Source of the DNA: a virus
Direction: 5' to 3' (one strand)
Virus record (IMG/VR): IMGVR_UViG_3300036390_000010
Coordinates: 1-40,347 of that record
DNA: 40,347 nucleotides
Both the position numbers and the translations under genes were made by a program. Below the pieces are notes generated by a model. It had not been told where the DNA came from. It was given only the letters and a program-made list of their open reading frames with translations, and made no database searches. Shown here piece by piece: positions 1 to 40,347 of this stretch. Position 1 is the first letter of the stretch. Every line of letters begins with the position of its first letter.

Positions 1-510
1 TTACTGACCAAGCTCACACGCTTTGGCAAACTGTTCAGCAGCCTTCGTCGACCCGGTAGTTGCCAAGGTATTAGAGGCCTTGATGTCTAACGCTGTGACC
101 TGCAATCCCGCGACGACACGCTTTTTTGCACCCTTGATGATGGCTACCAGCTTGCTGGCTTCCTCCGGCTGCAGCTCGACCAGAAAGCCTCCATAACTGT
201 CATTGTGATTGTATGATCTGACTGCATAACGAAGCGGTTCCGCATCATCGGCTTTGAGGACGAGTTCTCCATCAACATCCTCGACCACCCCCTCTTCTGC
301 CTTGAAGATTACGGCGAGACTGTTTTTGCGATCGCCGTCGCACGACAAGTAGACATTCAACTGCGCTCCTGAACCACCGATCATCACGGCAGTGCTCTTT
401 CCTGAGAACACGTCCTCGTCCACTTTGGTGAGCCATTCAGCCGAGGACGCCGTTGCTGCACTTGTGAGGATGGCAAGCGATGCCACCGCAAGGAATAATG
501 TCGACTTCAT
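1..510 (-). CDS. Secreted protein of unknown function, likely phage moron
   Basis: A 169-residue protein with a clear Sec signal peptide: positive start (MKS), a hydrophobic core at residues 4-20 and a probable AxA-type cleavage near residues 20-23. The mature part is rich in charged residues and has two cysteines, near residues 57 and 165, that could form a disulfide in the periplasm. I do not recognise the family; it loosely recalls small periplasmic proteins of the IalB or VasI sort, but this is not a confident match. The start is supported by a strong GGAGG five bases before ATG. It is the leftmost gene, beyond the DNA methylase, has its own promoter-like sequence and is divergent from the next gene, as expected of a lysogenic-conversion gene. 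It could also be a host gene next to the phage end. Confidence 0.8.
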   Translation of the reverse strand: MKSTLFLAVASLAILTSAATASSAEWLTKVDEDVFSGKSTAVMIGGSGAQLNVYLSCDGDRKNSLAVIFKAEEGVVEDVDGELVLKADDAEPLRYAVRSYNHNDSYGGFLVELQPEEASKLVAIIKGAKKRVVAGLQVTALDIKASNTLATTGSTKAAEQFAKACELGQ

Positions 511-533
511 ATTACCTCCGTTTGGTTGCGCCG

Positions 534-562
534 AGAATGATCGGCGTCGCTTTTCCAGTCAA
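534..562 (-). promoter_or_regulatory. Putative sigma70 promoter of the secreted-protein gene
   Basis: On the minus strand TTGACT (562-557) is followed after 17 bases by CATTCT (539-534). The -35 matches five of six consensus bases; the -10 is weak. A 6-bp inverted repeat (CGCCGA at 529-534, TCGGCG at 541-546) overlaps the -10 and may be an operator or a leader hairpin. Confidence 0.35.
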
Positions 563-570
563 GCTGCCCA

Positions 571-600
571 TTGACCTCCACACCCATCACTTTGTATGCA
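571..600 (+). promoter_or_regulatory. Putative sigma70 promoter of the Cys-rich moron
   Basis: TTGACC (571-576) and TATGCA (595-600) with an 18-base spacer lie about 65 bases before the plus-strand start at 666. It is back to back with the minus-strand promoter candidate at 534-562, so the two accessory genes could be expressed independently of the late phage activator. Confidence 0.35.
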
Positions 601-665
601 CCCGTCGGCGGCAAACCACCTAACAGACCGAGCAAGCGGCGGCTCGGATGCGACAGGACAACGCC

Positions 666-923
666 ATGAGCGAACGCCGCACCATCTCTGAATTCAAGCT
701 GCCGAAGATCGTCATCCGCTGCTACTCCTGCGACCGGCGAGGTGTCTATGACCGCGACCGAGCAATCCAGCGCCTTGGCCCCGACTATTCGTTGGAGCGC
801 TTCATCCACGAAGTGAAAACAACCTGCCATGACCGGGTCAAAGGACATTGCAACGCGGGCTGCGATGACTTGATGTACATGTTCAACGCAGCCCCTTTCA
901 CCACCCGCTACGACGAGCGGTAG
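666..923 (+). CDS. Small Cys-rich putative zinc-binding protein (moron)
   Basis: An 85-residue protein on the strand opposite to nearly all phage genes. It has C19-x2-C22 followed by C54, C62 and C66, a pattern suggesting a zinc ribbon, and a basic, charged middle. Codon third positions are GC-rich as in the neighbours, which supports this frame over the opposing frame at 507-848. The ATG at 666 has an AGGA about 8 bases upstream; an in-frame ATG at 648 is an alternative. It converges on, and overlaps by 16 bases, the end of the Dam-like methylase. In Mu the zinc-binding Com protein sits next to mom, so a role near the methylase is conceivable, but there is no visible sequence similarity and the strand is opposite. 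Function unknown. Confidence 0.8.
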   Translation: MSERRTISEFKLPKIVIRCYSCDRRGVYDRDRAIQRLGPDYSLERFIHEVKTTCHDRVKGHCNAGCDDLMYMFNAAPFTTRYDER

Positions 924-1714
924 ATCAGCTCGCGGGCTGAGGTGCCTTTGCCTCCGGCAACCGTGTAAGTCAGGTTTGCCTCTTCGAGATCGAACGCCGC
1001 GAACGTGGATCGCACCTCAGGCCGGTCGTTTATGGAGAGGATGAAGGTTCCTTGAAGCCGCTTCAACCGCTCGGCCATCCGCTCGAACTGCTGGCGTCCG
1101 AAGAGATCAGAACCGTAGTCACTCTCGTTTCCCCAATAGGGCGGATCAAGATAGAACAAGACACCAGGGCGATCGTAGCGATCGATGAAGGCCAGCCAGT
1201 CGAGGTTCTCGATGACAACACCTGCCAGGCGCTCGTGAACGTCTTCCAGCAGCGGCGCCAGGCGGTTGAGATTGAAGCGGGCACCTCCTTCCCGATTCAC
1301 TCCGAAATTTTGCCCCTGCACCTTGCCGCCGAAAGCGAGCTTCTGGAGATAGATGAAGCGTGCAGCGCGCTCCAGATCCGTGAGGGTTGCCGGATTGCAG
1401 GCCTTCAGCCTCTCAAACTCCCGGCGGCTGGTGATCTGGAACTTCAGCGTGTCCATGAACTGCGGGTAGTGCCGCTGCAGTATCCGAAAGAGGTTCACGA
1501 CGTCACCAGATCGATCGTTGATCACTTCCGATCGTGGCACGGAACGTCTGCGAAAGAAGACGCCGCCCATACCCACGAAAGGCTCGGCATACATGTGGTG
1601 CGGTGTCGCTTCGATGAGCTTGACGAGGCGCGGCGCCAGTGAGCGTTTGCCCCCTATCCAGGCGGCCGGCGGCTGGGTGTTAGAGACCTCGCGCCAGTCA
1701 TTACGATTCACCAT
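908..1714 (-). CDS. DNA adenine N6-methyltransferase, Dam/D12 class
   Basis: A 268-residue enzyme expected to transfer methyl from S-adenosylmethionine to adenine N6 in DNA. Family motifs are in the D12-class order: WIGGKR (residues 19-24, motif X), EPFVGMGG (44-51, motif I, SAM binding) and DPPY (190-193, catalytic motif IV). Length is normal for Dam-like enzymes. A GAGG lies 8 bases before the ATG. It is the last minus-strand gene of the tail block, where Mu carries its mom DNA-modification gene, so it most likely protects phage DNA from host restriction late in infection. The target is not deducible from sequence alone; GATC is typical of this class. A 138-base structured leader separates it from gpD. 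Confidence 0.9.
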   Translation of the reverse strand: MVNRNDWREVSNTQPPAAWIGGKRSLAPRLVKLIEATPHHMYAEPFVGMGGVFFRRRSVPRSEVINDRSGDVVNLFRILQRHYPQFMDTLKFQITSRREFERLKACNPATLTDLERAARFIYLQKLAFGGKVQGQNFGVNREGGARFNLNRLAPLLEDVHERLAGVVIENLDWLAFIDRYDRPGVLFYLDPPYWGNESDYGSDLFGRQQFERMAERLKRLQGTFILSINDRPEVRSTFAAFDLEEANLTYTVAGGKGTSARELIYRSS

Positions 1715-1852
1715 TTCAAAAACCTCAAGACTCAGCCACAGAGGCCGCCTCGGCTCTGCCGAGGTCGGATGTGACGGTTATCTTGTGTCACTGTCAGGAG
1801 GGTCTGGTCGCCAAACTGAGGCCCTCCTTCGGGGACTTGTCCCCGGCATCCG
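1715..1852 (-). promoter_or_regulatory. Structured leader between gpD and the Dam-like gene
   Basis: This 138-base gap holds three inverted repeats: CGGGGAC/GTCCCCG (1830-1836 with 1839-1845), GGAGGG/CCCTCC (1797-1802 with 1822-1827) and CCTCGGC/GCCGAGG (1748-1754 with 1758-1764). None is followed by a T run on the minus strand, so they are not simple intrinsic terminators. A half-site CTGACAG of the late-operon dyad lies at 1797-1791, without its partner. The region could carry a methylase promoter or translational control; this is inference. Confidence 0.35.
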
Positions 1853-2860
1853 TCATCCAGTTTCAGTCTTTGCCGAGATCTCCGGTGTCATCAGCCAGCC
1901 GCCGTTTTCGTCAAAGGAGAAGGTGTGGGTGATGACAGGTGCGACCAGGTCGAAACCTGACCAGCCGCCAAAGCCCGAAAGCACGATCGGAGCGCCGGCC
2001 ATCGCCTCCGGCCGCCCCTCGATCGTCACGCTCCCCGAGATCGTAGCCCGCGCCATATCGAGCGCCTCGGCCTTGCTTCTCTGCTTTGCCTCACCAGCAG
2101 AAGGCGCCGGGTGAAGAGCGAGGAACTTCGCCACCTGACCAAGACCAGGCACAGTTTCAAGGAAAGACAGTCCCTTCTCCTCGTCAAACCAGCTCGACTG
2201 GATCTCGCCGAACTCCGGTCGCCCTTCTGTGGTCAGATCGCAGCTGATGATCTCCTCGACGGAAATGGCGATCGGCGGGATCGTCGAGCCGCCGGCAGTC
2301 TCTCCGCTGTTCTTGGCGGTGATGAGCCACTGGCCGTTCGCCAGCTTCAGTGTGCCGCCCAGATCGTCGGCGAGCTGCTGTGCAAAGCCCACCGCCGACT
2401 GCTGCATCCGGAGCCGATAAGGGATCTCGATTCCGGCGATCGACGGGTGGATGGCGGCGCTCTTCCCAACGCCTGAAGCAAGCTTCTGGAAGATCTCGCC
2501 GGCCGTCGTCTCTTCGAAGTGCTCGGCATCGGCCGCTTTGTCGGCATCGACGAAATCCGCCGATCGAGCAATGACCAGCATGGTCCAGCCGTTCTCCGCA
2601 TCGAAGGTGAGGCTCGCGCTCTGAAACGTGAAGATGCCGGCGTCCTTAAGCGGTGAAGCGGCCCAGCCGTAGAGAAATCGGTACTTCTGCCCCTTCGACG
2701 GCAGTGCCTGGAACGGCATCGAGATCGAGAATTGCAGCTCCAGCTCGTCCGCCTCGCCACCTTCGTTGTCGGTGTAGATCACCGACATAAGTGCGCTGCC
2801 CCAGCCCGGCACGAGATCGCTGCCCAATTCCCCGATGACCTGAACGACCGGCTTCCGCAT
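1853..2860 (-). CDS. D: Phage late control / baseplate hub protein, P2 gpD-like
   Basis: A 335-residue protein matching the P2 gpD (late control D) family in length, sequence style and position as last gene of the FI-FII-E-T-U-X-D block. In P2-like tails gpD forms the baseplate hub to which the tube and the gpV spike attach, equivalent to T4 gp27. It starts just after the LysM-like gpX gene and is presumably co-transcribed with the tape measure and gpU. Confidence 0.88.
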   Translation of the reverse strand: MRKPVVQVIGELGSDLVPGWGSALMSVIYTDNEGGEADELELQFSISMPFQALPSKGQKYRFLYGWAASPLKDAGIFTFQSASLTFDAENGWTMLVIARSADFVDADKAADAEHFEETTAGEIFQKLASGVGKSAAIHPSIAGIEIPYRLRMQQSAVGFAQQLADDLGGTLKLANGQWLITAKNSGETAGGSTIPPIAISVEEIISCDLTTEGRPEFGEIQSSWFDEEKGLSFLETVPGLGQVAKFLALHPAPSAGEAKQRSKAEALDMARATISGSVTIEGRPEAMAGAPIVLSGFGGWSGFDLVAPVITHTFSFDENGGWLMTPEISAKTETG

Positions 2861-2863
2861 CGA

Positions 2864-3085
2864 TCACTTCCAGGCCAGGGTGAAGGACGCCGTCTCGGAC
2901 TTCGGCGTAAATCCGGCCGGCATCCGGATGATAGTGCCAGCCGAGACGAGGCCCGTCTGCATAGTGGCGGCGAGCCCCGGATTGGCTTCGAGCAGCGCCT
3001 CGACCGTGCCGAGCTTTTCCGTCTGCAGCAGCTTCTTTGCAATACGGTCGAGGCGTTCGCCACCATAGGCCACGGTGTAGGTCAT
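2864..3085 (-). CDS. X: Tail protein X, LysM-like (P2 gpX-like)
   Basis: A 73-residue protein with a single LysM-like domain: an initial YTVAYGGERLDRIA segment, a helical middle (ALLEANPGLA) and IIRMPAG near residues 52-58. P2 gpX has the same size and lies between U and D-type genes; it is thought to help join or stabilise the baseplate hub. The ATG is chosen because it overlaps the gpU stop by 4 bases (ATGA). Confidence 0.85.
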   Translation of the reverse strand: MTYTVAYGGERLDRIAKKLLQTEKLGTVEALLEANPGLAATMQTGLVSAGTIIRMPAGFTPKSETASFTLAWK

Positions 3086-3549
3086 CCGAGCAGCCCTCCC
3101 AGCGTCACGATATCGAAACTGCCGCCCAGACCGGCGATCGCCGGTACCATCATCAGGCCGAGCGACACATCCACCTTGCGGCCGACGCCGTCGAAGGGAT
3201 GCAGCCGCTCTTCGTCGGTGTCGATCGTCTCGATGACGCAAAGCCCGCCCGATTCCCCGAGGTAGTTTCCTCGCAGACGGATGTAGGGGACGATGCTCTG
3301 AGCCCTATGATGCGCCTTCAGGATGGCATAGGCATCGAGGCCCCCAACAACGTGGGGAAAGGTTTGCGCCTCGATGATGACCCGCTCCGGATCCGCGCCA
3401 GTCTTCTGCATCCGGAAGCCGGACTGCACCGGATGCACCGGGAAGCGCGCCGTCGAAGAATAGCCGATGCGCTGCGGGTTCAGACCCACCGTGTAGAGGA
3501 TCGCGCCACCGATCGAGATCAAAGCGCCGTTAGGGCGAAGAGCACTCAT
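3082..3549 (-). CDS. U: Tail terminator/completion protein, P2 gpU-like
   Basis: A 155-residue protein with the gpU family layout: an N-terminal strand with a glycine-rich turn, then a FPHVVGG motif and an arginine-rich RLRG near the middle. gpU caps or completes the tail during assembly in P2-like phages. It overlaps the tape-measure stop by 4 bases (ATGA) and is followed by gpX in the same way, which fixes its place in the tail operon. Confidence 0.88.
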   Translation of the reverse strand: MSALRPNGALISIGGAILYTVGLNPQRIGYSSTARFPVHPVQSGFRMQKTGADPERVIIEAQTFPHVVGGLDAYAILKAHHRAQSIVPYIRLRGNYLGESGGLCVIETIDTDEERLHPFDGVGRKVDVSLGLMMVPAIAGLGGSFDIVTLGGLLG

Positions 3550-5606
3550 GCGAGCCTCCTGCCGGTATCATAGAGCGTCCGAGCCTGCGCTCGCTGGATC
3601 TCTCTCGCCGACTGTCGGCCGGCATGTTTGGCATTTGGCGAAGTGATCGTCTGGTTGATGTTGCCCGGAGACAGTGAGGACTGCTGGCCTGGAGCTGGAG
3701 ATGATGGCGCGCCGGCAGGTGGCACGTAGGTCGGCGCAATGACGGGAGAGACTGTGAACCCGAGAAGAGCCTTGATCCGATCGGCGATCGACTGGGCTTC
3801 TTGCTCCGCTTTCGCGCCTTCCTCGGCAAGCCCCTCCCGATATCCCTCCATGGAGGTCTGTGCCGACGGCTTCAGGCTAATACCGAAGTGTTCTTTGGCG
3901 TTGAACTCGGGATCGGCGGCTTTGCCCCAGAGGAAACGGTCGATCGCGGAAGGCTCTTTGCGTCCAGAGGAAGTGTGTTCAAGCCAAAGCCGCAACCCCT
4001 CCTGGATCATTCCGCCGTTTGGCATCATCGAGACAGGATTGTTTTGCTGCTGCTCGCGTGCCTGCTCCATAGCTTGGGACATCGCTCGTGCCGCGCCTGT
4101 CAGGAAAGGAAGAAGCGGCGCCGCGGCGTCTTTCAGGTTCTGGCCGATGTTCGAGGTGAGGCGCGTGCCCTGCGAGTTCAGGTTGTCGGTCGCGCCTTCA
4201 TACTGGCCATCAACGGTCCCGCGCGCCTTCTCCATCTTGGCCATGAGAGCCTCAACGGCCTCCATATCCTGGAAGATTGCGGCGAGCCCCTTGAAGCTCT
4301 CGTCGTTGCGGAACAGATCGCGCATCTTCCGCTGGTCGCCGCCCACCGCTTTTCGATAGGCCTTGATCAGCGCGAGAACAGGATCCTGCCCCTCCTTGGC
4401 AGCGGTCTCCTGCACGGCGAACGCATCCAGGCCGTAGTCTTCCTTCGCTCGGCCAGTGACCTCGGGCGCCACCATGTCCCTCAGCATCGCTTCGAAGGAA
4501 GTCTTCGCCTGATCCGCCGATCCAGACGACTTCATGATGGACTGCGCCATAGCCGCCGCCAAGTTTACACCTCGGCCGCCGGTCGAACCCTGCACGGCCA
4601 TCGCCGCCAGCATGGACGGAAAGTTCCGCGCCATGTCCCCGACTTCGAACTGGCCATCATTGCCGCCGACGACAATCGAGTCGTAGACACCCGGCAGACC
4701 TTTCGGATCAATCTTCATGTTGTTGCGGAGTGCTGTCGCCATTTTGGCGGCATCGCCGACGCCGGACTCAGAGGCCTTTGCGAACTTTAAAACGCCTTCG
4801 GTCATCGCAGCAGCATCGCCGTGGTCGAGACCGCCGGCCAGAAGCGAGCCGAAGGCGTCGAAGGCACCCGGCTTGCCTACACCGTACTTCGGACCAATAG
4901 AGCCCATCAGCTGATCGTAGCGCTTCCTTTCTTCATCGTTAAAACCACCGATGTTCTGGAGCTGGTCGAGCCGAAATTCGTCATTCGCTGCGGCACGAAC
5001 CGCTGCCCCGCCGGCAACAGACAAGCCGGCAGGAACTGCGCCAGCGAGATAAGCTCCGCCGGCACCGATCGCTAGCGGGAGCCCGAACTGATCAAGAGCG
5101 CCCTCGGCCGTGGACATCATCCCGCCACCGGTCCGCCAGTGCCCGTCAGCAATCAGACGCCCGCCGCCGGTCGTCATGGTGGAGTATCCAGGCCGGATCT
5201 GGCGGATCTTGTTTTGAGCGGTGTCAGCGGCCGCTCCTATTTCGGCGATCGCGGCTTTCGCGCTCGCGGCATCCGCCTTCAGGCCCGAAAACGCCCCGTT
5301 GTCGATACTAGCGATAGAGGCGCGGGCCTGGTCGGCCTCGGCCTTGATCCGGCCGACCGCGCTGGCGGCTTCCTTTGCCTCGCCCGCAACACCGTTGAAA
5401 CCGGTCCCGATCGCAGAGATCTTTTGCTTGGCGTCATCGGCCGAGCGTCCGATCGCCCGGATGTCCTGATTGAGCTGGTCACCGCCACGCGATCGGCCGA
5501 TCTGGTCCGCCGCCTGTTTGATGTCCTTCAGGTCGCGCTCAGCTTCGTCGGCACCGCGCTTCTGGTAATCCAGGCGAAGCCTGAGGGCGACATCGATATT
5601 CGTCAT
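3546..5606 (-). CDS. T: Tail tape measure protein, P2 gpT-like
   Basis: A 686-residue protein that sets tail length. The first 130 residues are heptad-rich and predicted coiled coil (repeated Ala, Asp, Lys, Glu). A hydrophobic Gly/Ala segment near residues 175-205 could cross a membrane during DNA ejection, and the C-terminus is Pro/Ser-rich. The ATG used here overlaps the E' stop (ATGA, 5603-5606); the in-frame start 15 bases further upstream is less likely. Position directly after the E/E' frameshift pair is diagnostic of tape measures in myophages. Confidence 0.93.
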   Translation of the reverse strand: MTNIDVALRLRLDYQKRGADEAERDLKDIKQAADQIGRSRGGDQLNQDIRAIGRSADDAKQKISAIGTGFNGVAGEAKEAASAVGRIKAEADQARASIASIDNGAFSGLKADAASAKAAIAEIGAAADTAQNKIRQIRPGYSTMTTGGGRLIADGHWRTGGGMMSTAEGALDQFGLPLAIGAGGAYLAGAVPAGLSVAGGAAVRAAANDEFRLDQLQNIGGFNDEERKRYDQLMGSIGPKYGVGKPGAFDAFGSLLAGGLDHGDAAAMTEGVLKFAKASESGVGDAAKMATALRNNMKIDPKGLPGVYDSIVVGGNDGQFEVGDMARNFPSMLAAMAVQGSTGGRGVNLAAAMAQSIMKSSGSADQAKTSFEAMLRDMVAPEVTGRAKEDYGLDAFAVQETAAKEGQDPVLALIKAYRKAVGGDQRKMRDLFRNDESFKGLAAIFQDMEAVEALMAKMEKARGTVDGQYEGATDNLNSQGTRLTSNIGQNLKDAAAPLLPFLTGAARAMSQAMEQAREQQQNNPVSMMPNGGMIQEGLRLWLEHTSSGRKEPSAIDRFLWGKAADPEFNAKEHFGISLKPSAQTSMEGYREGLAEEGAKAEQEAQSIADRIKALLGFTVSPVIAPTYVPPAGAPSSPAPGQQSSLSPGNINQTITSPNAKHAGRQSAREIQRAQARTLYDTGRRLA

Positions 5607-6270
5607 CGGCCTCGACCCCATGTCTCCGCATAGACGGACTGTGCCTCAGGATACCAAAGCAGCGCCTCGTCCCAAGGCATGCGCGAAAGCGCGTCCAGAG
5701 GAGTAGAGAAGCTGTTCGAAATTCGGGCCATCACGGAACGCCACCTCGCCAGATCAATGATGACACGGTTCAGTCCCTCGGGACCGGCCGCAACAATGGG
5801 GGCAAAAAATCGAAGCACACCCCGGTGACGCGCTCGCCATCCTTGGCCTCCAGGCCGCGCAACACATCGGCCTCCAGTCCGGTCATGATGGCGTAGATGT
5901 CGAACATGTCCGGCGACTTCGGATCCCGCCGATCCAGTATGTCGCCCATCTGGCCGACAGTCAGTCTGTTCACCGTGACGGTCTCGACGGCTCCCAGCTC
6001 CGGATGCTCAAACGGGAAATCGAGAGGAACAGACTGGTTCATCGCTTTGAGGAACCTGAGGGCTGCGATCGGCCGATCTGCCGGCGTCTGGTCGACCGCC
6101 TTCGCTGCCGGCGTCTCGGCCTGCGCCTTGCCCTTTGCCTTTCCGCTGTTGTCCAGTTCCTCCCACATCTCAGACGGAGGCAGCGGGATCTCCTCGACCT
6201 TCACATCGGCAGGATTGTTCTTCGACTGAGGGGTGGAGACGAGAGCGGTCTGAGGGCGGTTCGAAGTCAT
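5603..6270 (-). CDS. Tail assembly chaperone E+E' fusion by -1 frameshift
   Basis: The E gene (from 6270) and a second frame ending at 5603 overlap around 5770-5818. Within the overlap, T TTT TTG (5809-5803) sits in the correct frame for a -1 slip. After slippage the reading continues A-P-I-V-A-A-G-P-E and runs to 5603, giving about 222 residues. In P2 the same heptamer produces gpE+E', a long chaperone made in small amounts that wraps the tape measure. The E' part overlaps the tape-measure start (ATGA), so it probably also couples translation of that gene. Confidence 0.85.
5770..6270 (-). CDS. E: Tail assembly chaperone, P2 gpE-like
   Basis: A 166-residue unshifted product. The conserved region is the second half (from about residue 80), with the FPFEHPELGAVETVTVNR and VGQMGDI segments usual in this chaperone family. 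The first 75 residues are low-complexity (Pro, Ala, Lys, Glu) and longer than in P2 gpE. An AGAGG precedes ATG by 7 bases. A strong intrinsic terminator lies just upstream (6286-6307), so expression is probably lower than that of the sheath and tube genes. Confidence 0.88.
   Translation of the reverse strand: MTSNRPQTALVSTPQSKNNPADVKVEEIPLPPSEMWEELDNSGKAKGKAQAETPAAKAVDQTPADRPIAALRFLKAMNQSVPLDFPFEHPELGAVETVTVNRLTVGQMGDILDRRDPKSPDMFDIYAIMTGLEADVLRGLEAKDGERVTGVCFDFLPPLLRPVPRD
5803..5809 (-). other. Programmed -1 ribosomal frameshift site TTTTTTG
   Basis: On the minus strand the sequence reads GAT TTT TTG CCC in the E frame, giving the canonical X XXY YYZ heptamer T TTT TTG. This is the heptamer known from phage P2 E/E'. 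The new frame is open from here to 5603. Confidence 0.88.
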
Positions 6271-6285
6271 CTTGAAGCCTCTTTG

Positions 6286-6307
6286 AAAAAAAGGGCGGCT
6301 GGCCGCC
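6286..6307 (-). terminator. Intrinsic terminator between tail tube and E
   Basis: On the minus strand a GGCGGC/GCCGCC hairpin (6307-6302 with 6299-6294) is followed by C and seven T (6292-6286). A wider stem, GGCTGGC/GCCAGCC, can also form. It lies in the 97-base gap after the tube gene and probably attenuates read-through so that the abundant sheath and tube are made in excess over chaperone and tape measure. Confidence 0.8.
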
Positions 6308-6367
6308 TCACCGCTGCAGCCAGCCTTTTCGCATCGCGCCTGTCGGTGAGCGCGCTCAGGTATTCGG

Positions 6368-6913
6368 TCAGGCCGCGATGATGCGATTATGCTCGGCCGT
6401 GTAGTTCACGCCGTCGATGATCAGCGTGTTGTTCTGGATGTCGAACTTGTGGACCGTCTTGCCGTTGAAGATGTCGTGGTAGAGCACGATCGAGGACCAG
6501 CGCAGGCGGGTGGCGCCGGTGGACTTCTGACCCTTTACCCCACCCTGGGCGTACTCATTGAGCAGGCCCTTCAGGAAGACCACGCGGCCGGTGAGCTGCG
6601 GCTGACCACCGCCCTCGACTTCGCCCGTCGAATTGTTCGGGAAGACGTTCAAGAGGTTCTCGTAGTAGGTCACCGTGGTCCAGTCGCCCGGCTCGCGGCC
6701 GAAGCGGGACTTCAGATCCTCATGCACGCCGTTGACCGACATTTCGCAGGAGAGCGGCTGGATCTCGGCCGGCAGCTCCATCGCGAAATACCCGCCGCCC
6801 ATGACGAAGGTCATCATTTCGCGGGTGAGTGCCGGCAGCGTGGTTTCGTCAGCGCGCAGACGCTGGTTGATTTCGTTGCAGTACCAGTTTCCGCCTCGGA
6901 TAATGCGATCCAT
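6368..6913 (-). CDS. FII: Tail tube protein, P2 gpFII-like
   Basis: A 181-residue protein with the typical gpFII opening (RGGNWYCNEINQR-like) and FAMELPAEIQPLSCEM, features of the contractile-tail tube family. It follows the sheath gene with a 12-base gap and is followed by a strong terminator. Hexameric rings of this protein build the inner tube through which DNA passes. Confidence 0.92.
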   Translation of the reverse strand: MDRIIRGGNWYCNEINQRLRADETTLPALTREMMTFVMGGGYFAMELPAEIQPLSCEMSVNGVHEDLKSRFGREPGDWTTVTYYENLLNVFPNNSTGEVEGGGQPQLTGRVVFLKGLLNEYAQGGVKGQKSTGATRLRWSSIVLYHDIFNGKTVHKFDIQNNTLIIDGVNYTAEHNRIIAA

Positions 6914-6925
6914 ATTCGGTCTCCT

Positions 6926-8182
6926 TTAGGCCGTGACGCGGATGTTCGAGAGGCCGAGCTGCGAGAGTGCAGCGGCGATCGCGGCGTTCAGCACGTCGAA
7001 GGCTTCCGGCATGGGTTCGTCGTAGAGCTGGAGGTCGACCAGATCCGGCGTCTCGGCCCAGCGCATCTTGACGCGCAGGCCACCGGCTTCGAGCAGCGAG
7101 GCCGGGTTGAGCGACTTCGACCAGATCAGCTCGTAATCGATGATGGCGCCGAGCGTCTTCAGGTCAGACAGGAACTGGTCGGCAGCCCGATAGATTAGCG
7201 AGACGACGTGCGGCGTGATGTCCTCGGACACATACTGGCGCATGGGTCGCAGCATCGCCTTCTCGATCGCGCGGCGCGTCCGGATCTTCTTGATCGAGCG
7301 CCAACTGTTGACGGTCGGGTCGGTCGCGGTCGTGAACGGCGCCCAGAGCAGATTGCCCTCAATGATGGAGCCGACACCCGCCTGGGCGAGCTGGTTGGCC
7401 TCGGAGCTGATGTCCCCATCGGTATAGCCGACCGGCACGGAAGGTCCGAGAACGCCCTGAAGGGCGCGGTTCCAGAAGGCCTTGTAAGGGCCTCCGGTTT
7501 CCTTGTCCCGGCGTACCATGGCGGCTGCGACATTCGCCGACAGAGGCCGCGTGACATTGCCGGCGCCGAGGTTGACCACGCCGCCCGGATACATACCGAT
7601 GACGTTGAGCGCCGTCGCGAAGTCCTCCGCCCACTCGATTGCGTCCTCGATCGAGGTAGAAGGCGTGTCGGCGATGACCATGCAGTCGATGATGCGGTCG
7701 GAGACAGTCCGAGCGGCCGCGACAACGGGATTGGCAGCATCGCCCAGGCGGTGCGCCATGTAACCCGGCGCAATGATGCAGCCCGGCTCGATCTTGATGT
7801 GGCTCTTTGCATCGAGAAGCGCCCAGACGCCGGTTTTGGCACCTGCGCTGCCGACGATGCCGTTGATCTCAGCTTCGAGCTTGGCCTGCGGGTCTGTGAG
7901 TGTCGAATGTGGGGTGCGGACAAAGGCGAGATCAGTGACGATCCCCTCCGACAGGATCTGGTTGACCGTGTCACGAGCGACGCCTTCTCCCAGGAGTTCG
8001 ATCTGCTCACTGTTGTCGAGCGACAGCGTCACAGGCTCGTCGAGGGGAAAAGCCGTGTTGTCGGCAAGCGGCGCCGGCAGAGGGACGCCGATCGCGGTCG
8101 AGTCACGCGTGTCGATCTTGGCGACGGTGCTGCGAAGGTTGGAAAACTGGCGTACGCCGACGAAATCCGTGGTGCCTGACAT
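6926..8182 (-). CDS. FI: Contractile tail sheath protein, P2 gpFI-like
   Basis: A 418-residue sheath protein. Recognisable features are an N-terminal extended arm, PGYMAHRLGDA near the middle, and the C-terminal conserved sheath domain with WRSIKKIRTRRAIEKAML, which mediates sheath contacts and contraction. Length is close to P2 FI. AGGGA lies 6 bases before the ATG. It is the first gene after the dyad/terminator at 8235-8268, hence first gene of the second tail operon. Confidence 0.94.
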   Translation of the reverse strand: MSGTTDFVGVRQFSNLRSTVAKIDTRDSTAIGVPLPAPLADNTAFPLDEPVTLSLDNSEQIELLGEGVARDTVNQILSEGIVTDLAFVRTPHSTLTDPQAKLEAEINGIVGSAGAKTGVWALLDAKSHIKIEPGCIIAPGYMAHRLGDAANPVVAAARTVSDRIIDCMVIADTPSTSIEDAIEWAEDFATALNVIGMYPGGVVNLGAGNVTRPLSANVAAAMVRRDKETGGPYKAFWNRALQGVLGPSVPVGYTDGDISSEANQLAQAGVGSIIEGNLLWAPFTTATDPTVNSWRSIKKIRTRRAIEKAMLRPMRQYVSEDITPHVVSLIYRAADQFLSDLKTLGAIIDYELIWSKSLNPASLLEAGGLRVKMRWAETPDLVDLQLYDEPMPEAFDVLNAAIAAALSQLGLSNIRVTA

Positions 8183-8234
8183 CGGTCATCCCTGCCATTG
8201 GATTGGAAGCTGGGACGAGGTTAACGCGGGCATG

Positions 8235-8268
8235 AAAAAGGCCGGGCTGACAGCTGTCAGCCCGGCCT
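8235..8268 (-). terminator. Long dyad: intrinsic terminator plus copy 3 of the late-operon dyad
   Basis: Positions 8239-8268 form a perfect 30-bp palindrome whose centre is the 18-mer GGCTGACAGCTGTCAGCC. On the minus strand it is followed directly by five T (8239-8235), the form of a Rho-independent terminator for the V-W-J-I-fibre operon. The same 18-bp core occurs before two other late operons, where there is no T run, so it probably also serves as the operator for the sheath operon starting at 8182. A recognisable -10 is weak (TAACCT, about 31 bases past the centre). Confidence 0.8.
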
Positions 8269-8336
8269 GAAACAACACGTTTCATCTGGAGGTCGAGGGT
8301 TAGGATGAGCCCTTCGGCTCCGAAAATCAAGGCCGC

Positions 8337-8678
8337 TTACGGATAGGCCTGCGCCGCCCAGGTCCAGAGCGCATCGAGCTCGGGCTCGGTGATGCCCTCG
8401 ACGGCCGCCATCTGGATCAGCAGCGGATCATTCCGGCGGTAGACCTGAGCTTCTTCGAGATAAGCCAGCGCCTGAAACTTCTCCACACCATCGGGCATGG
8501 CATCAATATGGGCGCGGATGCCGGCTTTGGTCACCCCAATCTCGGCCGCAGCGAGCCAGAAGGTCAGACGGCTGAGAGGACCTGGAGGCAAAGCCTCCAA
8601 ACTGGCTTGCGCGGCCAGAAGATTGGCTTCCTCTTCCGGGGTGGCGTCTCTGATCTCTCCATCAATCAATATTTTCAT
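8337..8678 (-). CDS. Probable tail fibre assembly or tail-associated protein
   Basis: A 113-residue acidic, mainly helical protein that overlaps the fibre stop by 4 bases (ATGA, 8675-8678). Position after the putative fibre gene and before the FI operon is where P2 carries gpG, the fibre assembly chaperone. There is no strong sequence match that I recognise; the N-terminus (MKILIDGEIRDATPEEE) resembles small proteins often found downstream of fibre genes. Confidence 0.75.
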   Translation of the reverse strand: MKILIDGEIRDATPEEEANLLAAQASLEALPPGPLSRLTFWLAAAEIGVTKAGIRAHIDAMPDGVEKFQALAYLEEAQVYRRNDPLLIQMAAVEGITEPELDALWTWAAQAYP

Positions 8679-9772
8679 TCCACGCCCTCCAAGAAGAAAT
8701 CGCCGTAGACGTTTCCGGACGCCGGGTAGACTTGCAGCGCGCTGAGCGCCACGGCTGCGCCATTGATCAATCTGGTGTTCCAGACATAGTTTGTAGAGCC
8801 GCCATTTGTGCGCAAACCGCCTTCCGCACTAAGGACGTTCTTCTCCCCGGCAAAATTCCACCCGGAGAAAAGGTGGTCGAAGGACTTTGGTCGTCCGGCT
8901 AGACCTGACGCAATAGAGAACAGCCCTGCGGATGAGGTTGTGGCCCCAAGGGAGGTAGAACCCTCAGAAGTCCCGGTGAAAGACGCTGAATAGTCTGATG
9001 CGCCGCTGATCCAAGAAGCGCCATTGTTGGCACTCACACGAAACGCCAAGATCGCGTTCGCGGACGATATGTAGAAACCGCTAAGTCGCAACAGGCTGAA
9101 GTTCGCGAGGTCTGTTTTGATGACTGACGTCACGGGTCCGCCAGACAGTATCTTGTCGAACGCGATCATCTTCCAACGATTGTAAGCGACCACTGCAAGA
9201 CCCACACCCTTTGGTGTCGCAGCAACATCGTCCCGTGCTCGTGCTTGGTGTTCGGCGTCCGTCGCTTTCGTAACGGTGATAGTCCGGTTCGCCGAAAGTG
9301 AGCCGCCGCCACTCGCCAAGCCCGCGCCAGTCACAGTGGTAGCCTTGTCAGCCTTGTTTGCGGCGAGGAGATCCAGCAGCTCGGCAAGCCCCACGACTTC
9401 GCTGATGGCATGGTTGTGGACCCCGAGCGCAGCGAGGGCGGTAGACGGCACCCAGAAACCGCTGGCGTTCTTCACCAGGACATAGTTCACCAAAGCGTCG
9501 GCAGCGCCTATGACGTCTTCGAGATCGTCGAGGCTGAACGTTGTGGTAGCCGGCATCTTGTCGGCCAGCGCTTCCACCAAGCCGGTGATCGTCGACATCG
9601 CTTGGCTGTGATCGGTCTCCGCCTTGCCCGCCACCACGCCCTGGAGGGTGTGAATGATCTCGTCGAGCATGGTAAGCGCGATAGCAATATCCGGAAACTG
9701 ATCACTGATGTTCTTCGGCGGAACCGCATCCGCATTTGGGATCGGGAGATTGAGATTGGGGGTAAAGTCCAT
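8675..9772 (-). CDS. Putative tail fibre / receptor-binding protein
   Basis: A 365-residue protein. Residues 1-60 look like a particle-attachment region with a helical segment, and residues 125-210 contain repeats of the NKADKATTVTGAGLA type common in fibre shafts. The C-terminal half is rich in Gly, Ser, Asn and aromatics, like a beta-rich receptor-binding tip. ATG at 9772 is preferred because GAGGAG lies 7 bases upstream; ATG at 9778 would sit almost on this site. It follows the large DUF4815-like protein and precedes a presumed assembly factor. Confidence 0.75.
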   Translation of the reverse strand: MDFTPNLNLPIPNADAVPPKNISDQFPDIAIALTMLDEIIHTLQGVVAGKAETDHSQAMSTITGLVEALADKMPATTTFSLDDLEDVIGAADALVNYVLVKNASGFWVPSTALAALGVHNHAISEVVGLAELLDLLAANKADKATTVTGAGLASGGGSLSANRTITVTKATDAEHQARARDDVAATPKGVGLAVVAYNRWKMIAFDKILSGGPVTSVIKTDLANFSLLRLSGFYISSANAILAFRVSANNGASWISGASDYSASFTGTSEGSTSLGATTSSAGLFSIASGLAGRPKSFDHLFSGWNFAGEKNVLSAEGGLRTNGGSTNYVWNTRLINGAAVALSALQVYPASGNVYGDFFLEGVE

Positions 9773-9783
9773 GGTCATTCTCC

Positions 9784-12700
9784 TCAGAAGACGGCCGCGC
9801 TGAAGTCACCAATCAGCAGCCGCGAAGCTGGCCCACCGGTGCCCGTGATCTTCAGCCGGCAAGTCGTCGCCGTCTGGTTTGTGAGTTCGTGCTTGCGCTC
9901 GACCCAGAGTGGGAAAGCCAGAGCCTCGGTTTCGTCGAGCGGCAGCAGTGTCCAAGCGCCACCGTCCTTGGAGATGTGCATGGTGGCCGACGAACCACCC
10001 GGCAAATAAGCCTTGTAGTAGCTCGCGATGCGGACCAGCTCACCCAGATCGAAGGCGCGGGTCACATAGGTCAGCTCCTCGTGGATCTTGCCCGCGACCA
10101 GCTGCACCGGCGCATAGAGGATCGGCGACAGCTTCGACGTGCCCTTGAGGACGGCTCGAAGCTCGATCGTCTCGGTCAGGAACTCGTTGAACTGCAGCAC
10201 CTGTCCTTCGGCCAGCCGGTAGATCGTGCCGTTGGTGCGCTCAACCTCGAACTCGACCGAGCAGCCATTCGACGGCAGCTCGATTTCGGCTCGCACCTGA
10301 AGATCCGAGCAGTCGACCAGGTCGAAGCTGCCGAGCGGGACCGTCTTGGTGGTCACCGGATACGTCCACGCAACGACGCGGAAGGCCAAAGCCTCGTCCT
10401 GGTGAGCCGTCCAGGTCTCGGCATTGACCGAGGAGCAGCGAGGCGCGACCACATAAGGGTGACGCGAGATCTTCTGCTGCAGCTCGGCATCGAAACCGCC
10501 GAGCTTGGCAACCGAAACGGCGTGCAGATTGTCGTCGGTCTTGATGACATGCCCGTGCAGGCTCTGCGGTCCAGTCGTCACCGGCAGCATGAAGCGCGCC
10601 GACTTCCAGCCCACCGCAGCGCCGGCCATTGAGACGAACGCTTCAGCTTGGATATCGGCGGTCGGATAGCCGTTGGCGGTCGTGACCTGGTTGACGACGA
10701 TATCCTTCGTGGTGTCGCCAATCCCGCAGAGGTGGAAGTCGAGCCCGATGATCTGCCGAAGCTCCGGGACTGCAAAAAGCTGAGCCTGCGGGTCAGAGCC
10801 TCGGTCACCGTTCTCCCGCCGCTCGATCTGCAGCCGGGTCCACCGGTTGATGGTCGTGACCCGTCGCATGATTTGGGTTTCGATCGTTCCCTGACCGGCA
10901 AAGAGCGCCGTCGCCTCGGAGCCGCCCTGGCCCTTGGCTTCTACCGTCTTGGTGCCGGCCGTGACATTCTCGGGGATCACGAAGGTATCGGAGATCTCAC
11001 CCTCGGCATCCGCCGTCACGACGCCGGCCGGCTTCACATCGACGCCGTCGAAGGTCAGCTCGTCGAGGATCTCGCCCGGCGCGAAGCCCTCGATCGAGAA
11101 CGTCACCGTGATCTGGCGGAGGAACTCGATCAACTCGCTGCGGGTGTCGATGAGCTGGGTCGTCGTGCTGGTGGTCGTAAGCGGCCCGCCATTGGTCTGG
11201 ACGCCGCGATTGAACTCGCGGGTCTGGGCAGAGAGCCACTGGTTACGGCTCACCGTCCAGAAGTCGACCGGCGGCTGAAGCGCCATCGACGCCGGCAGGA
11301 AGTTGAAGTTGGCATAAGGATTGATCAGCTCGCACTGGCTCTTCAGCTCCTGGGAGATGATCACTTCCTCGACACCGTCGAGCGTGACCGGCGCCGTCAG
11401 CGTGGTCTCGTAAAAGGTAGGGTCGATCGCGAGCTGCAGGATGCCATCGACGATGGCACCCGTCTGGACCACGCCCTCGTCGCGATAGCTGTCATCCTGG
11501 AAGGGATCAACAAAGATACCCTTCTTGGCAACCGGCTCGCGGGCGTCGGTCGCGTTCTTCAGCCGTTCGAGGCCGAGCAGGCGCAGCGTGTCGAAGTGAC
11601 TGTAGTAGAGCTTTGCAATCTCTGACGCCGGCAGGAAGCGGACACCGTCATTGACGCCGTCGACGATGATCTGCGGCGCCGACATCCAGTCATTGCGGAT
11701 CTGGCAGAGCTTCAGAGCATCGCTGGGGGCGCCTGGCGGACGCGGATTGGACCGGGCGGAGATGCCTTTGATGTAGAGCGGCGAACCGTCCTCGCTCAGG
11801 CAAAGGCGATCGATACGCGGCAGTTTGCTGGTGTAGGTCACGAGGATATCACCGCCGGCAGCGCCACCGGAAACGGTGATCTCGGTATCGTTGAAGGCAT
11901 CGGCGACCACGGTGGCGCGATACCGATAGGTGACGGTGTAAGTTGAACCGGCCGCTGGCTCAGCGCCGACCAGCCCCCAATCCACGGCATTGGCCACACG
12001 GCTGTAATCAGTGCCCTGAATATAGGTCGTGCCGCCCTGGACGACAGAGACGATCTCGGTCACGCTGGTATCCGGCAGACCATCGGCGCCGTTGGCGATG
12101 GCCCCGCGTGTGACGGCCACAGACTTCTGCTTGGTCAGCAGGATCGTGTTGATGGTGCCGATCGGCGCGACATCGACGCTGAAGGTATGCGAGGCGCCGC
12201 CCGGATAGGTGTGGGTTTCCCCGTTGATCAGCAGCTCGTCCCAATCCTCGATCTCTTCGTGGCGAAGGGCGGCAAGGCGGGTCCGCTTGTAGCCGTTGAT
12301 ATTGGCCTCGCCTTCCGAGATCGAGAAGATCTGCTTGCCAGCGTCGGTACCGAGCCAGGTCACGCGGCAACCGCTGACGATATAGTTTCCGTTCGGGCGG
12401 TCGTACTCGATGATCGACTGCAGCGCCGGCGCCAGAATGTTCGGACCGGTCTGATCGAGGATGACGCCGTCCTGAAGGGTGTAGACGGAGAAGAACAGGC
12501 CGTCCTCATCGGCGTCCTGATGCGACCAGGTCGCGCTCCTGATCTCGCGCGATGCACCTTCCTCGCCCTCGCCGTCGGAGCCAGGCACAAGGCCGAGCAA
12601 AGTCGGATCGTCTTCGGAGGTGACCCAATCGGTCACGAGACGGATGCCGACTTCGGTGCGGCCGGTCATGGGAACGTCAGCCAAAACGCGAGCCGGCACG

Positions 12701-12978
12701 TCCCAGACGTCGCCGTCGGCATAGACCCGGCCGGCCTCGATCGTCACCGTTTCGGCCGCGATATCGACGAAGGCGTCGCCGCGCTCGATGCGGTCGCCGT
12801 CGCTGACGATGACGCGTCCAAGACGCTTGATCTGGGCACGCGCGATGGTGCCGATCTCGTTCAGCTCAGAGGTTTGGATGTAGGGACGCTCGCCATAGAA
12901 GATGACTTGCTGGATCTCCGGCCGGGACAGAGCACGGTCATAGGCAAAAGGCAGACCGGAAGGATGTTCGAAAGCCAT
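9784..12978 (-). CDS. Large tail/baseplate protein, DUF4815-like
   Basis: A 1064-residue protein, the largest gene here. I associate its opening (FEHPSGLPFAYDRALSRPE) and its size and position with the DUF4815 tail proteins, which are structural and of unknown mechanism. It sits where P2 has fibre gene H, between gpI and the fibre tip gene, and its start overlaps the gpI stop (TGATG). An Ig-like segment around residues 625-680 (VTFSIEGFAPGEILDELTFD) suggests a surface or adhesive part. It is probably a connector or side fibre bridging the baseplate and receptor-binding protein. Confidence 0.75.
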   Translation of the reverse strand: MAFEHPSGLPFAYDRALSRPEIQQVIFYGERPYIQTSELNEIGTIARAQIKRLGRVIVSDGDRIERGDAFVDIAAETVTIEAGRVYADGDVWDVPARVLADVPMTGRTEVGIRLVTDWVTSEDDPTLLGLVPGSDGEGEEGASREIRSATWSHQDADEDGLFFSVYTLQDGVILDQTGPNILAPALQSIIEYDRPNGNYIVSGCRVTWLGTDAGKQIFSISEGEANINGYKRTRLAALRHEEIEDWDELLINGETHTYPGGASHTFSVDVAPIGTINTILLTKQKSVAVTRGAIANGADGLPDTSVTEIVSVVQGGTTYIQGTDYSRVANAVDWGLVGAEPAAGSTYTVTYRYRATVVADAFNDTEITVSGGAAGGDILVTYTSKLPRIDRLCLSEDGSPLYIKGISARSNPRPPGAPSDALKLCQIRNDWMSAPQIIVDGVNDGVRFLPASEIAKLYYSHFDTLRLLGLERLKNATDAREPVAKKGIFVDPFQDDSYRDEGVVQTGAIVDGILQLAIDPTFYETTLTAPVTLDGVEEVIISQELKSQCELINPYANFNFLPASMALQPPVDFWTVSRNQWLSAQTREFNRGVQTNGGPLTTTSTTTQLIDTRSELIEFLRQITVTFSIEGFAPGEILDELTFDGVDVKPAGVVTADAEGEISDTFVIPENVTAGTKTVEAKGQGGSEATALFAGQGTIETQIMRRVTTINRWTRLQIERRENGDRGSDPQAQLFAVPELRQIIGLDFHLCGIGDTTKDIVVNQVTTANGYPTADIQAEAFVSMAGAAVGWKSARFMLPVTTGPQSLHGHVIKTDDNLHAVSVAKLGGFDAELQQKISRHPYVVAPRCSSVNAETWTAHQDEALAFRVVAWTYPVTTKTVPLGSFDLVDCSDLQVRAEIELPSNGCSVEFEVERTNGTIYRLAEGQVLQFNEFLTETIELRAVLKGTSKLSPILYAPVQLVAGKIHEELTYVTRAFDLGELVRIASYYKAYLPGGSSATMHISKDGGAWTLLPLDETEALAFPLWVERKHELTNQTATTCRLKITGTGGPASRLLIGDFSAAVF

Positions 12979-14096
12979 CAGAACCTCACGAGGAATTTGA
13001 AGCGCTCGCGGACCGTGGTCCGCAGCGGCAGGGAGATTGCAGTTTCGGCGAAGGCGATGCCGGCGGTGACCTCGGCCGGTTCAAGCCAGAGCTTGCCGGC
13101 TTTCACGCCGGCAGCAAGCGAGACACCGGACACCAGCGCGACTGAGGACGCCTCGACGTCTTCGGCGTCGCCGAATTGGGTCATGGCCTCGATATAAACC
13201 TGCTGGCCGTTCGTGGCTGGGCGGAAATAGGCATTGCCGAAGCGATAGACGCCCGAGACGCCCTGAGTGATCGGACGGGTGGCGCGGCAGCGTCGATAGC
13301 CGATCACGTCTCCCTCCGCGTCTTTCAGGCGGATGTAGAATGTGCGCGGCGCAAACCAGCTCGCCATCAGCTTGCGGCGCTGGGTGTCCGGATCATCCGC
13401 CCAGGCGAAGTCGGCCGTGACCCATGGGTAGTCCATGTCGATCCAGGCAATGCCGCCCTCGTCCGGAACGGCGAGCCAGTTGCCGATCGCGGTGCCCTCG
13501 GCCTCAGTCAGCGTGTAGTCGATCTCGGTCGTGCGGCCGAAAGACCAGAGCGGCCCATCGGCCCTCACGCGGGTTCCGCTTTCCCGCTCCAGGAGGCTGC
13601 CGTTCAACCGGCTCGCATTCCCGATCGCCGGACCGACATCGTACTGGTGGACGCCTCGGCGGAAGTCAGAGCGGTAGGGCAGCGAGAGCTTGGTGATGCC
13701 CTCGATCCGATCGAGCAGCGGACTGTCATTCGCCGGCAGGTTCGGGAACCGGAGCAGAGCGGAGTTCCACCAGGCGCGGCGATAATCCGCCGCCTCGATC
13801 GTGGCAGTCAGCCCGAGGAAGGCAAGCCCGCGCGTGACGGCCTCATAGGTGCCGCGCTTGCGCATCCAGGCGCGGCCTCGACCGTCGAGCAGCTCGTAGA
13901 TGTTGCCGACGAACGGCGTGAGCATACCAAGCCCGTCCTCGAAGACGAGGAACGGCAAGACGTCGGGAGCCGGCGAGATCCGCTTGCCCGTCCGGATTGC
14001 CGGCACGGCAGCCTTCAGCGATGCCCAGCGCTGCTCGCGGGACTGCTCGACCGCAAGCTCGTAGACGTCGGCGCTATCGGGCTGCAGGGAAATCAA
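12978..14096 (-). CDS. I: Baseplate/tail protein I, P2 gpI-like
   Basis: A 372-residue protein whose first part (EQRWASLKAAVPAIRTGKRI and the WMRKRGTYEAV region) resembles P2 gpI, which closes the baseplate wedge. At 372 residues it is about twice the length of P2 gpI, so it carries a C-terminal extension of unknown role. The start codon is TTG at 14096, overlapping the gpJ stop (TTGA), with GGGAGGG five bases upstream. Confidence 0.82.
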   Translation of the reverse strand: MISLQPDSADVYELAVEQSREQRWASLKAAVPAIRTGKRISPAPDVLPFLVFEDGLGMLTPFVGNIYELLDGRGRAWMRKRGTYEAVTRGLAFLGLTATIEAADYRRAWWNSALLRFPNLPANDSPLLDRIEGITKLSLPYRSDFRRGVHQYDVGPAIGNASRLNGSLLERESGTRVRADGPLWSFGRTTEIDYTLTEAEGTAIGNWLAVPDEGGIAWIDMDYPWVTADFAWADDPDTQRRKLMASWFAPRTFYIRLKDAEGDVIGYRRCRATRPITQGVSGVYRFGNAYFRPATNGQQVYIEAMTQFGDAEDVEASSVALVSGVSLAAGVKAGKLWLEPAEVTAGIAFAETAISLPLRTTVRERFKFLVRF

Positions 14097-14965
14097 TAGG
14101 CCCTCCCACGAAGCGTGAGAGCGACGGCGCCGATCGAGATCGCTTCGGTCGGCAGTGCGACCTCGTCAACGATTGAGGAGAGCTGGACATCATGAACGCC
14201 AGAGATCATCAGCTTGGAGATGACCCAGGCCATGGTCAGGTCGCGGCCGAGCTTCTGCTCCTTGTCCCATTCGCCCCGAAGATTGGCCACGGCGCGGGCG
14301 ACAGTCGCTTCATCCGCATCCGGCAGGATCCAGATATCACCGGTCAGGTTGACGACGCGCCGGACGGCCGGCTGGACGATGATCGTGTCGTTCACAAGCT
14401 GCGCACCCGGATTAGCCAGGGCAGCGCGGACCTTGTCGAGAAGATCAGTGCTGGCCACGCCGTCGGTCTCGGTCGAGAAGATCGCGATATAGACGACGGG
14501 GCTCCGAAACGCGCGATAAGGCTCGGCCCACTCGACGCGCAGATCCGCTGACATGGCGATCGACTGGTACCGCTCTTTCGGGCCACCGGTCGAGCGTCCC
14601 ATGATGGCCAGCAGCACACGGTTCAACAGGCGATCGTCCTGCTCGCCGGGCATGCGCACGACGTCGTGGAAGGCAGCAAGGTGGTCGAGGTTTCCGCCCT
14701 TCGCGAAATAAAGCAGCGTCGCCCGGAAGACGTCGTTGATCTCGGCCCGCAGCAAGACCTCGCGCCAGCTCTCGGCCTCGTTGTCGATCGCGAAAGGATC
14801 GCTCTCCAGCATCTCGACCGTGTATTCCGGCAGATCCGCAAAGAGGACGCGCTTCTCATTCCAGATGGTCAGGAAGCTCTGGAGCTGGCGATCGACGATC
14901 GCCTGATGGTCCAGCTCCTGGATGACGGTGGGCTTCGGCAGAGTGGAAAGATCGATCGTGGCCAT
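14093..14965 (-). CDS. J: Baseplate J-like protein, P2 gpJ-like
   Basis: A 290-residue member of the baseplate J / T4 gp6 family. Conserved stretches include the helical EVLLRAEINDVFRATLLYFA and the GNLDHLAAFHDVVR region, followed by a central domain and a beta-rich C-terminus. It forms the baseplate wedge ring with gpW. Start and stop overlap gpW and gpI, in the P2 gene order W-J-I. Confidence 0.92.
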   Translation of the reverse strand: MATIDLSTLPKPTVIQELDHQAIVDRQLQSFLTIWNEKRVLFADLPEYTVEMLESDPFAIDNEAESWREVLLRAEINDVFRATLLYFAKGGNLDHLAAFHDVVRMPGEQDDRLLNRVLLAIMGRSTGGPKERYQSIAMSADLRVEWAEPYRAFRSPVVYIAIFSTETDGVASTDLLDKVRAALANPGAQLVNDTIIVQPAVRRVVNLTGDIWILPDADEATVARAVANLRGEWDKEQKLGRDLTMAWVISKLMISGVHDVQLSSIVDEVALPTEAISIGAVALTLRGRAY

Positions 14966-15363
14966 CAGAGCCCCAGCGCGGTTGGTGTGGTGGAGCCGAG
15001 GGAGAGATCGACGGCCAGGTCATAGTTTCCGAAGCGGCCCTCGGGATAGTAGATCCCGCCATGGCGGATCCCGAGCTTGCCGGTGTCCCGAAGCGTCACG
15101 AGCTGGAGCTGGGTGATCAGATATTCAGGCTCCCAGCGCGCGGCCGAGGCCACCATCTCGTTGTAGATCAGGAGCGCGATCGACGGTGTCAGATCCTCGG
15201 AAAGAGCCGATCGGAGATCCGCGCCGAACGACAGGCGCATGACGCGGGTGTCGAGACGGGTCTGCCAGATCTTCGAAAGCGATTGGGCAAGATGAGCCGG
15301 CCCGGTCAGGATCTTGCCTGTCCGTGCGTTGATGCCTGTCCGGTACCGGATCTCGCCTGCCAT
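14965..15363 (-). CDS. W: Baseplate wedge protein, P2 gpW / T4 gp25-like
   Basis: A 132-residue protein of the gp25/lysozyme-like baseplate wedge family (non-enzymatic in P2). Typical segments are LAQSLSKIWQTR near residues 26-37, RLSFGADLRSAL and the C-terminal GGIYYPEGRFGNYDLAVDL. It lies between gpV and gpJ, overlapping the gpJ start. Confidence 0.9.
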   Translation of the reverse strand: MAGEIRYRTGINARTGKILTGPAHLAQSLSKIWQTRLDTRVMRLSFGADLRSALSEDLTPSIALLIYNEMVASAARWEPEYLITQLQLVTLRDTGKLGIRHGGIYYPEGRFGNYDLAVDLSLGSTTPTALGL

Positions 15364-15389
15364 GGTTTCAAAGGCCCTTCAAAAAGACT

Positions 15390-15626
15390 TCAAGCGTCGT
15401 TCGATGCCGGCGCCTCGACGGCCTCCGGACGGATGTGAAGCGCAAGCAGCTCGGCACGCGCCTGGTCGTCGGTGAGCGTGATGCTGTCGCCGGCCTTCAC
15501 CCGCTTGCCCGCGACTCGAGGTGGCGCTTTCTCGGTCACGACGTAGGTCTTGGCGCCGGTCTCCACGGGAGCGGCGACGGCTGCTGTTTCGACTGCACTG
15601 CTCTTTGCTCTGCTGGCCTTGGCCAT
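15390..15626 (-). CDS. Small tail-module protein of unknown function
   Basis: A 78-residue protein with an Ala/Lys-rich N-terminus and a compact C-terminal part (GKRVKAGDSITLTDDQARAE) resembling a small beta barrel. It is well started (AAGGAG before ATG) and is inserted between gpV and gpW, where P2 has no gene. Similar C-terminal patterns occur in small phage proteins near head-tail genes, but I cannot name a function. Confidence 0.75.
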   Translation of the reverse strand: MAKASRAKSSAVETAAVAAPVETGAKTYVVTEKAPPRVAGKRVKAGDSITLTDDQARAELLALHIRPEAVEAPASNDA

Positions 15627-15637
15627 CGTTCTCTCCT

Positions 15638-16171
15638 TCAGACGGGTGGGCCGGGAATGCCCGGCGGTGCGGATACGTGGCCATGGGTATCGCCCACGTT
15701 CTTTTCGTTGTGGCGGAAGCTGCCGTTGCGCGCCTGGAAGTCGCCCTTGACCTCGAACGGCCCTTCAAAGAGGAAGCCATCTGGCGCGACCAGGTGAAAC
15801 TTGCCGGACTGCCGCTTCATCACGGTTTCATCGCTGGCGGCCGACGGTGACGGATTGTCCTGGTCGAAGGCTGCCGGCAGCGCGATCGAGCCGGCGCCGA
15901 CCGTGCCTGACGTCGAGATCATCAGCATCTGCTCGCCCTCGGCCGGCTCGCTATGGATCGAGAGCGCACCGACGCCGGCCTCCTGCCAGCGGATCCACGG
16001 GCCGAGTACATCCTCGCCCTTCGAGTTCTTGCCGAGCTTCAGCCGCAGTCGGCGCTTGTCGGCATCGACAGGTCCGACCTTGCCGGTGAGCACGACCATG
16101 GACATGCGACGCTCGGCTGCTTCCAGGCGGGCCATTTGCCGGCGGAATTCCAGCGCAACGGGATCACGCAT
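15638..16171 (-). CDS. V: Baseplate spike protein, P2 gpV-like
   Basis: A 177-residue baseplate assembly protein V. The middle contains the OB-fold region (RWQEAGVGALSIHSEPAEGE, as in gp5/VgrG-like spikes), and the C-terminus carries a THGHVSAPP motif with H163 and H165. In P2 gpV an HxH motif in the trimer binds an iron ion at the tip of the membrane-piercing needle. First gene of the V-W-J-I block; it overlaps the gp37-like stop by 8 bases. Confidence 0.9.
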   Translation of the reverse strand: MRDPVALEFRRQMARLEAAERRMSMVVLTGKVGPVDADKRRLRLKLGKNSKGEDVLGPWIRWQEAGVGALSIHSEPAEGEQMLMISTSGTVGAGSIALPAAFDQDNPSPSAASDETVMKRQSGKFHLVAPDGFLFEGPFEVKGDFQARNGSFRHNEKNVGDTHGHVSAPPGIPGPPV

Positions 16172-16793
16172 CGTCGGCCTCCTCGGCCGCCGGGATCCAC
16201 GGCGCGATCTCGTTGATCATGCGGCCTTCGTCATAGTCGATAAGGCCAGTCTCTTCATTGTAGCGGCCGACATGCTCCGGGAAGACGCTCGCGCCCTGAT
16301 CGGCCATGATCTGGGTCCAGGTGACGGTGTAGTAGGCAACGCCCTGCGACTGATCCTTGATCGTGAAGAGCGGCTTCAGCTCGGCCGGCGGCGTCGTCTC
16401 AGGAGGCATGACGCCATCGCGCCCCCAGAGCGAGGTCTGAAGGTCGGCCAGGATCTCCAGCACGCGCCCACCGATCGCGAGGCCGACCGCCTCTTTCTCG
16501 ATACGGCGATTGCCGACCACCTTGGCCTCGGCGACAACATAGGCGACCCATTCGATCGCCAGCCAGAAATGGCCCTCGGCCTGCTGGCCGGTCTTGATCT
16601 TCGAAAAGCCGATCCCGATTCCGGGTGCCTTGACGACGGTCTTGTTCACCAGCTCGGAGATGTCGACCTTGCCCGGATGAGCCTCGACGGTCACGCCCGG
16701 GTTGAGCGTGCGCAGCGTCGAGACGATTGCCGCCTGCAGCGGGCCGAGAGCGTCGGTGGCGAGGAGCTGATCGAGGGGCTTCGGTGCGATCAT
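16164..16793 (-). CDS. Mu gp37-like protein (DUF1834 family)
   Basis: A 209-residue protein matching Mu gp37/DUF1834 in size and position (after gp36- and G-like genes, before the tail). It is thought to act in head-tail joining or tail completion. The sequence contains GIGIGFSKIKTGQQAEG near residues 58-74 and a hydrophobic FWLAIEWVAYVVAEAK strand region. It overlaps the gpG-like stop by 4 bases. Confidence 0.82.
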   Translation of the reverse strand: MIAPKPLDQLLATDALGPLQAAIVSTLRTLNPGVTVEAHPGKVDISELVNKTVVKAPGIGIGFSKIKTGQQAEGHFWLAIEWVAYVVAEAKVVGNRRIEKEAVGLAIGGRVLEILADLQTSLWGRDGVMPPETTPPAELKPLFTIKDQSQGVAYYTVTWTQIMADQGASVFPEHVGRYNEETGLIDYDEGRMINEIAPWIPAAEEADDA

Positions 16794-17272
16794 TGCATCA
16801 CTCCGAAGTGGTCGGTCACGACATCGATGATCTCTTCGATGTTGTCATCGGAGAGGCCGACGAAGGGACGCGGCGGGATCGTGACCTTCTTCGCGTGGAT
16901 CATCTGGCGGTTGCCGCCGAGTGCGAAGACGAGCGCCTTGCCGTTCTTCGGCACGATCGTCATGCCGTCCTGGTGGACATGGGCATATTCCCAGGTGGCG
17001 CCCCACTCGGCCTGGTCGGCAGATGCTGTCCAAACCAGCGAAGACAGGAGATGCTGCCCGGTTTCCATCAGGATCGAGGTGCCCTGCGTGTTCGGCTGCC
17101 AGGGCGTGCCATCGGGAGCGGTCTTTTCCTCTTCGATCCGGCGACGGGTCTGGCTCTCGCCGAGCGCGCCGATCGCCGTCATCAGTTCGGTCGGCTCAAA
17201 CTCGAAGATCGGCCGGAGGCGGAGGAAAGCTTCGTCCAGGTCGGTGACATCAATGACGATCGAGGTGCTCAT
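16790..17272 (-). CDS. Virion morphogenesis protein, Mu gpG / P2 gpS-like
   Basis: A 160-residue protein of the virion morphogenesis (tail completion) family. Marks are ALGESQTRRRIEEEKTAPDG, PWQPNTQGTSILMETG and YAHVHQDG, ending with RPFVGLSDDNIEEI. The start is set by the 4-base overlap with the gp36-like stop. In Mu this gene (G) directly follows F; here it has moved between the gp36- and gp37-like genes, next to head-tail connector functions. Confidence 0.88.
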   Translation of the reverse strand: MSTSIVIDVTDLDEAFLRLRPIFEFEPTELMTAIGALGESQTRRRIEEEKTAPDGTPWQPNTQGTSILMETGQHLLSSLVWTASADQAEWGATWEYAHVHQDGMTIVPKNGKALVFALGGNRQMIHAKKVTIPPRPFVGLSDDNIEEIIDVVTDHFGVMQ

Positions 17273-17733
17273 ATCCGGCCGAGCCTCTCGCGGGTGAACA
17301 CGCGCTCGGGCGCCTGCAGCACCACTTCGTTCTGGCCGATCTCGCCGACGTCGGTACCGCCATCGCCACCGGCGGGCGGCATGGTGGTGGTCAGCGCGCC
17401 TTTGCCAGCCGCGATCTGTTCGAGCCGCTTGATGGTCTGGTCGTAGCGTTCCTTGATGTTCTCGGTCGAACGGGAGAAGTCGAGCGCGATCCTGTAGAAA
17501 GCAACGTCGATGCAATAGAGGCGCAGAAGCGAAAGCGAGTCGGCATCGAGCGCGGAAAGCTCGGCCGGCGAATAGCGGCCGGCGAGAATACCACGGATCT
17601 CGATCGAGGCATCGAGCAGGCCCTTCTCGATGCGAAGATCATCGCGCAGGCCGGTCTGCTCGTCAGCGGCCACCAGCGTGAGCTGATCGCGGAACCGAGC
17701 TTCGATATCTGCGATGGTGGCGTAGGGCTGCAT
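17269..17733 (-). CDS. Head completion protein, Mu gp36-like (DUF1320)
   Basis: A 154-residue protein of the DUF1320 / gp36 family: YATIADIEARFRDQLTLVAAD at the start, a helical core with LLDASIEIRGILAGRY, and a Gly-rich C-terminus. These small helical proteins act as head-tail adaptors. AGAGGA precedes the ATG. A 179-base gap separates it from the gp35-like gene; I see no gene or clear promoter in that gap. Confidence 0.85.
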   Translation of the reverse strand: MQPYATIADIEARFRDQLTLVAADEQTGLRDDLRIEKGLLDASIEIRGILAGRYSPAELSALDADSLSLLRLYCIDVAFYRIALDFSRSTENIKERYDQTIKRLEQIAAGKGALTTTMPPAGGDGGTDVGEIGQNEVVLQAPERVFTRERLGRI

Positions 17734-17912
17734 GGCGTCCTCTTGAGAATTGGTGCCGGTCTCTCCCGACTGTCACGTCCATTGTCAGACGTTGCAGGCA
17801 CCGTGCGCGCGGGCCTCGCCTACTCGCATCTCCCGTCATCAGATCCGCCTTTTCAGTTTTTCAGCGGGTGGCCTGACCGTTGTCGCCGGATGCTTTCGCT
17901 CGGTATTCCTGA

Positions 17913-18452
17913 TCAGTCTTCGTCCGCCGGCCGCTCCTCAAAGCGGCCATCGATCTTGAGCAGCGGGTCGGCGCGGAGGGCTTCGACCACTGCACCGGGA
18001 TCGTCACCCAGATCCTCGGTGCGCAGTTCGACCGGGACCGGACCAAAGCTGAAGCCGGCACGACGGCGTGGACCACCAGGCGCGGAAACGATCAGCACCT
18101 GGTCTGCAACGATCGCCTCGAACTCCTGCGGTTCGTTTGGTCCTACCAGCAGGGCTCCGGTCGACGGATCGACCAGCTTGCCCTTGATCTCTTCCGGCAG
18201 CGCTTCCGCAGCGTGGGCAGCCTTGATGTCGGCAATGACCGTATTCAGCCGCTCATCACGCTCAGCGTCGGAGAGCGCGTTCCAGGCATCGACGGGGAGA
18301 GCGGACAGCGTATGAGCAACGCCCACGACCGTGCCGAGCTGGAGCGCCTGACCCTCGGCAATCTCGATCAGCGCCGGCAGCGTGTTCGAGCCGTTCAAGG
18401 TTTCTTCTGCGGTCGGCTTGGTGACCTTCTTTGCCTGGGGACGTTTCGACAT
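17913..18452 (-). CDS. HI1506-related / Mu gp35-like protein
   Basis: A 179-residue protein. The C-terminal 60 residues (GGPRRRAGFSFGPVP, then ADPLLKI) match the gp35/HI1506 family found between the capsid and gp36 genes of Mu-like phages. The N-terminal part is Lys/Ala-rich and probably an added domain. The ATG at 18452 follows AGGAGA by 5 bases; upstream in-frame codons would run through the capsid-gene terminator and are rejected. Function in the head is unknown. Confidence 0.8.
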   Translation of the reverse strand: MSKRPQAKKVTKPTAEETLNGSNTLPALIEIAEGQALQLGTVVGVAHTLSALPVDAWNALSDAERDERLNTVIADIKAAHAAEALPEEIKGKLVDPSTGALLVGPNEPQEFEAIVADQVLIVSAPGGPRRRAGFSFGPVPVELRTEDLGDDPGAVVEALRADPLLKIDGRFEERPADED

Positions 18453-18516
18453 GAGGTTCTCCTGATCTTTGTCCTTCGGGTTCTCGGGAAAGAGGCATGG
18501 CTTGCCGCTTTCCGGA

Positions 18517-18551
18517 AAACCCGGTGGCCCGCAAAACGCTCGGGCCACCGG
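18517..18551 (-). terminator. Hairpin terminator after the major capsid gene
   Basis: An 11-bp stem, CCGGTGGCCCG (18551-18541) with CGGGCCACCGG (18531-18521), and a 9-base loop, followed on the minus strand by GTTTTCC. It lies in the 131-base gap after the capsid gene and likely gives partial termination, reducing expression of the genes beyond. Confidence 0.65.
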
Positions 18552-18583
18552 ATCGCTCGCCGCACCCCCCAAGGGTCCGTGGA

Positions 18584-19480
18584 TCAGCCCAGCAACGGTG
18601 CGTGCATCAGCTGCACGAGGTTGCGATCGGTGTTGGTGGTTCCATCCACCTGCTCGGACATCAGAATGTCGCGCGCCTTGAAGTGGTTGGTGTTGCCCAC
18701 GATCAGGTGGGTCGGACGGATGTTGAGCTTCCGGCCTTCGTCGTCGGTGAAGTTCGTCATGGCCGTGTAGGCGGCACGAAGGTTCGCCGAAGTCAGTTCG
18801 GCCTTGGAGCCGAAGGCCATCTGCCAGAAACCGAAGCCGGCCGCGACGCGGGCGTCGACGCCATAAAGGTACTGGTCCTTCATGAACACATGATCGGACG
18901 TGCGACCGTCTTCCTTCGTCGTGAACTCGTAATCGCGGCGCTTCTGGAAGATGAACGGCTTCAGCGGACGAGAGAGATCGGCCAGGATCCAGATCTCGCC
19001 AGCACCTGCCTGCATGTTGGAGACCGAGGCCTCCTGACCAGGCTGGCCCACCGGGTGATCGGTGTCGAAGAAGTTCTGGCCGTCGTAGCAGAGCGTGGAG
19101 AAGCCGCCATTGATCAACTCGAACACGATCTCGTCAGGATGCTGCGCGGCCGACTGGCCCATCATCTGGAAACGGGAATTGTAGAGCGAGAGCTTGTCAT
19201 CTTCGATGTCGTCACGCTCGACGGCGATGGTCATCTCGAACTTGCGGTTCGTGATGCTGTAGCCCTTGGCGGTCAGCTGCTTGATGCGGCGATCACCGAT
19301 CCACTCACGCATCTTCGGCATGTCGCCAAGCCAGGAGTAGATCTCTTCGCGGGTCGTCGAGGTGACGATGGTCGAGACAGAGGCATACATCGAAGGAGCG
19401 GCTGCGAAGGCGCTCTGGTAAATCGTCTTGTAGCCGCGAAGTGCTGCATCAAGCAGGGCGGCGGTGATAACTCGTGCCAT
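18584..19480 (-). CDS. Major capsid protein, Mu gpT-like
   Basis: A 298-residue HK97-fold capsid protein of the Mu gpT family. Recognisable segments are KMREWIGDRRIKQLTAKGYSI (typical of gpT), NFFDTDHPV and the C-terminal THLIVGNTNHFKARDIL. Length agrees with Mu gpT. It follows the protease/scaffold and decoration genes and is followed by a hairpin terminator, as expected for a highly expressed gene. Confidence 0.94.
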   Translation of the reverse strand: MARVITAALLDAALRGYKTIYQSAFAAAPSMYASVSTIVTSTTREEIYSWLGDMPKMREWIGDRRIKQLTAKGYSITNRKFEMTIAVERDDIEDDKLSLYNSRFQMMGQSAAQHPDEIVFELINGGFSTLCYDGQNFFDTDHPVGQPGQEASVSNMQAGAGEIWILADLSRPLKPFIFQKRRDYEFTTKEDGRTSDHVFMKDQYLYGVDARVAAGFGFWQMAFGSKAELTSANLRAAYTAMTNFTDDEGRKLNIRPTHLIVGNTNHFKARDILMSEQVDGTTNTDRNLVQLMHAPLLG

Positions 19481-19502
19481 TGGGTTTCAGTCCTTTCGGG
19501 CG

Positions 19503-19907
19503 TTAGTTGCCGACGCGGACGAAGACGCCGTCAGCCTCGACTTCGATGACCTTGCCCGCGATCGAGCGGGTGTTCGCGCCGGAAGTCTTGGCCACCGTCT
19601 GATCGTCGACGATGTAGCAATCCTTGCCGATATCGGCGGCGGTGACGGCGTCGGCACCGAGGTTCGCGAACTTGAAGCAGCCGCGCTCGGTCGGAACCTT
19701 CTTGGCGCCATCAGCGCCGGAGTTGACGACGGTCTGCATGGCGACGCCGACGGTGATCAAGCCCGTGGCCGTGCGTCCCGGCACAGCGAGGCCGGCATCC
19801 ATGACGACAAAGCCGCCCTGGTAGATGGTGGTTGCACCCTTCATGGGCGGGTTGGAATGGCGGCCCTCAATCTGGACGACGGGGCGGGCCTGGCTCAGAG
19901 CGGTCAT
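19503..19907 (-). CDS. Capsid decoration / cement-like protein
   Basis: A 134-residue beta-rich protein (many Gly, Val, Ala, Thr), with VVMDAGLAVPGRTATGLITVGVA in the centre and a C-terminal KVIEVEADGVFVRV strand pair. Its place between protease/scaffold and major capsid fits a decoration or cement protein; similar proteins occur at this place in other Mu-like phages. GGAGA lies 5 bases before ATG. Assigned mostly by context. Confidence 0.72.
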   Translation of the reverse strand: MTALSQARPVVQIEGRHSNPPMKGATTIYQGGFVVMDAGLAVPGRTATGLITVGVAMQTVVNSGADGAKKVPTERGCFKFANLGADAVTAADIGKDCYIVDDQTVAKTSGANTRSIAGKVIEVEADGVFVRVGN

Positions 19908-19933
19908 CTTTGTCTCCAGCAGGTTTCAGGGGT

Positions 19934-20392
19934 TCAGGCGGCAGCCGTCAGGCCATTGGCCTTGCGGTATTCTTCTTCGGAGATGCCGAGCATCTTGATG
20001 ACCTCGCGGTCCTCGGCCGACAGCGTCGAGAGCTTGTCGCCGGGCTGCTTGTCATCGAGGCCGGAGGCGCTGAGCGTTGCGGTCATGGTGCCGAGCAGCG
20101 CTGTCACCTGGGCAAGGCCCTCGGTCGTGGCGCAGAGCGCGGCATACTGGTCGCGCTGCGCCGGCACGATCTTCTTTTCCTTCAGCGCGCCGTCGAGCAG
20201 CGTATCGACCTTGGCCTGATGGTCGGCCTTGTTGCGGGCTTCCAGATCGGCGGACAGGGTCTTGACCTGGTCGAGAGCCGCCTGGTGGACCTGAGGGTCG
20301 ATGCGGGCTTTCAGGTTGGTGACGGCGGAAAGGCACGAGGCCTCGGACGCGTCCTCGGAAAGACCGAGGGCGGCGGCAATGGCTTTCAGCAT
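19934..20392 (-). CDS. Head scaffold protein from internal in-frame start (Mu Z-like)
   Basis: An internal ATG at 20392 (residue 183 of the protease) is preceded by GAGGA with a 7-base spacing and would give 152 residues covering just the helical scaffold part (MLKAIAAALGLSEDASE onward). Mu makes scaffold protein Z the same way, from an internal start in I. The layout and the ribosome-binding site are visible; production of the short form is inferred. Confidence 0.72.
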   Translation of the reverse strand: MLKAIAAALGLSEDASEASCLSAVTNLKARIDPQVHQAALDQVKTLSADLEARNKADHQAKVDTLLDGALKEKKIVPAQRDQYAALCATTEGLAQVTALLGTMTATLSASGLDDKQPGDKLSTLSAEDREVIKMLGISEEEYRKANGLTAAA

Positions 20393-20938
20393 TTTGGGTT
20401 CCTCAGAGGTTGAAAGGTCAGCCGATGCGACGGCCGCCATCGAAGCAGCCGGCGCAGCAACGAGCGCGGCCGAATGCAGCCAGAAGGCCTTGCCGTTCTC
20501 GTCGTGTTTCAAGGTGGGAGAAATGTAGCGGTGGGTGCGGGCAGCGAGGACCGCGAGGCCTTCGGCCAGCCACTCGACTTTGCCATAGAGGCCATCGGCG
20601 CGGGCTTCGAGCTTCGAGATCCAGCCGACGGCCGGAGCCGCCTCGCCGAACATGGCCTTCTTCACCGTCGCATGGTCGATATCGACAGGGAGATCGACGC
20701 CGTCCTGGACGAAGCGCGCGGCGAGCAGCTCGGGATCCACATCGAAGACGCGACCGTCGCGGGCGGTGAACTTGCCGCGCGGCGTAACCTTGATCCATTC
20801 CGGGCCGGCCTGCTTGGCGGCAGCGGTCGGATCGGCAAGGTAAGCGTCGAGGACGGTCAGACCGGTCATCGCCTCGGCAATGCCGGGGACAGCAGGAGAG
20901 AGCGTCGATAAGGTGAGTGTCGGCGAGTTCTTGAGCAT
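19934..20938 (-). CDS. Prohead protease with C-terminal scaffold, Mu protein I-like
   Basis: A 334-residue prohead protease. The first 180 residues carry the protein I domain (WIKVTPRGKFTARDG, VDLPVDIDHAT, VGWISKLEARADG, YISPTLKHDENG) and the rest is a helical, charged scaffold segment. The ATG at 20938 is the start that fits the intergenic dyad upstream; a longer in-frame start would pass through the dyad. The protease matures the prohead by cutting scaffold and itself. A second product probably begins at 20392. Confidence 0.9.
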   Translation of the reverse strand: MLKNSPTLTLSTLSPAVPGIAEAMTGLTVLDAYLADPTAAAKQAGPEWIKVTPRGKFTARDGRVFDVDPELLAARFVQDGVDLPVDIDHATVKKAMFGEAAPAVGWISKLEARADGLYGKVEWLAEGLAVLAARTHRYISPTLKHDENGKAFWLHSAALVAAPAASMAAVASADLSTSEEPKMLKAIAAALGLSEDASEASCLSAVTNLKARIDPQVHQAALDQVKTLSADLEARNKADHQAKVDTLLDGALKEKKIVPAQRDQYAALCATTEGLAQVTALLGTMTATLSASGLDDKQPGDKLSTLSAEDREVIKMLGISEEEYRKANGLTAAA

Positions 20939-20971
20939 GGCGGCAAATTGCCACCGTTCTCTGCTGCCTTG

Positions 20972-20991
20972 AGGCTGACATCTGTCAGCCT
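20972..20991 (-). promoter_or_regulatory. Copy 2 of the late-operon dyad, upstream of the protease/head operon
   Basis: AGGCTGACATCTGTCAGCCT on the plus strand is identical to the other two copies except for one base at the centre. It lies in the 232-base gap between the MuF-like gene and the protease gene. The centre is about 43 bases from the protease ATG, so a start point at the usual activator spacing would give a very short or absent leader. No good -10 is visible. The rest of the gap holds only a short CCCCG/CGGGG hairpin (21043-21054). Confidence 0.65.
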
Positions 20992-21170
20992 GCCGCGAGG
21001 GAGGCCGCTGAAGGGCCGTTCGCCTCACATGCGCGCATCTAACCCCGAGCGGGGGAGAGGATCAAGTCCCGATCCGTTTTCGAAGCCTCTTCAAAGCCCG
21101 TGGGCGCGTTTTCCGGGTCAGCCACGGCTCACCGCCCGTCCGAGGGGCTTCGTGCGCGTCTGTGGCCGTT

Positions 21171-22361
21171 CTATTCAGCGCCCTGTTCGAGCCGTTCGAT
21201 GCGCATCATGCCACCCTGGGCGAGCCGAAGGAAGCTTCGCCAAATCACCGATCCCAGGCGAGCAATGATCTCGATCTCCGGACGCTCGTCTGTCGGGTAG
21301 CTTTTCACCGCTGTCGAGGACAGGACATCGGGTAGAACCGAGAGATCGTCGATGTCGAGCCCGGCGCCGAGCAGCGTCCCGATCGCCTCACCCGTGATCG
21401 AGATGACAGGCGATGAGGCTCTAAGCTCCGCCGCGATGCCGACATTGTGCCCGGCCGGGAGAGCGAAGGCCTGGGGAAGTCGCGGCGCGATCCTCAGGTA
21501 AGGGTCTGACCAGAGATCTCGAAGCACCCGGTTTGCGTCCTCAGGCGCGGCAGCGGCAAGCTTTGTGTCGAGGTTCTGCACGAGCGTTGAGGCCCGCGCC
21601 AGGCCGGGATTGGTCTGCCAGCCGGGATCGATGCCAGGAGGCACGATCGAGATCTCACCAGTCCGCCGGTTGCGGTACTGGATATCAGGCCCGAGGTCAG
21701 GTGCCTGGTCGGTGTAGCGGATCTTGATATCGTTGCCGTCGAGATCCTGACCAATGACACGCTCGGTCCCCAGCAACCGGTCACGCTCGCGCGCCGAGAT
21801 CATCCGCACCTGGCATTTGCACTGCCAGCCATTCGGCGGCCAGTGCGTTCGCCAGAAGGGATCGTCGATCGGCAGAATGAGACCAACCCACTGCAGATGC
21901 TCGACGCGGGGGTCGCTTGATGTGGTCCGGACGTAGAGCACATAGGGCAGCACCCGCTTAGAGCGCTGCGCCCGCTCCCATTGGCCGGCAGCCCGCGCCG
22001 AATTCAAGTTCGCCCAGAACGTCGTCTTCAGCCGCCGATCGCTGGCGAAGTTCACCATGCGGTCGGGTTGGGCACCGGTCGGGTCCGAGACCATGCGCGG
22101 TCCCCACCAGCCGAGCTTCGTCAGCTCCTTCTCGATCTGAGGCTTCCAGCTCTCGAAGCCTTGGCCCTCCGCGATAGCGGTCGAGATCGTCGATCGGAAC
22201 GCGTTGAGCACGTCGAGCTCGACGGCCTTCGCGACCGTGAACTTGTAGGCATGCTCCTCCGCCCAGACATCTGCCCAGGAGAAGGCCGGCGTGGACGTCT
22301 TGCCGTCGAAGTAGCTGGTGACCTCGGCCGGGACCGCGAAGGCTGGATTGCGCTCTGCCAT
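21171..22361 (-). CDS. Minor head protein, Mu gpF / gp30-like (MuF)
   Basis: A 396-residue MuF-family protein packaged in the head near the portal. The family signature HWPPNGWQCKCQVR is at residues 173-186, after the conserved helical domain with FWANLNSARAAGQWER. The last 130 residues are an extension beyond the core MuF domain. MuF proteins in other phages often carry nuclease or toxin-like tails, but no known motif is evident here. It lies directly after the portal gene. Confidence 0.9.
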   Translation of the reverse strand: MAERNPAFAVPAEVTSYFDGKTSTPAFSWADVWAEEHAYKFTVAKAVELDVLNAFRSTISTAIAEGQGFESWKPQIEKELTKLGWWGPRMVSDPTGAQPDRMVNFASDRRLKTTFWANLNSARAAGQWERAQRSKRVLPYVLYVRTTSSDPRVEHLQWVGLILPIDDPFWRTHWPPNGWQCKCQVRMISARERDRLLGTERVIGQDLDGNDIKIRYTDQAPDLGPDIQYRNRRTGEISIVPPGIDPGWQTNPGLARASTLVQNLDTKLAAAAPEDANRVLRDLWSDPYLRIAPRLPQAFALPAGHNVGIAAELRASSPVISITGEAIGTLLGAGLDIDDLSVLPDVLSSTAVKSYPTDERPEIEIIARLGSVIWRSFLRLAQGGMMRIERLEQGAE

Positions 22362-22363
22362 CG

Positions 22364-24028
22364 TCAGTCCACGATATCGCCGACGCCGCGCGCGATCGCT
22401 GTCAGCCGGCCGAGCCGGTCAGCCAGTTTCGAAGCGTCCGGAAAGCGGATTTGAAGCATGCTTGTGGCCTCTTCGAAGCTCCCGGCCTTCTCGATGATCT
22501 CGGCGATCGGCGCAATGATCGGACTGGCCATGGCCTCCCAATCATCCATGGCGGATGCAAACAGGGCCTCCACCTGGTCGAGTGCCTCCGGCTCTCCGGC
22601 CTCGGCCGCGAGCAGCGAGGTGCAGGCGCCGCAGCGGCAAGCACGCTTGTGATCCGAGACGATGGCCGACAATGCCGCGACCTTGGACTTCACGTCTTCG
22701 GCCGGGTCCGCCAGCTTGTCCTTTGGCTTTGGCTCCGGCTTCTCGTTTGGCTTTGTTTCCACGGCTGCAGGTGTCGCGGCCTGGGCAGCCGGCGCGACCA
22801 GGAGTTCGTCATCATCGGCCGGGTCGGACAGGCCGAGCTTCTCGCGGATCTCGGTCTGCTTGACCCGCAAGCCGAGCGGCACCAGCGTGCCGAGGCTGTC
22901 GGCAAGCGCCTTGACGTCCTCCGGATCCGGAACCGGCAGCTCGACGAGCGGATACTTGTCCTGGACGCCGAAGTTCATGTCGACGAAGGGCTTGATCAGG
23001 TCGCGGTTGATAGTGGCCGCGAGCTGCTTGCAATCGGCCCGCAGGATATCGAGCCGCACCTCGTTGTGGATCTTGGCCTGGCCGAGCGATGAGCCATCGT
23101 CGCTGGTCATGGTCTGGCCAACGATCAGCTTGGAGATCTGCTTGTCGATATAGTCGAGCAGGCCGGAGAAGACGGCAGCACCGTTTGTGCCGTTCACCTC
23201 GTGGAACTCGATGTCCATGCCCTGGGGAATAATCGCGGCAGCATCATTGGCGATCGAGGCAACGGCCTTCAGAAGCGTCCGCTTGTCGGCCGGGCTGGCG
23301 CTGGCATTGTATTTGCCGACGCGGAGAGGCATGCCGTAGACCTCGGAGAAGGCAGCCCAATCCTGCAGCGTGAACTGCTGGATCAGATAGGCCCAGGCGG
23401 CGGGTCGCGCCATACCACGACGGAGCGGCAGACCGAGCTTGGTGCGCGGCATGTGGCGCAGGAACTTGGCCTCGGGTAGCTGCTCGCCCTCGATCGAGCC
23501 GTCGACGGCCAGGCGCAGGCTGCGAAGTGTCAGCCGGTCGAGCTGGAAGAAGCGCGGATCGCGATCGATGAACTCGACCGGCCGAAGCGCCTTGCGCTCG
23601 AACTCCCACATCATCTCGACGACGGCATAACCCTTCGAAATCCCGTCCGGCAGATGCCCGCGGGCTTCCTTGAAACCGTCGTCGTGGATCAGCTCCGTCA
23701 CCGCATCGACGATCTTGGAGTCGACGTCATCCGACTCGATCGTGAAGTCGACGCTCTCGATCGCGAGGCGCCGGGTCTGGAGCTGGGAGGCGTAGTGCAG
23801 ATATCGCTCCTCCATCTCCTCCGCGAGCGTGAGATAGGATCGCGCATTGCCCTCGGCCGCATCACGAAGAATGGTGCCGAGCCGCTCTGGCGTCAGGCCT
23901 GCGGCCACCCGCTCTTCATGGGTGCGACGGACACCGGCGATCGTCGGCGTTGCCACTTCCTGGGACAGGGTGCGGATGACAATCGGATTGCCGTCCGGCC
24001 CGAGGATGGATGATTTGCGCTCTACCAA
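22364..24028 (-). CDS. Portal protein, Mu gp29-like (DUF935)
   Basis: A 554-residue portal protein of the DUF935 family: RSYLTLAEEMEERYLHYASQL near residues 64-84, GYAVVEMMWEF, KFLRHMP, and TMTSDDGSSLGQAKIHNEVR in the clip/stem region. The C-terminus contains a Cys-x-Cys-x2-Cys motif (RACRCGACTS). The start is TTG at 24028, overlapping the terminase stop by 7 bases, with GGGAG six bases upstream; there is no ATG nearby. It forms the dodecameric DNA gate. Confidence 0.93.
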   Translation of the reverse strand: MVERKSSILGPDGNPIVIRTLSQEVATPTIAGVRRTHEERVAAGLTPERLGTILRDAAEGNARSYLTLAEEMEERYLHYASQLQTRRLAIESVDFTIESDDVDSKIVDAVTELIHDDGFKEARGHLPDGISKGYAVVEMMWEFERKALRPVEFIDRDPRFFQLDRLTLRSLRLAVDGSIEGEQLPEAKFLRHMPRTKLGLPLRRGMARPAAWAYLIQQFTLQDWAAFSEVYGMPLRVGKYNASASPADKRTLLKAVASIANDAAAIIPQGMDIEFHEVNGTNGAAVFSGLLDYIDKQISKLIVGQTMTSDDGSSLGQAKIHNEVRLDILRADCKQLAATINRDLIKPFVDMNFGVQDKYPLVELPVPDPEDVKALADSLGTLVPLGLRVKQTEIREKLGLSDPADDDELLVAPAAQAATPAAVETKPNEKPEPKPKDKLADPAEDVKSKVAALSAIVSDHKRACRCGACTSLLAAEAGEPEALDQVEALFASAMDDWEAMASPIIAPIAEIIEKAGSFEEATSMLQIRFPDASKLADRLGRLTAIARGVGDIVD

Positions 24029-25641
24029 TGCCGTCTCCCGAAGTCTGTGTCGTCATCGTCGTCAGCCGCGCCCGTCATGGTCTTCAGCTCGCCGATGGAG
24101 AAATATTCGTACTGGAACCACTGTTGGCGGCTGGCCCAATGGGCGAGCGCCAGCGCTATGGCAAAGTCGCCGTGGCGCTTCTTCGAGCCTTCGCCGGTTC
24201 TAAGGTCAGGCACCTTCGGCACGCCGTTGACGACGCGGACCAGGCGCACGTCGGCCAGGTGTTCGTCATCCTTGGTGAGCGCGATCGCGTCGTCTTCGAA
24301 GGCCGTCTTCAGCGGCGGCATGTTGAAGCGGTACCAGTCAGTCGAGAACTTGACGGCCGCGATCAGGCCGCCGTCATTATCCTCGGTCCGGAAGCCGAAG
24401 ATGCGGCCCATATCTTCGGCCACGGTCCAGCCCATGCCGGTGGCGTCGAAGGCAGCGCCAACCAGTCGCGGCGCGCCTTCCAGGATCATGCGGATGAGCA
24501 GCTTCTGCTCGTCGCCCGGCACGTTGCGCATTTCCAGCGTCAGTGCTTCCTCGCGCTTCAGCATCCGGTCGATCGAGAGGAGTGTGGCGACCGACAAGTC
24601 GGCGACGCGGGCAAAGTCAAAGCCGAGCGCGTGGCGCCGCTCGCGATCGAGGTTGGCCAGTGCTTCCTTAAGCTGTCGGATGGTGTCGACCAGAAGCATG
24701 CCGCGCTCGAGGCGGGACAGGTGCAGGTAGTTTGTCGGCAGCTCGAGTCGAATGACCGGGTTCGTCACAGTCATCCGGGCTTCGATCAGCGGCGCCGGCA
24801 ACCAGGCGCCGGTACCGGCCGTCGGGATGCAGAAGAGTTCCTCCGAGGCACCATCGCCATAGAAGTCGATGATCTCCTGGCGCCACTTCGCTTCGCCCTC
24901 CGGCGTCCACTCGATCCCGTTCACCAGGCAGATGCGCTCGTAGAGGCCTTCCGTCAGCGCCTGGTCGAAATCAATCCTGAGATGCTTGTAGGGTTTGCGG
25001 CCGGCGAGGATATCCTGGATCTGCTTGTTGAACTCGTTCTCGGTCCCGTTATGGGTCGAGCAGACAACGACCTGGCCGCCCCACATCAGGAAGGCGAGCG
25101 CCGCCTTCAGAAGCTCCGGCAGACTGTCGACGAAGGCCGCTTCGTCGATCATGACCACGCCCTGCTTGCCGCGTAGGGTGCGCGGTGCAGATGAGAGTGC
25201 CAGGATCTCGAAGCCCGAGGCAAAGCGGATGCGGAACGCCTGGATGGAGCGATCGCCGGTCTTGTCGCTGTCATCGAACAGGAACTCGTCCACGGCGAGC
25301 GCCGCGTTCGAGAAGGCCCTCGCCCACATCGCGCAGGCGTCGATGAACTCGCGCGTCATCTCCTGGGAGTAGGAGATGTACATCACATCCATGCCTCCGG
25401 CCGACTTCGCTCGGCCAGCGCGGAGCGCGGCATAGGATGCAAAACCGAAGGTCAGGCCGATGCGTCGGCTCTTCTCGATGAAGAGCACCCGGCAGGCGCT
25501 GTCTTCGAGCAAGGACAGCGTGCGCGCCTGATACGAGATAAGCGCCTTCGGCAGGCCGACCTGATCGACGAGGCCCGGCAGAACCTCTGTGGCGGTCCGC
25601 CGGGCCTCCGCCCACTGTGCCTCGGTAATCGGCGCGGTCAT
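24022..25641 (-). CDS. Terminase large subunit, Mu gp28-like
   Basis: A 539-residue packaging motor. The ATPase half has a variant Walker A (KSRRIGLT, residues 57-64) and Walker B GVVMIDEAAF (161-170, D166 E167), then CSTHNGT as coupling motif. The nuclease half starts near GFDFARVADLS with an acidic RNase-H-like site. Start chosen at the ATGA overlap with the upstream small gene. Mu-type terminases cut host-flanked concatemer-free DNA by the headful mechanism. Confidence 0.94.
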   Translation of the reverse strand: MTAPITEAQWAEARRTATEVLPGLVDQVGLPKALISYQARTLSLLEDSACRVLFIEKSRRIGLTFGFASYAALRAGRAKSAGGMDVMYISYSQEMTREFIDACAMWARAFSNAALAVDEFLFDDSDKTGDRSIQAFRIRFASGFEILALSSAPRTLRGKQGVVMIDEAAFVDSLPELLKAALAFLMWGGQVVVCSTHNGTENEFNKQIQDILAGRKPYKHLRIDFDQALTEGLYERICLVNGIEWTPEGEAKWRQEIIDFYGDGASEELFCIPTAGTGAWLPAPLIEARMTVTNPVIRLELPTNYLHLSRLERGMLLVDTIRQLKEALANLDRERRHALGFDFARVADLSVATLLSIDRMLKREEALTLEMRNVPGDEQKLLIRMILEGAPRLVGAAFDATGMGWTVAEDMGRIFGFRTEDNDGGLIAAVKFSTDWYRFNMPPLKTAFEDDAIALTKDDEHLADVRLVRVVNGVPKVPDLRTGEGSKKRHGDFAIALALAHWASRQQWFQYEYFSIGELKTMTGAADDDDDTDFGRRHW

Positions 25642-25853
25642 ATCAATGGCTCTCCAGTGCAATTACACCACAGACGGCGAGCGCGCGCGAATGCAGCCGT
25701 GAAGGACTTCACATTGACCGTCTGGGGCTCGGCGTAAAACCCGCTCGTTGCCTGATCGAAGGCGTCCGCCTTTTCTCGCAGCTCTGCAGCCCGTTCGTGG
25801 CCGGCGTCGGCAAGCGCATGCATCCGACCAGATAGTGCGGTCCTCTCGGTCAT
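25638..25853 (-). CDS. Small hypothetical protein between terminase subunits
   Basis: A 71-residue protein with an N-terminal helix (MHALADAGHERAAELREKADAFDQA) and a Cys-containing C-terminus (LWCNCTGEPLI). Both ends overlap neighbours by 4 bases, so it is translated in line with the two terminase genes. Mu has no gene here. Function not recognised. Confidence 0.75.
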   Translation of the reverse strand: MTERTALSGRMHALADAGHERAAELREKADAFDQATSGFYAEPQTVNVKSFTAAFARARRLWCNCTGEPLI

Positions 25854-26428
25854 GGTGTTTTCACCCCGAGGATCTGGCTGAGGATCTCCTGAGTGGTCTC
25901 GGTCGTCAGGCCCTTGGCCTTGGCCACCTTCTCCACCGCTTCCTCGGCCTGCGCCTTGAACTCGGCCTCGATCTTCTTGCGCCGATCGCTGGACACCGTC
26001 TGCGCCTGGGTCGCTGATCTGAGCGCCTGGGCAAGGGCCATGGCGCCCTTCGGATCAATGCCCTTCGGGTTGGTCATCATTTCGAAGACGAGGCTCTTGA
26101 TGGCCTCGGCCGCGATCAGAGTGAGGTTGTCAGATGCCTGCGGGTCGAACTTACCGGCGATCGCGGTGGCGATCTCGCGCGTCTCATCCAGGCGGCGGGT
26201 CATGTTCGCGAGCTTGATCGAATAGCGGTTGAAGGCCGAGAAGCTCGGGACCTTGATATCCAGTTCGCCGCGATACTCCTTGTCCAGAGCCTGCAGCCTG
26301 GCGACGAACTCCGAGTAGATCTCGGTCTGTGTTGCGTCTCGATCCTGGAGGGCATCGCACGCCCAGGCGACGATCGGCCCGCACTCCTCCGGCAACAGCT
26401 CGATGTGGTTCAGCCGCCCGCGACCCAT
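25850..26428 (-). CDS. Terminase small subunit, Mu gp27-like (DUF3486)
   Basis: A 192-residue DUF3486 protein: an N-terminal helix-turn-helix-like region (LNHIELLPEECGPIVAWACDALQ... TQTEIYSEF), a FSAFNRYSIKLA segment and a long acidic/basic helical C-terminus. It recognises the phage DNA end and passes it to the large subunit. GGGAG lies 8 bases before ATG. Confidence 0.9.
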   Translation of the reverse strand: MGRGRLNHIELLPEECGPIVAWACDALQDRDATQTEIYSEFVARLQALDKEYRGELDIKVPSFSAFNRYSIKLANMTRRLDETREIATAIAGKFDPQASDNLTLIAAEAIKSLVFEMMTNPKGIDPKGAMALAQALRSATQAQTVSSDRRKKIEAEFKAQAEEAVEKVAKAKGLTTETTQEILSQILGVKTP

Positions 26429-26431
26429 TTC

Positions 26432-26746
26432 TCACGCTCCCGGCCGCGAGGGACGCTTGACGCCCTCGATGACGTAGTGGCGATCGATGTGCCGGCGGCC
26501 GAGTTCTGTCAGCGTGGCGATCTTCACCGTGCCGGCGTTGACCACCGTGACCGCTGCCATCGTCTCTAGGTAGTCGATCTGCTGGTGGATCCAGGCACGC
26601 GGCTGGTGGATCGCGAAGGTTGCCAGCACGGGCTCCAGCATCGACGAGTTCAGGCTCTCGTTCACCTGCTGGCCGAGAGCCTTGAGAATGATCAGCCGGG
26701 CTTCCTCCCGCAGGATCTGTGCGAAGTCGGTGGCGAGGTCGCTCAT
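26432..26746 (-). CDS. Mu gp26-like protein
   Basis: A 104-residue protein with the usual gp26 layout: N-terminal helix (FAQILREEARLIILKAL), a winged-helix-like core with IHQQIDYLETMAAV, and LTELGRRHIDRHYVIEGVKRPS near the end. Such proteins sit before the small terminase in Mu-like phages and are often annotated as ArsR-like; the role is unknown. It overlaps the DUF2730 stop. Confidence 0.82.
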   Translation of the reverse strand: MSDLATDFAQILREEARLIILKALGQQVNESLNSSMLEPVLATFAIHQPRAWIHQQIDYLETMAAVTVVNAGTVKIATLTELGRRHIDRHYVIEGVKRPSRPGA

Positions 26747-27078
26747 TTGCGTGCTTGCTCCATCAAGGTCTCTTGCAGCCGTTCTCCGATCGCCTCGATC
26801 GGCTTCAGCCGCTCTGCCATTACGTTCAGCTTGCCGTTGATCTCGCTCATCGCGAGTTCCATTCTGTGCGTCGTCTCGCGGTCCGGCAGGTGTTTGATCT
26901 CGCCCTCGATGGACTGGATGCGCCGGTCATGCTCGATGAGCTTTTTTCTGGCCTCAGTCAGATCTTCCCCGAGCTTCTTTTCGCCGCTGGAAAGAATGTT
27001 CTTCAGGAGGGTCAGGAGAGTGATGATTGAGATCAGACCACTGACCCACGGAAGCACTGAGGCAAAATCAATGATCAT
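26743..27078 (-). CDS. DUF2730 membrane-anchored protein, Mu gp25-like
   Basis: A 111-residue protein with one N-terminal membrane segment (residues 3-25) and a long coiled coil (EARKKLIEHDRRIQSIEGEIKHL). Typical of DUF2730/gp25 proteins at this place in Mu-like genomes. Function unknown; possibly envelope-linked. Start set by the ATGA overlap with the DksA-like gene. Confidence 0.85.
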   Translation of the reverse strand: MIIDFASVLPWVSGLISIITLLTLLKNILSSGEKKLGEDLTEARKKLIEHDRRIQSIEGEIKHLPDRETTHRMELAMSEINGKLNVMAERLKPIEAIGERLQETLMEQARK

Positions 27079-27293
27079 CTGAGATATGCTTCCTTCTCGG
27101 TCATCTCCTGGCATTCCAGGCAGCGGGTGGCAGACGGGTAGACGCGGCGACGGGCGATCGAAATTGTGCAGCCGCAATCGACGCATTCTTCGGTACCCAT
27201 CTGTTTCAACGCATGGCGGGCCGCTGTCAGCTTCGCCTGACGCTCCTGCTCGACGCGCTCTTCACCGATCTCGCGGTCGAAATCACTGTACAT
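27075..27293 (-). CDS. TraR/DksA-family C4 zinc-finger protein
   Basis: A 72-residue protein with C37-x2-C40 and C58-x2-C61, the DksA-type zinc finger, preceded by one helix. Like TraR, it is about half the size of DksA and could bind the RNA polymerase secondary channel and shift host transcription without ppGpp. The ATG at 27293 has GGAGG five bases upstream and overlaps the Rz1-like gene by 11 bases. Confidence 0.88.
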   Translation of the reverse strand: MYSDFDREIGEERVEQERQAKLTAARHALKQMGTEECVDCGCTISIARRRVYPSATRCLECQEMTEKEAYLR

Positions 27294-27552
27294 TCGAGCC
27301 TCCGACGGCTGCCGCTCGGCGGGCTTCACAGATCCTGAGCGCGGTCCGATCAGCGCCCCAGTAATCGGATGCCTCCTTCTCGCTGAGATCCCGATCGGGA
27401 AGCGGGACCGGAAGCGGGCACGGAACCTTGGCTTCAGCCGGCGTCTCGCGCTCGACGAATTCAGGGATCACGATGGTCTCCCTATCGCTTGTTGAGCAGG
27501 CGGACACGATCGCGGCCGATGCCACGATCACCACCATCTGGCAAAGCCGCAT
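27283..27552 (-). CDS. Outer-membrane spanin lipoprotein, Rz1-like
   Basis: An 89-residue lipoprotein: a hydrophobic signal (residues 5-18), lipobox V-S-A-C with C19 as lipidated residue, and Pro-rich stretches (PCPLPVPLPDRD). Its start lies inside the Rz-like gene in another frame, overlapping 71 bases, which is the classical Rz/Rz1 arrangement. With Rz it bridges inner and outer membranes and disrupts the outer membrane at lysis. Confidence 0.85.
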   Translation of the reverse strand: MRLCQMVVIVASAAIVSACSTSDRETIVIPEFVERETPAEAKVPCPLPVPLPDRDLSEKEASDYWGADRTALRICEARRAAAVGGSNVQ

Positions 27553-27835
27553 TTTCTTTCTCCAGTTCGCTGGCCCTCGCCTCAGCCGCCGCGACCTGAT
27601 CGCGGGCCGCATTCTGCGCTGCCATGGTTTGTCGCAGGTTCTCGGCGATCTGCTTCTGGGCATCCGCCCTCATCTGTTCGATCTCGCCGCGCCAGTAATA
27701 GTCGCGCTCGGCGCGGGCTGACTTTGCGGCTTCGGAGACCATGGCCTCGATCTTGCTGACTGCAACCGAGATCCCGCCCACGACGATCATCACGGTAAGC
27801 AGCACGCCGGCAGCTGCCAGATAGATCCGGTTCAT
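27482..27835 (-). CDS. Inner-membrane spanin, Rz-like
   Basis: A 117-residue protein with an N-terminal membrane segment (residues 4-25) and a periplasmic coiled coil (AERDYYWRGEIEQMRADAQ to ASELEKENAAL). Partner of the overlapping lipoprotein. It starts at an ATGA overlap with the upstream holin-like gene. Confidence 0.85.
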   Translation of the reverse strand: MNRIYLAAAGVLLTVMIVVGGISVAVSKIEAMVSEAAKSARAERDYYWRGEIEQMRADAQKQIAENLRQTMAAQNAARDQVAAAEARASELEKENAALPDGGDRGIGRDRVRLLNKR

Positions 27836-28092
27836 GACCCACCCTCCGGACTGGAGGGCTGCGGCGCGATCGACGCGGCCGTCTTCATGTCGACGGACCC
27901 GAAGCCCCGGTGAATGCCGAGGATGGCGGCAATCAGCATCACCATGGAGGGCACGGCCGTGGCCCCGAAAGAAACTGCCTGCTCGGATCCACGGATGGCG
28001 CCGATCGCGAGCACCAGGATGACGACCCATGCGAGCGCAAACGAGATCCAGAGATAGAGCCGGGAAGTCGAATAGGACGGCTTAACCAGCAT
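27832..28092 (-). CDS. Holin-like small membrane protein
   Basis: An 86-residue protein with two hydrophobic segments (about residues 12-33 and 44-58, the latter within TAVPSMVMLIAAILGIHRGFG) and a polar C-terminus. GGAGG lies five bases before ATG. Located between endolysin and spanins, so a holin is the best guess; there is no family match that I can name. Confidence 0.75.
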   Translation of the reverse strand: MLVKPSYSTSRLYLWISFALAWVVILVLAIGAIRGSEQAVSFGATAVPSMVMLIAAILGIHRGFGSVDMKTAASIAPQPSSPEGGS

Positions 28093-28264
28093 GGCAGCCT
28101 CCATCGGCGAGCAGCGCCATTGACGCACCGCAGCTCAAGCCGGCAACACCTTGCGCATAGAAGAGCAGCTCTGGCGCCGATGGCTTAAACGCCTCCGCCA
28201 GAAGGAAGGCGAGCGTGGCAAAGCCGGAAATGATGAGAAGGCAGATGATCGAGAAACGGAGCAT
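28082..28264 (-). CDS. Small two-segment membrane protein, second holin candidate
   Basis: A 60-residue protein with a strongly hydrophobic N-terminus (LRFSIICLLIISGFATLAFLL) and a weaker second segment near residues 36-53. The ATG overlaps the endolysin stop (TGATG). It may be the holin, or an antiholin or pinholin partner of the next gene. Confidence 0.7.
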   Translation of the reverse strand: MLRFSIICLLIISGFATLAFLLAEAFKPSAPELLFYAQGVAGLSCGASMALLADGGCHAG

Positions 28265-28962
28265 CAAGCGACCGCCTTGAACGGAGGCCGGCCAGCGAGC
28301 GCCAGCTCCATCTCCATCATGGTCTGCGGGCCGACCTTGCCATCGACGACGATGCCACGCGAGCGCTGGAAGGCGAGTGTTTCCATCTCGACCGCATGGT
28401 CAAATAGCGTGCCGCTCTGGAGCGCGCCGCGACCCCCAGAGATGGCGCGCCAGGTCATCAGCTTTTCGCGCCAGGCGACCACGTCTGAGCCTTCGTCGCC
28501 GCGCTTCAAAACCTTGTCGATGATCGGCTTGAAGCCCTTCGATCGGCCTTCGAAGAGATAGTCGTACTCTTTCGAAGCATCGAAGCTCGGGCAGGCCTTG
28601 GCCGCATATTCATTGTGGCCGGAAAGCTTCTTGATGTTGAAGCGGTCGCGGAGTTCCGTCAGCTCGACCAGGAGCGCGCTGCGCTGGACTGCATTGCGGG
28701 TGTCTTTCGGCGTGCGGCCATCCTTTGCGACACCGCCACCGTAGACGACACCGAGCGTCCCGCTGTTGTGTCCTTCGCAGTGAGCGCCAATCGCCTCGAT
28801 CGGCCGACCCGCCCAGCGCTCGCCATTCAGGCCAATGACGCGATGATAGCCGATGCCCGACCAGCCGCGCGCGCGGTGCCAGGCGTCGATCTCGGCGACG
28901 GTGACCGGGCGCCCTTCGGGCGTGGCGGTGCAATGCAGAATGATTTCGGTGATGGGACGCAT
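28264..28962 (-). CDS. Endolysin: N-acetylmuramoyl-L-alanine amidase with peptidoglycan-binding domain
   Basis: A 232-residue amidase_2/PGRP enzyme. Zinc ligands by alignment to T7 lysozyme are H10, H116 and C124, with Y39 and K122 in the matching active-site places (T7: H17, H122, C130). The C-terminal 80 residues form a peptidoglycan-binding domain ending FQRSRGIVVDGKVGPQTMM. There is no signal peptide, so release needs a holin. GGAG lies six bases before the ATG. First gene of the late region, 75 bases after a late-operon dyad. Confidence 0.92.
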   Translation of the reverse strand: MRPITEIILHCTATPEGRPVTVAEIDAWHRARGWSGIGYHRVIGLNGERWAGRPIEAIGAHCEGHNSGTLGVVYGGGVAKDGRTPKDTRNAVQRSALLVELTELRDRFNIKKLSGHNEYAAKACPSFDASKEYDYLFEGRSKGFKPIIDKVLKRGDEGSDVVAWREKLMTWRAISGGRGALQSGTLFDHAVEMETLAFQRSRGIVVDGKVGPQTMMEMELALAGRPPFKAVA

Positions 28963-29001
28963 GAGTGGCTCCAAGGACGCGGCTTCGAACCGGTTGGAGC
29001 G

Positions 29002-29046
29002 ACTATGCAATCAGTGGGGGATTTGAGGGGCTGACAGCTGTCAGCC
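29002..29046 (-). promoter_or_regulatory. Copy 1 of the late-operon dyad with candidate -10 (lysis promoter)
   Basis: The perfect 18-bp palindrome GGCTGACAGCTGTCAGCC spans 29029-29046. On the minus strand, TG-C-ATAGT follows, with a -10-like CATAGT (29007-29002) about 31 bases past the palindrome centre. That would put the centre near -43 from the start site, where Mor- and C-type activators bind in Mu. No -35 is visible, as expected of an activated promoter. There is no T run, so this copy is not a terminator. Confidence 0.68.
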
Positions 29047-29049
29047 GGA

Positions 29050-29445
29050 TCAGAAGAGACTGCCCTGACCGTCGTCTTCTTTAGCTTTCATGCGCCAAAT
29101 CGTGCGCTCATGCAAGCCTGCGATACGAGCCGCCTCGCGGGCACTCTTGCCCTCGTCGAGTGCTTCCTGGGCGCGTCGGCGGGCAGCGGTCAGGATCGCG
29201 GCCGGCCCGCGCGGAATGATCTCATTCTGCACGCCGCGCAGCTTTCCGTCTGGATCAAGTGTCGCCAAGCCCTGGCAGATCTTGTCGGCAGTCTCGAAAC
29301 CGAGCAGCTCCGTCAGCCAGTGGCCTTGGACTGCCCGAGGCGGGATGGAAACGCGCGTGCCGCCGTGGCTTCGTGCCACTTCATAGGCAGCATCGATCCC
29401 GGCGATATCGGCGATGTCCGCGAGGATGCCCGGAAGAGTGCTCAT
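29050..29445 (-). CDS. Mor/C-family late or middle transcription activator
   Basis: A 131-residue protein. Residues 28-37 (GGTRVSIPPR) correspond to the conserved GGG-x-VYIPRG segment of Mu Mor, and residues 98-122 form the C-terminal helix-turn-helix (SAREAARIAGLHERTIWRM). Length agrees with Mor (129). Such proteins bind as dimers to a dyad just upstream of -35 and recruit RNA polymerase. It is the last gene before the lysis module and the dyad at 29029-29046 begins at its stop codon, so it is the best candidate activator of all three dyad-marked operons. Confidence 0.82.
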   Translation of the reverse strand: MSTLPGILADIADIAGIDAAYEVARSHGGTRVSIPPRAVQGHWLTELLGFETADKICQGLATLDPDGKLRGVQNEIIPRGPAAILTAARRRAQEALDEGKSAREAARIAGLHERTIWRMKAKEDDGQGSLF

Positions 29446-29636
29446 CTCTTCCCCACAATCCCGAGCCGAACCTCGATCTCGATCTGACGGGCGGTGAGCG
29501 CACGCAGCTGCTCTTCCCGGTGAATGCGGGTGCGAACATCCACACCGCCGCGTGCCAGCTTGCGCTGCAGCTCAAGGCGCTCCCGCCGGATCTTGTCCAG
29601 CTCCATTGCGTCGAAGAGCGGCAGCGCTTGTGCCAT
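29442..29636 (-). CDS. Small helical protein of unknown function
   Basis: A 64-residue Arg/Leu-rich protein, almost fully helical with heptad repeats (LDKIRRERLELQRKLARGG). TGATG overlap with the ASCH-like gene and ATGA overlap with the activator gene place it in one translational unit with both. No family recognised. Confidence 0.72.
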   Translation of the reverse strand: MAQALPLFDAMELDKIRRERLELQRKLARGGVDVRTRIHREEQLRALTARQIEIEVRLGIVGKR

Positions 29637-30073
29637 CAGGGCCGAGCCTCCCAGCGGATGATGACGCCCTGGAAGAGCGAGCCGGGGTTTTCGGCTGCCC
29701 AGAAGCGGCCCATGGTTTCGCGGGCCGACGCGCCAATCAGCTTAGCCGGCGCAATCCCCTGAAGCCGAGCAGGGTCGAAACCGTCGGATACCGCAAAGGC
29801 CTCGATGTCGTCCCGATGCAGCGGCGTACCGTCAACCTCGATATAGGCGATGCCGGCCTCGATCAGATCCGAGGACATGATAACGATCGGCAGGACGGCA
29901 ATACAGATCGGGTCCGGGATGATCTTTCGGCAATGGCAGGTGCGCATCCCCGTGAAGAGCTGCACCGGCTCGCCGACATGGGCATGGCGACGGCGGTGCC
30001 CCCGGATGGTGTGGCCTTTGCTGCCGTCCTCGATCTGAGGTGCGAAGTACTTTTTGAAGCCGTAGGCGACCAT
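29636..30073 (-). CDS. ASCH/PUA-like domain protein
   Basis: A 145-residue protein. The N-terminal YGFKKYFAPQIEDGSKGHTIR followed by HVGEPVQLFTGMRT resembles ASCH domains, which have a conserved I-x2-G-x-K-x-x-TIR pattern and bind RNA or modified nucleosides. ATG at 30073 is chosen because GGTGGAG lies 8 bases upstream; a longer TTG start at 30118 has none. Related small proteins are frequent in early regions of phages of alphaproteobacteria. Function unknown. Confidence 0.75.
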   Translation of the reverse strand: MVAYGFKKYFAPQIEDGSKGHTIRGHRRRHAHVGEPVQLFTGMRTCHCRKIIPDPICIAVLPIVIMSSDLIEAGIAYIEVDGTPLHRDDIEAFAVSDGFDPARLQGIAPAKLIGASARETMGRFWAAENPGSLFQGVIIRWEARP

Positions 30074-30432
30074 CAGATCAACTCCACCGGCTGTGACATC
30101 AGGCACGCGAAAATACAAGTTGCCGTCAAATCGATTGAGAGTAGCGTTCCCGAAGAAACAGCTGGAGAGACTGAATGGAACACGTTGTTGAACATCCCAT
30201 CGACCTGACGTTCGAGGAACTTCTCGAAGCGGCGATGGATCGCCTGGATCCAGACAGTGATGCGTTCGGCATAGCCCGAATGGTACTTGCAGATCCTGAT
30301 CAGCTCGACACGCTTACTCCAAATCGGCGCTATCACTGGGATGCATTTGTTAATCCCGCGATCGAGCGCGTCATTGAGGCAAGGAATGTGCTCTGGAGAC
30401 AGCATCTTTGGGATCGCGCAGGTTAACTTCAT
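30073..30432 (-). CDS. Alternative minus-strand frame opposite the plus-strand moron
   Basis: A 119-codon open frame that joins its neighbours perfectly: ATGA overlap with the methyltransferase stop and TGATG overlap with the ASCH-like start. Against it, the product is unusually Cys- and Ile-rich and its first codon positions are poor in G+C, which is atypical. It runs in exact codon register with the plus-strand gene at 30175-30426, so one of the two is probably a mirror artefact. I rate it less likely than the plus frame. Confidence 0.35.
   Translation of the reverse strand: MKLTCAIPKMLSPEHIPCLNDALDRGINKCIPVIAPIWSKRVELIRICKYHSGYAERITVWIQAIHRRFEKFLERQVDGMFNNVFHSVSPAVSSGTLLSIDLTATCIFACLMSQPVELI
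30175..30426 (+). CDS. Small acidic protein on the opposite strand (possible moron)
   Basis: An 83-residue protein, acidic and helical (FEELLEAAMDRLDPDSD, LDTLTPNRRYHWDAFVNPA), with a natural amino-acid balance. GGAGA lies 7 bases before ATG. By rough count about half of third codon positions are G/C, well below neighbouring genes, suggesting foreign origin. It converges on the methyltransferase (stops 2 bases apart) and diverges from the ASCH-like gene, so it would interrupt the early operon. The opposing frame at 30073-30432 is the alternative. Function unknown. Confidence 0.55.
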   Translation: MEHVVEHPIDLTFEELLEAAMDRLDPDSDAFGIARMVLADPDQLDTLTPNRRYHWDAFVNPAIERVIEARNVLWRQHLWDRAG

Positions 30433-31151
30433 CTCTGCACCTCCTCTGCCGCTATGCGAGCGGCGTCTTCCTTGCGCTTGGCCAGCCGGCGCTTCGCCTC
30501 ACCGGGCGTCGCGAGCACCATGTCGGACAGCTTGGTGTAGGTTTTCTCCATGCCCGGCCGGAGCCAGATCGGCGGCTGCGGCGGCACGCCGTCCACCCAG
30601 GCCAGCCAGACATAGTCCGTGGCGCTGGAAAGCTCGGGATCCCAGACGCCTTCCATCAACGACACGCGCTCGGCGAAGTAGCCGACATAGGACGGAGGCG
30701 TGTCGCGGTAGACCAGGTGGTAACGCTCCTGGCCGGAGAGCCAGGAGGCGCGAACGAAGAAGGCAACGCCCTTTCGAGCGATCTTCAAAGCCGTGTCGAA
30801 GAAGCTTTGAGCGATATTGAAAGGCGGGTTGACGAAGAGCCAGTCGGGCACGATCCGGCCATCGGCTTCCAGGCTCGCCCGGCTTTCGAAGGTAAAATCG
30901 CGGATGGGCGGGTTGAAGCCCCAATCATGGACGTCGGAATACTCGACCTCGCGAAACACCTCCCGCAACGGCACGACCATATGACCACCACCGCAGCAAG
31001 GATCGAGCGCGGTCATGTCGCTCAATGAACCTCCAGGCAGCCTGCTTAGGACCTCCCAGATAAAGGCGCGCGTCGCCCAGGGCGGCGTCGGAAAATAGTC
31101 CAGGCTGTCAGCCGCCTGATGGCGTTGGTTCATGACGTGGACGGAGGTCAT
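30429..31151 (-). CDS. Putative DNA (adenine) methyltransferase with NPPF motif
   Basis: A 240-residue SAM-dependent methyltransferase. ALDPCCGGGHM (residues 48-58) is the SAM-binding motif I and VNPPF (107-111) the catalytic motif IV of N6-adenine or N4-cytosine enzymes. DYFPTPPWATRAF (18-30) precedes them, as in phage methyltransferases of this type. The C-terminus is charged and helical. The start is fixed by the ATGA overlap with the Cys-rich gene. In the early block it would modify phage DNA before replication; target unknown. Confidence 0.85.
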   Translation of the reverse strand: MTSVHVMNQRHQAADSLDYFPTPPWATRAFIWEVLSRLPGGSLSDMTALDPCCGGGHMVVPLREVFREVEYSDVHDWGFNPPIRDFTFESRASLEADGRIVPDWLFVNPPFNIAQSFFDTALKIARKGVAFFVRASWLSGQERYHLVYRDTPPSYVGYFAERVSLMEGVWDPELSSATDYVWLAWVDGVPPQPPIWLRPGMEKTYTKLSDMVLATPGEAKRRLAKRKEDAARIAAEEVQR

Positions 31152-31390
31152 GATGCCACCGCCCTTCCGTCCTGACGGCGCTGAGCCTCGCGCTCCCGCT
31201 TGGCAGGTAAATACAGCTCCCGCCATGCGATTGAATTCTGCTGCCTGACCTTGTCCGAGATCGGCAGGCCCTTCCGCCGGCAGTTATCGTATCGGTTGAT
31301 CGCCATGCGGAGAGCGCAGGATTTCGACTTTTCATCGCACTCCGGGAGTCCGCATTCAAAACAGGGATGTTGCGCCTTGCTGGTCATCAC
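31148..31390 (-). CDS. Small Cys-rich protein
   Basis: An 80-residue protein with HPCFECGLPECDEKSKSCALR near the start: C-x2-C, then C and C, likely a zinc knuckle, followed by a basic tail. It starts with GTG at 31390 overlapping the upstream stop (GTGA), or ATG at 31387. Likely a nucleic-acid-binding early protein; not recognised. Confidence 0.75.
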   Translation of the reverse strand: MMTSKAQHPCFECGLPECDEKSKSCALRMAINRYDNCRRKGLPISDKVRQQNSIAWRELYLPAKREREAQRRQDGRAVAS

Positions 31391-31707
31391 GCCGCCGCCT
31401 TTCCCGAGTCGAGGCGCTCCAGGCGGTAGCCGTGGCCCTTCTGAGCGCGGATCGTCCAGCCCGCCTTTTCAAGCTTCTTGCGGGCGGTGCAGATATGCCC
31501 GCGGATGGCGATAGGTGCGCTCAGAGGCCCGCCATCCGGGCAGTCGCCCCATACCTTCTCGATGAGAACCCCGATCGAGGTCAGGCGGTGGTTCGCCTGA
31601 ACCAGCGCCTCGACGATCAGCATCTCGTTGCGTGTCAATTTGGCCACGTCGATTCCGGAGAAGTCGCCCATAGGCTGTCCGCAGTGAGAGCAAAGAAGGC
31701 GAGCCAT
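31387..31707 (-). CDS. PhoB/OmpR-type winged-helix regulator without receiver domain
   Basis: A 106-residue protein. N-terminal CSHCGQPM suggests a zinc knuckle. Residues 23-98 match the Trans_Reg_C fold: LTRNEMLIVEALVQA, then LIEKVWGDCP, then AIRGHICTARKKLEKAG (recognition helix region) and GHGYRL, as in response regulators such as PhoB. No receiver domain is present. It overlaps the GemA stop (TAATG), the place where Mu carries mor, so it is likely a second phage transcription regulator. Confidence 0.82.
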   Translation of the reverse strand: MARLLCSHCGQPMGDFSGIDVAKLTRNEMLIVEALVQANHRLTSIGVLIEKVWGDCPDGGPLSAPIAIRGHICTARKKLEKAGWTIRAQKGHGYRLERLDSGKAAA

Positions 31708-32354
31708 TACGCACCGCCTTTCGCTGCACGAACGCGCTCGCCGAGAGCGTTCATCACCCGCTGCCAGTCGCTGTCCACGAGGTGGCTCAGCACCTGGGCA
31801 TCCGCCCGGCCGGAGAGCCGGATCGCTTCTTGGTCGAAGCCTTGGCGGGTGATGAGGCCTGCGCCTGGATGAATGATGCGCCACTGCGCCCAGGCGATCT
31901 TTGCACCGTCGCGCTGCAGCCACTCGTATCCATTGGTGTTGCCGAAGCCGACGCCTGCCTCACGCTTCAGCCAGCCCTTAAGCGCCTCGATCGCGGCCCG
32001 ACCGTCGTCGGCATAGTGCAGGAATCGAGTGTGATCGAGACCGGTCTGACGCTTGACGAAGGCCAGCAAAGCCGCATCCCGGCGATCCTTCACGACGCCG
32101 AGATTGTAGCCGGCGATCCAGAGGGCCTGCAGCTTCTTGGCATACTTGCCCGTCAGCCCCTTCACCTTCTCTTTGCCCTCGGCCGGCGTGAAGCCGTCGT
32201 TCCGCAAGACGGTCAGGACGCGCTGGCGCTCCTGCTCGGTCATGTCCTTCACCGACGACTTGCCGGTGATGTTGGTGAGCTTAGCCCGGTAGGTGTCTTC
32301 GTCCAGGCCGAGCTGCTTCTTGGCAACGTGGATGGCGGCGATGGAGGAGGTCAT
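31707..32354 (-). CDS. gemA: GemA-like regulatory protein (Mu gp16, DUF1018)
   Basis: A 215-residue protein. The first 140 residues match GemA/DUF1018: AIHVAKKQLGLDEDTYRAKL at the start, then WIAGYNLGVVKDRRDAALLAFVKRQTGLDHTRFL. In Mu GemA affects host gene expression and DNA supercoiling or gyrase-related functions. Overlaps neighbours by 4 bases at its start and 3 at its end. Confidence 0.9.
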   Translation of the reverse strand: MTSSIAAIHVAKKQLGLDEDTYRAKLTNITGKSSVKDMTEQERQRVLTVLRNDGFTPAEGKEKVKGLTGKYAKKLQALWIAGYNLGVVKDRRDAALLAFVKRQTGLDHTRFLHYADDGRAAIEALKGWLKREAGVGFGNTNGYEWLQRDGAKIAWAQWRIIHPGAGLITRQGFDQEAIRLSGRADAQVLSHLVDSDWQRVMNALGERVRAAKGGA

Positions 32355-32596
32355 GGCTGTGCCTCGATCTCAAGAGCATTGTCGATTTCCTCGCGGATCA
32401 GCTTCAGGCTCTCGATCAGCTGATCGCATTCGTAGGCAACCGGCTGAAAGATCTGGTCATAGGTGTAGCTGATCTCCTGCAGCAGCAGCTCAATCTCACT
32501 GACGCGCTTCATAGCGAACGCGTGGGCCTTCTTTGGCGTCCAGTCGCTGACAGTGCGTTGCCCGAGCGGCTGAGTACGGCGGCGCGTCTTCTTCAT
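32351..32596 (-). CDS. Small helical early protein
   Basis: An 81-residue protein with a basic N-terminus (MKKTRRRTQPLGQR) and a long amphipathic helix (VSEIELLLQEISYTYDQIF onward), likely coiled coil. ATGA overlaps at both ends. No family recognised. Confidence 0.75.
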   Translation of the reverse strand: MKKTRRRTQPLGQRTVSDWTPKKAHAFAMKRVSEIELLLQEISYTYDQIFQPVAYECDQLIESLKLIREEIDNALEIEAQP

Positions 32597-32787
32597 CCGA
32601 GCCTCCTGTCGATTTGGCTTGCCAGAGTGTCGAGGTTGAACTCCGCAAGCACCACGGCGCCGCGCTTCGTGTTCTCGACCAGGCGTGCATAGGTCTCGCC
32701 CTCGTGCTCGAACAGCTCGTGGCCATCGCCTTTGAATTCGGAGATGAGAATGGCGCGGATGCGTTCCCTGCGGGTGAGTTCGGTCAT
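32593..32787 (-). CDS. Small early protein of unknown function
   Basis: A 64-residue protein (MTELTRRERIRAILISEF start). An N-terminal helix is followed by a beta hairpin (HELFEHEGETYARLVEN) and a C-terminal helix. ATGA overlaps with both neighbours set its limits. Not recognised. Confidence 0.75.
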   Translation of the reverse strand: MTELTRRERIRAILISEFKGDGHELFEHEGETYARLVENTKRGAVVLAEFNLDTLASQIDRRLG

Positions 32788-33044
32788 GCCGCACCTCCCG
32801 ACAGAACCGCATCTCGCACCTGATCGTTGAGCGCCCGCACCGCCACATAGGACGGCGACGGGCAGACGTTGCCGATCGCGATCTGATCGTTGGATGTCCG
32901 CAGCACCGCGCTGCAGGTGAAAGCGGCTTCCGCATAGGCACCGCCGCCGAGGAAGCCTTTGCCGGTGACGCACTCGACGAGTGCGGCACCGCAGACCGGG
33001 CAGTTGCTTTGAGCCGAGAGCTTGGCGATCGCGGTCTTGCTCAT
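32784..33044 (-). CDS. Small putative zinc-ribbon protein
   Basis: An 86-residue protein with CPVCGAALVEC near residues 14-24 and two later cysteines, suggesting a zinc ribbon, then a helical C-terminus (YVAVRALNDQVRDAVLSGG). ATG at 33044 overlaps the preceding zinc-finger gene stop (ATGA). Function unknown. Confidence 0.75.
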   Translation of the reverse strand: MSKTAIAKLSAQSNCPVCGAALVECVTGKGFLGGGAYAEAAFTCSAVLRTSNDQIAIGNVCPSPSYVAVRALNDQVRDAVLSGGAA

Positions 33045-33199
33045 TCCCCACCTGCCTTGGCCTTCTGGCTTCCGCTGGCATGTTGCTCGGCGATGTGCAT
33101 CTTCATGCCTTTCTCGCCCCGCAGAAGTTTGCCGCAGTGCGGGCATGACGTCTGAGCGCCGGACTTCGAACGCTTCTCTGTTCGCGATTTCTTGCTCAT
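33041..33199 (-). CDS. 52-residue C2H2-type zinc-finger protein
   Basis: A very short gene that fits the operon. Residues 19-40 contain C-x2-C-x12-H-x4-H (CPHCGKLLRGEKGMKMHIAE, then QH), the spacing of classical C2H2 fingers, flanked by basic, Ser/Lys-rich ends. GGTGGGGC lies just before the ATG, and the stop overlaps the next start (ATGA). Probably binds nucleic acid; the finger spacing differs from the rhizobial Ros/MucR type (x9). Confidence 0.75.
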   Translation of the reverse strand: MSKKSRTEKRSKSGAQTSCPHCGKLLRGEKGMKMHIAEQHASGSQKAKAGGE

Positions 33200-33209
33200 C
33201 GCCCCACCC

Positions 33210-33863
33210 TCACGCCTTGGCGAGGTCGATCGTCACGGCCGTCCAGCCGTCCTCGATCGTCTCGCGGATGTAAAAGCGCACATACTCCTTGGAGCCGGTG
33301 ACGCGGATCGATGAGCGGATCGCATCCATGGCCCGGTTCCAGCGACCGTCATCGATCTCCAGCCGGAGCAGCATGAACAGCTCCGACTTGTTGATCTGGC
33401 CTTCCTTGTCGGTGTTGAATGCTCGCGTGACGATCGACTGGATCTCCGGCCGGCTGTCGGCCGACCATTCGTTCAGGCATTCGTCGATTAGCCCCTTGGC
33501 GATCTGTAGCTGCGGACCGAAGGCGATTTGGTCGGCAACCTGCACCTGGACACGCATCAGGCCGTCGAAGGTCGAGTAGGTCTTGTTGCCCTTCTTGCCG
33601 CCGACGGTCGCGCCATACTCCTGGGCGAGCAGCTGATCAAAGGCGGTGATGTCGGCCATCGTGTGGTCGCGAAACCGGGTGATCTGCGCATTGAGAGCGC
33701 GGGCAAAGCCGATGATCTTGCGGACCATCTCGTCTTCGAGCTTGTCCTCGGCCTTGATGTTGGAGACGGGCACGAGATGCCCCTTGGCGTCGTGCATGTA
33801 TTCGCGGCCGGTCACAACGACCACGCCGGCTTCTGGCTTTTCTTCAATGATGACGGCTTCCAT
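33210..33863 (-). CDS. DUF3164 family early protein
   Basis: A 217-residue DUF3164 protein, a family found next to the transposition genes of Mu-like phages and sometimes mislabelled as sulfate transporter. Typical segments are REYMHDAKGHLVPVSNIKAEDKL near residues 20-43, FGPQLQIAKGLIDECLNEW and the C-terminal YVRFYIRETIEDGWTAVTIDLA. No membrane segments. Role unknown, possibly in replication or host takeover. Confidence 0.88.
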   Translation of the reverse strand: MEAVIIEEKPEAGVVVVTGREYMHDAKGHLVPVSNIKAEDKLEDEMVRKIIGFARALNAQITRFRDHTMADITAFDQLLAQEYGATVGGKKGNKTYSTFDGLMRVQVQVADQIAFGPQLQIAKGLIDECLNEWSADSRPEIQSIVTRAFNTDKEGQINKSELFMLLRLEIDDGRWNRAMDAIRSSIRVTGSKEYVRFYIRETIEDGWTAVTIDLAKA

Positions 33864-33865
33864 GA

Positions 33866-34159
33866 TCAGGACACCTTGTTCTTGAGGTAGGACGAGCGCA
33901 GCCGCAGGAGTGCTTCATGCAGGCGCTGGCGGGCTTCCTTCTCGCCAGCGGTACCGCTGGCGAGCTGTTGATGATCAAAGGCGGCGACGACCTGTTCGAC
34001 GCGCTGCATGACGAAGAAGGTGCGGCTCTTCTTGGTGCCGCTCTTCGGGTTGGTGCTGGCCCCGACCAGAGTGCTGGAGACGCCGGCCCCGACCTGATCG
34101 ACGATGCGATCAAGCGGGATGCGGATCTCGGCGAGTACGAGGATGTGATCGTCGGTCAT
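33866..34159 (-). CDS. Early protein of unknown function
   Basis: A 97-residue protein with a beta-like N-terminus (HILVLAEIRIPLDRIVDQVGAG) and a basic helical C-terminus. It begins at an ATGA overlap. Codon use agrees with neighbours. No family recognised. Confidence 0.72.
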   Translation of the reverse strand: MTDDHILVLAEIRIPLDRIVDQVGAGVSSTLVGASTNPKSGTKKSRTFFVMQRVEQVVAAFDHQQLASGTAGEKEARQRLHEALLRLRSSYLKNKVS

Positions 34160-34479
34160 GCCGCGTCACCTCCGTCAGGGCTGTGCTGGATGGTCCGAAG
34201 ACGCGTCGGCAGCCGAACGACGTTTCCGCCGGTCTGACCATCGACCCGTTCGGCAAACCGCTGGTCGCGGGTTGCCTGCCGTCCGGCATCCATGCGGGCC
34301 AGCTCGATCTGGATCCCGGCCTCCTGCTCGGCATCGCGAGCAAGCTCCTGGACAGTCCGCAGATTGCGAATGAGCGTCGAGACAGCCTGAGGGGCGAGTT
34401 GAACTCCGGTTCCCTCGAAGGCACGGAAGGTTTTGATGATGGACCCGACCAGGTCGGAGACGAGAGGAGCGCTGTTCAT
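34156..34479 (-). CDS. Early protein of unknown function
   Basis: A 107-residue mostly helical protein; LAPQAVSTLIRNLRTVQELARDAEQEAG forms a long amphipathic helix. ATGA overlaps at both ends tie it to the transposase B operon. Not recognised. Confidence 0.72.
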   Translation of the reverse strand: MNSAPLVSDLVGSIIKTFRAFEGTGVQLAPQAVSTLIRNLRTVQELARDAEQEAGIQIELARMDAGRQATRDQRFAERVDGQTGGNVVRLPTRLRTIQHSPDGGDAA

Positions 34480-34763
34480 GAGCGGCCTCCCTTCCCGAAA
34501 TCTGGACGGATGATCTTGCCCTTGGCATCGGCGATCATGTCTTCGAGCTGCTCAGTAGCAGCCAGCTCCATGCTCCGACGTGCCTGCCCACCGGCTTCCA
34601 TGTCGCGGAAGATCGAAAGCTCCAGCTCGATACGCTGTGCCAATGAGCTGAGGGCGCTGATAAACACCCCCGTCTCGATGATCTCCGCGACCGGCACGTC
34701 GGCGCTGCGACCTTTGAAGTCGGATGCGATGGCATCCAGTTCCATAGCGAGACTGATCGTCAT
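34476..34763 (-). CDS. Early protein directly after transposase B
   Basis: A 95-residue acidic helical protein (AEIIETGVFISALSSLAQRIELEL). Its first half resembles the length and style of the next gene product. It overlaps the transposase B stop by 4 bases, so it is translated with it. Function unknown. Confidence 0.72.
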   Translation of the reverse strand: MTISLAMELDAIASDFKGRSADVPVAEIIETGVFISALSSLAQRIELELSIFRDMEAGGQARRSMELAATEQLEDMIADAKGKIIRPDFGKGGRS

Positions 34764-35785
34764 GCGATGTCTCCCAGGTCACGGTTCTTCCACGCATCGC
34801 GCAGCAAGGGCAGCGTGAGATCTTCGCCACCGGAGAGGCCAGAAATCAGCGCGGCCTTGATGGTGCGGTCGATGTTACGCAAGGCCCCCGGCTTTTGAGC
34901 GATGACCTTCAGGAACTTCACGCAATCGTCGTCTTCGACGCCCCAGGCAGAGATCAGCATCTCGGCGCCGAGCTGCGGGTTGTTTTCCCGCTTCAGGCGA
35001 CGGTCAAAGCGGGTCGCGACCTGAGCCCGGCTCATCACTGACTTGCTGCGATCGTTGAAGAAGGAGGTCCCGGTGTCCTCATTGCCCAGGAGCGCCAGCC
35101 CGCAATTGTTGATGTCGACGAAATGGCGCAGCTGGTTGATCGCGTCCGGGACAAGGTTCTGGGCTTCGTCCACAATGAGGAGCGAGCCTTCGCCGATCCG
35201 CTGCAGCTTGCGACCGATGGTGCGCACCAGTCGGGTCGGATTGTGCTCAGTCACCTGCAGTTCCTCGGCGATATCGACGAGGATCCCGTGGATTGTCTTC
35301 GTGTGCGGGCTGGCCGTCACCATGAAGACATGCGGACGATAGTCACGGAAGTGCTTGGCCGCTGTCGTCTTGCCGGAGCCTGAAGGCAGGGTCACCATGA
35401 CCATGCCTGCACTGATCTGGGCAAAGAGGAGGGTCTTGATCACGTCCTCGCCGGTCGGCGTCTTCAGGTAGCGCGGCGAGACCGGCAGCGTTGCCGCGAT
35501 CCGCGAGCTTTCTTCCAGGTTGTCCAGCCAGGTGCTGATCTGGTCATTGAGGTTGGACAAGACGCCGGCATAGTTGCCATTCGTCCATTGACTGAAGGTC
35601 GCTTCCGCCATTCCCGTGCGGCGGCGCACCTCGGCCTTTGACCAGCCATTGAGCTTCGAAAGCTCAATGACTGCGCCGAGCAGCTTGCGCCAGCGATCGA
35701 CCTCCGCCGGTTGGTGCTTGACCGTAAACTCGGTGCTGGGCTGCGGAATGATCCATGCGCCGGTTGTGTTGATCGGATTTTTCAT
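34760..35785 (-). CDS. B: Transposition protein B, AAA+ ATPase (MuB-like)
   Basis: A 341-residue MuB homologue. Residues 47-75 form an N-terminal helix-turn-helix (GWSKAEVRRRTGMAEATFSQW); Walker A is PSGSGKTT (134-141) and Walker B SLLIVDEAQN (201-210, D206 E207). LGNEDT is the sensor 1 region. MuB polymerises on target DNA with ATP, selects target sites and activates transposase A. The start has AGGA about 10 bases upstream. Separated from A by 122 bases holding two stem-loops. Confidence 0.94.
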   Translation of the reverse strand: MKNPINTTGAWIIPQPSTEFTVKHQPAEVDRWRKLLGAVIELSKLNGWSKAEVRRRTGMAEATFSQWTNGNYAGVLSNLNDQISTWLDNLEESSRIAATLPVSPRYLKTPTGEDVIKTLLFAQISAGMVMVTLPSGSGKTTAAKHFRDYRPHVFMVTASPHTKTIHGILVDIAEELQVTEHNPTRLVRTIGRKLQRIGEGSLLIVDEAQNLVPDAINQLRHFVDINNCGLALLGNEDTGTSFFNDRSKSVMSRAQVATRFDRRLKRENNPQLGAEMLISAWGVEDDDCVKFLKVIAQKPGALRNIDRTIKAALISGLSGGEDLTLPLLRDAWKNRDLGDIA

Positions 35786-35814
35786 CTATTTGGGTTCCTA
35801 TGCTTTTGACTTTC

Positions 35815-35846
35815 GGCAGGCTCTCGGGCCTGCCTTTCTTTTTTTT
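35815..35846 (+). terminator. Plus-strand intrinsic terminator between transposase A and B
   Basis: GGCAGGC (35815-35821), a 6-base loop, GCCTGCC (35828-35834), then TTTCTTTTTTTT. It is a textbook Rho-independent terminator, but for rightward transcription, that is antisense to the early operon. On the minus strand the hairpin is followed by GAAAG, so it would not stop operon transcripts. Confidence 0.72.
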
Positions 35847-35883
35847 GTGGAACCGTACGCGGTACAAAATCGGCTCCTTGATG

Positions 35884-35909
35884 AGCCCGAACGCAGCACT
35901 CTTCGGGCT
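35884..35909 (-). other. Stem-loop at the end of transposase A
   Basis: AGCCCGAA (35884-35891) pairs with TTCGGGCT (35902-35909) across a 10-base loop. It begins at the transposase A stop codon (35910-35908). There is no T run after it; it may stabilise the A message or affect A-to-B coupling. Confidence 0.5.
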
Positions 35910-37869
35910 ATTCCCGGTTGGGGAATAGGATGATGTCGGCGTCGCCAAGTATGCGATCCATGCCGGCATTGAACTTGTCGTCGAAGCTCTCGACCTCCTC
36001 CGACACCGCAGGCTCCAACTTCGTCAGCACCGCTGATCGGGTCACAAGTCGAGTGACCGTCGGAGCCTTTGGCGTCTTTGTCTGGGGCTTCATCTTGTCG
36101 GCTTTGGCATTCAGTTCCTTGAGGTCTAGATCGGTCAGGCGGCGAGCTGCCGTCTTCTGGGCCTTCAGGGAGCGCATGTGATCGCTCTCGGCGCGCGCCC
36201 GCTCACGAGCTGCCGCCTGGCAATCGAAGCCAACCTTGGCGACGCAATCCGCTTCGCCGAGGAACCGTCCTTCAGGATCGTAGACCTTGATTGCCCCGTG
36301 CAGATCGGCCGGGTCGAAGCGAACCGTGACCTTGCGACCGATCCACTGAGTGAGGAACTGTTGATGGTACCGGTTGCCGAACAGGTGGATGGCACCATCC
36401 GGTTTGCGGGCTGTGACCTGCTCTGCGGCAAGCATCCAGAGGGAACGCTGAGCCGGGCTGGCAAACCGAACGAACTGGCCGTGCGTCTCCATGCTGGCTT
36501 CGAACACCTGGTCGAAACTTCTGCCTTTGGCCGTCTCGGTCTTTCGATCCGGGCGGGCGTTGTGCTCGGCCACCTGGCGCGCCACGTGCGCTTCCAGTTC
36601 AGCGACGGGAATTGCACGCTGGCCGTAGTTTTCTGGCTTGTGTTGCGTGCTTCTGCCAGTATAGGCGCCCGCCATATCGGGATGCTTGGAGATGTTCTCG
36701 GCAAGATCGCCCCACGCACGCTCGACGGGCTTTGACTGGCCACGGCGGGGCTTAACGAAGCGACCGTCGATGCCCAGCGTCTGCAGAAGCCCGGCAACTT
36801 CATCTTCCGTGATCTTGAAACGATGGCGGGACTTTGCACCGCCGGAGATCTTCTTGCTGGCAAAGGCCTTGCCGTTGTCCATGTAGAGACGTTCCGGGAT
36901 GCCGTGCTGCTCGACCATATTACCGATGACGGTCCGGACGGCCTCCCAGGTCTCAGCCTCGGTCAGCACCCATGACAGGATCTTGCGCGAGTAAAGGCAC
37001 TGTGTGCCGACCAGATAAAGGCGACCCTGGCGGCCGTCTTCGAACTGGACATGCAGGTCGAGCTTGTGACCGTCGGTGTTCACATACTGCATGGCATGCA
37101 GGTGCGAGACGCTACGCTGCTGGGCCGGAATAAGCTTCCGAGCCTCTTCCTTGCCTTTGCGCGAGAGGATCTGCACCGCCTTCGGGATCTTCAGATCCAT
37201 GTGCCGGCGCAGGGTCCGCTCGTGAGGGATCGGTGCCCAGCCATGCGCCTCGGCCACCGCTTTCATCCGCCGATAGCAGGCAGAGAATGCCGATCCTTCG
37301 GGACGCAAATAGTCCGAGACCAGAACGTCCCAGGCCATGGGGTGTACCTCGGCGGTCTCGGTCACCACGCCCAGCGCCTTTTTCGAAGTCGACGGGGCCA
37401 GTGCAGCTTCCCAGTCCTGTCGCGCGTGGCCTTCGGTGAGGGCTCTCCACTCGTGATAGGTGGATCGAGAAACTCCATAGCGTTGCTTGATCGCGGCCAT
37501 GGCCTGAGCAGAGGTCGCGCCGTCCCGGATCATCGTCTCGACGGCGAGGAGAACCTTGAGGCGGCGCTCGCACTGTGCCTTCTGAACGGTCGTCAGCCGC
37601 TCATAGATCGCCCAAGCCGTCTTCGAACGGTCAGTTTTCGGGGCTTGAGCCTCCATCATGAAGGCGAGCTTCTGTCGCGCGGCGTCGGGCAGAGAGGACA
37701 GGTGATACTCATAGTAGACGCCACCATTCGGTGCTGTCTGGCGCCTGAAGTACCGAAGGTCGGAGCGCAGACCCTCGCGGGCAACGAACCGGTCGAAGTG
37801 CTTCGTATCAACCGGGACACCCGGAAGTTTTGCCTCGACGAGTTCCTTGACGGAGAACCACTCTTTCAC
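35908..37869 (-). CDS. A: DDE transposase A (MuA-like)
   Basis: A 653-residue MuA homologue. Residues 1-75 form the winged-helix domain that binds the internal enhancer (WFSVKELVEAKLPGVPV). Residues 90-240 hold the end-binding helix-turn-helix domains. The RNase-H-like catalytic core has D266 (VNTDGHK), D331 (YMDNGKAF) and E383 (KPVERAWG), spaced as in MuA (D269, D336, E392). The basic C-terminal part contains the region that contacts B. It catalyses strand cleavage and transfer for integration and replicative transposition. ATGA overlap with the upstream gene. Confidence 0.96.
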   Translation of the reverse strand: MKEWFSVKELVEAKLPGVPVDTKHFDRFVAREGLRSDLRYFRRQTAPNGGVYYEYHLSSLPDAARQKLAFMMEAQAPKTDRSKTAWAIYERLTTVQKAQCERRLKVLLAVETMIRDGATSAQAMAAIKQRYGVSRSTYHEWRALTEGHARQDWEAALAPSTSKKALGVVTETAEVHPMAWDVLVSDYLRPEGSAFSACYRRMKAVAEAHGWAPIPHERTLRRHMDLKIPKAVQILSRKGKEEARKLIPAQQRSVSHLHAMQYVNTDGHKLDLHVQFEDGRQGRLYLVGTQCLYSRKILSWVLTEAETWEAVRTVIGNMVEQHGIPERLYMDNGKAFASKKISGGAKSRHRFKITEDEVAGLLQTLGIDGRFVKPRRGQSKPVERAWGDLAENISKHPDMAGAYTGRSTQHKPENYGQRAIPVAELEAHVARQVAEHNARPDRKTETAKGRSFDQVFEASMETHGQFVRFASPAQRSLWMLAAEQVTARKPDGAIHLFGNRYHQQFLTQWIGRKVTVRFDPADLHGAIKVYDPEGRFLGEADCVAKVGFDCQAAARERARAESDHMRSLKAQKTAARRLTDLDLKELNAKADKMKPQTKTPKAPTVTRLVTRSAVLTKLEPAVSEEVESFDDKFNAGMDRILGDADIILFPNRE

Positions 37870-38066
37870 GGGCGGCTACCTTTCTTCGCGTCGATCGCGG
37901 CGCGGATTTCAGTCTCATGGCGCTGCACGAGGCGGAGCGTCAGCGCGACCGCCTGCAGCTGGTCGAGCAGGAGCGCCCGCTTGGAATTGCTGGATGCAAC
38001 GATCGGGAATTGACCCGAGGTGATCGCGTCGATCGCGGCGATCTGGCTGGCAAGCGACACCTTCAT
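37866..38066 (-). CDS. Small protein before transposase A
   Basis: A 66-residue helical protein (LLLDQLQAVALTLRLVQRHETEIRAAI). ATGA overlaps at both ends couple it to transposase A. It might be a small modulator, but nothing in the sequence tells its role. Confidence 0.75.
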   Translation of the reverse strand: MKVSLASQIAAIDAITSGQFPIVASSNSKRALLLDQLQAVALTLRLVQRHETEIRAAIDAKKGSRP

Positions 38067-38527
38067 GACCGCTCACCTCTCGATCGGATCGCGACAGGGC
38101 GGGCCTTCAGGAGGCGGATGTGATCAGCAAGAGCCTTTTGCTCCTGCTGAAGGCGGGCGATCTCGGCAAGCCGGGCTTCGTCGCCCTGCAGGAGGGTCAG
38201 ACCATCCTCCGAGACAACGCTGTCCCAGAGCCAGACGGCACCTGTGGCCCGAACGAAGGCCTTGAACCGGACCAGGCTCACGTCGTGGCCGGTCTTACTT
38301 TCTGCTGTGTAGGCGTCGAGCGCGCCCTTCGAAACGTTGGCAAGACCGAGATACTGCGCCATGCGGGCAGCAATCACTGGACGGTCATACGGGCATTCGC
38401 GAATAGCCTTGGACATGTCCCGCTTTAGTTTGGAGCGGAAGCGTTCAAGGTCGATGCGCTCGACGGCAGACCGAGCCTCGAAGACCGGCACTTGGAAGAA
38501 GTCGAGTTGGGAGGGATCGCGCTTCAT
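38063..38527 (-). CDS. Early protein of unknown function downstream of ParB-like gene
   Basis: A 154-residue protein. Residues 25-100 are basic and helical (RFRSKLKRDMSKAIRE, RPVIAARMAQYLGLANVSKGALDAY), resembling a DNA-binding region; the C-terminus is a coiled coil (EARLAEIARLQQEQKALADHI). ATG at 38527 overlaps the ParB-like stop (ATGA). The segment looks like proteins found before transposase A in other Mu-like phages of alphaproteobacteria; function unknown. Confidence 0.78.
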   Translation of the reverse strand: MKRDPSQLDFFQVPVFEARSAVERIDLERFRSKLKRDMSKAIRECPYDRPVIAARMAQYLGLANVSKGALDAYTAESKTGHDVSLVRFKAFVRATGAVWLWDSVVSEDGLTLLQGDEARLAEIARLQQEQKALADHIRLLKARPVAIRSRGERS

Positions 38528-39354
38528 TCTGCGGCCTCCAGAAACCCGAGGTCGCGCTTTTCGCCGATGTGCTCGACGATGCGAGCAAGCGTTTCGTCGT
38601 CGGCCTTCTCGACCAGGGCAACCATCTTGCGGAAGATCTCGTCCTGCAGGGTCGCGGCATCTGGCGCCGGCTTCGGCTTCAGCCATCCCCAGATGGTCTT
38701 GAGATCGGCGCCCTCGCGCAACCCCGCCGCAAACCGGACCTGGTCATCAGCAGGAAGTTTGGCGAGCTTCAGCAGCTCTTTCTGGTCGTTTTCGGCTGGT
38801 GTGCCCCGTACCGCAGCACGAAGCGCAGGCGTCAGCTTCTGCCCGATGCGGGTCGCGCGCTTGTACGTGTCCTGACTGATGCCAAGCCTAGCTTGCACCC
38901 GTTCCGAGATGGCTCGACCCGGCGCAAAGATCAAAGGTGCATCGTGCCCCTTTGATTTTCGGTCACCGCCACGCTCGATCTTGCCGAACTTCTCTTCGTA
39001 TACCTCGCGGAACTTCAGGACGAAGAGCGCCCGATCGAGTGGGTTCAATTCGTTGCGATAGATGTTCTCGGAAAGCTCGATCAGCTGCGCCTCGACAGCA
39101 TCTGCAGAGACGACGATGACATCGATCTCTTCCCATCCGTTCAACTCGGCCGCACGAAGACGATGCCCTCCTGCCACCAGTGTCAGCGGGGTTTTGCCGC
39201 CATTCGCAGCTGGTGTTGAACGGACTGTGAGCGGGTTGATCAGCCCGCGATCCACCATGGATGCAGCGATGGTGGCAGCGTAATCCTCGTCGATGGGACG
39301 GGCACGCTCTCCAACAAGGATCGAGGCAATCGGAACGGTCTTGAAGGTCGCCAT
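38524..39354 (-). CDS. ParB/Spo0J-like DNA-binding protein
   Basis: A 276-residue protein with an N-terminal ParB domain: SILVGERARPI (residues 11-21, box I), GGHRLRAAE (62-70, box II, the nucleotide-binding patch; GERRxRA in ParB) and LSENIYRNELNPLDRA (94-109, box III). A helix-turn-helix follows near residues 148-175 (ISERVQARLGISQDTYKRA). No ParA partner is nearby, so it probably acts as a CTP-dependent DNA clamp, regulator or transposition accessory rather than in classical partition. Confidence 0.88.
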   Translation of the reverse strand: MATFKTVPIASILVGERARPIDEDYAATIAASMVDRGLINPLTVRSTPAANGGKTPLTLVAGGHRLRAAELNGWEEIDVIVVSADAVEAQLIELSENIYRNELNPLDRALFVLKFREVYEEKFGKIERGGDRKSKGHDAPLIFAPGRAISERVQARLGISQDTYKRATRIGQKLTPALRAAVRGTPAENDQKELLKLAKLPADDQVRFAAGLREGADLKTIWGWLKPKPAPDAATLQDEIFRKMVALVEKADDETLARIVEHIGEKRDLGFLEAAE

Positions 39355-39729
39355 TTACGCCGCCTCCGCCTGGGCCGCAGCGGCTTCCAGCATCGACGAC
39401 ATAAAGATGTCGTGGGCTCGGGTTGCCATCCGGTCGTAAGCCCGGTCGAAGCAGGCTTCCTCCCGGCGGCTTCGAACCACACGATTGGCCTGCATCACCG
39501 ACCAACGTGCGACGCCCAGCAAAGCGACCAGCCGACGACGGGGAACTGTAAACTCGGCATTGAGGATCGAGATCACCACCTGGCGCGCCAACTTTGCGTC
39601 AAACATGTCGCGTGGCGGGTCGATGATGTCGCGCATCGGGATGTGATTGAAGTGGGCCCTCACGGCCCGGAAAGTCGCATTGATCATGGCGCCCAGGCGC
39701 TCATCTTCGCTGTAGGGGTTCTGGCTCAA
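39355..39729 (-). CDS. Putative helix-turn-helix protein
   Basis: A 124-residue protein beginning at TTG (39729), with GGAGG six bases upstream; the upstream codons lie inside another gene. Residues 50-95 (ARQVVISILNAEFTVPRRRL, then LLGVARWSVMQANRVV) look like a helix-turn-helix that loosely recalls the DnaA DNA-binding domain. The C-terminus is Ala-rich. Probably a DNA-binding early protein; the exact family is uncertain. Confidence 0.72.
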   Translation of the reverse strand: MSQNPYSEDERLGAMINATFRAVRAHFNHIPMRDIIDPPRDMFDAKLARQVVISILNAEFTVPRRRLVALLGVARWSVMQANRVVRSRREEACFDRAYDRMATRAHDIFMSSMLEAAAAQAEAA

Positions 39730-39730
39730 A

Positions 39731-39883
39731 TCAGCCTCCGAGGACCGGAAGGAGGGAAAGCACGCCGGCCACCAGAGCGGCGAGCACCACACTGAAGACG
39801 AGCGCGGTATCGATGAGGCGGCAGCTCGGGGAGAGCGAAGGGACAAATGGGACCATGTCGATATTGGTCGTACGGTTCGCCAT
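39731..39883 (-). CDS. Small membrane protein
   Basis: A 50-residue protein with one membrane segment near the C-terminus (TALVFSVVLAALVAGVLSLLPVL). ATG at 39883 has a weak GGTG upstream. A longer form starting with GTG at 40033 would overlap the ner stop (GTGA), but its extra residues are Arg/Ser-rich and look non-coding. Function unknown. Confidence 0.5.
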   Translation of the reverse strand: MANRTTNIDMVPFVPSLSPSCRLIDTALVFSVVLAALVAGVLSLLPVLGG

Positions 39884-40029
39884 TTTCACCGGCATCGAAA
39901 CGGGCGAATGTTGGGACGTGGCGCCGGTTGACCGGGACTGACAGCCGGGGCGGACTGCCCTGCGGATTACTCGCGAGAGGCTAGAGCAGCGGCGACCGAC
40001 GCCACGCTGGACGAAAGAGAGGAGAAACA

Positions 40030-40347
40030 TCACGCCGCCTCCTGCTGAGCGGCGGGACGTCGGCCGTTGCGGTAATTGGCGGCGGGCTGAGGGCTAAGCC
40101 GGCGACCATCTGCATGGTAGCGGGTCCGCCACAGCATTTCGGGGCGGGTTTTCAGCGCGGCGGCTATTGCACGCTCGCCTGCAAGATGAGGTTCATGCAC
40201 GGCATTGCCTGCCGTACCTGCAGGCAGGCCGTAGTCTTTGTCGATCTGCGAGAGCGTTAACTTGGCGAGGATGAGCCGACCCTTGATCCGGGCGACCTCT
40301 TCGAGCCTCTTTCGCTCGGTCTTGTCGGTGAGTGCATCGCGATGCAT
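40030..40347 (-). CDS. ner: Ner-like early regulator (Nlp family)
   Basis: A 105-residue DNA-binding protein of the Ner/Nlp (SfsB) family: ILAKLTLSQIDKDYGLPAGTAGNAV is the helix-turn-helix part, followed by GERAIAAALKTRPEMLWRTRY, where the family has GE-x-IA-x-ALG ... P-x-IWPSRY. In Mu Ner represses the early and repressor promoters during lytic growth. It is the first early gene; its ATG is the last codon of the window, so a start further upstream cannot be excluded. The C-terminal 30 residues are an extension. Confidence 0.85.
   Translation of the reverse strand: MHRDALTDKTERKRLEEVARIKGRLILAKLTLSQIDKDYGLPAGTAGNAVHEPHLAGERAIAAALKTRPEMLWRTRYHADGRRLSPQPAANYRNGRRPAAQQEAA

Follow-up and report, generated by a model that had tools for sequence, protein, structure and literature searches.

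Genes and features of the sheath locus

The window, which is the whole stretch of 40,347 nucleotides of viral DNA analysed here, is on sequence grounds a Mu-like transposable phage of a group infecting rhizobia, and its relatives belong to Rhizobium, Neorhizobium, Shinella, Gellertiella and Pannonibacter. It has contractile-tail genes, among them baseplate relatives of V, W and J, and encodes a Mu I-like protease (PF10123); the MuA, MuB, protease, sheath, baseplate and activator genes alike are carried on the minus strand. No plasmid match was found for the window, and an Rfam search of it returned no matches. We also note that a protein of the early region, encoded at 31387-31923, matches PF00486 (OmpR-type winged-helix DNA-binding) without a receiver domain match, and is a possible second regulator. 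The features discussed below are as follows.

6926-8182, minus strand: tail sheath gene, which heads the downstream operon (PHROG 23 tail sheath, E=1.4e-44)
8218-8223, minus strand: predicted -10 element of the sheath promoter, TAACCT, with a start predicted at ~8211
8234-8238, minus strand: putative terminator U-tract (T5 in the sequence; among relatives, a U-tract over the operator occurs at sheath sites only)
8239-8268, minus strand: perfect 30-bp palindrome, a putative terminator hairpin enclosing an operator (repeat search, terminator scan and folding; the arms covary in relatives)
8245-8262, no strand assigned: GGCTGACAGCTGTCAGCC, core of the sheath-promoter operator, where an activator dimer is proposed to bind (kept before the sheath gene in relatives; two more copies in the window)
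8337-8678, minus strand: 113-aa gene that closes the upstream operon (PHROG 6034, a family of no assigned function)
20973-20990, no strand assigned: second operator copy, at the putative protease promoter just before the protease ATG, without a terminator (motif search)
29029-29046, no strand assigned: third operator copy, at the putative lysis promoter between the activator and amidase genes, without a terminator (motif search)
29050-29445, minus strand: C/Mor-related late activator, 131 aa, with a C-terminal helix-turn-helix, proposed to bind the operators (PHROG 836 late transcriptional activator, E=9.3e-21)
34760-35785, minus strand: MuB
35908-37869, minus strand: MuA

The palindrome before the sheath gene is composed of AGGCCGGGCTGACAG and CTGTCAGCCCGGCCT, which match exactly with zero spacer; a search of the window found no longer perfect inverted repeat. 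The minus strand beyond it reads TTTTTC, so that the original prediction of a perfect 30-bp palindrome followed by five T on that strand is confirmed, with limits slightly corrected to 8239-8268 for the palindrome and 8234-8238 for the T-run. At 62% G+C, 9e-5 perfect 30-bp palindromes are expected by chance per 40 kb, and the probability of the six extra perfect pairs beyond the 18-bp operator is 3.5e-4. The site tops the terminator-like matches in a 20-kb scan. In RNA form it yields a stem of 13 pairs closed by a 4-nt AGCU loop, and the hairpin with its tail has a folding energy of -28.8 kcal/mol (z = -8.2). A G+C-rich 13-bp stem followed by UUUUU on the transcribed strand is the arrangement of an intrinsic (Rho-independent) terminator.

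Proposed core operator, promoter geometry and activator

The two further copies of GGCTGACAGCTGTCAGCC in the window differ by at most one change, and the T-run is absent from both. A scan with the 18-mer, relaxed at its centre, over 2.9 million viral contigs returned 30 stretches, 21 of which sit on contigs that had been found independently through a sheath or an activator gene. In most records covering the late region, three operator sites occupy the same three places, as compared with 0-1 for a control pattern, and one of the three lies directly 3' of the activator stop codon.

At the sheath sites the dyad centre of the core is placed 30-32 nt upstream of a TAnnnT -10 element in 22 of 29 non-redundant relatives, an arrangement seen almost nowhere else; an equivalent -10 (CATAGT; CAATTT or TAGATT) is present at a similar distance at the lysis and protease sites. 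When the -10 element is assigned to positions -12 to -7, the dyad is centred near -43 of the predicted start, as in Mu C/Mor-type promoters. A start between 8182 and 8235 had been anticipated, and the predicted one, near 8211 with its -10 at 8223-8218, falls within this interval, as far as the sequence can tell. Scans for consensus sigma-70 promoters missed the late promoters, in keeping with promoters that lack a -35 element and depend on an activator. As a separate observation, the predicted -10 of the protease promoter (20936-20950, minus strand; also in L127-L157) ends ~5-7 nt before the conserved ATG, and because of this closeness the protease/head transcript may be leaderless.

The window phage encodes a C/Mor-family activator (PHROG 836), the single activator gene of this kind found in the window. 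Mor and C of Mu match PHROG 836 as well (1e-10 and 2e-11); their own family, PHROG 532, has no member in the window. The Pfam Mor model matches the window activator with E=0.1 only. The sole match in a sequence search of the PDB with this protein was to a designed repeat protein, over a helix-turn-helix segment, and a fold search gave no significant match to the solved Mor fold. A late promoter of the P2 Ogr/Delta type was also considered, and was rejected on finding no match to PF04606 (Ogr/Delta zinc-finger activator) in the window.

The operator role of GGCTGACAGCTGTCAGCC is well supported by comparison, given its occurrence at three promoter positions in each genome, the fixed -10 distance and the location of one copy right after the C/Mor-type activator gene. 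The same observations agree with the earlier proposal that the palindrome includes a putative activator site for the sheath operon. We infer that the PHROG 836 activator is the protein that binds these operators.

Terminator evidence at the sheath sites of relatives

The outer arms of the sheath palindromes (positions 10-15 from the centre) vary among relatives, with AGGCCG, AGGGCT, CCCCTC, AACCAC, AGCCGG and GAAAGG among the sequences observed, and their complementarity is maintained. The arms form 86 of 174 possible pairs, in comparison with 53±6 when the right arms are shuffled, and none of 20,000 shuffles reached 86; a control with the register slid gave 45-67 pairs. After the set was thinned to 65% identity, 62 of 144 pairs were formed versus 42±5.5 (9 of 20,000 shuffles). 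Arm pairing is weakly in excess at the protease sites (22/60, P about 0.02) and not at the lysis sites (17/72). An extended palindrome with a U-tract over the operator is present at 10 of 29 sheath sites versus 0 of 22 others (Fisher P=0.003). The hairpin is thus kept through compensatory change in relatives, as is characteristic of intrinsic terminators, and is lost in some; L002 and L003, which are among the nearest relatives, keep the operator with no visible terminator.

In seven relatives the operator is plain and is immediately preceded by an ordinary terminator, for example AAGGGCGGCTCAAACCGCCCTTTTTC. This separate layout and the fused layout, in which the hairpin encloses the operator, interleave on the sheath tree with eight changes in total, of which at least five are forced by well-supported branches for a fused label that was assigned by eye to L010, L012, L063 and L087 (short U-tract or bulged stem). 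Two prophage loci of one bacterium that are neighbours on the tree (L060 and L063) differ in layout.

The terminator role of 8239-8268 is well supported by comparison, through its strand, its U-tract, the covarying arms at the sheath site and the separate terminator that replaces it in sister phages. In most relatives a gene on the same strand ends ~90-200 nt before the sheath ATG, and the identity of this gene varies. No terminator is visible at 20990-21171, between the preceding operon and the protease promoter, in contrast to the sheath boundary; the transcript from the lysis promoter may read through into the protease operon.

A distant version of the fused site is found in Ochrobactrum phage POA1180 (KX669658), whose activator and sheath proteins are 39% and 32% identical to those of the window phage. 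Like the window phage, it has the same gene order, a PHROG 836 activator and three operators, and the fused hairpin with a T-run is present before the sheath gene only. Its operator differs, being CCTGACA-N-TGTCAGG with one central base; at the sheath site it is extended to CGCCCCTGACACTGTCAGGGGCG-TTTTGTTTTG and followed by T (-19.7 kcal/mol). The text of one article on this phage (PMC5492332) contains neither ‘promoter’ nor ‘palindrom’, and terminators appear in it as map marks only. We also note that in L170-L182, more distant relatives from the same bacterial order, palindromes with altered cores (CTGAACCTGTTCAG, GCTGCATGCGTGCAGC and GTGAACCGGTTCAC) are situated upstream of the sheath gene, as if operator specificity had shifted; those of L171 (38 bp) and L175 (36 bp) are perfect and have almost no T-run.

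Proposed double use, alternatives and known systems

From these comparisons it appears quite likely that the late operator at the sheath promoter, one of the C/Mor type, has been extended at its flanks so as to act also as the intrinsic terminator of the preceding operon. For the protein binding, the transcript ends, the start site and the purpose of insulation, we infer the following scheme. Polymerase arriving from the head, baseplate and fibre genes would transcribe the palindrome into a 13-bp RNA hairpin, and the transcript would be released at the U-tract, which lies ~ten bases before the sheath -10. The activator, presumably dimeric and bound to the inner 18 bp near -43, would start the sheath transcript near 8211, and from such a start the sheath message would be free of the hairpin. 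With the double use, a short stretch of DNA would suffice to insulate the promoter of the sheath operon from the variable fibre module, a reasonable purpose in view of an upstream gene that is co-directional and variable in identity. The site had been predicted to end transcripts of a V-W-J-I-fibre operon. The strand, the U-tract and the covarying arms agree with the ending of transcripts here, and the operon so named is probably too short: no operator precedes V, and the ended transcript most likely begins at the protease operator at 20973-20990, carrying the head, baseplate and fibre genes.

A stronger form of the double use, in which the two functions are coupled, is doubtful. Occupancy by the activator would decide between a block to polymerase, termination at the hairpin and eviction of the activator, and would thereby fix the balance between fibre and sheath transcripts. 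The two uses do compete for the same bases, as a bound operator has to be transcribed in order to form the hairpin, and by analogy LacI offers a precedent for both roadblock and eviction, since the DNA-bound protein stalls polymerase and can be dislodged by it (PMC4132739). Against this, the sister phages with separated elements do without coupling, so that a link between binding and termination is not required.

Less probable again is a reading in which the site is an operator only, the activator contacting a longer and stronger palindrome beside an incidental T-run. Several extended palindromes (L010, L087, L096, L171 and L175) do have a poor U-tract, and the weak pairing excess at the protease sites points the same way. 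However, the outer arms preserve complementarity alone, which a protein that reads sequence does not need; the lysis site is without outer arms; and the U-tracts lie on the transcribed strand, with a separate terminator used instead in sister phages. That the site is a terminator only, its inner motif being ordinary hairpin sequence and any sheath promoter lying elsewhere, would account for the strong hairpin and U-tract and is nevertheless highly improbable, as each genome has the core at two further promoters, there unextended, lacking a U-tract and at a fixed -10 distance, and as seven relatives keep it beside their separate terminators.

The double use of the sheath palindrome as operator and terminator may be compared with known systems. 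The Mor site at Pm of Mu is centred at -43.5 (PMC4287176), and the C-dependent late promoters and Pm of Mu share with the present sites a dyad operator near -43 and a -10 element without a consensus -35, as well as a related activator family and promoters at the lysis and protease (I) genes (PMC4287176, PMC4461284). The window phage differs from Mu in its operator sequence, in the finding of a single activator gene where Mu has both Mor and C, and in a third putative promoter, at the sheath gene, where the operator is fused with a terminator. Mycobacteriophage stoperators are sites for a phage protein that also end transcription (PMC9283540). At stoperators a bound repressor halts polymerase at many asymmetric sites; this is in contrast to the RNA hairpin stop and the activator protein proposed here, and membership of the stoperator class was rejected on the basis of three symmetric sites, all at promoters.

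The sheath site would provide a clear natural case, with roles assigned by comparison, of one DNA palindrome serving as protein operator and RNA terminator in several lineages and with compensatory changes. The sister phages in which the functions are separated are ready-made controls for an effect of the activator on termination. The predicted late regulon of three promoters concerns little-studied Mu-like phages of rhizobia, and the fused site could be used as a compact part for promoter insulation. No report of a fused operator and terminator was found in the literature covered, chiefly open-access papers, and a precedent in Mu may exist. The terminators of the lys and P transcripts of Mu have been studied and are a possible source of such a precedent. 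In the Mu genome itself a terminator-like hairpin, AATAACCGGCATCCTGCCGGTTATTT, is observed at ~10380-10406; it begins in the stop codon of gene C and abuts the Plys region, and an adjacent, non-fused layout of terminator and operator may thus exist in Mu beside Plys.

Follow-up and report, generated by a model that had tools for sequence, protein, structure and literature searches.

In phage Mu two activators, Mor (at the promoter Pm) and C (at Plys, PI, PP and Pmom), match the same profile family, phrog_836 (E=1e-10 and 2e-11, respectively). C serves the lysis, head-protease and tail operons, with an operator before the lysis genes and another before the protease gene. The Mor site consists of two 5-bp repeats 6 apart, and a GC-rich inverted repeat, AATAACCGGCATCCTGCCGGTTATTT, is present between C and lys (locus L192, about 10380-10485). 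The C-site pattern TTAT-N6-ATAA had no exact match in the Mu stretch that was read. The binding centre of Mor at Pm is given as -43.5, where the activator stands in place of a -35 element (PMC4390567).

Ochrobactrum phage POA1180 (Abaiavirus), which has been cultured, encodes a protein annotated as 'late transcriptional activator' that is 43% identical to the activator described below. The terms 'promoter', 'palindrom' and 'transcriptional activator' do not occur in the available main text of the POA1180 paper. Phage T4 provides two further points of comparison. Longer early RNAs mask the lysozyme start of T4 gene e, and the late promoters lie within the upstream arm (PMC3014915). In T4 late transcription, gp33 and gp55 bind their clamp (gp45) via C-terminal peptides (PMC9690074).

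The window analysed here (the whole stretch of DNA, 40,347 nucleotides; IMG/VR virus record IMGVR_UViG_3300036390_000010, positions 1 to 40,347) very probably carries a regulon like that of Plys/PI/PP in Mu, with a single Mor/C protein. This core of one Mor/C-type activator and three operators resembles that of Mu, is of a known kind and is well supported. Added to it are an operator series that covaries with the activator, a predicted leaderless head mRNA, masking arms embedded in the promoters, and a possible clamp tether.

Gene content and the activator

The window has a Mu-like gene set, all on the minus strand. It comprises a MuA-type transposase (35908-37869), MuB (34760-35785), GemA (31707-32354), an endolysin with Amidase_2 and peptidoglycan-binding domains (28264-28962, ATG start at 28962), a Mu-F-like protein (21171-22361), a Mu-I-like head protease (19934-20938; Mu-like_Pro, E=1.7e-50) and a tail sheath gene (6926-8182; Phage_sheath_1C, E=7e-5; Phage_sheath_1, E=3e-4). 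A D12-class adenine-specific DNA methyltransferase is encoded near the record end (908-1714), and the early region contains a 24-bp perfect palindrome, CTCGCCAGCGGTACCGCTGGCGAG, at 33941-33964.

The Mor/C-type activator gene (29050-29445, minus strand, 131 aa) is the sole full-length copy in the record. Its product matches phrog_836 ('late transcriptional activator') with E=9e-21. The activator profile matches Mu C with E=1.3e-4 (probability 53) and the PDB structure of Mor (1rr7) with E=0.055, and the Pfam Mor model gives E=0.097 on the window activator, under its cut-off. By similarity to Mu Mor and C, the protein appears to be a member of the Mor/C family. Its AlphaFold2 model has a pLDDT of 85.5. 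The structural matches listed for this model span the HTH half only (Z up to 6.0), and Mor is not among the matches listed by the Foldseek and VIA structure searches. Because the gene shares 4 nt with its upstream neighbour (29442-29636), it looks like a member of the early operon.

An earlier reading of the window from its sequence alone (hereafter the sequence-only reading) had seen no second Mor/C protein. This holds more widely: one full-length phrog_836 protein was found in each of the 20 records searched, with two weak partial matches extra in G001. A second Mor/C protein with a middle promoter, as in the three-phase programme of Mu, was not found in the 20 records; Mu has two activators, whereas here there is one. 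Directly after GemA, in the slot that Mor holds in Mu, the window encodes a DNA-binding winged-helix protein of the Trans_reg_C (OmpR/PhoB) type that has no receiver domain (31387-31707) and is unrelated to the activator.

Three putative operators in the window

An 18-bp perfect palindrome, GGCTGACAGCTGTCAGCC, is located at 29029-29046 (centre 29037.5), three bases past the activator stop. The sequence-only reading had described the stop at 29050 as adjoining a dyad, and its coordinates were right. It had also noted a -10-like CATAGT about 31 bases past the centre; this hexamer runs from 29007 to 29002 on the minus strand, and its first base is the 31st past 29037.5. The start of the lysis promoter is predicted near 28995, which puts the dyad centre near -42.5. 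As had been claimed, there is no -35: its place is occupied by the dyad end, which is not TTGACA-like, and a promoter scan of 28000-31000 found no sigma-70-type promoter pair.

When the 18-mer was searched with up to 3 mismatches, the window yielded 3 matches against 0.01 expected, a number reached in 0 of 100 shuffles; the recurrence is more than chance. The head (protease) copy (20973-20990, one mismatch) stands before the Mu-I-like protease gene. It is followed by a -10-like CAATTT (20945-20950, minus strand), and the predicted start is the A of the protease ATG, 20938. The sheath copy (8245-8262) lies within a 30-bp perfect palindrome (8239-8268) before the tail-sheath gene, with a -10-like TAACCT at 8218-8223 (minus strand) and a start predicted near 8211. 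Endolysin, protease and sheath, the genes that the three copies face, each stand first in an operon.

No operator was found before the activator gene or any other early gene. The proposal of the sequence-only reading that one activator may serve both middle and late roles was not borne out in its first half: the three sites serve operons that are late by gene content, early genes carry no site, and the activator gene itself looks like part of the early operon. A programme in which the middle stage has been dropped is the simpler reading.

Two further repeats were observed in these regions. An inverted repeat TGGCA-N-TGCC (20938-20953), just before the protease ATG, overlaps the predicted -10 and is kept in most close relatives with variable spacing. 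A sigma-54-like reading of it was rejected, as the spacing count disagrees with the consensus. A weak second dyad, GGATGACCGATGTCAGGC (3 mismatches), covers the sheath start codon at 8174-8191 and is also found in G001 (47396-47413); coding constraint alone may account for it.

Distribution of the sites in relatives

A protein search returned 6 viral loci and an exact palindrome search returned 25 DNA stretches. The close set contained 21 records: the window, POA1180 and the 19 behind those loci. The activator protein is encoded in 16 of them, and in all 15 of these other than POA1180 a dyad directly follows the activator gene (with two mismatches in G010). The remaining 5 records lack the protein. 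All are contigs of 6 to 15 kb that carry a single dyad, which faces a sheath gene in L054, L058 and L063 and is not placeable in L057 and L062. A search with the alignment yielded 62 viral loci and 17 genome loci, and 20 more distant records were added as stretches (the ends of records above 40 kb left out) and scanned for repeated dyads.

In the resulting 36 records (15 close, POA1180 and 20 more distant) all three sites are present in 21 and two in 11, several of the latter being fragments. One exact site occurs in 3 records and none in 1. Near-matches to the operator were detected in G028, G037 and G039: G039 lacks an exact operator but has one at 1 mismatch, and in G037 two sites appear only when 2 mismatches are allowed. 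The lysis site lies farther from the activator gene than in the window in G022, G032, G033 and G035.

In POA1180 the TGACA-N-TGTCA dyad occurs exactly three times, at the operons that bear a site in the window. The phage differs from the window in the spacer (1 instead of 2) and in the stretch between the N-terminal part of the activator and the HTH, which is shorter. Putative sites of one activator before the lysis, head-protease and tail operons are what characterizes a Mu-type late regulon. The sites themselves differ from the Mor site of Mu, being 16-18 bp dyads (TGACA, GGACA or TCCGA, with spacers of 1-2), and the third site stands here before the sheath gene.

Promoter geometry and the head mRNA

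For the geometry, 91 sites were reduced to 74 non-redundant ones, and a -10-like hexamer was scored as A at position 2 and T at position 6. The hexamer start peaks at +32 from the dyad centre in each of the three promoter classes taken separately (z 6.9, 5.0 and 6.3). Hexamers with at least 3 of 6 matches to TATAAT begin at +30 to +33 in 72% of the sites, against 0-11% for other intervals of equal width. In the window they start at +31 (lysis), +32 (protease) and +31 (sheath). With the centre at -43.5, position -12 falls at +32, so the peak agrees with Mor. The Mor-like spacing near -43 that the sequence-only reading had suggested is thus upheld, and with the predicted starts the dyad would be centred near -43 and replace the -35, as expected for the Mor/C family.

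Of the 32 protease sites, 28 have an ATG between +43 and +47, with widely differing neighbouring letters; in the window it lies 44 bases past the dyad centre. Four protease sites have no ATG near +44 (G025, G030, G033, G035). Since +1 is expected at about +44, the head mRNA should begin at its start codon and, judging from the spacing, should be leaderless.

Operator or terminator

Another explanation takes the palindromes for intrinsic terminators that close operons, and their Mor-like spacing for an accident. The sheath sites lend themselves to it. Their median dyad arm is 13, against 9 and 9.5 in the other two classes, a T run follows the stem in 8 of 25, and the window sheath site, a 30-bp palindrome followed by T5 on the minus strand, is terminator-like. 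The picture is different in the other two classes, where T runs follow none of the 34 lysis sites and 2 of the 32 protease sites; moreover, terminator stems need neither a fixed distance to a downstream -10 or ATG nor the same half-site at every site of a genome. As an account of all the sites, termination is extremely unlikely. The terminator reading was dropped for the lysis and protease sites and retained as a possible second function of many sheath sites. There the long arms and T runs suggest that sheath operator and terminator may be one element, at which the preceding late operon would stop and the activator of the following operon would bind. Where Mu has its GC-rich inverted repeat between C and lys, the window family has an operator and a masking arm (see below), without a T-run terminator.

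Operator types follow activator lineages

The sequence of the dyads changes with the activator lineage. The TGACA half-site has a spacer of 2 in the window clade and 1 in the POA1180 clade. GGACA is found with spacer 2 in G021, G026, G027 and G033 and with spacer 1 in G030, G032 and G035, and TCCGA with spacer 2 in G034; other lineages have further half-sites. In G026 and G034 all three operons carry the altered half-site. The GGACA label requires two changes on a tree of 53 proteins, and the labels cluster there (0 of 500 shuffles were as low for TGACA and for GGACA), a pattern that relatedness alone also produces.

Residues 116-117 of the activator are V-R in both GGACA lineages, and most TGACA rows have I or A followed by an aromatic residue. 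L109 has A-R with TGACA and L126 has V-S with TGACA, and these two residues are therefore not a full specificity code. Residue 117 as a lone specificity switch was ruled out, as L109 combines R117 with TGACA.

Palindromes suit many dimeric regulators, and the dyads might instead be bound by a host protein, a prophage repressor or the Trans_reg_C protein that the window encodes after GemA. The last was rejected as the binder: it is present in 1 of 20 records, the window alone. The dyad type tracks the lineage of the Mor/C-type protein, and loci L149 and L155, from two Shinella genomes, carry different activator/operator pairs, which points to a phage protein as the binder rather than a host regulator. 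Placement at -43 without a -35 is also typical of an activator. Binding by some other regulator is thus very unlikely, although a shade less so than general termination.

Predicted masking arms in the lysis and sheath promoters

The lysis and sheath promoters differ from the head promoter in their leaders. Their start codons lie farther downstream than that of the protease, usually with a Shine-Dalgarno sequence, and the stretch between -10 and +1 complements the Shine-Dalgarno region of the gene itself. For the window lysis promoter, the 5' arm (11 nt, 28994-29004, minus strand) lies between -10 and +1 and is 91% complementary to an 11-nt 3' arm (28964-28974, minus strand) that contains the lysin Shine-Dalgarno TTGGAGC. 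The sheath-leader arms, CGTCCC at 8212-8217 and GGGATG at 8187-8192 (minus strand), form a weaker pair. The 87 bases from the activator stop to the lysin ATG contain no T-run terminator, so the need for masking is plain.

Relatives differ in both arms, which makes covariation testable. The 5' arm of a phage is a better pairing partner for its own 3' arm than for the 3' arms of other phages, and the mean pairing was reached by 0 of 20,000 permutations for lysis (19 sites) and, separately, for sheath (18 sites). With a sliding 5' interval the signal falls mainly at +32 to +51 in both classes. As 10 lysis and 3 sheath sites without a clear start had dropped out of this start-codon-based run, the test was redone with a fixed 3' region and no start rule. 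It gave z=6.0 for lysis (19 of 34 sites used) and 4.6 for sheath (10 of 25 used); in the protease class, predicted to be leaderless, no z was above 1.0 (15 of 32 used). An extra, weaker covariation with the leader at +18 to +33 of the lysis class (z up to 3.9) falls outside the masking-arm model.

Alternatively, the late mRNA itself could open with a hairpin of the covarying arms, which would serve its stability or regulation, if transcription started upstream of the predicted +1. The starts are indeed predicted ones, and the 5' arms, which extend from about +34 to +48, overlap the predicted +1. However, the 5' arm starts within the -10 or immediately behind it, which leaves too little room for transcription to begin upstream of the arm, and the protease ATG at +44 independently sets +1 there. 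Such a hairpin is unlikely, if a more serious contender than the two alternatives above.

The masking reading is in line with predicted folding. The predicted mean accessibility of the Shine-Dalgarno region was 0.45 in late RNA and 0.29 in read-through RNA for lysis (late higher in 17 of 19), and 0.49 and 0.26 for sheath (17 of 18). When the arm was scrambled, accessibility was partly regained (lysis 0.36, up in only 13 of 19; sheath 0.38, 15 of 18). The upstream arm complements the Shine-Dalgarno region and, by the predicted start, would be missing from late RNA. We infer that read-through lysis and sheath RNA should be silent, as for T4 gene e, where early read-through RNA hides the lysis ribosome site and late RNA is made without the arm (PMC3014915). 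It differs from T4 in that the sheath operon is included, that a wide phage group is concerned, and that the arm is the -10 to +1 stretch; for masking here, the evidence consists of covariation and folding.

The C-terminal tail of the activator

The last five codons of the activator gene (29053-29067, minus strand) encode QGSLF, a peptide that resembles a clamp motif. The tail Q-G-x-L-F is almost invariant, with Q127, L130 and F131 in at least 90% of the 53 aligned proteins. In the model it is of low confidence (mean pLDDT 60 for residues 121-130 and 42 at residue 131; 128-131 under 50). Of 66 homologues, counting near-copies, 59 have the loose pattern Q..[LIM][FLMWY] within their last 22 residues; position 2 is mostly G rather than L. 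The pattern is missing from 7, namely L103 (cut by the contig end), L138 (a doubtful homologue) and L115, L124, L125, L131 and L153, which retain an LF- or LL-like end minus the full pattern. The background is 2.5% of shuffled tails and 2 of 43 other window proteins.

Mor of Mu ends in QPSLL, and C of Mu has QPDLF near its end. Within the last 30 residues the pattern is present in 12 of 15 Mor/C-type proteins of named phages, which include the two of Mu and 13 others hand-picked from search matches. The misses are QGKLDL (JBD25), QYSLDM (Kp4866-3) and EPDLF (MT835710), of which the JBD25 variant resembles the hexapeptide form of the clamp motif. The host DnaE served as a weak control: QSDMF was found in 3 of 8 main loci (L193, L194, L200) and no motif there in L195 and L198. 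The other three loci (L196, L197, L199) are uninformative, the longest-frame rule having taken the wrong frame.

One source puts the consensus for bacterial clamp binding at QLxLF and notes that one transposase family conserves Q1 together with a hydrophobic or aromatic residue at positions 4 and 5 (PMC4549789). Another writes it as QL(S/D)LF and allows more variability (PMC9690074). The activator tail thus has a C-terminal QLxLF-like peptide of the kind that marks sliding-clamp-binding proteins, and a clamp tether is a reasonable but unproven reading of its role. Extended to the tails of Mor/C-type late activators in general, Mu Mor and C included, the proposal is that the tail binds host DnaN and would tether late transcription to replicative transposition. 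We regard this broader proposal as tentative, with somewhat less than an even chance of being right. In the searched literature no link of Mor or C to the sliding clamp was found, and one may exist in subscription papers, which were thinly covered; nor did that literature contain a statement on whether Mu late transcription needs replication.

That the Qxx[LM]F tail of the family contacts RNA polymerase or some other partner instead of the clamp is a proposition that could equally well be true or false. Mor requires the C-terminal regions of the alpha and sigma subunits (PMC4287176). Deposited structures listed as Mor and C also exist (9l0y, 9l0x, 9vw8). On the side of the clamp are the fit of the tail to the consensus in both sources (PMC4549789, PMC9690074) and the position of the peptide in a low-confidence tail of the model. 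The likeness of QGKLDL to the hexapeptide motif counts in the same direction.

The clamp tether would resemble T4 late transcription, where late-transcription factors carry C-terminal clamp-binding peptides (PMC9690074). It differs in that the evidence here is a sequence resemblance, the clamp would be the host beta, and the DNA-binding activator comes from a different protein family.

A model of the late switch and its implications

In the proposed model, the early operon would make the only Mor/C-type activator of the phage from 29050-29445. Presumably as a dimer, it would bind 29029-29046, 20973-20990 and 8245-8262, each palindrome being centred about 43 bases upstream of a predicted start with a -10 and without a -35. 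There it would stimulate host RNA polymerase and so turn on the lysis, head and sheath operons. Translation would be secured by two locks. The head mRNA would begin at its own AUG without a leader. Read-through RNA would mask the ribosome site, and lysis and sheath RNA started at the promoters would be free of the masking arm. We consider this combination of a single activator, three dyads at -43 and two translational locks highly probable. The place and spacing of the sites and their covariation with the protein can be read from the DNA; binding and activation are deduced from them.

These results supply a late regulon, derived by computation, that extends over a wide group of Mu-like phages, many of them in Hyphomicrobiales genomes. 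The matched activator/operator series (TGACA, GGACA and TCCGA, with spacers of 1 or 2) could reveal the DNA specificity of the Mor/C family. A masking arm embedded in the promoter is a compact way of tying translation to the right start site. Through the common Qxx[LM]F tail, a coupling of Mu-type late transcription to replication by the host clamp could be tested directly. If confirmed, T4-like clamp coupling would exist in an unrelated phage group, through the host clamp. Together with the leaderless head mRNA and masking, late proteins would then come only from replicating copies and from transcripts started by the activator.
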